A stretch of 39,667 nt of DNA from NCBI GenBank assembly GCA_004138175.2, contig RYFE02000046.1, positions 1 through 39,667 of the forward strand. Reading direction: 5' to 3'. Shown piece after piece: positions 1 to 39,667 of the stretch. The notes under the pieces were generated by a model. That model did no database searches. It was not told the origin of the DNA and was given only the letters and a program-made list of their open reading frames with translations. Position 1 is the stretch's first letter; every line of letters begins with the position of its first letter. Origin of the DNA: Chloroflexales bacterium ZM16-3. Lineage in GTDB: Bacteria; Chloroflexota; Chloroflexia; Chloroflexales; Chloroflexaceae. Made by a program: the position numbers and the translations under genes.

Positions 1-35
1 ACTCCTGACTCCTGACCCCCGACTCCTGACTCCCA
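1..35. repeat. ACTCCTG heptamer array inside prmA
   Basis: Five 7-bp units: ACTCCTG, ACTCCTG, ACCCCCG, ACTCCTG, ACTCCCA. The array continues to the window edge and may extend past it. It is translated in frame within prmA. Confidence 0.85.
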
Positions 36-742
36 AAGTCCCCGGAGAGCCAGTGGCCCATGCGCTGGCCGGCGCCCAGGCTGCCCGTGGCCGCCGTGAC
101 GATGTGGGCGACCTTGTTGGCCTGGACGTTCTCGGCGGCCACCTGGGCGGCGACCGGGTCGTTGTCGAGGGCCAGGATGGGGCCGGCGCCGAGCTTCGCT
201 GCGGCGATAGCCAGGATGCCGCTGCCGGCGCCAATGTCCAGCGTGCGCAGGCCGGGCCGGGCGTAGCGCTCCAGCAGGCGCAGGCAGAGCTGGGTGGTCG
301 GATGTAGCCCCGTCCCGAAGGCCATGCCCGGGTCAAGGTAGATCGCCACATCGTCGGGCTTAGGCTCGTACTCAAGCCAGGAGGGCACGACCACGGTGCG
401 CTCGCCGACGCGCAGGATGCTGTAGTGCTGCTTCCATGCGTTGGCCCAGTCCTCCTCCTCTAGCGTGCGCGCCTGGAGCGGGCTCATCGGGCGGATCTGG
501 CCGAAGTGCCAGAGCGCCTGCTCAAGCCGCTGGCGCACATCCTCGGCCTGGGCGTCCAGCGGGATGTAGGTGCGCAGCGTCACCGGGCGGGACAGGTCGT
601 AGCTAAACTCAGGCCCCTCGTCGCCAGGGGTCCACGCGGGCTCGGCGACGACGCCGCCGTTGTAGCCGTAGCGGGCCAGCAGCTCGGAGACGGACTCGAC
701 GGATTCGTTGTCGACTTGGACGGAAAGTTCGAGCCAGCTCAT
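1..742 (-). CDS. prmA: Ribosomal protein L11 methyltransferase (3' end outside window)
   Basis: PrmA methylates ribosomal protein L11 in the cytoplasm using S-adenosylmethionine. The frame opens at ATG 742 with [12 protein letters not shown] and stays open for about 247 codons to the window edge. Visible family features are [11 protein letters not shown], the segment [14 protein letters not shown], the SAM-binding motif [19 protein letters not shown] and the acidic LDNDPVAA strand. The catalytic NPP-like/ANI motif would lie beyond the window. The last visible residues ([12 protein letters not shown]) are encoded by a heptamer array at 1-35, so a low-complexity insert sits in frame after the SAM-binding core. 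The gene follows cysS on the same strand, separated by an inverted heptamer repeat. The family is certain; whether the protein is intact past the insert cannot be seen. Confidence 0.88.
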
Positions 743-814
743 ATGTTGAATGTTGAGTGTTGAATGTTGAATGTTGAATGTCAGAGACATTCAACATTCA
801 ACATTCAACATTCA
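743..814. repeat. Inverted pair of ATGTTGA heptamer arrays
   Basis: Five ATGTTGA-type units (743-777) face four ACATTCA units (787-814) around a short CAGAG loop, giving a hairpin of at least 21 bp (761-781 with 787-807). It fills the whole gap between cysS and prmA. The last unit contains the cysS TGA stop codon. It could end cysS transcription or stabilise the mRNA; that role is inferred. Confidence 0.85.
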
Positions 815-2224
815 TAATTTGTAGCGTGTACCCTGCGGGCCATCCTCAAGGGTGACGCCGAGGTCGGTGAGGCGCGTGCGTACTAGGTCGGCCAGATCGA
901 ACTGCTTGGCCTTGCGCAGGCTGGCCCGCAGCTCGATCAGCAGCTCGATGAAGGGGGCCACGTCCTGGCTCTTGGCGCTCTGCTGGGGGCTGAGGCGCAG
1001 GCCGAGGACACCGGCCAGCTCGCGGAGCGTTGCCTGTGCCGCCGCAAAAGGCGCACCGCCCACGCTTGCGTCGCGGGCGACATTGATCGCGCGCACCAGC
1101 TCGAAGAGAGCAGCCAGGGCACCGGCGGTGTTGAAGTCGCCGTCCATCGCCGCGACGAAGGCGGCGCGGGCGGACTCGACGCTGTGGGCGAGTGCGGCGG
1201 CGACCGGGCCGTCCTCGGCGGTGCCGACGGCGGGCAGCAGCGCGCCGAGCAGCCGATCCAGCTTGCGGGCGTTATCGGCGGCGATGTCGGCGTTGTAGGT
1301 GAGCGGGCTGCGGTAGTAGCTGCCAAGCACGATCAGGCGGAAGACATCGGCGTCGTACTGCTTGAGGAAGCTGTCGATGGTGACGACGTTGCCGAGCGAC
1401 TTGGACATCTTCTCGACCTGGCGGGTCTCGGGGTTGACAAGCTGGAGCATACCGTTATGCACCCAGAAGCGCGAGAATGCCTCGCCGGTGAGGCACTCGC
1501 TCTGGGCGATCTCGTTCTCGTGATGCGGGAAGACCAGGTCGTTGCCTCCGCCGTGGATGTCGATCTGCGCGCCGAGGTGCTTCATGCTCATGGCCGAGCA
1601 CTCGATATGCCAGCCGGGCCGACCCTGGCCCCAGGGGCTTGGCCATGCGGGCTCGCCCGCCTTGGCGGCCTTCCAGAGGGCGAAGTCGGCAGGCGACTCC
1701 TTGCGCGGGTCAACCTCGAAGCGGGTGCCACTGAGCATCTCATCGAGCGAGCGGCCGGAGAGCTTGCCATAGCCGGGGTCGCTGGCGACGCGGAAGTAGA
1801 CATCGCCCTCGGCGGGGTAGGCATGCCCGCCGTCGATCAGCTTCTGCGTGAAGTCGATGATCTCGCCCATAGTCTGGGTGGCCAGAGGGTAGGCACCAGC
1901 GGGCAGCACATTCAACCGCTGAAGCTGACCGAGGAACTCGTCGGCGTACTGGGCGGCCATCTGAAGCGGGTCGCGCCCAGTGGCGTTGGCGCGGGCGATG
2001 ACCTTGTCGTCCACATCGGTGAAGTTGACGACGTGGCGCACCTTGTAGCCGGAGAACTCCAGGTAGCGACGGATGATATCGAAGACGATCGCCGACATAG
2101 CGTGGCCGATGTGGGCGTCATCGTAGACGGTGACGCCACAGACATACATGCGAACCACGTTAGGCTCGATCGTCTCTAGCGGCTCAACCTTGCGGGTCAG
2201 GGAGTTGTAGAGTTGGATAGCCAT
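812..2224 (-). CDS. cysS: Cysteine--tRNA ligase
   Basis: This class I aminoacyl-tRNA synthetase charges tRNA-Cys in the cytoplasm. It is full length at 470 residues. The HIGH motif is at 38-41 (AHIGHAMS) and the KMSKS loop at 271-275. The zinc ligands that give cysteine specificity line up with the E. coli enzyme as Cys29, Cys208, His233 and Glu237 (in FPHHENE). The C-terminal helical domain carries [17 protein letters not shown] and a typical end, [12 protein letters not shown]. It lies downstream of cysE on the same strand, so cysteine synthesis and use are probably co-transcribed. No T-box leader was seen ahead of cysE. The stop codon is formed by the first unit of a heptamer repeat. Confidence 0.97.
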
Positions 2225-2232
2225 CTTTACTC

Positions 2233-2278
2233 AATGTTGAATGGCGTGTGGGCCATTCAACATTCAACATTCAACATT
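2233..2278. repeat. Inverted ATGTTGA/ACATTCA heptamers between cysE and cysS
   Basis: A 13-bp stem pairs 2233-2245 with 2252-2264 and is followed by further ACATTCA units up to 2278. The units are the same as those between cysS and prmA. The outermost unit abuts the cysE stop codon (TAA, 2277-2279). Confidence 0.8.
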
Positions 2279-3044
2279 AGATCCCGGCACCAAGATTATA
2301 CTCTTCATTGCGCTGGCCGTTTTCATCGAGGATGTGCCAGAGGCTTGCGGGCAGAGCGTCGTAGGCCAGGTGATGCTCGGCGTGGTGGGTCTGGGTGGTG
2401 TCCTCCAGATCGGCCAGGCGATCCTCAAGCTCAAGCACCTTGGCGCGCAGGCCACGGAGCATCTCGCCCTCGGGGTCGGGCAGATCCTCAACGCGGCGGG
2501 TGACGCCGGTGGCCGGGTCGCGGGTGGCGACGATGCGGGCGGGCACGCCGATGGCGGTAGAGTGCGGCGGCACGTCCTTCACCACCACGGCGCCGCCGCC
2601 GATGCGGGCGCCCTTGCCGATGATGATCGCGCCGAGGATGCTGGCCCCGACGCCGACCACGACGTCGTCCTCTAGGGTGGGGTGGCGCTTGCCAGACTGC
2701 TTGCCGGTGCCGCCAAGGGTGACGCCCTGGTAGAGCATGACCCGATCGCCAATCTCTGCCGTCTCACCGATCACCACACCCATGCCGTGGTCGATGAAGA
2801 AGCCCTGGCCAATGGTGGCGCCGGGGTGGATCTCGATGCCGGTCCAGAAGCGGGACGCCTGCGAGATATAGCGGGGCAAGAAAGGTATGCGGCGCTTCCA
2901 GATAGCGTGGGCCAGCCGGTGGAGCAGAATGGCGTGGAGGCCAGGGTAGAGCAGCACCTCGGCCAGGTTGCAAGCAGCCGGGTCGTTGCGGAAGATTGCG
3001 CGCACATCGTCGCGCAGCGTGCGGATCGCGCTGGAGAAAGACAT
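2277..3044 (-). CDS. cysE: Serine O-acetyltransferase
   Basis: CysE makes O-acetylserine from serine and acetyl-CoA, the first step of cysteine synthesis. The 255-residue protein has the helical N-terminal domain followed by a left-handed beta helix with hexapeptide repeats from about residue 70 to 180. Family motifs are [20 protein letters not shown] (the active-site His of the DHG motif), [20 protein letters not shown] and [14 protein letters not shown]. The C-terminal ~75 residues after PARIV form a charged helix ([17 protein letters not shown]) and a His-rich tail, longer than in short CysE enzymes. The ATG at 3044 follows GGAGAACTCTC. It sits between an FmdB-type gene and cysS. Confidence 0.95.
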
Positions 3045-3092
3045 GAGAGTTCTCCTGCTGGGTCGCTGGACATTCGGGCGGGGAGCACACGA

Positions 3093-3127
3093 AGCTAGGG
3101 GCGCTGTGTGAAACAGCGCCCCTAGCT
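3093..3127. terminator. 15-bp perfect hairpin, GGGGCGC family
   Basis: AGCTAGGGGCGCTGT pairs perfectly with its complement at 3113-3127 around a 5-nt loop. It lies between the fmdB-like stop and the cysE start. No U-run follows, so it may be a terminator or attenuator, or only a member of the intergenic palindrome family seen at 16546, 19109 and 26068. Confidence 0.55.
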
Positions 3128-3200
3128 ACAGACGCACCCGAGGCAAGAGAGCAGGGCGGGCCGGGCGAACTGGCCCGCTCCTGTAGAGGTAGAGGGGGAG

Positions 3201-3530
3201 CTATTCAGCAGGACTGGAAGGAGCAGGGGCACTGGTGTCGCTCTTCTCACTCGTGCTAGCCTTCTCAACCGTATCGGTCGTCTCAGTCTTCTCGGTCTTC
3301 TCGGTTTTCTCAGTCTTGGTGGAATCACTGGTGACGGCGGTGCTGCTGGTGCCGCGGCTATCGTTGATGTACCAGCCGGAGCCCTTGAAGACAACGCCTG
3401 CGGGCTGGATCACCCGGCGCACCTGGCCATCCTGGCAGTGGGGGCAGAGAGTTAACGGTTCGTCCTTGAAGCTCTGGAATTTCTCGAACTGCTTGCCGCA
3501 GCTCTTGCACGCATAGACGTAGGTCGGCAT
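3201..3530 (-). CDS. FmdB-type zinc-ribbon protein
   Basis: This is a 109-residue protein whose first 50 residues match the FmdB/CxxC_CXXC_SSSS zinc-ribbon family: MPTYVYACKSCGKQFEKF then CPHCQDGQVRRVIQPAGVVFKG and GSGWY. Two CxxC pairs (CKSC, CPHC) would bind zinc. The family is often called regulatory but its function is not settled. The tail from about residue 60 is a Thr/Ser/Lys/Glu-rich disordered stretch with TEKTEKTEKTE repeats. ATG 3530 is chosen because GGGAGGG lies 10 nt upstream; an in-frame start at 3566 would lack the conserved N-terminus. It is upstream of cysE on the same strand, separated by a strong hairpin. Confidence 0.85.
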   Translation of the reverse strand: MPTYVYACKSCGKQFEKFQSFKDEPLTLCPHCQDGQVRRVIQPAGVVFKGSGWYINDSRGTSSTAVTSDSTKTEKTEKTEKTETTDTVEKASTSEKSDTSAPAPSSPAE

Positions 3531-3622
3531 AACGCTACAACCCTCCCTGAAGGTCGCATCTTTCAACTACTGCTCGCTAACCTCTATTGTACCCGAAGCA
3601 ATTACAGCGCGCAATAAGCATC

Positions 3623-3758
3623 ACTGAGGCACTGAGGCACTGAGGCACTGAGGCACTGAGGCGCTGAGGCACTGAGGCGCTGAGGCACTGAGGCGCTGAG
3701 GCGCTGAGGCGCTGAGGCGCTGAGTCGCTGAGGCGCTGAGGCGCTGAGGCGCTGAGGC
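3623..3758. repeat. 17-unit octamer tandem array RCTGAGGC
   Basis: Seventeen contiguous 8-bp units span 3623-3758: seven ACTGAGGC and nine GCTGAGGC, with one GCTGAGTC variant. The A and G forms alternate in the middle, which suggests stepwise expansion by slippage. The array starts 5 bp past the permease stop. A short related piece occurs at 9453-9462 after the GlsB gene. Confidence 0.95.
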
Positions 3759-3762
3759 GACT

Positions 3763-5505
3763 TCACACCTCGATCCGCTCTAGGCCACGGGTGCCCATGA
3801 TCGCGCCGCCCCAGCAGATAGCGCCGGTGAGCAGGAGGGCCAGGGTCCAGCCGAGCAGGCTGACACCGATGGCCGCCACCCCGCCGCCGACAAGGCCGCC
3901 GATAGCCGTGCCGCCTGCCACCAGCCCCACCACCAGAGTCAGATAGAGCGGGTAGAAAAGCATCCCCAGGCAGCCCGTCTGCCAGGTGGACTGCTGCTGC
4001 GGGTTCTCCCAGTTCAGCCTGGGGAAGGCCGCGCCCAGGCCCATGGTGAAGGCCGCGCAGCCGAGCCCGGCGATCATCAGCAGAAGCCACTGCTCTAGGA
4101 GGAGGGCCGGTGCGGCGTGCCGCAAGGCGGCCAGCAGGATCAGGAAGGGCGTGCCGATGGCCGGGAAGGGCAGGTAGGCCAGGGCGAACTTGCCCAGCAG
4201 GATGCGCATCGGGCTGACCGGGGCCAGCTTGAGAATCCAGAACGCCTTGCCCTCGCGACTTACGCCGGTGCCTGCCAGCGCGCTGGAGATCGAGAGGCAG
4301 ATGAAGAAGGCGATCCCCGCGCTCAGCAGGTCGCTTAGCTGGCGGATGGCAGCGGGGATCTCCGCGTCAGCCACAGGATCGGGCGGGCTGGCGATCAGCC
4401 GGAATGTCCAGATCCCGGCCAGGGCCACCGGGAAGATCAGCTGCTGGAGGTTGCGCAGGTCGCGCACGAAGAGGCGAAGATCCTTGGCGAGGATGGCGCG
4501 CGACTCGGGGGGGAGCAGGCGGGCAAATGGTGCGAGGAGATCGGCCCGCTGCCTCCTGCTCGCTGTCTCCTGCTTCCTGCCCCGCACGCGACCGCCCTGG
4601 GTGGCCATATTGCTCCAGCCGTCGTAGTAGAGCCGCTCGGCCAGCAGCATACAGCCGAGGAAGGCCCCGACCGAGGTGACGACAAACAGGCCGCCGAAGA
4701 CGATCAGGGAGAGCGCGTCGCCTGTGCCTGCGGCCACCAGTGCGCGACCGGCCCATGCCGAGGGCAGCAGCGGGAAGTTGCTGGCCAGCAGCGCCTGTAG
4801 GCTGCCGGGGCCGGTGACGACGGGGGCAACCTCGCGGGCAAACTGGCTGATCACATAGAAGGCGATGCCGATCAGGCCGCCGATCACGCTGACGATCTCG
4901 CGGGCGCGTCGGGCGGGCAGCACGCGCACCACGGCCATCACCAGCAGGGCACCGATTCCGGCGGGCAGCAGGGGCAGCAGCAGCAGTGAGAGCACCGCGC
5001 AGATGAAGTAGAGTGGGCCGTAGCCCATGCCCCGGCCGTAGCCGAGCAGCACCGGGCCGAGCAGGGCGATCAGCAGGGCGTACTGGCCGATCAGGCCGCC
5101 GAAGAACTTGACCACGAAGACGGCGCGCATGGGCACCGGGGCCACCAGCAACATGTCCATGTCGCCGGAGAGGTAGAGCGAACTGAGCAGCCCGCTGAAG
5201 CTGGAGAGCACCAGCAGCAGCAGGGCACCGAGCAGCACCACGCCGGGCAGGGCTGCCAGGTAGGGCGTAAAGTCGGTGGGCATGCCCGGGTTCTGGGCGG
5301 CCACCTCTTTCAACACGTCGGCGAACTCGGGGCTGCGGATGGCCTGCACCGCAAAGCCGACAAAGTTGTAGATCCCGAACGCGCCGAAGCCGATCAGGGC
5401 GGCCAGGAAGATCAGGCCGATCTGCCGCCGCCGCCTGCCGCGCCACAGGTCGTTGCGGGTGATCAGGAAGCGGGTGCGCACCAGCACCCAGATTGCGTTG
5501 ATCAT
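3763..5505 (-). CDS. ABC-2-type exporter permease
   Basis: This 580-residue integral membrane protein has about 12 hydrophobic segments in two blocks, separated by a charged cytoplasmic region near residues 280-340 (RVRGRKQETASRRQRADLLAP, then LPPESRAILAKDLRLFVRDLRNLQQ). That is the layout of large ABC-2-like exporter permeases whose halves each begin with a KDLR-type coupling helix. It pairs with the ATPase at 5821-6594. The substrate is unknown. The start chosen is ATG 5505 (MINAIWVLVRTRF). The in-frame extension to 5547 is encoded by a palindromic repeat element and has no ribosome site, so it is rejected. Lack of a clear Shine-Dalgarno at 5505 leaves the start slightly uncertain. Confidence 0.8.
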   Translation of the reverse strand: MINAIWVLVRTRFLITRNDLWRGRRRRQIGLIFLAALIGFGAFGIYNFVGFAVQAIRSPEFADVLKEVAAQNPGMPTDFTPYLAALPGVVLLGALLLLVLSSFSGLLSSLYLSGDMDMLLVAPVPMRAVFVVKFFGGLIGQYALLIALLGPVLLGYGRGMGYGPLYFICAVLSLLLLPLLPAGIGALLVMAVVRVLPARRAREIVSVIGGLIGIAFYVISQFAREVAPVVTGPGSLQALLASNFPLLPSAWAGRALVAAGTGDALSLIVFGGLFVVTSVGAFLGCMLLAERLYYDGWSNMATQGGRVRGRKQETASRRQRADLLAPFARLLPPESRAILAKDLRLFVRDLRNLQQLIFPVALAGIWTFRLIASPPDPVADAEIPAAIRQLSDLLSAGIAFFICLSISSALAGTGVSREGKAFWILKLAPVSPMRILLGKFALAYLPFPAIGTPFLILLAALRHAAPALLLEQWLLLMIAGLGCAAFTMGLGAAFPRLNWENPQQQSTWQTGCLGMLFYPLYLTLVVGLVAGGTAIGGLVGGGVAAIGVSLLGWTLALLLTGAICWGGAIMGTRGLERIEV

Positions 5506-5520
5506 AGGGAATGTAAAATG

Positions 5521-5634
5521 GCAGTAGAGCAGAAGTAACGCTGTCACCCTGAGCGAAGCGAAGGGTCCCGGTCGGGATTCTTCGCTTCGCTCAGAATGAC
5601 AGGACGCTTCACAGCGTTACTTCTGCGGTATTGC
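5521..5634. mobile_element. 114-bp palindromic MITE-like element, copy 1
   Basis: The element runs from GCAGTAGAGC to GGTATTGC. Its termini are near-perfect 24-bp inverted repeats (16 bp perfect: GCAGAAGTAACGCTGT). The centre is also palindromic (CTGAGCGAAGCGAA facing TTCGCTTCGCTCAG). The 8-bp direct repeat GTAAAATG borders it at 5513-5520 and 5635-5642. It encodes no protein. It lies between the exporter ATPase and permease genes. Confidence 0.88.
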
Positions 5635-5642
5635 GTAAAATG

Positions 5643-5756
5643 GCAGTAGAGCAGAAGTAACGCTGTCACCCTGAGCGAAGCGAAGGGTCCCGGTCGGGAT
5701 TCTTCGCTTCGCTCAGAATGACAGGACGCTTCACAGCGTTACTTCTGCGGTATTGC
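5643..5756. mobile_element. 114-bp palindromic MITE-like element, copy 2 (tandem)
   Basis: Identical base for base to the preceding copy, in the same orientation. It shares the GTAAAATG direct repeat at 5635-5642 and has another at 5757-5764. The perfect identity of the two 122-bp units points to a recent tandem duplication, or to insertion into the duplicated target. Confidence 0.88.
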
Positions 5757-5757
5757 G

Positions 5758-5818
5758 TAAAATGCAAAATGCAAAAATACGAGGGCGCTCACAATTTTGC
5801 ATTTTGCATTTTGCATTG
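5758..5818. repeat. Inverted TGCAAAA heptamers
   Basis: AAAATGC-type units (5760-5777) face ATTTTGC-type units (5794-5816) around a GC-rich spacer, forming an AT-rich hairpin directly downstream of the ABC ATPase stop (5821). It could act as a terminator for that gene. Confidence 0.75.
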
Positions 5819-5820
5819 AA

Positions 5821-6594
5821 TCAGGCGAGCGCCTCGGCGATGGCGACATCCTCAGCGCCGCCGGTGAGGTTCAGGAAGATATCCTCAAGCGAGGAGTCGC
5901 CGCCTGCGCGCAGCTCCTCCAGGGTACCGGCGGCCACGATCGCGCCCTTGCTGATGATGATAACGCGATCACACATGCGCTCGGCGATCTCCAGGATGTG
6001 GGTGGACATAAACACCGAGGTGCCCTGGTCAGACACATCGCGCAGGATGTCCTTGATCAGCCGGGCGCTGCGCGGGTCGAGGCCGACGGTCGGCTCATCG
6101 AGGAAGAAAGCGCGCGGGTGGTGGAGCAGCGCGCCGGTGAGGGCGGCCTTCTGGCGCATGCCGTGCGAGTAGCCGCCGAGCAGCTCGTCGGCGCGGTCGG
6201 CGAGGCCGAAGAGCTGAAGCAGCTCCTCGCCGCGCCGGCGGGCCGTGGCCCGGTCGAGCTGGTAGAGCCCGGCCATAAAGTCGATATACTCGCGGGCGCT
6301 AAGCTTCTCGGGGAGAAAGGGCTGGTCGGGCACGTAGCCGAGGATGGCCTTGGCCTTGAGCGGCTCCTGCTGAATGTCGAAGCCGCCGATGCGGGCGCTG
6401 CCGGCGCTGGGCTTGAGCAGGCCGATCAGCATCTTGATCGTCGTCGTCTTGCCTGCGCCGTTGGGGCCGAGGAAGCCGACGATCTCGCCGGGGGCGATGG
6501 CCAGATCAACCCCCTTGACGGCGAGGGTGTCACCGTAGCGCTTCTGCAGACCCTCGGCCGCGATCATCGGCGCGGCGCTATCTAGCTGATGCAT
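5821..6594 (-). CDS. ABC transporter ATP-binding protein (exporter)
   Basis: This 257-residue nucleotide-binding subunit is of the CcmA/NatA exporter type. Walker A is GPNGAGKT at 43-50, the signature is YSHGMRQ at 142-148, Walker B is FFLDEP at 163-168, and the D-loop and switch His follow (GLDPRS, then MSTHI). The C-terminus is EDIFLNLTGG, typical of drug and lipid exporter ATPases. It would drive the permease encoded downstream (3763-5505). ATG 6594 is chosen because AAGGAG lies 5 nt upstream; GTG 6600 would overlap the ribosome site. A pair of tandem repeat elements now lies between the two subunit genes. Confidence 0.93.
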   Translation of the reverse strand: MHQLDSAAPMIAAEGLQKRYGDTLAVKGVDLAIAPGEIVGFLGPNGAGKTTTIKMLIGLLKPSAGSARIGGFDIQQEPLKAKAILGYVPDQPFLPEKLSAREYIDFMAGLYQLDRATARRRGEELLQLFGLADRADELLGGYSHGMRQKAALTGALLHHPRAFFLDEPTVGLDPRSARLIKDILRDVSDQGTSVFMSTHILEIAERMCDRVIIISKGAIVAAGTLEELRAGGDSSLEDIFLNLTGGAEDVAIAEALA

Positions 6595-6647
6595 GCGCAC
6601 TCCTTAAAGCGACATCGGCTCTCACAGGCGCATTGTAGCACGCAAAG

Positions 6648-6693
6648 AAGGAGGGTTTCAGGGAGGGCACGTGCCCTCCCTGAAACCCTCCTT
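6648..6693. terminator. 46-bp perfect palindrome with no spacer
   Basis: The 23 bases at 6648-6670 are exactly complementary to 6671-6693; the arm begins AAGGAGGGTTTCAGGGAGGG. As RNA it would form a very stable hairpin after the sigma-like gene (stop 6719) and before the exporter ATPase. A terminator role is likely but there is no U-tract. Confidence 0.7.
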
Positions 6694-6718
6694 CCCGATA
6701 CGGAGATCGCTGCGGCGT

Positions 6719-7459
6719 TTAGTACATCCCCTTCAGCTCGGGGTTGCGGCGCAGGCGGACGAGGATGTTGCGCTTGAGCGCGTAGACCTCGGACACGTCG
6801 CTGAAGAGGTCGCCGCGTGCGGCGAAGATGTCGCCGGGTTTCATGCCGAGCAGGAAGGAGCTGCGCACGACCACGCGCTCGGCCTCGCTCTGGAGCATGC
6901 CGTCCACGAGCTGCCAGAACTCAGCGCGGCTGACGCGCTCGGTGGCCTCCTCGTCGGCGTGCGAGAGCTTCTGGGTGTTCCAGTTGATACACTCCTCGGG
7001 CAGCAGGTCGGCGTAGGAGTGGGCGCGGGCGCTGTCGATCACCACGCAGCTGGCGCAGCGGCGCAGGTAGTTCAGCAGCGCGGCCAGGCTCGGGAAGGAG
7101 CTGAAGCGCTCGGCCGGGATGGCCCGCCAGAAGCGGGTGAATGCCGCGCTCACAAAGAAGTCGCTCGTCTCGCCGCTGACGGTGAAGGCGCCGGTGCGGC
7201 GCACCCAGTGCTCGACGAGCTGGAAGTAGTGCTGGTAGATGTGCTCCCAGGCGTCCTCGCTGCGCTCGACGAGGGCGCGGCGGAAGAGCTCGTAGGCGAA
7301 GCGGGAGTCGTAGTCCTGGTGGCTGTAGAAGAGCCGGCTCTCCACGGCGCAGCGGCTCATCAGGGTGCCGAAGTCCATCCGGCTGAGGTCGATCGCGCTG
7401 CTTGTCTGGGCGCCGCTCAGCGGGGCGGCGGGCTGGGCGCTGCTCATTGTCTGCGTCAT
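6719..7459 (-). CDS. ECF-like sigma-70 family factor (divergent)
   Basis: This 246-residue protein has the outline of a two-domain sigma factor. Residues ~55-125 resemble region 2: AWEHIYQHYFQLVEHWVRR, then ETSDFFVSAAFTRFWRAI (cf. dAEDLvQevFlrlwr), then LLNYLRRCASCVVIDSAR (cf. WLyriarNlaiDylR). Residues ~185-240 resemble region 4, ending YALKRNILVRLRRNPEL, but the helix-turn-helix is atypical. A 50-residue N-terminal extension precedes region 2. No anti-sigma gene is adjacent. GGAGG sits 7 nt before ATG 7459. It diverges from the NmrA-like gene at 7717. Function as a true sigma factor is probable, not proven; it could be another DNA-binding protein built from the fold. Confidence 0.65.
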   Translation of the reverse strand: MTQTMSSAQPAAPLSGAQTSSAIDLSRMDFGTLMSRCAVESRLFYSHQDYDSRFAYELFRRALVERSEDAWEHIYQHYFQLVEHWVRRTGAFTVSGETSDFFVSAAFTRFWRAIPAERFSSFPSLAALLNYLRRCASCVVIDSARAHSYADLLPEECINWNTQKLSHADEEATERVSRAEFWQLVDGMLQSEAERVVVRSSFLLGMKPGDIFAARGDLFSDVSEVYALKRNILVRLRRNPELKGMY

Positions 7460-7716
7460 CTCGGGCCTCCTCCTGGTGTGTCTCGGCTACTACATTCGCT
7501 GAGACCAGGGTACCCCGAGAGAACGCCGTTTTAGAGGCTGGGAACCTTCCGTAAGGCTGACGAAATGGGGAGGTTCGGGTCGCAGCCCGCCCCCCCTCAT
7601 TTGTCTGATATGATGAACGAGGATGGGCTCATTGATTTGTCAGCGCCTGGCGTATCTGTGTCAGGGGATGACAGATCTGTGAGAGGGCTTTATGCCATAG
7701 TTGGAGAAGACCTCAC
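7460..7716. other. Divergent intergenic region, no clear promoter
   Basis: The 257 bp separate the sigma-like gene (minus) from the NmrA-like gene (plus) and must hold both promoters. No convincing -35/-10 pair was found. A perfect 10-bp palindrome ACAGATCTGT lies at 7671-7680, 37 bp before the plus-strand start, with a related ATCTGTG at 7654-7660. It may be an operator. Confidence 0.4.
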
Positions 7717-8343
7717 ATGAGGATTGTGCTGTTTGGAGCGACGGGCGGGCTGGGCAGCGCCGTGCTGGCCGAGGCGCTGGGTCGCGGGCATACGGTGACG
7801 GCGCTGCTGCGCGAGCCGGCCCGCCTCGCGGTGAGCCACCCGCGCCTGGAGGCGGTGGCCGGCGATGTGCGCGACCATGTCGCTGTGGCTGAGGTGTTGG
7901 CTGGCCAGGATGCGGCGATCAGCTGTATTGGGCCGGGACAGCTTGACGATGAGGTGGATGTGATCAGCGCCGGGATGGCGAGCATCCTGTCAGGGATGCA
8001 GGCGGCCGGGGCGCGCCGGATCGTGGCCGTGGCGGCGGCGGGCATCCTTCAGGAGGACGAGGAGACGCTGCTGCGTGATGCGCCGGGCTTCCCGCCGATG
8101 CTGCGCGCGATCTCGGGGGAGCACCTGCGGGCCTACGAGCTGCTGCGCAGCTCGGACGCGCGCTGGACACTGGTCTGCCCGCCGGTGCTGGCCGATGGCG
8201 AGGGGACGGGCGGCTACCGGGCTGAGCGCGACTACCTGCCGCTGGGGGGCGAGCAGATCGCCCGGGCCGATGTGGCCCTGTTCATCTTGGACGAGCTGGA
8301 GAGCGGGGCGTTTGTGGGGTTGCGGGTGGGAATCGCCGAGTAG
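7717..8343 (+). CDS. NAD(P)-binding NmrA-like oxidoreductase
   Basis: This 208-residue single-domain Rossmann protein belongs to the atypical short-chain dehydrogenase group (NmrA/YwnB-like). The nucleotide motif GATGGLG is at 7-13 after the first strand MRIVLF. LLREPARL is the acidic/basic second-strand region that often prefers NADPH, and GDVRD and AISCIGPG follow. The YxxxK catalytic pair of classical SDRs is not evident, so it may be a sensor or a reductase of unknown substrate. ATG 7717 follows GGAGAAGACCTCAC. The MBL-fold gene starts 22 bp after its stop, so the two are likely one transcript. Confidence 0.88.
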   Translation: MRIVLFGATGGLGSAVLAEALGRGHTVTALLREPARLAVSHPRLEAVAGDVRDHVAVAEVLAGQDAAISCIGPGQLDDEVDVISAGMASILSGMQAAGARRIVAVAAAGILQEDEETLLRDAPGFPPMLRAISGEHLRAYELLRSSDARWTLVCPPVLADGEGTGGYRAERDYLPLGGEQIARADVALFILDELESGAFVGLRVGIAE

Positions 8344-8365
8344 GGGTGCCCCCAGGAGAAACACC

Positions 8366-9070
8366 ATGCGCAGAATTGTGCCGGGCCTCTACACCTTCAG
8401 CCGACTGCCGGTTGGGCGCGTCTACCTGATCACCGAGGGGGATGGGCTGACCCTGATCGATGCGAGCATCTCGTTGGCCGCTGGGCCGATCCTGAGCCAG
8501 ATCCGTAAGCTGGGCTTTGCGGCGACGGATGTGCGGCGAATTCTGATCACGCACGCGCACCCCGACCATATTGGCGCTCTGCCGGCCCTGGTGAAGGCCA
8601 CCGGCGCTGAGGTCTGGGCCTCGCGGCTGGATCGACCGGTGATCGAAGGGGCGATGCCGGTGATTCGACCACGGGACGCGGATCTGCGCGGTATCTCGCG
8701 GATGATGGGCGGCGGGGCGATGCTTTTCCCTCCGGTGCCGGTGGCCCGCGAGCTGCGCGATGGTGAGGTGCTAGACGATGTCTTCGACGGCATGCAGGTG
8801 CTCGCCACGCCCGGCCACACCCCCGGCCATATCTCGTTCTGGCACCCCGAGCGGCAGCTGATCATCCTCGGCGATGTGATCATGCATCTGCCGACGCGGC
8901 TGGTGCTGCCCTTCGCGGCCTTCACCTACGACATGGCCGAGAACATTCGCTCGATCGGGCGGGTGGCCCGCCTGGAGCCACATATTGTCTGCTTCGGCCA
9001 CGGCTCGCCGATGACGGCCAGTACCGTGAGGCGGATCGGCGCGTTCGCGCAGAAGGTGGGGGCGATCTAG
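8366..9070 (+). CDS. MBL-fold metallo-hydrolase
   Basis: This 234-residue protein has the metallo-beta-lactamase fold. Metal ligands are visible in order: HAHPDH near residue 65 (HxHxDH), the His of ATPGHTPGH near 150, the Asp of ILGDVI near 170 and the final His of CFGHGSPM near 213. This is the glyoxalase II-like hydrolase pattern, but the substrate is unknown. It is far too short for an RNase J and lacks a beta-lactamase signal peptide. AGGAGA at 8354-8359 sets the start at ATG 8366; a longer overlapping open frame exists but its first part is out of frame with the upstream gene. It probably shares a transcript with the NmrA-like gene. Confidence 0.9.
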   Translation: MRRIVPGLYTFSRLPVGRVYLITEGDGLTLIDASISLAAGPILSQIRKLGFAATDVRRILITHAHPDHIGALPALVKATGAEVWASRLDRPVIEGAMPVIRPRDADLRGISRMMGGGAMLFPPVPVARELRDGEVLDDVFDGMQVLATPGHTPGHISFWHPERQLIILGDVIMHLPTRLVLPFAAFTYDMAENIRSIGRVARLEPHIVCFGHGSPMTASTVRRIGAFAQKVGAI

Positions 9071-9173
9071 CGCCAAGGCAAAAGGCACCTGGCACGGCTC
9101 TTGCTGAAGAGTATGACGTAGTCTATCAAGCTATGTCGGGGGCATGGCCCCCGCTCAACAGAAGGAGCCTTAT

Positions 9174-9449
9174 ATGATTAACTTTATCCTATGGCTACTG
9201 TTCGGTGCCCTGGTCGGCTGGCTGGCGAGCATTGTGATGAAGACGAACGCCCAGCAGGGCGGGCTGATGAATATCATCATCGGTATCATTGGCGCGATGC
9301 TCGGCGGGTTTGTCTTCGGCCTGCTGGGCGTCGGCGGGAGCAATATCAACAACGGCGACTTCAGCCTGGGCGCGCTGCTGGTATCGTTCGTGGGCGCAGT
9401 CATCCTGCTCGGCATCGTCAACTTCTTCCGACGCGGCAGCGTGCGGTAG
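9174..9449 (+). CDS. GlsB/YeaQ/YmgE family membrane protein
   Basis: This 91-residue inner-membrane protein has three hydrophobic helices rich in Gly. The N-terminus MINFILWLLFGALVGWLAS is typical, followed by IMKTNAQQGGLMNIIIGIIG, AMLGGFVFGLLGVGG and a last helix ending VNFFRRGSVR. The family (transglycosylase-associated or stress-response membrane proteins) is common, induced by stress in several bacteria, and of unknown biochemical role. GAAGGAG at 9161-9167 sets ATG 9174. It stands alone, with 103 bp before it and a strong hairpin after it. Confidence 0.92.
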   Translation: MINFILWLLFGALVGWLASIVMKTNAQQGGLMNIIIGIIGAMLGGFVFGLLGVGGSNINNGDFSLGALLVSFVGAVILLGIVNFFRRGSVR

Positions 9450-9475
9450 ATCACTGAGGCGCTGAACTACTGAGC

Positions 9476-9512
9476 CGCACAGGTCGGCGCGCAATGCGCG
9501 CCGACCTGTGCG
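9476..9512 (+). terminator. 18-bp hairpin terminator after the GlsB gene
   Basis: CGCACAGGTCGGCGCGCA (9476-9493) pairs perfectly with 9495-9512 around a single A. It follows the GlsB-family stop by 26 bp. The short T-containing ATTCTTGCG follows. The stem is likely to stop transcription into the cyclase gene. Confidence 0.7.
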
Positions 9513-9642
9513 ATTCTTGCGTCTGTGGGGAAGGTGCGGTATCTTTTACATACACCTGACCGAAACTATCACTGGCGGTGCGCGGGCACGCGCGGGCCAT
9601 AGCGGGGGCTGCGGCCCCCGCTTCCCGTCTCTGGGAGACGCT

Positions 9643-12453
9643 ATGATCACCTCCGCCCCGCTTGAGGATCTGGCGAGCTATGTCCCGGCGCTGATCTTGC
9701 GGCGCATGGCCGCCGACATGGGCACGACGATGTCGCCCTCGGTGGAGCGATTTCCGGCGGCTGCGCTGTTTGCGGATCTGTCTGGGTTCACGGCGCTCAC
9801 CGAGCAGCTGAGCCTGCATAACCCGGCGGGCACCGAGGAGCTGACTCAGATCCTCGACCTGTACTTCGGCCATCTGGTGCGGGTGGTCGCCGCGCACGGC
9901 GGCGATGTGGTGAAGTTCGCTGGCGATGGCCTGCTGGCCCTGTGGTATGGCGACGAGGGGCTGCCGCAACTGGCCCAGCGCGCGATGCAGTGCGGGCTGT
10001 CCGTGCAGATGATGATGTCGCCGGAAGTGTGGGGGAGCTTCGATGGCACGCGCGCGCCGGCCCCGCTGAAGATGCGGGTGGGCGTGGGCGCCGGCGATGT
10101 GACGACGATGCACATCGGCGGGATCTTTGGGCGCTGGGAGCTGCTGGTGACGGGCGAGCCGGTGGAGCAGACGAGCATGGCCGAGGCGCAGGCGCGGCCG
10201 GGCGATGTGGTGATCGCGGCCGAGGCGTGGCCGCTGGTGGCCGAGTGTTGCGTCGGCGAGCCGCTGCCCTCGGGCGCGGTGCGACTGGGCTCGCTGACGG
10301 ACTACCTGCCGATGCGCGGGCTTGAGACGCCCCTGCTGCGGGCCGATATGGCCGACGTCCTGCGCTCCTACTTGCCAAAGGCTATCCTGGCGCGGATGGA
10401 CGCCGGGCAGACGGCATGGCTGGCCGAGCAGCGGCAGGTGACGGTGCTGTTTGTGAACTTGCCCGGCCTGCGGGCCGACACGCCCCTGCGCCAGGCCCAG
10501 AAGCTCATGCGCACCATCCAGTCGATGCTCTACCGCTTCGAGGGCAGCATCAGCCGACTGGGGACCGACAGCAAGGGGCCGACGCTGGTGGCCGCCCTGG
10601 GCCTGCCGCCTCTGTCCCACGAGAACGACCCCGAGCGCGGGGTGCGGGCGGCGCTGGCCATCCAGTCGGCCCTGGCGGATATGGGCTTTGCCTGCGCGAT
10701 CGGGGTGACGACGGGCGATGCCCTGTGCGGGGCGGTGGGCTGCGCGGCCCGCCGCGAGTATACGATGATGGGATTGATCGTGAACCGCTCGGCCCGACTG
10801 ATGCAGGCCGCCGCCGCCCAGGCGGCGCACGACGGCGGGGCCGCCCTGCTCTGCGACGCGGCGACGGCCCATGCCACCCACCACGCCCTGCGCTTCGAGC
10901 GCCTGCCGCCGCTCGCCCTCAAGGGGGTGAGCGAGCTGGTGCCAGTCTACCGCCCGCTGTCCGACGAAGCAGCCCAGCAGCGGCAGGGGCCGGACGCGCA
11001 CACCGGCGCGCTGATCGGCAGAGCCCGCGAGCTAGCCATGATTGAGACAATGGTGGGCGACCTGTCCCAGCATGGGCACGGCGGCACCATGCTGATCGAG
11101 GGCGATGAGGGGATCGGCAAGACGCGGCTGATCGAGGCGCTGCACGCGGCGGCGCGGGGCGCGGGGCTGCCGGTGTTCGCGGGGGCGGGCAGCCCGGTAG
11201 ATGCGGCGCCCTACGGAGCCTGGAGGTCGATCTTTGGCGCGCTCATCCCGACCGACGGGCATGCCGAGCGCGCGGGCTGGGCGGCCGAGACACTCGGCGA
11301 GGAGCTGGCACCGCTGGCACCGCTGCTGCGGGCTGTGCTATACATCGACCTGGAGGACACGTCGATCACGGCCCAGATGGATGGCCAGGTGCGCGCCGAT
11401 AACACCCGCGACCTGCTCGTGCGCCTGCTGGCCCAGGCCACCCGCAGCAGCCCGCTGGTGATCACCATTGAGGATTCCCAGTGGCTCGACGCGAGCTCGT
11501 GGGCGCTGCTGCTGGCCGCCGCCGAGCGGGTCGACCGGCTGCTGCTGGCCATCGCCGCGCGGCCCATGCCCGACACGCCGCCCGAGTACCAGCGTCTGGC
11601 CTACCTTCCCGACACGCGGCGCGTCCAGCTTAGCGGCCTGGAGCCAGAGCAGGTGCGCGACCTGCTGGCCCAGCGGCTTGAGGTCGACAGCGTGCCCCGC
11701 GAGGTCTGGCAGCTGATCGCCTCCCGCTCACGGGGCAACCCCTTCTTCAGCGAGGAGCTGCTGCACACGCTGCGCGACAGCGGGCTGATCCTGGTGTCGG
11801 GCCGCGAGAGCCATGTGGTGGCGGGGGCGGGCGACCCGCTGCATGTGCTCAACAGCGTGCGCCTGCCCAGCACGGTGCAGGGGCTGATCACCAGCCGCAT
11901 CGACCGGCTGAGCCCGGCGCAGCAGCTGACCCTGAAGGTGGCCAGCGTGATCGGCCAGGGCTTCACGCTCTCGACGCTGAGCGCCATCCACCCGGTGGAG
12001 CGCGACCCCGGGCGGCTGGTGGATCAGCTGTTCACGCTCCAGCAGGCCGGGCTGGTACTGATCGAGTCATTCGACCCCGAGCTGGCCTACACCTTCAAGC
12101 ACGCAGTGGCGGCCGAGGTGGCCTATAACCTGATGAGCTTCCGGCAGCGCCGACAGCTCCACCGTTCACTGGCCGAGCGCTACGAGGCGGGCGGCGAGGG
12201 CGTGACGGCGGCGAATGCCGCGCAGCTGGCCTACCACTGGCGTCAGGCCAATGATCTGCCACGGGCGATGGGCTACCTGGCTATGGCCGGTGAGCAGGCG
12301 CTGCGAGCGGGTGCCTACAGCGAGGCGGGCGGGTTCCTGCGTGAGGCGATCCAGATCGCTGAGGGGCTGCCTGGCGCAGCTGCCCCCGACCTGGCGACGC
12401 GGGCGCGCTGGGAGCAGCAGCTCGGCGAGGCGCACCAGGGGATGACCGGCTGA
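9643..12453 (+). CDS. Soluble-adenylate-cyclase-like protein (two cyclase domains + AAA), C-terminally truncated
   Basis: This 936-residue protein has the soluble adenylate cyclase architecture. Cyclase domain 1 (~40-185) has both metal Asp residues (D45 in ALFADLSGFT, D95 in KFAGDGLLALW) but lacks the catalytic Asn/Arg (GEPVEQTSMAEAQA). Cyclase domain 2 (~265-435) lacks the metal Asp but has Asn381 and Arg385 (GLIVNRSARL) and Lys311. One composite site making cAMP is therefore plausible. An STAND/AAA ATPase follows (Walker A GDEGIGKT 487-494; Walker B LVITIEDSQWLD 605-616), then helices. Relatives carry several hundred residues of TPR after this; here the frame ends at HQGMTG, with a possible frameshift (see findings). 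GGGAG precedes ATG 9643; the upstream extension of this frame is unlikely. Confidence 0.87.
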   Translation: MITSAPLEDLASYVPALILRRMAADMGTTMSPSVERFPAAALFADLSGFTALTEQLSLHNPAGTEELTQILDLYFGHLVRVVAAHGGDVVKFAGDGLLALWYGDEGLPQLAQRAMQCGLSVQMMMSPEVWGSFDGTRAPAPLKMRVGVGAGDVTTMHIGGIFGRWELLVTGEPVEQTSMAEAQARPGDVVIAAEAWPLVAECCVGEPLPSGAVRLGSLTDYLPMRGLETPLLRADMADVLRSYLPKAILARMDAGQTAWLAEQRQVTVLFVNLPGLRADTPLRQAQKLMRTIQSMLYRFEGSISRLGTDSKGPTLVAALGLPPLSHENDPERGVRAALAIQSALADMGFACAIGVTTGDALCGAVGCAARREYTMMGLIVNRSARLMQAAAAQAAHDGGAALLCDAATAHATHHALRFERLPPLALKGVSELVPVYRPLSDEAAQQRQGPDAHTGALIGRARELAMIETMVGDLSQHGHGGTMLIEGDEGIGKTRLIEALHAAARGAGLPVFAGAGSPVDAAPYGAWRSIFGALIPTDGHAERAGWAAETLGEELAPLAPLLRAVLYIDLEDTSITAQMDGQVRADNTRDLLVRLLAQATRSSPLVITIEDSQWLDASSWALLLAAAERVDRLLLAIAARPMPDTPPEYQRLAYLPDTRRVQLSGLEPEQVRDLLAQRLEVDSVPREVWQLIASRSRGNPFFSEELLHTLRDSGLILVSGRESHVVAGAGDPLHVLNSVRLPSTVQGLITSRIDRLSPAQQLTLKVASVIGQGFTLSTLSAIHPVERDPGRLVDQLFTLQQAGLVLIESFDPELAYTFKHAVAAEVAYNLMSFRQRRQLHRSLAERYEAGGEGVTAANAAQLAYHWRQANDLPRAMGYLAMAGEQALRAGAYSEAGGFLREAIQIAEGLPGAAAPDLATRARWEQQLGEAHQGMTG

Positions 12454-12520
12454 GCGAGAGCGCCGACGCCGGAACAGCCCGCGATAATGGATTGGCCCTG
12501 CCCCAGACTATGTCCCCAGA

Positions 12521-12549
12521 TTGCGCCCTGCGGGAAGTGCCCCTATAAT
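12521..12549 (+). promoter_or_regulatory. Sigma-70-type promoter for livG
   Basis: TTGCGC (12521-12526) and a perfect TATAAT (12544-12549) are separated by 17 bp. The predicted start of transcription is about 12556, giving a ~54-nt leader before livG. It lies just after the broken end of the cyclase gene. Confidence 0.7.
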
Positions 12550-12609
12550 TGGCTCATGGTAGCGAGGTACGTGTCCCTCGGCCCAAAGATGAGCCACAGG
12601 AAGAGTTTG

Positions 12610-13413
12610 ATGGCAGGTAACAACGGCGTACCGACGCCCGAGGCCCAGATGCAGATCGATAGCGTCGGGCTGAGCTTTGGCGGTGTACGCGCCCTCTCGG
12701 GCATCAGCTTTAATGTCTACCCCGGAACCATCCAGGCGATCATCGGCCCGAACGGAGCGGGGAAAACCAGCCTGCTCAACTGTATCAGCGGCCTCTACAA
12801 GCCGCAGCAGGGGCAGATCCGCTTCGAGGGCCGCAACCTGATCGGCCTGGCCCCGCACGAGATCGCCCGCCTCGGCGTCGCCCGCTCGTTCCAGAACATC
12901 GAGCTGTTCCGCCACATGACCGTGGTGGAGAACCTCATGCTGGGCCGTCACGTGCATATGCGCGGCGGCGTGATCAGCGGCGGCCTGTACTGGGGCGCCG
13001 GCAAGCGCGAGGAGATCGTCCACCGCGAGTTTGTCGAGCAGGTGATCGACCTGCTTGAGATCCAAGACATTCGGAAGAAGACGGTGGGCTCGCTGTCCTA
13101 CGGCCTCCAGAAGCGGGTTGAGCTGGGGCGCGCCCTGGCGATGGACCCACGGCTCCTGCTGCTCGATGAGCCGATGGCCGGCATGAACAGCGAGGAGAAG
13201 GAGGACATGGCCCGCTTCATCCTCGACATCAGCGAGGAGCAGCGCACCACGATTGTGCTGATCGAGCACGACATGGGCGTGGTCATGGACATTAGCGACA
13301 ATGTCGCGGTGCTTGAGTTCGGCCAGCTGATCGCCTATGGCTCCCCCGACGAGGTTAAGGCGCACCCCGATGTGATCGCGGCCTACCTCGGCCACCAGCA
13401 CGCCGCGCACTAG
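12610..13413 (+). CDS. livG: Branched-chain-type ABC transporter ATPase LivG
   Basis: This is the first nucleotide-binding subunit of a HAAT/Liv importer, 267 residues. Walker A is GPNGAGKT at 46-53, followed by SLLNCISGLYKP. The LivG-specific GVARSFQNIELFRHMTVVEN, the signature LSYGLQKRVELGRA and Walker B LLLLDEPMAGM are all present. The segment FGQLIAYGSPDEV and the AYLG end are also LivG-like. It pairs with LivF (19172-19963). ATG 12610 is chosen with AGGAAGAG just upstream; longer in-frame starts would overlap the promoter. It is separated from the next gene by 262 bp holding a hairpin and an AT-rich stretch, so it may be transcribed apart from the rest. Confidence 0.93.
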   Translation: MAGNNGVPTPEAQMQIDSVGLSFGGVRALSGISFNVYPGTIQAIIGPNGAGKTSLLNCISGLYKPQQGQIRFEGRNLIGLAPHEIARLGVARSFQNIELFRHMTVVENLMLGRHVHMRGGVISGGLYWGAGKREEIVHREFVEQVIDLLEIQDIRKKTVGSLSYGLQKRVELGRALAMDPRLLLLDEPMAGMNSEEKEDMARFILDISEEQRTTIVLIEHDMGVVMDISDNVAVLEFGQLIAYGSPDEVKAHPDVIAAYLGHQHAAH

Positions 13414-13515
13414 CGCCAATGTTGAATGTTAAATTGCCGCACTGCTTCCTGATGTGATCTGGCACAGGCGGCGTTCTGTGCGGCGTTGCCCGGCGGCTGA
13501 GGTATTGCATCCAAA

Positions 13516-13556
13516 CACAAGCGCCCCCTCTCCGGAATGGAGAGGGGGCGCTTGTG
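13516..13556 (+). terminator. 18-bp hairpin between livG and the acyl-CoA synthetase
   Basis: CACAAGCGCCCCCTCTCC (13516-13533) pairs perfectly with 13539-13556 around GGAAT. No T-run follows. It probably ends or attenuates the livG transcript. The rest of the 262-bp gap holds two ATGTTGA-like heptamers near 13418 and an AT-rich stretch after 13590. Confidence 0.65.
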
Positions 13557-13628
13557 CCGCGAGTACGTGGGTGTAAGATCTCCCCCGTGACAAATATAGC
13601 CTTTTCGGTTATTATCTCTCATACCTTT

Positions 13629-13657
13629 TTGTTACCTAAACGATATTCGGCTTTTAT
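13629..13657 (+). promoter_or_regulatory. Possible promoter for the acyl-CoA synthetase gene
   Basis: TTGTTA (13629-13634) and TTTTAT (13652-13657) are 17 bp apart in an AT-rich stretch unlike its surroundings. Each matches consensus at four of six bases. AGAGGAT just before ATG 13676 is the ribosome site. Confidence 0.4.
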
Positions 13658-13675
13658 CAGAGAGGATAAGAGCGT

Positions 13676-15622
13676 ATGGTCGACGAGACCCTGCCCCGCC
13701 TCCTCATACGCAACGTCGAGCGGCTGGGCGAGAAGGTCGCACTACGCGAGAAAGAGTTCGGCATCTGGCAGACTGCCACCTGGCGTCAGTTTGCCGACCA
13801 TGTACGCGCCTTCGCCATGGGACTGAGCGCGCTTGGCGTGCGACGTCAGGACACCGTGGCGATCATCGGAGACAACCGCCCCGAGTGGCTGTACGCAGAG
13901 CTTGGCACCCAGGCCATCGGCGCGATCAGCGTCGGCATCTACCAGGACTCGGCCCCCGAGGAGGTTAAGTATATCCTCCAGGCCACCGATTCTCGCGTGA
14001 TCATCGCCGAGGATCAGGAGCAGGTCGATAAGATCCTTGAGCTGTGGCCCGAGCTGTCCGGCGTGCTCAAGGTGATCTACTACGAGCCGAAGGGGCTGCG
14101 CAACTATGGCGAGCCCTTCCTGGCGACCTTCCCCATGATCGAGGATCTGGGCCGCAACTTCGACCAGCAGAACCCCGGCCACTTCGACCGCGAGCTGGCC
14201 CTGGGCCGCGCTGAGGATGTGGCGATGCTGGTCACAACCTCTGGCACCACCGGCAAGCCCAAGCTGGCGATGCTCACCCACAGCAACCTGATCAGCCAGG
14301 GCCGTGGTCTGCTTGAGGTGGACCCGCTCGAGTCCAGCGACGAGTTTGTCAGCTTCCTGCCGCTGGCCTGGGTGGGCGAGCAGATGATCACCGTCGCCGC
14401 TGGCATCCAGTGCGGCTTCACGATCAACTTCCCCGAGTCGGCCGCCACCGTGCAGGAGAATATTCGCGAGATCGGGCCGCGGGTGATGTTCGCCCCGCCC
14501 CGGATCTGGGAGAATATGCTCTCGCAGGTGCAGGTGAAGACTCAGGACAGCACGCGCCTCAAGCGGGCGGTCTATGCGTGGGCGATGTCCCAGGGCTACG
14601 CCATGGCCGACTCGCGCTTCAGCGGCGAGCCCGCCGGCATCGGCCTGCGCCTGAGCTACGGGCTGGCCCGCCTGCTTGTCTTTGAGGCGCTGAAGGACCA
14701 CCTGGGGCTGCGCTTCCTCAAGCGAGCCTACACCGGCGGCGCGGCCCTCGGGCCGGATGTCTTCCGCTTCTACCACGCCCTCGGCGTGAACCTGAAGCAG
14801 GTGTATGGCCAGACCGAGAGCTCGGGCCTGTGTGTGATCCACCGCGATGGGGCGATCAAGTTTCAGACGGTGGGCTCGCCGCTGCCGAACACCGAAGTCA
14901 AGATCGCCGAGAGCGGCGAGATCCTGGTGAAGAGCCCGTCTGTCTTCATCGGCTACTACAAGAGCCCCGAGTCCACCGCCGAGACGATGGAGCAAGGCTG
15001 GCTGCGCAGCGGCGACGCCGGCTACTTCGACGACAACGGCCAACTGATCGTGATCGACCGGGCCAAGGACGTGATGACGCTGCACGACGGCACCAAGTTC
15101 TCGCCTCAGTTTATTGAGAACAAACTCAAGTTCAGCCCCTACGTCAAAGAGGCGGTGGTCTTCGGCGGCGACTGGCCCTTTGTGACGACGATCATCAACA
15201 TCGACTTCGCCAACGTGGGCAAGTGGGCCGAGAGCCGCCAGATCTCGTACACGACCTACACCGACCTAGCCCAGAAGCCGCAGGTCTACGCGCTCATCCG
15301 CAAGGATGTGGAGCGGGCCAACGGCGATATGCCCGACGCCGCCCGGATCAGGCGCTTCCTGCTGCTGCACAAAGAGCTTGACGCCGACGACGGCGAGCTG
15401 ACCCGCACGCGCAAGGTGCGCCGAAACCTGGTGGCCAAGCGCTACCAGGAGATTGTGGACGCGCTGTACGGCGACCGGTCGGATGTTGAGATCGAGACGA
15501 CGATCACCTACCAGGATGGGCGCACGGCCCTGCTGAAGACAAAGCTGCATGTCGAGGAGATGGACGAGGGGACAAAGACGAAAGCCGACAAACGAGCTGC
15601 CAGCGCGGCAACCGCCCGCTGA
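13676..15622 (+). CDS. Long-chain fatty acid--CoA ligase (AMP-forming)
   Basis: This 648-residue ANL-superfamily enzyme makes an acyl-adenylate and then an acyl-CoA. The P-loop is TTSGTTGKPKLAMLTH near residue 190, the A5 motif YGQTESSG near 378, the hinge motif RSGDAGYFDDNGQ near 445 and IDRAKDVM near 460. The length, the early WRQFADHV segment and the region KFSPQFIENKLKFSPYVKEA (in place of the usual catalytic A10 style of short ligases) match the FadD15/FAA-like long-chain group. The last 20 residues are a Lys/Ala-rich tail. It lies between livG and livH, so the cluster probably activates its own imported acid. The natural substrate cannot be read from sequence. Confidence 0.92.
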   Translation: MVDETLPRLLIRNVERLGEKVALREKEFGIWQTATWRQFADHVRAFAMGLSALGVRRQDTVAIIGDNRPEWLYAELGTQAIGAISVGIYQDSAPEEVKYILQATDSRVIIAEDQEQVDKILELWPELSGVLKVIYYEPKGLRNYGEPFLATFPMIEDLGRNFDQQNPGHFDRELALGRAEDVAMLVTTSGTTGKPKLAMLTHSNLISQGRGLLEVDPLESSDEFVSFLPLAWVGEQMITVAAGIQCGFTINFPESAATVQENIREIGPRVMFAPPRIWENMLSQVQVKTQDSTRLKRAVYAWAMSQGYAMADSRFSGEPAGIGLRLSYGLARLLVFEALKDHLGLRFLKRAYTGGAALGPDVFRFYHALGVNLKQVYGQTESSGLCVIHRDGAIKFQTVGSPLPNTEVKIAESGEILVKSPSVFIGYYKSPESTAETMEQGWLRSGDAGYFDDNGQLIVIDRAKDVMTLHDGTKFSPQFIENKLKFSPYVKEAVVFGGDWPFVTTIINIDFANVGKWAESRQISYTTYTDLAQKPQVYALIRKDVERANGDMPDAARIRRFLLLHKELDADDGELTRTRKVRRNLVAKRYQEIVDALYGDRSDVEIETTITYQDGRTALLKTKLHVEEMDEGTKTKADKRAASAATAR

Positions 15623-15654
15623 GGCTCGGCTCTCGTACGCCGTCCCTCGTCGCA

Positions 15655-16542
15655 ATGACTATGGAAAAATTCATCCAGCTCACCCTGTCCGGCGTCGCCA
15701 ATGGCGCAATCTTCTCGCTCGTCGCCCTGGGCTTCGTGCTGATCTACAAGAGCAGCGACGTGATCAACTTCGCCCAGGGCGAGCTGCTCATGATCGGTGC
15801 CTACCTGACCTACATGACCGTGCAGCAGTTTGGCCTCTTCTGGCCGATTGGTGTGGTTGTGGCGGTAATCCTGGCCGCTGTGGTAGGCGCGCTGATCGAG
15901 TCGCTGGTGCTGCGGCCACTGATCGGCGAGCCGGCGATCTCGGTGATCATGGTTACGATCGGACTCTCATCGCTGCTGCGCGGCATCGTGGGCGCGATCT
16001 GGGGCGTGACGCCGCTGCCCGCGCCGCAGTTTCTGCCGCGCGACCCGGTGAAGATCCTGGGCGCGAGCGTTGGCCTCGATAAGCTCCTGGCGATCGGCCT
16101 GGCCCTGCTGCTCTTCGGGCTGCTGACGCTCTTCTTCCGGCGGAGCAACGAGGGCATCGCCATGCGCGCCGTGGCCGACGACCAGCAGGCGGCGCTGAGC
16201 ATGGGCATCAGCATCAAGCGGATCTGGGCGGTAGCCTGGGCGATCGCCGCCGTGACGGCGGCGGTGGGCGGCATTCTGCTGATGAGCATCTTCGGCGGGG
16301 TCAGCGGCACGATCGGGCGGGTCGGCCTGCTGGTCTTCCCAGTGGTCATCCTGGGCGGCCTCGACAGCATCCCCGGCGCGATCATCGGCGGCCTGATCAT
16401 CGGGCTGCTCCAGGCGTTCGCCGGTGGCTACCTGCCCCCAGAGCTAGGGCTCGGCGAGGTGGTACCCTACGTCGTTCTGATCCTCATCTTGCTTGTTCGG
16501 CCCTACGGCCTCTTCGGCCAGACCCGGATCGAGCGCGTGTAG
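15655..16542 (+). CDS. livH: Branched-chain-type ABC transporter permease LivH
   Basis: This 295-residue integral membrane protein has about eight hydrophobic helices. LivH family motifs are LSGVANGAIFSLVALGFVLI, then VINFAQGELLMIGAY near residue 40 and the coupling-helix region GIAMRAVADDQQAALSMGIS near 165-185. GGLDSIPGAIIGGLIIG lies near the end. Together with LivM it forms the translocation path in the cytoplasmic membrane. It starts 33 bp after the acyl-CoA synthetase. The start may be ATG 15655 or the second Met at 15661; no strong ribosome site separates them. Confidence 0.94.
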   Translation: MTMEKFIQLTLSGVANGAIFSLVALGFVLIYKSSDVINFAQGELLMIGAYLTYMTVQQFGLFWPIGVVVAVILAAVVGALIESLVLRPLIGEPAISVIMVTIGLSSLLRGIVGAIWGVTPLPAPQFLPRDPVKILGASVGLDKLLAIGLALLLFGLLTLFFRRSNEGIAMRAVADDQQAALSMGISIKRIWAVAWAIAAVTAAVGGILLMSIFGGVSGTIGRVGLLVFPVVILGGLDSIPGAIIGGLIIGLLQAFAGGYLPPELGLGEVVPYVVLILILLVRPYGLFGQTRIERV

Positions 16543-16545
16543 CGT

Positions 16546-16573
16546 GTAGGGGCGGCTCGCGAGCCGCCCCTAC
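16546..16573. repeat. 28-bp perfect palindrome GTAGGGGCGGCTCG/CGAGCCGCCCCTAC
   Basis: Two 14-base halves with no spacer, lying 3 bp after the livH stop and 21 bp before livM. It belongs to the GTAGGGGCG...CGCCCCTAC family also at 19109 and 26068. In mRNA it could protect or attenuate between the two permease messages. Confidence 0.75.
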
Positions 16574-16594
16574 GCCGTGTATGGAACACATACT

Positions 16595-17647
16595 ATGCAA
16601 AGCGGAACCTTCCACTCCTCGTACTCCAGCGACATGGGCCTGCGGCCCTACTGGCCGATGCGGATACGGATCATCTTGGTGATCGCGATCATGCTGATCT
16701 TCCCCTGGTTCGCCGGGCGCTACTGGCTGAACCTGGCCAACACGATCGGCATCGCGGCGATCAGCGCGATCGGGCTGAACATTCTGGTTGGCTACACCGG
16801 GCAGATCAGCATTGGCCAGGGTGGGTTTATGGCCGTCGGCGCATACACCTCGGGCCTGCTCGCCGCTAACGCGGGCCTGCCGATGTGGATCAGCGTCCCG
16901 ATCGCCTGCGTATTCACGGCTATCGTGGGCGCGCTTTTCGGCCTGCCCTCGGTGCGGCTGAAGGGGCTCTACCTAGCGATTGCCACCCTGGCCGCGCAAG
17001 AGATTATCATCTGGGTGCTGACCCACGGCAAGATCCTGGGCATCGGCGAGTCGCTGAGCCTGCCGCCCGAGACGAGCAACCTGTTCGGGCTGAGCCTGAC
17101 GGGCAGCACCGACTTTAACTTCTACTGGCTGATTATGGGCTGCCTGGTGCTGACGGTGCTCTTTGTGAGCAACCTGTTCCGCTCGCGGGCGGGGCGGGCG
17201 ATGGTGGCCATCCGCGACCAGGACATCGCCGCCCAGGTGATCGGGGTGGACCTGTTCCGCTACAAGCTGCTGGCCTTCGCCACCTCGTCGTTCTTCGCCG
17301 GGCTGGCGGGCGCGCTGACGGCCCACTACCGCGGGATCATCTCGTGGGAGCGCTTCACCATCGAGACGAGCATCCTTGTGCTGGCCATGATCATCATCGG
17401 CGGCCTGGGCAGCGTGTCGGGCGCGATCTACGGCGCGGCATTCATGACCCTGCTGCCGGCCCTGCTCTCGAACGTCAGCCGCGCGGCGAGCGGGGTCTTC
17501 CCCGCGTTCTCCAGCTACCTGCCCTACATCCAGCAGGCTGCCTTCGGCCTGGCGATTGTGCTCTTCCTGATCTTCGAGCCCGAGGGCATTGTGAAGATGT
17601 GGCGTAACTTGAAGGACTACTTCCGGCTCTGGCCATTTAGTTATTAG
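16595..17647 (+). CDS. livM: Branched-chain-type ABC transporter permease LivM
   Basis: This 350-residue polytopic membrane protein is the partner of LivH. LivM motifs are IAAISAIGLNILVGYTGQIS, IGQGGFMAVGAYTSG near residue 70 and the coupling segment GRAMVAIRDQDIAAQVIGVD near 205. IIIGGLGSVSGAIYGAAFM follows near 265, and the end is FEPEGIVKMWRNLKDYF. ATG 16595 is preferred; GTG 16577 and ATG 16637 are in-frame alternatives and no ribosome site is decisive. The stop is followed at once by TTGGGGG heptamers. Confidence 0.93.
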   Translation: MQSGTFHSSYSSDMGLRPYWPMRIRIILVIAIMLIFPWFAGRYWLNLANTIGIAAISAIGLNILVGYTGQISIGQGGFMAVGAYTSGLLAANAGLPMWISVPIACVFTAIVGALFGLPSVRLKGLYLAIATLAAQEIIIWVLTHGKILGIGESLSLPPETSNLFGLSLTGSTDFNFYWLIMGCLVLTVLFVSNLFRSRAGRAMVAIRDQDIAAQVIGVDLFRYKLLAFATSSFFAGLAGALTAHYRGIISWERFTIETSILVLAMIIIGGLGSVSGAIYGAAFMTLLPALLSNVSRAASGVFPAFSSYLPYIQQAAFGLAIVLFLIFEPEGIVKMWRNLKDYFRLWPFSY

Positions 17648-17745
17648 TTGGGGGTTGGGGGTTGGGGTTGGGAGCGTCGCATCTGTAAGCTATGCGCACA
17701 CTCGACACGCTGCAATCTGCAATCTACAATCTGCAATCTGCAATT
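17648..17745. repeat. TTGGGGG and TGCAATC heptamer arrays
   Basis: TTGGGGG units (17648-17672, the later ones shortened) begin at the base after the livM TAG. A second array of five TGCAATC-type units occupies 17711-17745. They fill most of the 182-bp gap before the binding-protein gene. Confidence 0.85.
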
Positions 17746-17829
17746 CCCTGGGGGGGCGGCCTCCCTGTTTGACCCTGGTGGCGAATGAAGGACGGGCGCC
17801 GGAGAGCGCCCCGAATGGAGGAAGCAAAG

Positions 17830-19098
17830 ATGCTCACAGGACGACGGTGGTTCGGGACAATTGGCGCGATGCTCGCGCTGACGCTGCTGCTGGCAGCGTG
17901 TGGGGCGGCGGCCCCAGCGGCGGCCCCGACGACGGCCCCGGCGGCGGCCCCGGCGGGCGAGGCGGCCCCGGCGGGCGAGACGGCCCCGGTGGCGGCGAGC
18001 GGCGAGCCGATCAAGATCGGCGCGATCTTCGACCTGACCGGGGCCACGGCCGATGTTAGCACCCCCTACTCTCAGGGACAGATTGCCTTCGTCGAGTGGA
18101 AGAATGCCAACGGCGGCGTCGCTGGCCGCCCGATCGAGCTGATTCACGAGGACTATGGCTACGATGTGGCCAAGGCCGAGGAGCTCTACACCCAGTTTGT
18201 CGGCGAAAATGTCGTGGCCTTCTCGGGCTGGGGCACCGGCGACACCGAGGCGCTGCGGCCTAAGATCACCCAGGACAAGCTCCCCTTCATCTCGGGCTCG
18301 TACTCGGCCGCCCTGGCCAATCCGGCTGAGACGCCCTACAACTTCCTCACCGCGCCCAGCTACTCCGACCAGCTGATCGTGGCGATGAAGTGGGCGATGG
18401 AGGACTGGAAGGCCAAGGGCAACACCGACGCACCCACGTTCGCCTACCTGATCAATGACAGCCCCTTCGGCCGCTCGCCCCTAGATGACGGCACCGCATT
18501 CGCTGCGGCCAACGGCGTGGCCACGCCGCTTGAGGTGCCCTCGCCGAAGGGTGCCACCGACCTCACCCCGCAGCTGACCCAGATCAAGGACTCGGGCGCC
18601 CACTACGTCTTCATCCAGAACGTCTCTAGCCCGGCGTCCCTGGCGATGAAGAACGCCAAGAGCCTGGGCCTGGACGTGCAGTTCGTCTGCCTGAACTGGT
18701 GCGCCAACGAGCAGCTGGTCAAGCTGGCTGGCCCCGACGCCAACGGCGTGGTGGGCACCATCCCCTTCAGCCCCGCCGGCTCCGGCGCCGAGGTGGCCCT
18801 GGCCTACGCCAAGGAGAAGGGCATCGACTTCGGCGGTGCCGATAGCAGCTTCGTCCAGGGCTGGACGGCGCTGTCGATCTTGGTCGCCGGCATTGAGAAG
18901 ACCGCCGCCGACGGCAAGGACCTGACCGGCGAGAACATCAAGGTCAGCATGGAGACCCTGACCAACTTCGACACCGGCGGCGTGACCCAGCCGATCACCT
19001 TCACGAGCACTGACCACGCCGGATCGAAGGCGCTGCGCGTCTTCCAGGTCACGGATGGCAAGTGGGCGCCGATCACAGACTTCATGACCGCGAAGTAG
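17830..19098 (+). CDS. Liv-type substrate-binding lipoprotein
   Basis: This 422-residue protein is a type I periplasmic-binding-fold receptor anchored by a lipid. The signal MLTGRRWFGTIGAMLALTLLLAAC ends in the lipobox LLAAC. A 40-residue Ala/Pro/Thr/Gly linker follows, then the domain start EPIKIGAIFDLTGATADVS, the usual NGGVAGRPIELIHEDYGYD, and LPFISGSYS. Relatives bind branched-chain amino acids, amides, urea or aromatic and short-chain acids. Two Cys in FVCLNWCANE are unusual and may form a disulfide. GGAGGAAG at 17817-17824 sets ATG 17830. It feeds LivH/LivM. The linked acyl-CoA ligases argue for a carboxylic acid ligand, which is an inference. Confidence 0.92.
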   Translation: MLTGRRWFGTIGAMLALTLLLAACGAAAPAAAPTTAPAAAPAGEAAPAGETAPVAASGEPIKIGAIFDLTGATADVSTPYSQGQIAFVEWKNANGGVAGRPIELIHEDYGYDVAKAEELYTQFVGENVVAFSGWGTGDTEALRPKITQDKLPFISGSYSAALANPAETPYNFLTAPSYSDQLIVAMKWAMEDWKAKGNTDAPTFAYLINDSPFGRSPLDDGTAFAAANGVATPLEVPSPKGATDLTPQLTQIKDSGAHYVFIQNVSSPASLAMKNAKSLGLDVQFVCLNWCANEQLVKLAGPDANGVVGTIPFSPAGSGAEVALAYAKEKGIDFGGADSSFVQGWTALSILVAGIEKTAADGKDLTGENIKVSMETLTNFDTGGVTQPITFTSTDHAGSKALRVFQVTDGKWAPITDFMTAK

Positions 19099-19108
19099 GG
19101 ATTTGTTT

Positions 19109-19136
19109 GTAGGGGCGCGTCACGACGCGCCCCTAC
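19109..19136. terminator. 12-bp hairpin GTAGGGGCGCGT / ACGCGCCCCTAC
   Basis: A stem of 12 bp with loop CACG starts 10 bp after the binding-protein stop. It belongs to the GTAGGGGCG palindrome family. It could reduce read-through into livF, or protect the abundant binding-protein mRNA from 3' decay, a role of such hairpins in other transporter operons. Confidence 0.6.
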
Positions 19137-19171
19137 GCATTCTTCTCGATGCAGTAGAAATAGTCCAGCAT

Positions 19172-19963
19172 ATGCTTGAACTTAACAACATTGAAGTTAT
19201 CTACAGCGACGTCATCCTGGTGCTGAAGGGGCTCTCACTAGCGGTGAAGGAAGGCCAGATCGTGGCGCTGCTCGGCTCCAACGGGGCCGGGAAGAGCACG
19301 ACCCTCAAGGCGATCTCGGGGCTGCTCAAGCCCGAGAACGGCGCCGTGACCGACGGCGAGATCCGCTTCCTCGGGCAGCCCATCCACAAGAAGGACGCGG
19401 CCTCGATCGTGCGGACGGGCATCTTCCAGGTGATGGAGGGTCGGCGGGTCTTCGAGCACCTGACGATCGACGAGAACCTGCGGGCCGGGGCCTACACCCA
19501 GAAGCACGCCGTGCTGCACAAAGATCTGGAGATGGTCTACGACTACTTCCCGCGCCTGCGCGAGCGCCACGCCCAGAAGGCCGGCTTCCTCAGCGGCGGC
19601 GAGCAGCAGATGCTGGCGATCGGGCGGGCGCTGATGGCCCAGCCGAAGCTGATTATGCTCGATGAGCCCTCGCTCGGCCTGGCCCCGCTGCTGGTCGAGG
19701 AGATCTTCCGCATCATTAAGCGCATCAACAAGGAGCACGGCACGACCATCCTGCTGGTCGAGCAGAACGCGCGCCTGGCGCTGGACGCGGCGGATCACGC
19801 CTACATTATGGAGAACGGGCGCATCGTGCTCGACGGCGACCCCGCCGACCTGAAGGATAACGCCGACGTGCGCGAGTTCTACCTCGGCCTCAACGAGGTC
19901 GGCCACCGCAAGAGCTACCGCGAGGTCAAGCACTATAAGCGCCGCAAGCGCTGGCTGTCTTAA
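19172..19963 (+). CDS. livF: Branched-chain-type ABC transporter ATPase LivF
   Basis: This is the second ATPase of the importer, 263 residues. Walker A is GSNGAGKST near residue 38, the LivF-specific IFQVMEGRRVFEHLTIDENL lies near 90, the signature is LSGGEQQMLAIGRAL near 145, Walker B is LIMLDEPSLGLAP near 165 and the switch region is LLVEQNARLAL. The extreme C-terminus REVKHYKRRKRWLS is unusually basic for LivF. ATG 19172 (MLELNNIEVIYSDV) fits the family start. The upstream in-frame extension is encoded by the hairpin region and is rejected. It is followed at once by TAGCCGA heptamers and then a PaaK-like ligase gene. Confidence 0.94.
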   Translation: MLELNNIEVIYSDVILVLKGLSLAVKEGQIVALLGSNGAGKSTTLKAISGLLKPENGAVTDGEIRFLGQPIHKKDAASIVRTGIFQVMEGRRVFEHLTIDENLRAGAYTQKHAVLHKDLEMVYDYFPRLRERHAQKAGFLSGGEQQMLAIGRALMAQPKLIMLDEPSLGLAPLLVEEIFRIIKRINKEHGTTILLVEQNARLALDAADHAYIMENGRIVLDGDPADLKDNADVREFYLGLNEVGHRKSYREVKHYKRRKRWLS

Positions 19964-20035
19964 TAGCCGATAGCCGATAGCCGATAGCCGATAGCCTGCG
20001 TACAACGTATCGGCTGTCGGCTGTCGGCTATCGGC
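19964..20035. repeat. Inverted TAGCCGA heptamer arrays
   Basis: Four TAGCCGA units (19964-19991) begin at the base after the livF TAA. They face four TATCGGC/TGTCGGC units (20008-20035) and form a long hairpin with a ~16-nt loop. It fills the gap before the PaaK-like gene. Confidence 0.88.
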
Positions 20036-20051
20036 TATCTAGGGGGTTCCT

Positions 20052-21272
20052 GTGGATCTGGACACCTACTACGCATCGTTTGACACACGCGTCCGCGACA
20101 TCGTCGCCTACGGCTACGAGCACTCGCCCGCCTTCCGCGCCCGCATGGATGCCGCCGGCCTCACGCCCGCCGACATCTCGGCCGCCGCAGACCTGGCGGG
20201 CCTGCCGGTGCTGCGCAAGGAGGAGATCACGGCGATCCAGGCGGGCGGGCCGAGCCTGGGCGGCATGCTCACCGTGCCGACGAGCCAACTGCGCCGGATC
20301 TTCCAGTCGCCCGGCCCGATCTTTGACCCTGAGCCCGACGAGCCCGACTCGTGGCGCTGGGGGCCGGCCTTCCGAGCCGCTGGCTTCGGCCCCGGCGATG
20401 TTGTGCTGAACTGCTTTGGCTACCACCTCACGCCCGCCGGGATGATGTTCGAGGAGGGCGCCCGCGCGGCCGGCTGCGCGGTCATCCCCGGCGGCATCGG
20501 CGCGCAGGCCCAGCAGATCGAAGCCATGGCCGCCCTCGGCGTCACCGCCTACTCGGGGCTGCCCAGCTACCTCAAGGGGCTGCTCGATAAGGCCAAGGAG
20601 CTTGGGCACGACACGAGCAGATGGCCGCTCAGCAAGGCGTTTGTGGCCGCCGAGCCGCTGCCGCCCTCGCTGCGGGCGCTCTTCGAGGAGCAGTACGGCA
20701 TCATGGTCTACGATGGCTATGGCACCGCCGAGACGGGCAACCTGGGCTACAACGGCCCCGAGCGCCTCGGTTGGCACCTGCCCGACGATGCCCTGGTGCA
20801 GATCTGCGACATTAACACGGGCCACCCGGTGCCTCCTGGGCAGACCGGCGAGGTGGTGGTGACGCTCTTCCGGCGCGACTATATCCTGGTGCGCCTGGGC
20901 GTCGGCGACCTGTCGGCGGTGATGGTAGACGGCCCCCCGGCCAGCCTGCCGACGCCGCGCCTGGTGGGCTGGCTCGGCCGCAGCGGCGACAGCGTGAAGG
21001 TGCGCGGCCTCTTCGTCCACCCGCGCCACGCCGACGAGGCGCTGCGCGGCGTGCCCGGACTAGCCGCCTACCAGATTGTCGTCTCGCGCCACGAGCACCG
21101 CGACGAGCTGACCTGCCGCTTTGTCCCCGCGCCCGAGGCCGACCCGGTCGAGCTGAGCGCCCGCATCGGCGCCGCGCTCCAGGAGGCGCTGAAGCTGCGC
21201 TGCCATGTCGAGCAGGCCGAGGCTATCGCCGAGGACGCGAAGCGCTTCGTCGACGAGCGAACCTGGGAGTAG
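20052..21272 (+). CDS. Phenylacetate-CoA ligase-like AMP-binding protein with altered P-loop
   Basis: This 406-residue protein is of the PaaK type. The N-terminus VAYGYEHSPAFRARMDAAGL matches PaaK (yvyehSpfYrerl), as do YSGLPSYLKGLLDKA near residue 180, YDGYGTAETGNLGY near 225 and the lid motif LGRSGDSVKVRGLFVHP near 315. In place of the adenylate P-loop SSGTTGKP it has FQSPGPIFDPEP near residue 95, so the canonical Ser/Thr/Gly loop is missing. It may belong to a Liv-linked subgroup with a modified loop, or be non-catalytic. GTG 20052 is the start, with AGGGGG upstream. Position after livF suggests a role in activating or sensing the transported acid. Confidence 0.8.
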   Translation: MDLDTYYASFDTRVRDIVAYGYEHSPAFRARMDAAGLTPADISAAADLAGLPVLRKEEITAIQAGGPSLGGMLTVPTSQLRRIFQSPGPIFDPEPDEPDSWRWGPAFRAAGFGPGDVVLNCFGYHLTPAGMMFEEGARAAGCAVIPGGIGAQAQQIEAMAALGVTAYSGLPSYLKGLLDKAKELGHDTSRWPLSKAFVAAEPLPPSLRALFEEQYGIMVYDGYGTAETGNLGYNGPERLGWHLPDDALVQICDINTGHPVPPGQTGEVVVTLFRRDYILVRLGVGDLSAVMVDGPPASLPTPRLVGWLGRSGDSVKVRGLFVHPRHADEALRGVPGLAAYQIVVSRHEHRDELTCRFVPAPEADPVELSARIGAALQEALKLRCHVEQAEAIAEDAKRFVDERTWE

Positions 21273-21285
21273 CCCCTAAAAATAC

Positions 21286-21312
21286 AATGGGAGCGGCTTT
21301 GCCGCTCCCATT
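21286..21312 (+). terminator. Terminator after the PaaK-like gene
   Basis: AATGGGAGCGGC pairs over 12 bp with GCCGCTCCCATT around a TTT loop, 13 bp after the stop. It lies between convergent genes (guaA on the other strand) and is flanked by A/T-rich bases on its left side, so it may work in both directions. Confidence 0.75.
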
Positions 21313-21337
21313 CACACACACCAAAGCCCTGGGCTCA

Positions 21338-21449
21338 TATAGAGCATACGTAACGCTGTCACCCTGAGCGAAGCGAAGGGTCCCGGCCGGGATTCTTCGC
21401 TTCGCTCAGAATGACAGGACGCCTCACAGCGTTCCTTCTGCGGTATTGC
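21338..21449. mobile_element. Palindromic MITE-like element, copy 3
   Basis: This ~112-bp copy keeps the core (CTGAGCGAAGCGAA facing TTCGCTTCGCTCAG) and the right end GCGGTATTGC, but its left end has diverged (TATAGAGCATACG). A 12-bp direct repeat GCCCTGGGCTCA flanks it (21326-21337 and 21450-21461). The right repeat contains the guaA stop codon, so insertion took place at the 3' end of guaA without breaking it. Confidence 0.82.
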
Positions 21450-21458
21450 GCCCTGGGC

Positions 21459-23000
21459 TCACTCCCACTCGATCGTGGCCGGTGGCTTAGAGGAGATGTC
21501 ATAGACCACGCGGTTCACGCCGCTGATCTCATTGACGATCCGGCTGCTCACCTTCGCCAGCAGATCATAGGGCAGCCGCGCCCAGTCGGCGGTCATATAG
21601 TCCTCGGTCGTGATCGCGCGAATAGCGATCGTATCGGCGTAGGTGCGGTAGTCGCCCATGACGCCGACGCTCTGGACGGGCAGGAGCACGGCGAATGCCT
21701 GCTGGGTGGCGCGGTAGAGACCGGCGGCGCGCAGCTCCTCCAAGAAGATCGCATCGGCGCGGCGCAGGGTCTCCAGGCGATCCCAGCTGACCGGGCCGAG
21801 CAGGCGCACGGCCAGGCCGGGGCCGGGGAAGGGGTGTCGCCAGACCCAGTCCTCGGGCAGGCCGAGCTCAAGGCCAGCGGCGCGCACCTCGTCCTTAAAC
21901 AGATAGCGCAGGGGCTCAACAAGCTGCATCTGCATATCGGCGGGCAGGCCGCCGACATTATGGTGGGTCTTGATCGTCACCCCCTTCTTGCGGTCGGGGG
22001 CGCTGCTCTCGATCACATCGGGGTAGAGCGTGCCCTGGGCCAGAAATTTGGCGTCGCCCAGGCCACGGGCCTCGCGCTCGAAGATCCTGACAAACTTCTC
22101 GCCGATGATCTTGCGCTTGCGCTCGGGGTCGGCCACGCCCTCCAGGGCACCAATAAACTCCTCGCGGGCGTCCACAACAACCAGCGGGATGTGGAAGTGC
22201 TCACGGAAGGTGGCGATCACCTGCTCGGCCTCGCCGAGGCGCAGCAGGCCGTTATCCACAAACACGCAGGTCAGGCGCTCGCCGACAGCCCGGTGGATGA
22301 TCAGCGCGGCCACGGCCGAGTCCACGCCGCCGGAGAGCGCGCAGATCACCCGGCCCTCAGGGCCGACCTTCTCGCGCGCATGCTCGATGGCGTCGGCTAC
22401 AAAGTTCGCTGGCTGCCAGGCCGAGTCGGCCCCGCAGATCGTGTGCAGGAAGTTGCCGAGAATGGCCTTGCCCTGAGACGTATGCACCACCTCGGGGTGA
22501 AACTGGACGCCGTACCAGCGCCGCTCATCGTCGCCCATGGCGGCGAAGGGGGTGGAGGGGTTGCTGGCCAGGGTGCGGAAGCCAGGAGGCAGCGACTCGA
22601 TCCGGTCGCCGTGGCTCATCCAGACCATCTGGGAAAGCGGGGTGCCGGTGAAGAGCGAGTGCTCGCCGGTGAGCGACACATCAGCGGGGCCGAACTCGCG
22701 GCCCTCGGGGCTGAGCACCACGCCGCCGAGGGCGTAGCTGATCAGCTGCATGCCGTAGCAGATGCCGAGGACGGGCAGGCCAGAGGTGGGCAGCCACTCC
22801 GGCATCTGCGGGGCGCCGGGCTCATAGACGCTGGCCGGGCCGCCGGAGAGGATCACGCCGAGGGGGTTGAGCGCGCGCACCTGAGCCTCGGGCGCGTCGT
22901 GGGGCAGCAGCTCGCTGTAGACGCCCAGCTCGCGCACGCGGCGCACAATTAGCTGGGCCGTCTGCGAGCCAAAGTCGAGCACCGGGATACTGTAAGACAT
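21459..23000 (-). CDS. guaA: GMP synthase (glutamine-hydrolysing)
   Basis: GuaA converts XMP to GMP with glutamine and ATP in purine synthesis. The 513-residue protein has the class I glutamine amidotransferase domain first, with nucleophile Cys81 in [16 protein letters not shown] carrying the catalytic His and the following Glu, and SGGPASVYE. The ATP pyrophosphatase domain follows, with the PP-loop [12 protein letters not shown] near residue 230. The C-terminal dimerisation domain has [19 protein letters not shown] and the end [27 protein letters not shown] 23000 is chosen with GAGGAG upstream. No purine riboswitch was recognised ahead of it. The stop codon lies inside the direct repeat made by an inserted element. 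Confidence 0.98.
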
Positions 23001-23024
23001 AGACTCCTCGTGACGGTTGAAGAG

Positions 23025-23061
23025 CAACGACCGACCACGGGATTCCTGTGGTCGGTCGTTG
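23025..23061. terminator. 14-bp hairpin upstream of guaA
   Basis: CAACGACCGACCAC (23025-23038) pairs perfectly with 23048-23061. It lies between the CBM48 gene stop and the guaA start and may end the former or act in the guaA leader. Extra GGTCGT/CGGC units nearby suggest it grew from short repeats. Confidence 0.55.
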
Positions 23062-23089
23062 GTCGTCGGCCATAGATTGAGACAGCTGG

Positions 23090-23476
23090 CTAGCTCGCGG
23101 TGACGAGGCGCAGCCTTAGCGAACTAAAGCTGATCACCCGCTCGGGATCGGGCTCACCGACGACATGGGCCGCCAGTTCGAATTCGGGCGTGATCACCAC
23201 CGAGTTATCACCGCCATAAGCGTTCGGCTCATAGCCGTCGGCGTTCCAGTCGTTATGCCACTCGCTGCCATTAAAAAGGTAGCGGTACTGAAATGCGTGG
23301 CCTGCGTCGAGGTCAAGGGTCACCATCCACCCCATCTCGGTCTGGCGCATCGGCGTAGCCCGCTCATCCCAGTTATTAAAGTCACCCACAAGAAAGATAG
23401 TGTCGGCCCAGATAGCGGATGGAAGTGCGAACGAGACCCGGACTTTGCCGGGCTGGCCGGGCATCTTTGTGATCAT
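23090..23476 (-). CDS. Stand-alone CBM48/isoamylase-N-like domain protein
   Basis: This 128-residue protein is almost entirely one carbohydrate-binding module of family 48 or AMPK-beta type. Typical motifs are [27 protein letters not shown] (strand plus GdFNnW), [21 protein letters not shown] and [22 protein letters not shown]. Trp and Asn/Asp residues of the glycan-binding face are present. No catalytic domain, signal peptide or partner glycogen gene is adjacent. Such single-domain proteins may bind glycogen or regulate its enzymes; the role here is unknown. ATG 23476 is chosen because GAAGGAG lies 9 nt upstream. A palindromic element lies 95 bp upstream in its promoter area. Confidence 0.85.
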
Positions 23477-23571
23477 TGGCAGCACTCCTTCGATGCCATG
23501 TTACCAACGTCATTGTTGGCAAGTTAGGGCGGATTATAGCACACCGCCCCGCGCGGGTGAAGTGGTACTTC

Positions 23572-23686
23572 GCAGTAGAGCAAAAGGAACGCTGTCACCC
23601 TGAGCGAAGCGAAGGGTCCCGGCCGGGATTCTTCGCTTCGCTCAGAATGACAAGTAAATACCACAGCGTTCCTTTTGCGGTACTGC
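23572..23686. mobile_element. Palindromic MITE-like element, copy 4
   Basis: This 115-bp copy starts GCAGTAGAGC and ends GGTACTGC, with 22 of 24 terminal bases complementary. The 8-bp direct repeat GGTACTTC lies at 23564-23571 and 23687-23694. Compared with copy 1, both arms changed together (GCAGAAGTAACG to GCAAAAGGAACG), so pairing is kept. It lies upstream of the CBM48 gene. Confidence 0.88.
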
Positions 23687-23783
23687 GGTACTTCATACAC
23701 CTGGGGGCCATGGCACATACGTACTGTAATCGAGAGACATACCATCAGAGAAGCAAGGAATGGGCCAGGAATATATTGAGATC

Positions 23784-23958
23784 CAGGGCATGTGCGAAGT
23801 CCTGAGTGCCCCACGGCTGGCGACTGAAGTCGCGCCGTCGGGGCGCGTTGCGCCGGGCGTCGGCCTGCGCCGACGCCGGAACCGCCCGCGCAGGCGGGCG
23901 GCTGGCCGCAGGCCCCCGCGACGCGGCTTCAGCCGCCAGCGACGTTGCACATGCCCTG
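23784..23958. repeat. 175-bp long imperfect palindrome
   Basis: The ends CAGGGCATGTGC (23784-23795) and GCACATGCCCTG (23947-23958) are perfect inverted repeats. Inside, GCTGGCGACTGAAGTCGC on the left faces the complement of CGACGCGGCTTCAGCCGCC on the right. The centre holds two more GC palindromes (CGTCGGCCTGCGCCGACG and CCGCCCGCGCAGGCGGGCGG). No coding potential was recognised. The 551-bp gap 23477-24027 holds this element and MITE copy 4 and nothing else recognisable. Confidence 0.75.
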
Positions 23959-24027
23959 TATCGAGAGCCGCAGCGCTCGCGAGAACAACCTCAAAGGGGT
24001 GTCGTTGCGCGCGGCTCAGCACGGCCG

Positions 24028-24309
24028 TTATGGGCAGGCCAGGGCGAGCGGGATGGCGATGCCGGGCGGCGGGTAGCGGCTGAAGAGCATCGCGTCGCGG
24101 ACAAGCAGGAGCTGGCCGGGGTTGAAGGCGTCGCAGGGCAGCACCCAGAGCGAGTAGCTGTGCCCGCCGATCATGGGCGAGTCAAGCTGCCAGCTGCGCG
24201 CGCCCGGCCGACTCGTGGCCGCGAAGCCAGCCAGGGCGCAGGCCAGCAGCAAGATGATCAGGGCGGCAGCGAGGGCACCGATGGCGGCACGCAGTGATCG
24301 CGCCCTCAT
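24028..24309 (-). CDS. Small exported or membrane-anchored protein of unknown function
   Basis: This 93-residue protein has a basic N-terminus (MRARSLRA) and one strong hydrophobic helix (AAIGALAAALIILLLACALAGFA), then a ~55-residue extracytoplasmic part with two Cys (LPCDAF and the final ACP). The helix contains LLLAC, which could serve as a lipobox, but the site lies deep in the helix. The ATG overlaps the marR stop as ATGA, a sign of translational coupling, and this is the main reason to accept the gene. No family recognised. Its coupling suggests it is made together with the MarR regulator. Confidence 0.6.
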   Translation of the reverse strand: MRARSLRAAIGALAAALIILLLACALAGFAATSRPGARSWQLDSPMIGGHSYSLWVLPCDAFNPGQLLLVRDAMLFSRYPPPGIAIPLALACP

Positions 24310-24782
24310 CGCTGATCGCCCTCGGTCATGTCCGCGCCCGCCTGGCGCGTCTCGACCCGCCGCCAGAACTCAGCCATCTGCTCAAGCTCCCCCTGGCTAA
24401 ATAGGCTGAGGAAGTTCTGGCGGACAAAGGCGATGTGTTCGTGCAGGGCGCTGCGTAGGCGGGCGAGCCCCGCATCTGTCAGCACGGCGTAGGCCCCGCG
24501 CCTATCCTCGGCTGCTCCCTCGCGGGTGACGAGGCTGGCTCGCTCCAGGCGCTCGACTACCCGGCTCATGCCGCTGCGGGTAAGCAGGCTGCGGGCGGCG
24601 AGATCCTGGATGCGTAGGCGGTGGCTCTCGGCCCAGGAGAGGCGCAGCAGCGCCTCGAACTCGGCGTGGGTGATGCGGGAGTGCTCCTGTAGGTCGCTGT
24701 CGATCTGGCGCGAGATCCTCCCGTACATCCCGATCAGCCCGCCCCATGCCGCCTGCTCTAGGGGCGTGAAGTTGTCGTCCAT
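24306..24782 (-). CDS. MarR-family transcriptional regulator
   Basis: This 158-residue winged-helix regulator dimerises and usually represses a divergent gene until a small ligand or oxidant is sensed. The recognisable core is ITHAEFEALLRLSWAESHRLRIQDLAARSLLTRSGMSRVVERLERASLVTR (helix-turn-helix), then GAAEDRRGAYAVLTDAGLARL (wing with the D-R-R signature). AAAGGAG precedes ATG 24782. It diverges from the ABM-like gene across 126 bp that hold a consensus promoter and two operator-like palindromes, so autoregulation and control of that gene are likely. A small exported protein gene overlaps its stop. Confidence 0.92.
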   Translation of the reverse strand: MDDNFTPLEQAAWGGLIGMYGRISRQIDSDLQEHSRITHAEFEALLRLSWAESHRLRIQDLAARSLLTRSGMSRVVERLERASLVTREGAAEDRRGAYAVLTDAGLARLRSALHEHIAFVRQNFLSLFSQGELEQMAEFWRRVETRQAGADMTEGDQR

Positions 24783-24803
24783 GATCGCTCCTTTGATTGC
24801 CTC

Positions 24804-24832
24804 TTGACAATGCGTGCTCACGCACATATAAT
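24804..24832 (+). promoter_or_regulatory. Consensus sigma-70 promoter for the ABM-like gene
   Basis: TTGACA (24804-24809) and TATAAT (24827-24832) are both perfect and separated by 17 bp. This would be a very strong promoter unless repressed. It reads toward 24909. Confidence 0.9.
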
Positions 24833-24858
24833 AGTTTTATGTGATTGCGCACACACAT
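24811..24858. promoter_or_regulatory. Two operator-like palindromes, probable MarR sites
   Basis: TGCGTG-CT-CACGCA (24811-24824) lies wholly inside the promoter spacer. A second, imperfect 20-bp palindrome ATGTGATTGCGCACACACAT (24839-24858) covers the transcription start area. Both share the GTGCGC/GCGCAC theme. A dimer bound there would block RNA polymerase. Assignment to the adjacent MarR protein is by position. Confidence 0.65.
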
Positions 24859-24908
24859 TAAAAACAGTATACCACAGCCGCCCACACAGCGGCAACTAGG
24901 AGAAGATC

Positions 24909-25202
24909 ATGGCAGTCATGCAGATCGTACGCTTCCGGCTCAACACAGGCGTGGACGAGGGCGAGTTCAACGCGATCAACGAGCGCTTCCAGCGTGAGGT
25001 CGCGCCGACCTTGCCGGGGCTGGTGCGGCGTGAGGCGACCCGCTCGGCCGACGGTGAGTGGCTGCTGGCGCTGCGCTACACCGATGAGGCGACGGCCAAG
25101 CGGGCGGGGCGCGGCGACACCGGCGATGTCTCGAATGCGCTGATGTCGAAGATCGATATGAGCACCATGTCGGCAGGATTCTTTGAGATCGTCAGCGAGT
25201 AG
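24909..25202 (+). CDS. ABM-like dimeric alpha/beta-barrel protein
   Basis: This 97-residue protein has the pattern of the dimeric ferredoxin-like barrel family that includes antibiotic biosynthesis monooxygenases: strand MQIVRFRLNTGVDEGEF, helix FNAINERFQREVAPTLPGLVRREAT, strand GEWLLALRYTDEATAKRA and a C-terminal segment DMSTMSAGFFEIV. Members act as small oxygenases, haem-degrading enzymes or stress proteins; no catalytic residue can be assigned here. AGGAG at 24898-24902 sets ATG 24909. Its perfect promoter covered by operator-like sites, next to a MarR gene, suggests it is the main regulated target. Confidence 0.75.
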   Translation: MAVMQIVRFRLNTGVDEGEFNAINERFQREVAPTLPGLVRREATRSADGEWLLALRYTDEATAKRAGRGDTGDVSNALMSKIDMSTMSAGFFEIVSE

Positions 25203-25216
25203 GCAAGCCCTGATAG

Positions 25217-25257
25217 CGAGGCATCTGATCGGCGCGAAACGCCGATCAGATGCCTCG
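25217..25257 (+). terminator. 18-bp hairpin terminator between convergent genes
   Basis: CGAGGCATCTGATCGGCG (25217-25234) pairs perfectly with 25240-25257 around CGAAA. It lies between the ABM-like gene and the end of the tad-like locus (tadC stop 25264) and probably ends both. Confidence 0.8.
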
Positions 25258-25263
25258 TTGAGT

Positions 25264-26052
25264 CTACCTGATCTGGGTGAGCGCCGCGCCGCCCTTGGTC
25301 ATGATCCAGAGCAGGTTGATCAGGATTCCCACAACCAGCGATACCGCGACCATGAGCAGCAGGCACATGGTGCGGCGGCGCATCTCGCGCTTAAACTCGC
25401 TCTGGAGGATCAGCTCCAGGGTGGCCTGCTGGGCGGCCAGCACCGTCTCGACAGGCGAGCCCTCAGCCTCGGATTGGGCCAGCGCCTCGGCGACATCGGT
25501 TAGCTCGCGGCAGCCCCGTGGGCGGGCGGCGAGCGCCAGGGCGGCGAAGGGGCGCAGCCGCTTGTCCTGGCCGATCTGCATGGCCTCGGCCACCAGCGCG
25601 CGCATGGGGGCGATGCGCGGGTGGCCCTGGGCGACATAGCGGCCCAGGATAGCCGTGGGCGACTCGAAGCTGCCCATGCCGACACGCACAAAGGCGATCA
25701 TGCCGGGGGTGAGGCGGCGCAGGGCGGCGGCCTCGCGCTGGCGGCGCACCTCGGGCTGGCGGGGGAGCGCCAGCCCGAGGCCGATGTAGCCACCGATGGC
25801 CATGGCCAGCAGCAGGCTGCGCGCGCTGCCGCGCACGTCTCCGGCGACGACGACGGCGATCAGCAGGCCGGCGATGGCGATGCCTGCGACCTGTCCGGCG
25901 GCGAGGCGGGCGGCAGAGCCGAGTCGGGACGCGCCCATCCCAACGGTGATCGGCCGGGGCGGCATCAGGGCCAGTCCGAGCCCGGCGAGCAGGCTGGCGG
26001 CCAGGGAGCCCAGAAAATAGGGCGTCCCTGGGGAGATCAGCAGGTCTTCCAT
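25264..26052 (-). CDS. tadC: TadC-like inner-membrane platform protein
   Basis: This 262-residue protein is of the type II secretion GspF/TadC fold. It has hydrophobic helices near residues 10-30, 50-75 and 80-95, a cytoplasmic helical domain (AALRRLTPGMIAFVRVGMGSFESP, then EAMQIGQDKRLRPFAALALAARPRGCRELTDVAEALAQSE, then VETVLAAQQATLELILQSEFKREMRRR), and C-terminal helices ending VVGILINLLWIMTKGG. The platform pair TadB/TadC couples the CpaF motor to filament assembly. GGGAGGA precedes ATG 26052. It is the last gene of the locus; a 28-bp palindrome separates it from tadB. Confidence 0.82.
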   Translation of the reverse strand: MEDLLISPGTPYFLGSLAASLLAGLGLALMPPRPITVGMGASRLGSAARLAAGQVAGIAIAGLLIAVVVAGDVRGSARSLLLAMAIGGYIGLGLALPRQPEVRRQREAAALRRLTPGMIAFVRVGMGSFESPTAILGRYVAQGHPRIAPMRALVAEAMQIGQDKRLRPFAALALAARPRGCRELTDVAEALAQSEAEGSPVETVLAAQQATLELILQSEFKREMRRRTMCLLLMVAVSLVVGILINLLWIMTKGGAALTQIR

Positions 26053-26067
26053 AAAATCCTCCCTATC

Positions 26068-26095
26068 GTAGGGGCGCGTCGCGACGCGCCCCTAC
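26068..26095. repeat. 28-bp perfect palindrome between tadB and tadC
   Basis: GTAGGGGCGCGTCG (26068-26081) and its exact complement (26082-26095) with no spacer. It is the same family as at 19109 and 16546. It lies 4 bp upstream of the tadC ribosome site and could tune tadC translation or mRNA decay. Confidence 0.75.
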
Positions 26096-26110
26096 CCGGC
26101 CATTTTTACG

Positions 26111-27061
26111 TTAATAGTCCACATCGTCGGCGCGGGCAAGCATGGCCCCGCCGATAATCGGCAGGGCCAGGGCGAAGATCACCACCGCGCCGACGATCAC
26201 GCCGAGGGGCGTGCTGTAGGCGGCCAGCACCCGCTCCCACTGGGTGATAGTAAGGTAGGTGGCCATGGCGATGCCAGACAGGCCCACAGCAACGCCGCTG
26301 TAGCGCATCTGGGCCAGCTCGGTGACGGCCTCCTCGCGGCGGCGATCCGATGCCTGGATGGCGGCGTAGGCCGCCTCGCAGCGGCGGGCCAGCACATCCT
26401 GGGGCTGGCCGACGGCCACGCTCAGGTGGCTGAGCAGGGTGGCCTGGCGCGCCGAGGCGGTCTGCTCGGCGAGGGCGGCCACCACCTGCTGGGGCGTGGC
26501 GATGCCGCCGGAGGCCAGGTTCGTGCCCTGGCGAGTGAGCAGGTAGCCCCACTCGTCGCGCAGCGGCCCAGTCGGCAGGTCGGCCAGCACACGCTCGACG
26601 GCGGTGCGGAATCCGCTGCCGCTCTTGAGCAGTGCGCTCAGCCGACCGACGGCCGCCGTCAGGTCGCGGTCGATCCGGGCGATGTAGCGAGACTCGGCGG
26701 CGCCCAGCAGCGCCCAGATCAGGGCGGCCGCCAGGGGCGCAGATAGCGCCAGGGACAGGAAGATGGGCGCGATCAGGCTGAGGACAGTGGCCACCACGAC
26801 CACGGCCCCGGCGCAGATCGCCACCGCCCGCCCCGGATCGATGGTCGTTGGCGTCCAGACAAGGGCCAGGTCGGGACAGCTCCCGTCGCGCCGCTGCCGG
26901 GCCGTGGCCCGCCGCGACTGGGCGAAGGCGAGGGCTAGGGCCAGCCGACCGCGCAGGAGCAGGAATGCCACCAGCAGGGCGGCGGCCACCAGCGCCGGCG
27001 GTGTCGCGCCGACCAGCCAGGCGGTGGCGGGGTGGGTGCTCGTCATAGATAGCTCAGACAT
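26111..27061 (-). CDS. tadB: TadB-like inner-membrane platform protein
   Basis: This 316-residue protein has two N-terminal helices (PPALVAAALLVAFLLL and RAVAICAGAVVVVATVLSLIAPIFLSLALSAPLAAALIWALL), a cytoplasmic GspF-like domain and two C-terminal helices (VAVGLSGIAMATYLTITQW and LGVIVGAVVIFALALPIIGG). The domain includes DRDLTAAVGRLSALLKSGSGFRTAVERVLADLPTGPLRDEWG, the typical TadB start of the helical bundle, and EAYAAIQASDRRREEAVTEL. It pairs with TadC. ATG 27061 is chosen with AGAGGAAG upstream. Heptamer repeats fill the 89 bp between it and the upstream cpaF-2. Confidence 0.82.
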   Translation of the reverse strand: MSELSMTSTHPATAWLVGATPPALVAAALLVAFLLLRGRLALALAFAQSRRATARQRRDGSCPDLALVWTPTTIDPGRAVAICAGAVVVVATVLSLIAPIFLSLALSAPLAAALIWALLGAAESRYIARIDRDLTAAVGRLSALLKSGSGFRTAVERVLADLPTGPLRDEWGYLLTRQGTNLASGGIATPQQVVAALAEQTASARQATLLSHLSVAVGQPQDVLARRCEAAYAAIQASDRRREEAVTELAQMRYSGVAVGLSGIAMATYLTITQWERVLAAYSTPLGVIVGAVVIFALALPIIGGAMLARADDVDY

Positions 27062-27084
27062 AGGGTTCTTCCTCTGAGGCAAGG

Positions 27085-27172
27085 TTGCAGATTGCAGATT
27101 GCAGATTGGCGTATCAGGATGTGCGCTGTCTATCCCCTATCCCCTATCCCCTATCCTCTATCCTCTATCCCC
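27085..27172. repeat. TTGCAGA and TATCCCC heptamer arrays
   Basis: Three TTGCAGA units at 27085-27105, then six TATCCCC/TATCCTC units at 27131-27172. The second array runs into the 3' end of cpaF-2: the stop codon (27151-27153) and the last seven residues are encoded by it. Confidence 0.9.
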
Positions 27173-29154
27173 TTGTCATACGCGGCGAGCGCGGCGTCCA
27201 CGGGGATGAGCGCGTCGGGGCTAACCTCGCCAGCGGCGCAGAGCTGGCCGAGGGCGGCGCGGCGGGCGCGCAGCACGGCGGCGGCGACCTGATCGGAGAG
27301 GCGGGCGGGCTCGGCGGCGGCCAGGATATTGGCTGCGTCGCGGGCGCGACCCTGGGCGAGGGCGACCCCGGCGCGATCAGCGGCCAGAAGTGCGTCCTTG
27401 TCGGCAGCCTCACCCGCCGTGATCGCGGCGTCGAGGGCGGGCCAGCCGCCGGGGGGCGTGTGGGCCGCGTAGACAGCCAGATTTGCGGCGGCGCCCTCGT
27501 AGGCCAGGCGGGCCTCGGGCCAGCGGCGGGCGCGCAGGGCGGCGGCAGCCTTCTCCGCGATCTGGCGGGCTATGCTGGCGTGGCGCTCGGCGGCGGTGAA
27601 GTCGATCTCTAGGGCGCGGCGGGCAGCGGCGGCCAGCCGCTCGTCGCGGCGGTCGGCCCAGGCCCGCCGCAGGATGGCCAGAGCCTGCTCGCTGCCGCCA
27701 GCGCGGATCAGGCCGTCGGCGCGGGAGACCGCCTCGGCCACGGTGGCGCGGGTTGTGGCGGCGGCGCGCACCTGCTCGCGGGCCTCCAGCAGGCGCAGCC
27801 GACGGGCCAGGGGCTCGGGCGTGCGGTCATCCCCCTCCCAGATCAGCCGGTCGCCGTGGGCGTGGGCCGCCTTCTGCCAGATCACCCCGTCCTCGGACGG
27901 CTCGGCCCAGGCGAGGCGGACTGCACGTGGGCGCAGGCGTCTGCCGTCCGCCTCGGCCCCGTCGAGCAGCAGCAGCTCGTCGATATAGCGCCTCCCGCCG
28001 ACCTTCTCCAGATGCACGACGACCTGGAAGTTGTCGCAGGCGTCCTCCAGGGCGTTCTCGCGGCGGCCCTCGTAGATGTAGGCCCCCGGCATGGCCGCGC
28101 AGTCGGCGAAGCGCAGCACGGCGCGGGCCGCCGAGCGAGCGTGGATGGTCGTCACCACAGCGTGGCCGCTCACCGCCACAGCCAGGATGGCCCCAGCCTC
28201 CTCGGCGCGAGTCTCGCCGGGCGCCACCAGCGAAGGCGTCTGGCGCAGCACCTCGCGGGCGGCCCGGCCAAAGGCACCCGGCTCGGTGACAGTCTGCACC
28301 AGCTCGCGGGTCCAGGCGCGGTGGCACACATTGATCTCCTGGGCGTTATCCTCAATCGTGATCACGTGGGGCTCACCGGGCCACGAGTTGACGATGCTTT
28401 CTAGCAGTGCCGTCTTGCCGCTGCCAGTCTCACCGGCGATCAGGAAGGAGCAGCCGGCCCGCGCCAGGAGACGTAGCAGGTCGCCCACGGCGGCATCGCA
28501 GGTGCCCCGGCGCATGATGTCGCCCATGCCCCAGGCGACGCGGCGGCCGCGGCGGATGCAGATCAGTGCGCTGTCCTCGGGAGTGCAGGGCGGGATGCTC
28601 ACATGAACGCGGGTGCCGTGCGCCAGGGGCAGGGTGTCCTGCGGGCGGGCGCGGCTGAGCGGCACGTTGAGGCGGGCGGCCAAGAGCAGGGCGCGGTCGA
28701 GCGCCTGGCCCGGCGCGGCGAAGCGCTCGGGCACCAGAGCGAAGTCCGCGCCCTCCTCCTGCACCATGATCATGTCGCCGATGATCTTGACTTCCTGGAC
28801 GCGCTCGTCGTCCAGATAGGGCTGGGCTGGCCCCCAGCCAAGCGACTCCTGGAACATGCGCAGGAGACTGGCGTCGTCTTGGGGCAGTCCGCGCAGCGGG
28901 CCATAGCCCTGCTCAATCTGGCGGCCGATCAGCTCGCGCAGCACGCGCAGCACCTCGGGGTCGCGCACCGACGCGGGGGAGACCGGGTCGAGCAGGGCGG
29001 TGTCGAGCCGCTCCAGCAGGGCGTCGCGCACGGCCTGGAGGGTGGCCGGGTCGGAGGACAGGTCGGCCTGGGGGCGACGGGGAGCGGCGGGCGATCCGAT
29101 GGCGGCCAGGCCGCCGTCCTCGATCACGGTGAGCGGGCGGGATGATGGGAGCAT
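27151..29154 (-). CDS. CpaF/TadA-type ATPase 2 with long C-terminal helical extension
   Basis: This 667-residue secretion ATPase has a core (~70-400) of the VirB11/CpaF kind: an N-terminal domain, Walker A GETGSGKT at 241-248, the Asp-box ITIEDNAQE at 266-274, a modified Walker B region TPSLVAPGETRAEEA at 306-320 (usual form PdyiivGEvRG) and the His box GHAVVTTIHARS at 330-341. From ~455 on there is a ~210-residue Ala/Arg/Glu-rich helical, TPR-like extension (ALAILRRAWADRRDERLAAAARRALEID, EKAAAALRARRWPEARLAYEGAA) not normal for CpaF. The final seven residues come from a TATCCCC heptamer array. It is the second CpaF-type ATPase in this locus. AGGA precedes ATG 29154. Confidence 0.82.
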   Translation of the reverse strand: MLPSSRPLTVIEDGGLAAIGSPAAPRRPQADLSSDPATLQAVRDALLERLDTALLDPVSPASVRDPEVLRVLRELIGRQIEQGYGPLRGLPQDDASLLRMFQESLGWGPAQPYLDDERVQEVKIIGDMIMVQEEGADFALVPERFAAPGQALDRALLLAARLNVPLSRARPQDTLPLAHGTRVHVSIPPCTPEDSALICIRRGRRVAWGMGDIMRRGTCDAAVGDLLRLLARAGCSFLIAGETGSGKTALLESIVNSWPGEPHVITIEDNAQEINVCHRAWTRELVQTVTEPGAFGRAAREVLRQTPSLVAPGETRAEEAGAILAVAVSGHAVVTTIHARSAARAVLRFADCAAMPGAYIYEGRRENALEDACDNFQVVVHLEKVGGRRYIDELLLLDGAEADGRRLRPRAVRLAWAEPSEDGVIWQKAAHAHGDRLIWEGDDRTPEPLARRLRLLEAREQVRAAATTRATVAEAVSRADGLIRAGGSEQALAILRRAWADRRDERLAAAARRALEIDFTAAERHASIARQIAEKAAAALRARRWPEARLAYEGAAANLAVYAAHTPPGGWPALDAAITAGEAADKDALLAADRAGVALAQGRARDAANILAAAEPARLSDQVAAAVLRARRAALGQLCAAGEVSPDALIPVDAALAAYDKGIEDRG

Positions 29155-29187
29155 TGGTGTTCCTGTTATCTATCAGGCATGATGTAG

Positions 29188-29273
29188 GGGCGCCCCTCGT
29201 GGGCGCCCCTTGTGGGCGCCCCTCGTGGGCGCCCCTTGTGGGTGCCCCTTGTGGGCGCCCACGAGGGGCGCCC
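29188..29273. repeat. 13-bp tandem repeat GGCGCCCCTYGTG with inverted end
   Basis: Five units (29189-29253) alternate C and T at one site, with one GGTGCC variant. The array ends with CGAGGGGCGCCC (29262-29273), the inverted copy of the start (29188-29199). It fills the space between cpaE and cpaF-2 and touches the cpaE stop (29274-29276). It is a relative of the GTAGGGGCG palindromes. Confidence 0.85.
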
Positions 29274-30533
29274 TTACGCCATAGCAGGCGCGGCGGGCCG
29301 ATCGCCCTGGAGCCCGGCGACAAGCCGACGCCAGGGGCTTATGCGCGGCATGGGCAGGCTAGGCGTCAGCCCGATGCGGGCGCAGAGCGCCTCTGTCACC
29401 TGGTGAGTGGCCTGGGTGAAGGGGCTGTGCGGCCCGAGGTCGAGCATGGAGATATAGCCATCGTACTCGTCGGCCATGCTGGCCAGGCGCGGCGAGCGGG
29501 GCAGGGTGCCAAGGGGGCTCACCTGCGGGTAGCGGCGGGCGAACAGGCTGGAAACATCACTCACGCTGGTCGTCACGCCGCGCTCGGGCTCCATAAAGAG
29601 CAGCGTGCAGTGGTCGAGCCGCTCGGGGGCGTGCTCGCGGAAGTGGTCGAGCATATGGCCGACGCCCATGCGCTCGCGGGCACCGGGGGGGGCTGGCAGG
29701 ATGACGGTGCCGCCCTGCTGGAGCACGTGGGTGGCATAGGGCCGACGTAGGTAGTCGGGCGGGGTGTCGATCAGCACCAGATCGTAGCCCTCGGCGGCGG
29801 CCACGCCCTCGAAGAAGCCCTGCCAGTCGGGCAGGCGCACATCGTTCTCGGCGCGGGCGACGCTGTGCGAGCCGATCAGGAAGTCGATCTCGCCCCAGCT
29901 CTCGCCGCCGCCCCTGGTGTGCTCGGGCGTGTAGATAAATGGCCGGATGCCAGTGGGGTTCCAGTGGGCTGGGCCGCGCTGGATGAGGTGCAGGTAGGAG
30001 GGCGCGCTGGAGGGCACGCGGAAGGCCGGCACCAGCCCCGGGTTCGAGATGTCGCTGTCCCAGACCAGCACGCGCAGGCCGCGACGGCGCAGGCCCTCGG
30101 CCAGCACACAGGTGGCGAAGGTCTTGCCGATGCCGCCCTTGGCCGCGCCGACGGCCACCACCGGCAGGCGCCCGCCGCCGCCGGAGGCGCTCAGGCCAAG
30201 CTGCTCGCCGATCCATGCGGCCACAGCATCGGGGTCGGCCTGGCTGGTTGCGGGGATGCCGGCGCTCTGGGCATCGCTCAGGGCGGCGCGGGCCGGGCCG
30301 TAGAGGTTGAGCAGCACGCGCACCCCCGCCTGCTGGGCCATGGCCGCGCTGCGCCAGATGTCGGGCAGCGGCACGCCCCGGCTATCGTCCATGTAGAGCG
30401 CGTCGGGCGGGCGGTCGCCGCCCAGCAGGCGGTGGACCTGGTCGAGCCGCGAGGGTGCGAGCACGGCCAGGTCGCGCAGGGACTCGGCCCGCGCCTGGAG
30501 GCCGTCGAGGGCGCTGAAGATCACGAGCTCCAT
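29274..30533 (-). CDS. cpaE: CpaE-like MinD/ParA ATPase
   Basis: This 419-residue protein has an N-terminal receiver-like or linker domain (~1-110, MELVIFSALDG then AALSDAQSAGIPATSQAD) and a SIMIBI ATPase domain. The deviant Walker A KGGIGKT is at 132-138, switch I includes WDSDISNPGLVPAF near 160, and the hydrophobic Walker B is YDLVLIDTPPDYLR near 270. CpaE/TadZ proteins position the Tad machine at the cell pole or membrane. AAGGAG lies before ATG 30533. It sits between the two CpaF-type ATPase genes. The stop codon abuts a 13-bp repeat array. Confidence 0.85.
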   Translation of the reverse strand: MELVIFSALDGLQARAESLRDLAVLAPSRLDQVHRLLGGDRPPDALYMDDSRGVPLPDIWRSAAMAQQAGVRVLLNLYGPARAALSDAQSAGIPATSQADPDAVAAWIGEQLGLSASGGGGRLPVVAVGAAKGGIGKTFATCVLAEGLRRRGLRVLVWDSDISNPGLVPAFRVPSSAPSYLHLIQRGPAHWNPTGIRPFIYTPEHTRGGGESWGEIDFLIGSHSVARAENDVRLPDWQGFFEGVAAAEGYDLVLIDTPPDYLRRPYATHVLQQGGTVILPAPPGARERMGVGHMLDHFREHAPERLDHCTLLFMEPERGVTTSVSDVSSLFARRYPQVSPLGTLPRSPRLASMADEYDGYISMLDLGPHSPFTQATHQVTEALCARIGLTPSLPMPRISPWRRLVAGLQGDRPAAPAMA

Positions 30534-30583
30534 AGGGGTTCTCCTTGTTGCGTAAGAGTATTCATGGTGTGGAATGGACTGGG

Positions 30584-30630
30584 CGGCCCTCAACCCCAGC
30601 CCCTCTCCCGCTGCGGCGGGAGAGGGGAGT
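30584..30630. repeat. CCCCTCTCCCGC hairpin repeat, copy 1
   Basis: CCCCTCTCCCGC (30600-30611) pairs with GCGGGAGAGGGG (30616-30627) around TGCG, and the copy carries the left arm GGCCCTCAACCCCAGC. The same module recurs at 31934-31983. It lies between cpaF-1 and cpaE and may control relative expression. Confidence 0.8.
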
Positions 30631-30655
30631 CAAGCTTATGGGGCGATGATCATCG

Positions 30656-31870
30656 CTACAATCGGCCAAGCCCCCAGGCCCCGCTCACCTGGCCCACGCG
30701 CAGTAGCGAGTCGGCCTGCGGGTCGTGCCGGAAGAGCGGGCTCGTCGGGAAGCTATCGCCGCTCTGGCCCTGGCCGCCCTGGCGAAGCACCTCCTCAATG
30801 GCCAGGACGGCGCGGCGTCCAGCGGGGGTCTGGCCGATCTGGACGATGATCAGGCTAACCACGTCGGAGGTAATCAGGCTGCGGACTATCTGGGCGGTGG
30901 CCTGGCCGCCCCCGCCGACCTCAGCCGAGAGCCCGAGCATGGCCATGCGCTCCAGGTTGCGCAGAGCACCCTGGGCATTCCCGGCGTGGATCGTGCCGAT
31001 GCTGGGGTGGCCGGTGGCCGCCGCCTGGAGCAGCGCCATCGCCTCGCCACCGCGCACCTCGCCCACCACGATGTAGCTCGGCTTCTGGCGCAGGGCGAAC
31101 TTGACCGCACGGCTGAACCCGCCCTCGCCGCCGGACACCTCGACGTGCAGGCTGTTCGGGCTGCGCGGCAGCTCCCCGCCGTCCTCAACCATCACCAGGC
31201 GACGGCTCCGCCCGATCGCCTGGGTCAGCCCGGCGGTCAGGGTGGTCTTACCGCTGCCGGTGGCCCCCGACACCAGCACGGACGCCCCGCAGGCCAGGGC
31301 CTCCAGCAGCAGATCGGCGGCCTCGCGTGTGATCGTCCCGGCCTGTACCAGATCATCCAGCGTGCGCCAGCGCTCGGGCAGCAGGCGCACGGCCAGCGAG
31401 ACGCCCTGCGGCGTAAAGGGCGGCCGAGTCACCGCGTAGCGCAGCCGGTCGGCCACACCCTGGGCTGTCAGCAGCTCCTTCTCGTCGTCATACAGCAGCG
31501 AGATCTTCCCGCTGCGCAGCAGCAGCTGGCGGCGCACCCAGCTCACCCACTTCGGGTGGACGGTGACGCCGGTGTTGATCATCGCGCCGCGCTGCACGAC
31601 GAAGAAGGGGTCATCCGCCGGTCCGTTGAACAGGATGTCGGAGACCTCGTGCTCGGGGCCGCGCCAGATCTCCAGCGGGCCGTACCAGTCGATCTGCGCC
31701 CGCTCGTGATCGTCCAGCCCCTCGCCCACGCCCACAAGCTCGAACGCCTCCTCGGGCGGGAGCTGCCATGCGCTGCGCATGCGCCCGCTGCGCACGAGCA
31801 TATGGAGCTCATCGGCCACCGCCGCCGTGTCGATCTCTGTGGTGAAGAAGTCGCTCTCGTCGAAGTCCAT
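30656..31870 (-). CDS. cpaF: CpaF/TadA-type secretion ATPase 1
   Basis: This 404-residue ATPase has the complete canonical set: Walker A GATGSGKT at 202-209, the Asp box VMVEDGGELPRS, Walker B SYIVVGEVRGGEA, and the His box GHPSIGTIHAGNA. An N-terminal domain has a CpaF-type segment (EIWRGPEHEVSDILFNGPADD) and PFTPQGVSLAVRLLPERWRTL before the core. It is the motor of Tad pilus assembly and forms a cytoplasmic hexamer. ATG 31870 is chosen because GGAGG lies a few nt upstream; an earlier TTG at 31882 would place the ribosome site inside the gene. It is the only ATPase here with a fully standard Walker B. Confidence 0.9.
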   Translation of the reverse strand: MDFDESDFFTTEIDTAAVADELHMLVRSGRMRSAWQLPPEEAFELVGVGEGLDDHERAQIDWYGPLEIWRGPEHEVSDILFNGPADDPFFVVQRGAMINTGVTVHPKWVSWVRRQLLLRSGKISLLYDDEKELLTAQGVADRLRYAVTRPPFTPQGVSLAVRLLPERWRTLDDLVQAGTITREAADLLLEALACGASVLVSGATGSGKTTLTAGLTQAIGRSRRLVMVEDGGELPRSPNSLHVEVSGGEGGFSRAVKFALRQKPSYIVVGEVRGGEAMALLQAAATGHPSIGTIHAGNAQGALRNLERMAMLGLSAEVGGGGQATAQIVRSLITSDVVSLIIVQIGQTPAGRRAVLAIEEVLRQGGQGQSGDSFPTSPLFRHDPQADSLLRVGQVSGAWGLGRL

Positions 31871-31890
31871 ACATTCCTCCAAAAAAGGCG

Positions 31891-31983
31891 TGGGAAGGCC
31901 CTCACCCCCAGCCCCTCTCCCGCTGCGAGGCTCTGGAAGGCCCTCACCCCCAGCCCCTCTCCCGCTGCGGCGGGAGAGGGGAG
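31891..31983. repeat. Two copies of the CCCTCACCCCCAGCCCCTCTCCC module
   Basis: Copy A (31891-31931) lacks the right arm of the hairpin. Copy B (31934-31983) has it: CCCCTCTCCCGC pairs with 31970-31981. They share 35 near-identical bases. They fill the gap between cpaB and cpaF-1. Confidence 0.85.
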
Positions 31984-32002
31984 TCCATCTTTGAATGTCT
32001 CG

Positions 32003-32848
32003 TTACGGCTGTTCGCTGCCGGGGATTGCACCGCCCGCGCCGGGGATGCCCTCGGCTGGCACGGGTGCCTCCAGGTCGCTGATCGTCACCTGGCCGATAT
32101 CGAGGCGGTCGAGCGCGTCCAGGGGCAGCGACTCGGCACCGTAGCGCTCGCCCCAGAGCTGGAGTCCGGCGGCCTGGAGCGCCCAGATCGTGTGGGCCTG
32201 GTAGGGCGTCAGCTCCAGGTAGGCCACGCCCGCGCCCTCGTCCACATAGAGCACGCGCACCGAGCCAAGCAGGCGGCAGGCGTAGGGCCGGGCCTGTGCG
32301 CTGATCACCGACGGCGCGACCGAGGGCGCGCCCCCCGCCGCGCTGCGGGCCTGGTCGCACAGATCCGGGGCGCCACTCGGGTCGCTGAACCCGATGTTCA
32401 GCCGGTCGCGGTAGCTGATCGGCCCGACGGTGGCGGTGGCGAAGGGCAGGGGCACCATATTCAGAGTCAGCTGCTCGCCATTCGGGTAGACCGGCTGGCC
32501 GGGCGGCTCGGCTATGAGCATCGCAGGCTGAAGCAGGTCGCTCGCCCCCAGATTGCGCGCGGCGTACTGGCCGATCGCGGCGGCCGGGCGAGACACCCCG
32601 GCGAGCTGGGCGGGCCGGTGCAGCGGCAGCTCCACAACGCCCAGATCCTCGGCGCTGATCTGCTGGCCGTAGGGCACGTCGCGGGCGAGGATGATCACCG
32701 CCTCGGTCTTGCGGCTCTCCAGGAAGCCGAGGGCGGCCAGGGCGATGGCGGCGATCAGGCCAGCGGCGAGGATGATCGCCGGAAGCGGGTTGGCCCGCCT
32801 GCGTGTGAGGGCCTGTCCGAGCGGGGCGACGGGTGCGGTGGTGGACAT
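32003..32848 (-). CDS. cpaB: CpaB/RcpC-like SAF-domain protein
   Basis: This 281-residue protein has one N-terminal membrane helix (LPAIILAAGLIAAIALAALGFL), followed outside by a SAF domain (AVIILARDVPYGQQISAEDLGVVELPLHR). In Tad loci this is CpaB/RcpC, which bridges the inner-membrane platform to outer parts. The second part (~95-240) has YLELTPYQAHTIWALQAAGLQL, the usual CpaB C-terminal feature, and four Cys. AAGGAG precedes ATG 32848. No secretin gene is beside it, so if the cell has one envelope membrane the protein may serve another purpose. Confidence 0.8.
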   Translation of the reverse strand: MSTTAPVAPLGQALTRRRANPLPAIILAAGLIAAIALAALGFLESRKTEAVIILARDVPYGQQISAEDLGVVELPLHRPAQLAGVSRPAAAIGQYAARNLGASDLLQPAMLIAEPPGQPVYPNGEQLTLNMVPLPFATATVGPISYRDRLNIGFSDPSGAPDLCDQARSAAGGAPSVAPSVISAQARPYACRLLGSVRVLYVDEGAGVAYLELTPYQAHTIWALQAAGLQLWGERYGAESLPLDALDRLDIGQVTISDLEAPVPAEGIPGAGGAIPGSEQP

Positions 32849-32899
32849 TGGTGGGCTCTCCTTGGCAATACGAGGGCTGCGTGTTGCGTGCTGTCGTGA

Positions 32900-33445
32900 T
32901 CAGCGGATCGTGTCGAGGGTGTCGGCGGCGGTGATCAGCGGGGCGTACTCGCCCCAGCCCACCAGGCCGGTCATCGTTGGCTGAACCTCGGCGCAGAGGA
33001 GCGGGGTTATCTGTGTTGCATAGGTGCCGTTGCTGAAGCTACATGTGCCCCCGTGGGGGTAGACCGACCAGCGCACGCGTGCGGCCAGATCTTCGGCATC
33101 CTCGCCCAGCCCGCGCACCCCCGTCAGGTTGGTGCGCAGAAAGCGGTCCGCGCTGGCCAGCACCCCCGTGCAGGGGCCTGCGTGGCTCAGGGTGACGCCG
33201 ACACAGGGAGCGGATGCGCCCATGTCGCCCGCGCCGCGAGCCATGGCCGCGTAGTCGAAGCTCTGCACCGCCGAGCGGGTCGCCTGCTGGAGCGCGTCCT
33301 CGACCATGGCAACCTCCAGCCAGCGCTCGGAGACCTCGACCACCAGGAGGATGAAGGCGACCAGGAAGGGCAGGATCAGGGCGACAAAGACCACCGACTG
33401 GCCGCGTGTCTTGGCGCGCTTGTAGGCAACGGATTGGGCGATCAT
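32900..33445 (-). CDS. TadG/TadE-like pseudopilin
   Basis: This 181-residue protein has a short basic N-terminus ending in KTRGQSVVFVALILPFLVAFILLVVEVSERWLEV, the pattern of TadG/TadE pseudopilins: a Gly-Gln before the hydrophobic helix and a Glu early in the mature part. The rest (AQSFDYAAMARGAGD, then Cys-rich parts) is extracytoplasmic, with four Cys. Its ATG overlaps the upstream gene's TGA as ATGA (33442-33445), so the two are coupled. It is probably a minor pilin or an initiator of the Tad filament. Confidence 0.75.
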   Translation of the reverse strand: MIAQSVAYKRAKTRGQSVVFVALILPFLVAFILLVVEVSERWLEVAMVEDALQQATRSAVQSFDYAAMARGAGDMGASAPCVGVTLSHAGPCTGVLASADRFLRTNLTGVRGLGEDAEDLAARVRWSVYPHGGTCSFSNGTYATQITPLLCAEVQPTMTGLVGWGEYAPLITAADTLDTIR

Positions 33446-33882
33446 TGGCTATCCCTCTCAGCGGCGCGGGTGGCTTCGGCCCGCACGGTGAAGCGATCCA
33501 TCAGCCCCGGCACCGGCACCCACAGATCGCCCGAGTACGAGACCTGCACGGTGATCGGGTCGTAGCGCCGACAGGGGGTGCGCGTGCAGCTCACGGCGAT
33601 GCTTGCGCCGGAGGCTTCGGTGCCGACCCCGCTGTTGATCACGCCCTCGGCGGCGCTGGACGCGGCCGTCGTCATCCCGCCGGCCAGCGCTCCCTGGTGC
33701 GCGCCCACCCGCGCCGCCTGGTTGACGGTGTAGTTGGCCAGCAGCACCTGGCCGACCCCGACGAGGCCGAGCAGCAGCATAAGCAGCAGGGGCAGAACCA
33801 TCATGAACTCGATCAGGGCCTGGCCGCGCCGTTTTGGTGCCCTGGCGCGGGGTGGGAACGTCCGTTGTTTCCGCGTACGCAT
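33442..33882 (-). CDS. TadE-like minor pseudopilin
   Basis: This 146-residue protein has the TadE pattern: a basic start (MRTRKQRTFPPRARAPKRRG), then GQALIEFMMVLPLLLMLLLGLVGVGQVLLANYTVNQAARVGA. The RGQALIEF and LPLL segments are the TadE family signature, with Glu at +5 of the expected cleavage after Gly. Two Cys lie in the exposed part (SCTRTPCRR). AAGGAG precedes ATG 33882. It overlaps the following TadG-like gene by 4 nt. In Tad systems such proteins are processed by a dedicated peptidase, which is not seen in this window. Confidence 0.82.
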   Translation of the reverse strand: MRTRKQRTFPPRARAPKRRGQALIEFMMVLPLLLMLLLGLVGVGQVLLANYTVNQAARVGAHQGALAGGMTTAASSAAEGVINSGVGTEASGASIAVSCTRTPCRRYDPITVQVSYSGDLWVPVPGLMDRFTVRAEATRAAERDSQ

Positions 33883-33919
33883 GGGTGTCTCCTTCATTGT
33901 GGGCCACGGGGGCGGCCCG

Positions 33920-33946
33920 TATCGGCTATCAGCTATCGGCTATCCC
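33920..33946. repeat. TATCGGC heptamers after the surface protein gene
   Basis: TATCGGC, TATCAGC, TATCGGC and a partial unit run up to the stop codon of the surface-protein gene (33947-33949). They are the same heptamer as at 19964-20035, 14 kb away. Confidence 0.85.
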
Positions 33947-36900
33947 TCACCGGCTGCCCGGTGCGATCACGCTGCGCGGGACGATCAGGTTCACGGTGAA
34001 GTCCTGGGCGATCAGCTGCCGGGCCGGGTCGGGCAGCGGCACGACGGGGATGGGCGGCAGCGGCATCCCGTTGATGTCGCCTGGATAGGCGTTGACGATC
34101 CAGACCTCGACCTCCACCTGCACGGTGATACCGACCGACTCCAGCGGGTCGAGGGTGTACAGAAACACGTCGTTGCGCATGCGCGGCGCGGGCGGCTGCG
34201 TCCAGTAGGCGTGGGCCTGGGTCGTCAGCTGGGACTCGATCAGCGTAGCCGGGCTGCGGATCGCGTCGCGGTTCTCGCCGCCCAGGTAGGCGTAGGCGCA
34301 GCCGCTCAGCCGCTGCGGCACGGTCGTCGGTCGCGCCCCGGCCCTACACCCCGCCACGCCCCGGCTATCCGCCGCCTGCGGGTCCCGCACGGCCCCGTTG
34401 ACCGTGAAGCCCGCCACGCTCCAGCCGACCACCCGCGCCCGATACACATAGGGGAAGGGCAGCGGCTCGTCGGGGAAGGAGACCGCGCTCAGGCGCGGGG
34501 TGAAGTCCAGCACCTCACCGGCGGGCCAGCTGATCGCCGCCCCCTCCGAGAGGTATACCCCGTTGGTGGCGTCGCCGTCCTGGCTGTTCGGGTCCAGGTC
34601 GGAGTGGATAGCCAGCGTCAGGTCGCTGGCGGTCTGGCTGACCACGCTGGGCGGCTGCACCACATCCGTGTCCACGGCGGCGTGGTTGTCGCTCGGGTCG
34701 TCGCCGGGCGTGGTCGTGCTGATGTCCGCCGCGAAGTGCAGGGTCGCCCCCGCCGGTACGTCGGTCTGCACCACGATGTGGATCTGCCCGCCCGCGTTGG
34801 GGGCCAGCGTGCCCAGATCCCAGGTGAGCACCTGCCCGCTCACGCTGCTCGGCGATACATCAGCGCTCACATAGGTCACATCGGCGGGCAGGGTCGCCGT
34901 CAGCACCACCCCCTCGGCGGCGCGGGTCAGGCTCGGGTTGGCCCGGTACTGGTTGCCGTAGTCTAGCGTGTACCAGAAGGCGCTGCCCTGGCCGACGATG
35001 CTGCTGGGGCCAGCGGCGGTCACAAAGACGTTGGGCCGCACCACGCTGGCGCTGGCCGCGGCGCTGTTGTCGGCCTGGTCGGCGGGGCGCTCGGGCGTGG
35101 CCGTGGCGATGGTCGCCGTCACGTCGATTCGGTCGGCGGCGAAGGTTGCCGGTAGGCTCACCGGGATCACCCGGCTGCCGCTCGCGCCCGCTGCGAGGTC
35201 GCCCAGCGGGCAGTTCAGGGTGCGCGGGCCGACGCTGTAGGCGCAGCCGCTCGGCAGGCTGCCCAGCGTGACCCCGGCCGGGATGGTCATGGTCAGGCTG
35301 CTGCCGCGCGCCACGCCGGTGCCCGTGTTGCGGTAGGTCGCCGTGACGGTGCCGCTCTCGCCCACCGGGAAGGGCGACGGGCTGATGCTGATCCCTCCCA
35401 CGCCAGGGTTGGGGAACTGCACGGTCGTGGTCGCCGTGGCGCTGTTGTCGGCCGGGGCGTCGCCGGTGGTGGCGGTGCTAATCGTGGCGGTGTTGGCCAC
35501 GCTGGCGGCGGCGCTCACATCGGCCTTGGCGGCGAAGACCACGATGCCGCCCGCCCCCGCCGGGATGCTGGCGAAGGTGCAACTGACTCGGCGGGTCGCT
35601 GCGGTGTAGCTACACGCGCCGCCGGGGTTCTGGATGAAGCGGGCGAGGGTCACACCCGCCGGCAGGGTGTCGGCGATCTGCACGCTGGCGGCGGCAAAGC
35701 TGCCGCTGTTGGCGTAGGCCAGCGTGTACGTCAGCTCGTCGCCGACGAGGGCGGTGGCCGGGGCGCTCTTGGTGATACCGACCTCGGGCCGCACCAGGGT
35801 GCCGCTGCGCGAGCTGCTGTTGTTGGCGGGCGGGTCGCCGAGCGTGGTGGTGGTGATGCTGGCCTGATTGGTGATCGCCTGGCTGGTGGCCGCGCCGATG
35901 CTGGCCGGGGCGCGCACGGTCAGGGTGATCGCGCCGACCTGTCCGGCGAGCAGGGTGCCCAGGTTCCAGCGGATGGTCTGCCCACTGACACTACTTGGCG
36001 CACGGCTGGCCGAGACGTAGGTCAGCCCGGCGGGCAGGGTGTCCACGAGCTGGACGCCGACCGCTGGCAGCGCCCCGGCGTTGCCGTAGCTGAGGGTGTA
36101 GCTGAAGGTGCCGCCCACCAGCGCCTGGGCCGGGCCGCTCTTGGAGACCCACACGTCCGAGGTGTTTTGGGTCAGGCCCATGTCGAGGGTGCGCTGGTCG
36201 GCGCGGTTCTGCGGCATCGGCACGGCCACGCCGGTGATGCCGCCGCCCACCGTGCCATAGCGCTGCCCCTCCAGCTCGATGTAGCCGTATACGACACTCG
36301 CGTCGCTGTCGGCCGCGTCGTTCCCGCCGACGTTCGGCTGAACGAAATGCCAGCCCTGGGCGGCCAGGGTGGCCCGGCTGCTGGCCGCGATGCGGATGCT
36401 GACCGGCGTGTTCGGCGGGACGGCGAAGAGGTAGCGCCCCTGCGCGTCGGTGGTCAGGGTCGCCAGCGGCGGGGTCAGCGCCCCGCTGGCCCCGCCGCGG
36501 AACACGTCCATGGCCACGTTCGGGAAGCCAGGCTCCCCGGCGTCCTGCACGCCATCTCCATCGGTGTCCTTCCAGAGCCGCCCGCCGACGAGGGCGTAGG
36601 TGCAGAGCGTCTCCACATCGCCCAGCGAGGCCGCCTTGCCGCCCGCCGGGGAAGTCTCCGTGTTCAGGGTCTGCTCGCTCGTGATCGCCCCGCCGGTCGC
36701 GGCGTAGGTGCGCGTGCCGCTATAAAAACTACCCAGCAAAGAATTTGTCATCAGCTGCTCGGTGAAGGCGTTCGGCCCCGTCCCGCCCATGCTGATCGCC
36801 GCCGTGCCCATCAGGTTTTCTATATGGTAGGTCTCGCCCCTCGTATCGGCGGTATTGTCATCAAAGAAGTCGCCAATCGCGTCGCCCTGAATCTTCCAGA

Positions 36901-38134
36901 CACCACCGATGAGCTTGTAGGTTAGTACGTCGCCCTGGGATGTCGCCGTGTAGTGGTTTACCGCTGCATTTCTGCCGAAAAACTGGTCGCCGGTGCGGTC
37001 GCGCAGGCCCACAAACATGGTCCCCCCATCACGGGTAAAGGTGATGTCGGTGAGCATGGGCTGCGGGTGGCGTACGCTGCTCGCAAAGGTGAAATGAATC
37101 AGCTGAGCGTACGGGGTCCAGGAATTCCAGCCATGATGCTGTTTAACAGGCAAGTCCCCAAAGAAGGCGCTGTTTTTCTCACGAAGATCAAGACCGTCTG
37201 CACGGAGGTTTTGCGCCAGCGAGAGATACCAGGTACCCGTGGTGCCATTGCCACTCGCGTTGTGGGTGAGCACGTAGGCGGTAGGGACGCCCAGGAGGCT
37301 GCGCTCCGCCGAGTCGACCACACCGACCACCATGTACGGGCCGGTGGATTGGGTCAAGGCAATCTGCGGCGCGAAGCCGATGGCGAAGGGGCGCAGGTCG
37401 GCCAGCACCGCTGGGTCGCTGCTGATCATGCCGAAGGGGATGGCCAGCGGCGCCTGGCGCACCAGGGCACCGCCACTGATGATGTCATAGCGCTCGATCT
37501 GGCGCGTGTACAGGTTCATCGCGTAGAGCATGCGCCCGTCCGGGGAGACCTCCAGGTCGCCCAGGCCCACCTTGCCCACCTGCTCGACCATGCCGATATC
37601 CGCTGTATCGCTTGTGGGGCGATTCTCGACGCCCACGTTCGGGACAGTGGCGGCAAGCTGGTAGCTGCCCGTTGCAAAATCATACGCATAGATCGCGCCC
37701 AGGCCGTTGAGGCCGAGGCCAACGGTGCGCTTGAGGTAGGCGGCAGCGAAGAGGCGACGCACCCCGCTGATGCTGCCGTCGTCGTAGGCCAAGCCGTAGG
37801 TGGCACCGACGCCGCCATATACGGGGGTGTTCTGCCCCAAGCTCATACTGGCACCAACGGGAACCAAGGTGCTGCTGCTGCTGGCGGTGATCTGCATGAT
37901 CGCCGGGTCGGATATCGAGGAGATCGGAACGTAGGGACTCTGGAAGATGGTATTGGCTATAGTCGTGGTGGCGTAGGTGGGCGTGGCGCTGAGGCAGGGC
38001 ACAGCGCTGGCGAAGCCGCTGCCGCTGCTGACCTGGGCCTGCGCGGGGGCCGGGCGCGCGGCGAACGGCCCCGCCACCACGAGCAGCATGAGCAGGACGG
38101 TGAACACGCGGTGATGGAAGGGGGAAGGGGGCAT
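33947..38134 (-). CDS. Large secreted surface protein with SdrB-like and DUF11 repeats
   Basis: This 1395-residue protein begins with a signal peptide (HHRVFTVLLMLLVVAGPFA, cut near AQAQ). Residues ~40-500 are a Tyr/Gly/Thr-rich region that looks like a beta-propeller or adhesin head. Next comes an SdrD B-like domain with a calcium-type loop (KDTDGDGVQDAGEPGF, ~523), then four DUF11-like domains starting near 660 (VSKSGPAQALVGG), 783 (ITKSAPATALVGD), 911 and 1033. A ~240-residue tail from ~1156 ends VIAPGSR, with no LPXTG or C-terminal anchor helix. The organisation suggests a stalk and adhesin. AAGGAG sets ATG 38134. It leads the tad-like gene set, 64 bp before the tadE-like start. Confidence 0.85.
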   Translation of the reverse strand: MPPSPFHHRVFTVLLMLLVVAGPFAARPAPAQAQVSSGSGFASAVPCLSATPTYATTTIANTIFQSPYVPISSISDPAIMQITASSSSTLVPVGASMSLGQNTPVYGGVGATYGLAYDDGSISGVRRLFAAAYLKRTVGLGLNGLGAIYAYDFATGSYQLAATVPNVGVENRPTSDTADIGMVEQVGKVGLGDLEVSPDGRMLYAMNLYTRQIERYDIISGGALVRQAPLAIPFGMISSDPAVLADLRPFAIGFAPQIALTQSTGPYMVVGVVDSAERSLLGVPTAYVLTHNASGNGTTGTWYLSLAQNLRADGLDLREKNSAFFGDLPVKQHHGWNSWTPYAQLIHFTFASSVRHPQPMLTDITFTRDGGTMFVGLRDRTGDQFFGRNAAVNHYTATSQGDVLTYKLIGGVWKIQGDAIGDFFDDNTADTRGETYHIENLMGTAAISMGGTGPNAFTEQLMTNSLLGSFYSGTRTYAATGGAITSEQTLNTETSPAGGKAASLGDVETLCTYALVGGRLWKDTDGDGVQDAGEPGFPNVAMDVFRGGASGALTPPLATLTTDAQGRYLFAVPPNTPVSIRIAASSRATLAAQGWHFVQPNVGGNDAADSDASVVYGYIELEGQRYGTVGGGITGVAVPMPQNRADQRTLDMGLTQNTSDVWVSKSGPAQALVGGTFSYTLSYGNAGALPAVGVQLVDTLPAGLTYVSASRAPSSVSGQTIRWNLGTLLAGQVGAITLTVRAPASIGAATSQAITNQASITTTTLGDPPANNSSSRSGTLVRPEVGITKSAPATALVGDELTYTLAYANSGSFAAASVQIADTLPAGVTLARFIQNPGGACSYTAATRRVSCTFASIPAGAGGIVVFAAKADVSAAASVANTATISTATTGDAPADNSATATTTVQFPNPGVGGISISPSPFPVGESGTVTATYRNTGTGVARGSSLTMTIPAGVTLGSLPSGCAYSVGPRTLNCPLGDLAAGASGSRVIPVSLPATFAADRIDVTATIATATPERPADQADNSAAASASVVRPNVFVTAAGPSSIVGQGSAFWYTLDYGNQYRANPSLTRAAEGVVLTATLPADVTYVSADVSPSSVSGQVLTWDLGTLAPNAGGQIHIVVQTDVPAGATLHFAADISTTTPGDDPSDNHAAVDTDVVQPPSVVSQTASDLTLAIHSDLDPNSQDGDATNGVYLSEGAAISWPAGEVLDFTPRLSAVSFPDEPLPFPYVYRARVVGWSVAGFTVNGAVRDPQAADSRGVAGCRAGARPTTVPQRLSGCAYAYLGGENRDAIRSPATLIESQLTTQAHAYWTQPPAPRMRNDVFLYTLDPLESVGITVQVEVEVWIVNAYPGDINGMPLPPIPVVPLPDPARQLIAQDFTVNLIVPRSVIAPGSR

Positions 38135-38283
38135 ACCGTCTCCTTGCGACAACCGAAATATCCCAAACAATCCGCCTCAAGGCGGATACCGATTTACACG
38201 ATTACAGGTATACTGTGATCACGCGGCGGTAACGACCGCCGGTAGGATGGACCCAGACCCACCTTCACTACAGGAGTACATCC
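38135..38283. promoter_or_regulatory. Divergent intergenic region of surface protein and CAP genes
   Basis: The 149 bp must hold promoters for both directions. A small hairpin (TCCGCC, loop TCAA, GGCGGA) lies at 38171-38186, and TATACT at 38209-38214 is the best -10 for the plus strand, with no good -35. A GCGGCGGTAACGACCGCC stem lies near 38223-38240. Confidence 0.4.
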
Positions 38284-38889
38284 ATGACACACCGCACCCG
38301 CACGCTGTCCACCCTGTCCACCCTGTCCGTCTTGGCCGTCCTGCTCGGCCTGGCCGTCCTGCTGACAAGCTGGGGCGAGAAGGCCCGCGCCGCCGAGATG
38401 GACGCAACCTATACGGTCTACCTGCCGCTGGTGGAATGCCCGAGCTGCACCGGGAGCGCGGTGCCCGTCACCCCCGTGCCCGTCACCCCCACGCCGACGC
38501 CCGCCGAGGATGTCGCCGAGGTGATCCGGCTGGTGAACATTGAGCGGGCCAAGGTGGGCTGCCCCGCCGTGGTGGGCGAGCCGAACCTGATCGCCGCCAC
38601 CCAGGGGTGGGCCGAGTACATGCGAGCCAACAACATCGCCCAGCACGCCCCGGCCTCCTGGTACGCGCCCTACGGCTACGATGGGGCGCTGGAGAACATC
38701 GACGGCACCAGCACGGCCCAGCTGGCTGTGGAGCATTGGATGGCGTCGCATATGGGCCACCGCGAGAACCTGCTGTGGTGCTACCAGCCCGACGACCCCT
38801 CCTACCTCCCGGACGACGTGTACCTGGCGGGGGTGGGGCACGCGGGCACCTATTGGGTCTGGGGGCTCACCCTCAAGATGAACTACTAA
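38284..38889 (+). CDS. CAP/SCP-domain secreted protein
   Basis: This 201-residue protein begins with a signal peptide (LSTLSVLAVLLGLAVLLTSWGEKARA). After a Pro/Thr linker (VPVTPVPVTPTPTPAED) it has a CAP domain: VIRLVNIERAKVGCPAVV (CAP1-like N-terminal helix), WAEYMRANNIAQHAP (first His), ALENIDG (GENI-like) and HWMASHMGHRENLLW (second motif). CAP proteins are extracellular and may bind lipids, metals or peptides. AGGAG precedes ATG 38284. It is divergent from the surface-protein gene, suggesting a shared extracellular setting. A linker of this kind suggests display at a distance from the membrane. Confidence 0.9.
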   Translation: MTHRTRTLSTLSTLSVLAVLLGLAVLLTSWGEKARAAEMDATYTVYLPLVECPSCTGSAVPVTPVPVTPTPTPAEDVAEVIRLVNIERAKVGCPAVVGEPNLIAATQGWAEYMRANNIAQHAPASWYAPYGYDGALENIDGTSTAQLAVEHWMASHMGHRENLLWCYQPDDPSYLPDDVYLAGVGHAGTYWVWGLTLKMNY

Positions 38890-38910
38890 CCGTCCCATCG
38901 CGCCCTCCCC

Positions 38911-39123
38911 TCAGTGCCCCTGCCGCGTTGCGGCGGGGGCACGTTGTGTCTGCTGCTGGGCTGCGATGGCGTCAGCCGCCGCCGCGCCCAGCAGCCGCCC
39001 GGTGACGACGGCGAGGGCGCTATCGGCGCCGCGCCAGCAGCCCGCCCATGCGGCCACCTCGGCGGCGGCGCGGGCGGCGTCGGCCAGAGACAAGCAGGCA
39101 TGAGCATCGCCACTCAGGCACAT
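38911..39123 (-). CDS. Small Ala-rich protein of unknown function
   Basis: This 70-residue frame, starting at ATG 39123 (MCLSGDAHACLSLADAARAAAEVAAW), is Ala-rich and likely helical with three Cys. Its start overlaps the end of the upstream small gene by 10 nt in another frame, so it is either translationally coupled or the second half of a single gene split by a frameshift. No family recognised. The stop lies beside a terminator stem, which supports it being the end of a real transcript. Confidence 0.45.
   Translation of the reverse strand: MCLSGDAHACLSLADAARAAAEVAAWAGCWRGADSALAVVTGRLLGAAAADAIAAQQQTQRAPAATRQGH
38914..38942. terminator. 13-bp hairpin between convergent genes
   Basis: GTGCCCCTGCCGC (38914-38926) pairs with GCGGCGGGGGCAC (38930-38942) with one G-T pair and a 3-nt loop. 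It lies between the CAP gene (stop 38889) and the small minus-strand gene. Confidence 0.65.
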
Positions 39124-39308
39124 AGCGGCTGCTGCCAGATCTGCTCATCGGCGAGCGACGGCAAGGGGCACTCGGTCTCCAGATAGCGCTCTCGCGTAGA
39201 CTCATCGGAGAAGGCGCGCAGCCCCCCGTCTCCCCAGAGCTGCTCCAGATCACTCAGGCTGGCCGACTGCTGCACGCGGGCGTCCTCACTGCTGCTGTAC
39301 TCTGTCAT
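39114..39308 (-). CDS. Small acidic protein of unknown function
   Basis: This 64-residue acidic protein (MTEYSSSEDARVQQSASLSD, then LEQLWGDGGLRAFSDESTRERYLETE) is not recognised. GGGAGGA lies 9 nt before ATG 39308, a good ribosome site that favours it as real. The upstream extension of the frame lacks support. It overlaps the Ala-rich gene by 10 nt. The two together may be one ~135-residue protein if a single-base error or frameshift is present. Confidence 0.55.
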   Translation of the reverse strand: MTEYSSSEDARVQQSASLSDLEQLWGDGGLRAFSDESTRERYLETECPLPSLADEQIWQQPLCA

Positions 39309-39625
39309 CGCGGTTGTCCTCCCCAAGTAGGTGGGTCTGCTATGTTTGCTAGTAGACCGCACAGAAAGGCCCGATAGTTCGCCCAGCGGCGCAGCCATCG
39401 GGGCCATTCTGCGAAGGATGAAAGTACCAGGGGCAGGGGGGAGATCTGGACAGATCGGGGGGGCGCAACCTTATGCCTGGCTCATGCGGTGCATATCTCT
39501 ACGCGAATCAGATTGCAGATTGATGGAGCGGTACAACGGGCTACTCTCTAGCAACTCGGCTCAATCTCTATTACGAGAAATGCTGTAGAATACCGATCAT
39601 GCGGATCGGATTACTGACAATAGAG
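39309..39625. other. Intergenic region, no feature identified
   Basis: These 317 bp are less GC-rich than the rest and hold no convincing gene. They contain a small CCGATC/GATCGG stem near 39594-39609. They probably include the promoter of the small minus-strand genes. An open plus-strand frame here (39331-39588) has no ribosome site and no family features. Confidence 0.5.
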
Positions 39626-39667
39626 GCAGTACCGCAGAAGTAACGCTGTGAGGCGTCCTGTCATTCT
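39626..39667. mobile_element. Palindromic MITE-like element, copy 5 (cut by window end)
   Basis: Begins GCAGTACCGCAGAAGTAACG and continues to the window edge in the opposite orientation to the other copies. The first 42 bases match the reverse complement of the right end of copy 1/copy 3. The preceding 8 bases are CAATAGAG, which should recur just beyond the element if the 8-bp repeat rule holds. Confidence 0.85.

Follow-up and report, generated by a model that had tools for sequence, protein, structure and literature searches.

The 115-bp element at positions 23572-23686 of the window (the whole 39,667-nt stretch of DNA analysed here) is very probably a MITE that carries a dimer of REP-type hairpins as its cargo, and whose arms are alike as two ends serving one IS transposase. 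Its anatomy, the flanking duplications, a nested insertion, an IS with related ends, mismatches between the arms and covariation within the cargo were all observed directly. The arms are those of an ordinary MITE, and it is the interior that forms an interesting composite: genuine compensatory change, which the sequence-only reading had placed in the arms, is located in the inner hairpin modules.

Anatomy of the element and other repeats in the window

The element is bordered by an 8-bp repeat, GGTACTTC, at 23564-23571 and 23687-23694, as the sequence-only reading had described; its assignment as a target-site duplication rests on the sequence and on the occurrence of 8-bp duplications throughout the family. 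Each end is a 24-bp terminal inverted repeat, GCAGTAGAGCAAAAGGAACGCTGT on the forward strand (23572-23595) and GCAGTACCGCAAAAGGAACGCTGT on the reverse strand (23663-23686), with 22/24 identity between the two. The ends enclose two hairpin modules, each with a TGTC tag: module 1 (A-CC-CT-GA-GC-GAA-GC-GA-AG-GG-T; 23593-23617, forward strand), whose tag overlaps the final three bases of the left terminal repeat, and the inverted module 2 (A-TT-CT-GA-GC-GAA-GC-GA-AG-AA-T; 23628-23652, reverse strand). A search of positions 23400-23850 against Rfam returned nothing above the gathering score, the best match reaching 27 bits compared with 99.

Other copies were distinguished in the window. Two identical 114-bp copies stand in tandem on the forward strand (5521-5634 and 5643-5756, within 5513-5764), with GTAAAATG before, between and after them, and in another forward-strand copy (21336-21449) the left end is decayed and a clean 8-bp duplication is missing. 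Identity between the 24-bp ends is 21/24 in the copies at 5521 and 5643 and 16/24 in that at 21336, and positions 7 and 8 of the ends are unmatched in the copies at 23572, 5521 and 5643. The copy at 21336 is flanked by a 12-bp direct repeat, GCCCTGGGCTCA (21326-21337 and 21450-21461), where the usual duplication is 8 bp, and this repeat overlaps the decayed left end. A reverse-strand copy at 39626-39667 is cut by the contig end, so that what remains of it is a single end repeat and the beginning of a module; the contig probably stops here at an assembly break within the repeat.

The window also contains repeats of other kinds: a tandem array of the octamers CACTGAGG/CGCTGAGG (3598-3781) where a long minus-strand frame ends, inverted GGGCGCCC-rich repeats with 43-nt arms separated by 18 nt (29179-29282), and a short dispersed repeat with CCCAGCCCCTCTCCCGCTGCGGCGGGAGAGGGG (30579-30637 and 31891-31991), which is partly duplicated at the second site.

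Size of the family and sampling of copies

Within the 6.27-Mb genome of the Chloroflexota bacterium from which the window comes (the home genome), the arm motif gave 218 matches per strand at up to two mismatches, compared with 1 and 4 for the reversed control. The arm repeat is far beyond chance, and the genome holds roughly 200 copies if most ends are paired. We collected 158 copies, 116 from the home genome and 42 from relatives of the same genus. The former came from the window and 60 stretches (together 1.14 of the 6.27 Mb) and from four further loci, a sample picked mostly around arm matches and therefore not random. Arm statistics were based on the 112 canonical copies (length 112-118 bp, GAGCG in the core), of which 84 belong to the home genome and 28 to the same genus; the remaining 46 (longer, shorter, decayed, hybrid or chance pairs) were dropped. 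Duplications were counted in 156 copies, two of the 158 having no flanks. Length is 114-115 bp in 110/112 canonical copies, the ends are 24 bp long, and short frames cross the element.

An exact long pattern of the element had no match in a genome-contig database whose coverage may leave out near records. Searching plasmids with the core yielded no record covering 80% of it and 73 records with partial matches (best E value 0.008, Calothrix). Among the papers covered by literature searches using the module string and the topic, from which most subscription papers are absent, no title described the element or the module.

Evidence for transposition

The mobile-like nature proposed for the element was borne out by target duplications, a nested insertion and an IS with related ends. 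An exact 8-bp flanking duplication was present in 92 of 156 copies, and one matching at 7/8 or better in 116; the control, taken at offsets of 1-8, gave 0-9 of 156. The other 40 copies had no duplication at 7/8 or better. Duplicated targets begin and end with C or G in 104 of the 116 cases and are mostly A/T in between, giving the consensus S-W6-S, and the targets behind this consensus (116 duplications) sit in stretches of 65% G+C. At one locus (L112) a copy is nested in another copy and has duplicated CTGTGAAG. Two other loci (L081 and L043) contain the uninterrupted host sequence without any difference, and three further places contain it with a single mismatch, so that the nested copy represents an insertion for which the empty site is available.

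Neighbouring elements lay exactly 8 bp apart in 8 of the 16 gaps of up to 60 bp (window position 5635; L032:5539, L058:8923, L062:3684, L067:17536, L090:9757, L013:1506 and L177:413). In seven of these eight the spacer is itself a flanking duplication, including cases with unlike elements and a MITE next to an IS (L062). Such spacing suggests insertion beside an existing end, with reuse of its target.

The partner IS

An IS with related ends was found in the home genome (L062:3692-5495, 1804 bp). It has one open frame, with 587 residues within the ends; the listed ORF, of 607 amino acids, starts upstream of the element. Alignment with copies from the genus showed that it lacks their start region, and it may therefore be inactive. 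It also has no matching duplication, and its ends agree with the commonest MITE end at 20 of 24 positions. A second home-genome copy (C76) is split over two frames and also lacks a matching duplication. The home genome yielded no autonomous copy that is clearly intact, which slightly lowers our confidence in the proposed explanation. Copies that look intact from their sequence occur in one relative of the genus. They encode homologues of 607 (L102) and 603 (L106) amino acids, each 73% identical to the L062 protein, in 1.9-kb elements with exact 8-bp duplications (CTAATTAT and AGTTTTAG). Matches to the IS were obtained in 5 of the 21 genomes searched, the home genome included, two of them weak (G003 and G004).

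The IS protein matched PF00872 (Transposase_mut, Mutator-type) over 46 residues with 23.7 bits, above the cut-off of 21, and scored 27.4 bits against NCBIfam IS256, far below the cut-off of 150, so that its membership of IS256 is weak. The structure predicted for the transposase from three sequences had a mean pLDDT of 40.5, too poor to place catalytic residues.

The ends of the IS and of the MITEs are closely related. An IS remnant in L112 has a 5' end identical at 24/24 positions to the commonest right end of home-genome MITEs (46/84), and the L102 IS has a left end that agrees at 23/24 positions with the right end of the subfamily of the 23572 copy. In the four IS with both ends read, end-to-end identity was 22, 21, 23 and 23 of 24, and position 12 of the repeat agreed between the ends in every one. 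The arms of canonical MITEs agree on average at 20.4 of 24 positions in the home genome and at 19.8 in the relatives. Because IS ends lie 1.8-2.0 kb apart, their similarity is unlikely to stem from a snap-back hairpin, and the agreement at position 12 points to end recognition.

Variation of the arms

The sequence-only reading had started from a symmetric difference at two sites, which is correct: each arm of the copy at 23572 contains GCAAAAGGAACGCTGT, and each arm of those at 5521-5634 and 5643-5756 contains GCAGAAGTAACGCTGT. The two sites are positions 12 and 16 of the 24-bp end repeat. From this it was concluded that pairing of the ends matters, with the outer arms being selected as a cruciform substrate or an RNA hairpin and a change in one arm compensated in the other. 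The strong folding of the whole element agrees with such selection (z approximately -12 on both strands of the 23572 copy, -11.9; -10.0 and -7.1 for two other copies), and so does an association between the arms at position 12. The family as a whole, however, makes this explanation highly unlikely. The 112 canonical copies comprise 58 distinct arm pairs, and the arms are mismatched at positions 7 and 8 in 95 copies each and at position 12 in 62. Of the 84 canonical copies of the home genome, 53 have arms differing at one or both of positions 12 and 16. The commonest class (39/84) is itself mismatched, its position 12 being T in the left arm and G in the right. The AG/AG type of the 23572 copy accounts for 19 copies and GT/GT for 11, and two copies are hybrids that combine an AG arm with a GT arm. 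Moreover, the ends of the IS, separated by at least 1.8 kb, match as well as or better than the arms of the MITEs.

Changes in the two arms were also placed on trees built without the tested site, which is a weak test with about 115 positions and 69 unique copies. Position 12 changed 13 times on the left and 11 times on the right; four of these changes fell on a shared branch, three of them being identical on the two sides and thus in keeping with pairing. The left position 12 shared 0-3 branches with nine other right positions tested. Position 16 changed four times on the left and eight times on the right with no shared change, which speaks against pairing, and the other eight positions gave one identical two-sided change, at position 7. 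Mutual information between left and right position 12 was 0.51, compared with at most 0.14 between left position 12 and any other right position. At position 16 it was weak (0.16), and left position 16 had a higher value with right position 4 (0.20). The arms thus change mostly independently, which is the pattern that the sequence-only reading had named as speaking against it, and a residual left-right association at position 12 is the part of its expectation that stands. This association could hold some pairing constraint.

Agreement between the arms might also arise by copying from one arm to the other, through gene conversion or template switching on a snapped-back strand, as the sequence-only reading had itself considered. 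Arms identical over all 24 bp do exist (7/116 copies of the home genome and 2/42 of the relatives), some of them having CCGC, the 'right' type, at the left end as well, and positions 12 and 16 can move as a block. Identical arms in only 9 of 158 copies mean, however, that the process cannot be frequent, and side-specific bases persist at positions 7-8 (GA on the left and CC on the right in the common classes). We regard copying between arms as rather unlikely to be the cause, although it is compatible with two ends that serve one transposase.

Inner hairpin modules

The interior of the element consists of two inverted copies of the module TGTC-A-XX-CT-GA-GC-GNA-GC-GA-AG-X'X'-T. In stretches of the home genome, 98 of 113 pairs of close module neighbours are inverted, with starts 33 bp apart. 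Inverted pairs with starts at a distance of 46-47 bp, and so with a longer spacer, were noticed in L191, in contigs 1, 34 and 85 of G001 and, in the home genome, on contig 1 (at 223117 and 361810) and contig 34 (at 74045). No MITE ends were visible in the flanking sequence inspected for the L191 pair.

XX and X'X' are complementary in 213 of 222 modules of the home-genome stretches (99 TT/AA, 90 CC/GG and 24 CG/CG) and in 70 of 75 modules of the relatives, both counts being inflated by copy number. Among the matches listed, complementarity was found in 41 of 47 modules within the genus, in 93 of 103 outside it (27 Chloroflexota genomes; shuffled mean 24.9, maximum 41) and in 98 of 100 from IMG/VR (80 loci read; shuffled mean 40, maximum 59), the last with six pair types. 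The module is a short hairpin with a strongly covarying stem. It occurs on IMG/VR contigs and, when sought with XX left free, in 43 of the 301 Chloroflexota genomes that were sampled.

The GA/GA positions and the outer bases of the loop were fixed by the search patterns, and their constancy is therefore not evidence in those searches. The middle base of the loop was left free, and among the 100 IMG/VR matches listed it was C in 32, A in 30, G in 20 and T in 13, the other five having a different first base. When the whole triplet was left free in the home-genome stretches, 147 of 153 modules had GNA, compared with 7% of background triplets; in the relatives the background (5 of 9 triplets GNA) is too small for use. 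The tag is TGTC in 157/166 modules of the home genome and 70/72 of the relatives, and TGTC or CGTC in 95/103 IMG/VR modules among the matches listed. DNA and RNA energy models predict the same hairpin, and by the DNA model a single module is little more stable than its shuffles (z -1.20 and -0.21).

The modules themselves might have come first, in which case a HUH (RAYT-like) enzyme would have spread the REP dimers and the arms outside them would be incidental flanking palindromes. The module does occur elsewhere without these ends, and it shares the TGTC tag with CGTC REPs as these are described in the accessible part of PMC3733652. Against this, it is the outer ends, and not the module, with which the duplication boundaries and the nested insertion coincide. 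A module was found at 1 of 56 Y1_Tnp (RAYT) loci, in the module-rich home genome, which by estimate is not above chance. Y1_Tnp was rejected as the mover of the module on this count, and we consider a module-first origin very improbable.

Proposed mechanism

One transposase acting at two ends would explain the arms better than pairing does. According to this explanation, the transposase of the IS would bind the 24-bp terminal repeat at each end and mobilise the MITE in trans, and the element would be inserted into an 8-bp S-W6-S target, which becomes the flanking duplication. A single transposase has to accept both arms, and the two would derive from the opposite ends of an IS, which would account for their agreement. 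Amplification of a few source variants could then produce whole subfamilies with a common arm type. Copying between arms perhaps helped their agreement, and pairing would not be needed. The cargo would be a head-on pair of REP-type hairpin modules, with stems kept by compensatory change, probably because the single strand, as DNA or RNA, is recognised or functional once folded. The case illustrates a trap, in that symmetric changes at the ends of a mobile element mimic base-pair covariation when one transposase serving both ends can suffice.

Comparison with known systems

Target duplications of the IS256 family are 8-9 bp long. The partner IS resembles IS256 and other Mutator-type (PF00872) elements in its match to PF00872 over the cut-off, its ends of about 24 bp and its 8-bp duplication; it differs in its protein of about 600 amino acids with an N-terminal cysteine pattern, which scores far below the NCBIfam IS256 cut-off. 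The sequence GC-GNA-GC forms unusually stable DNA minihairpins, d(GCGNAGC). The module has this GC-GNA-GC at its loop, where each of the four bases occurs at N, while the known minihairpins were studied as oligonucleotides.

Bacterial MITEs such as NEMIS, RUP and Nezha, as portrayed in the accessible part of PMC3733652, are similar to the element in size (70-300 bp), terminal repeats (15-30 bp), lack of coding capacity, target duplication and the presence, within the same genome, of an IS whose ends are related. The element differs from them by its cargo, an inverted pair of REP-type modules, and by its preference for S-W6-S targets.

The module fits the CGTC-tagged REP superfamily in its tag and general form. 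For this superfamily the same part of that source (PMC3733652) gives a stem of 8-9 bp with A-T as first and second pairs, bearing a tag (CGTC, TGTC or CCTC) at one end, and a loop of 4-5 bases. Shared features are the TGTC/CGTC tag, a short palindrome, complementary changes in the stem and the frequent occurrence as dimers (PMC3733652, accessible part). The first stem pair of the module is A-T (fixed by the search pattern) and the second varies (T-A or C-G); by description, and not by published consensus sequences, the module differs from CGTC-tagged REPs in its 3-base GNA loop and the GA/GA mismatches that interrupt its stem.

As far as it was accessible, PMC3733652 assigns no dedicated transposase to CGTC-tagged REPs and leaves open how they multiply, and the element offers a route by which REP hairpins without a transposase of their own could do so. 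We tentatively propose, as a possibility that falls somewhat short of probable, that REP-type (CGTC-tagged) hairpins have spread in some lineages as dimers packed between the MITE ends of a DDE transposon, the overlap of the TGTC tag with the transposon end suggesting the point of fusion, and that the GNA-loop hairpin is kept by selection on the folded single strand. REP elements inside longer palindromes are described for A. variabilis, T. roseum and H. neapolitanus (PMC3733652, in the part available); the outer palindrome found here differs in being formed by the ends of a transposable element that has a related IS.
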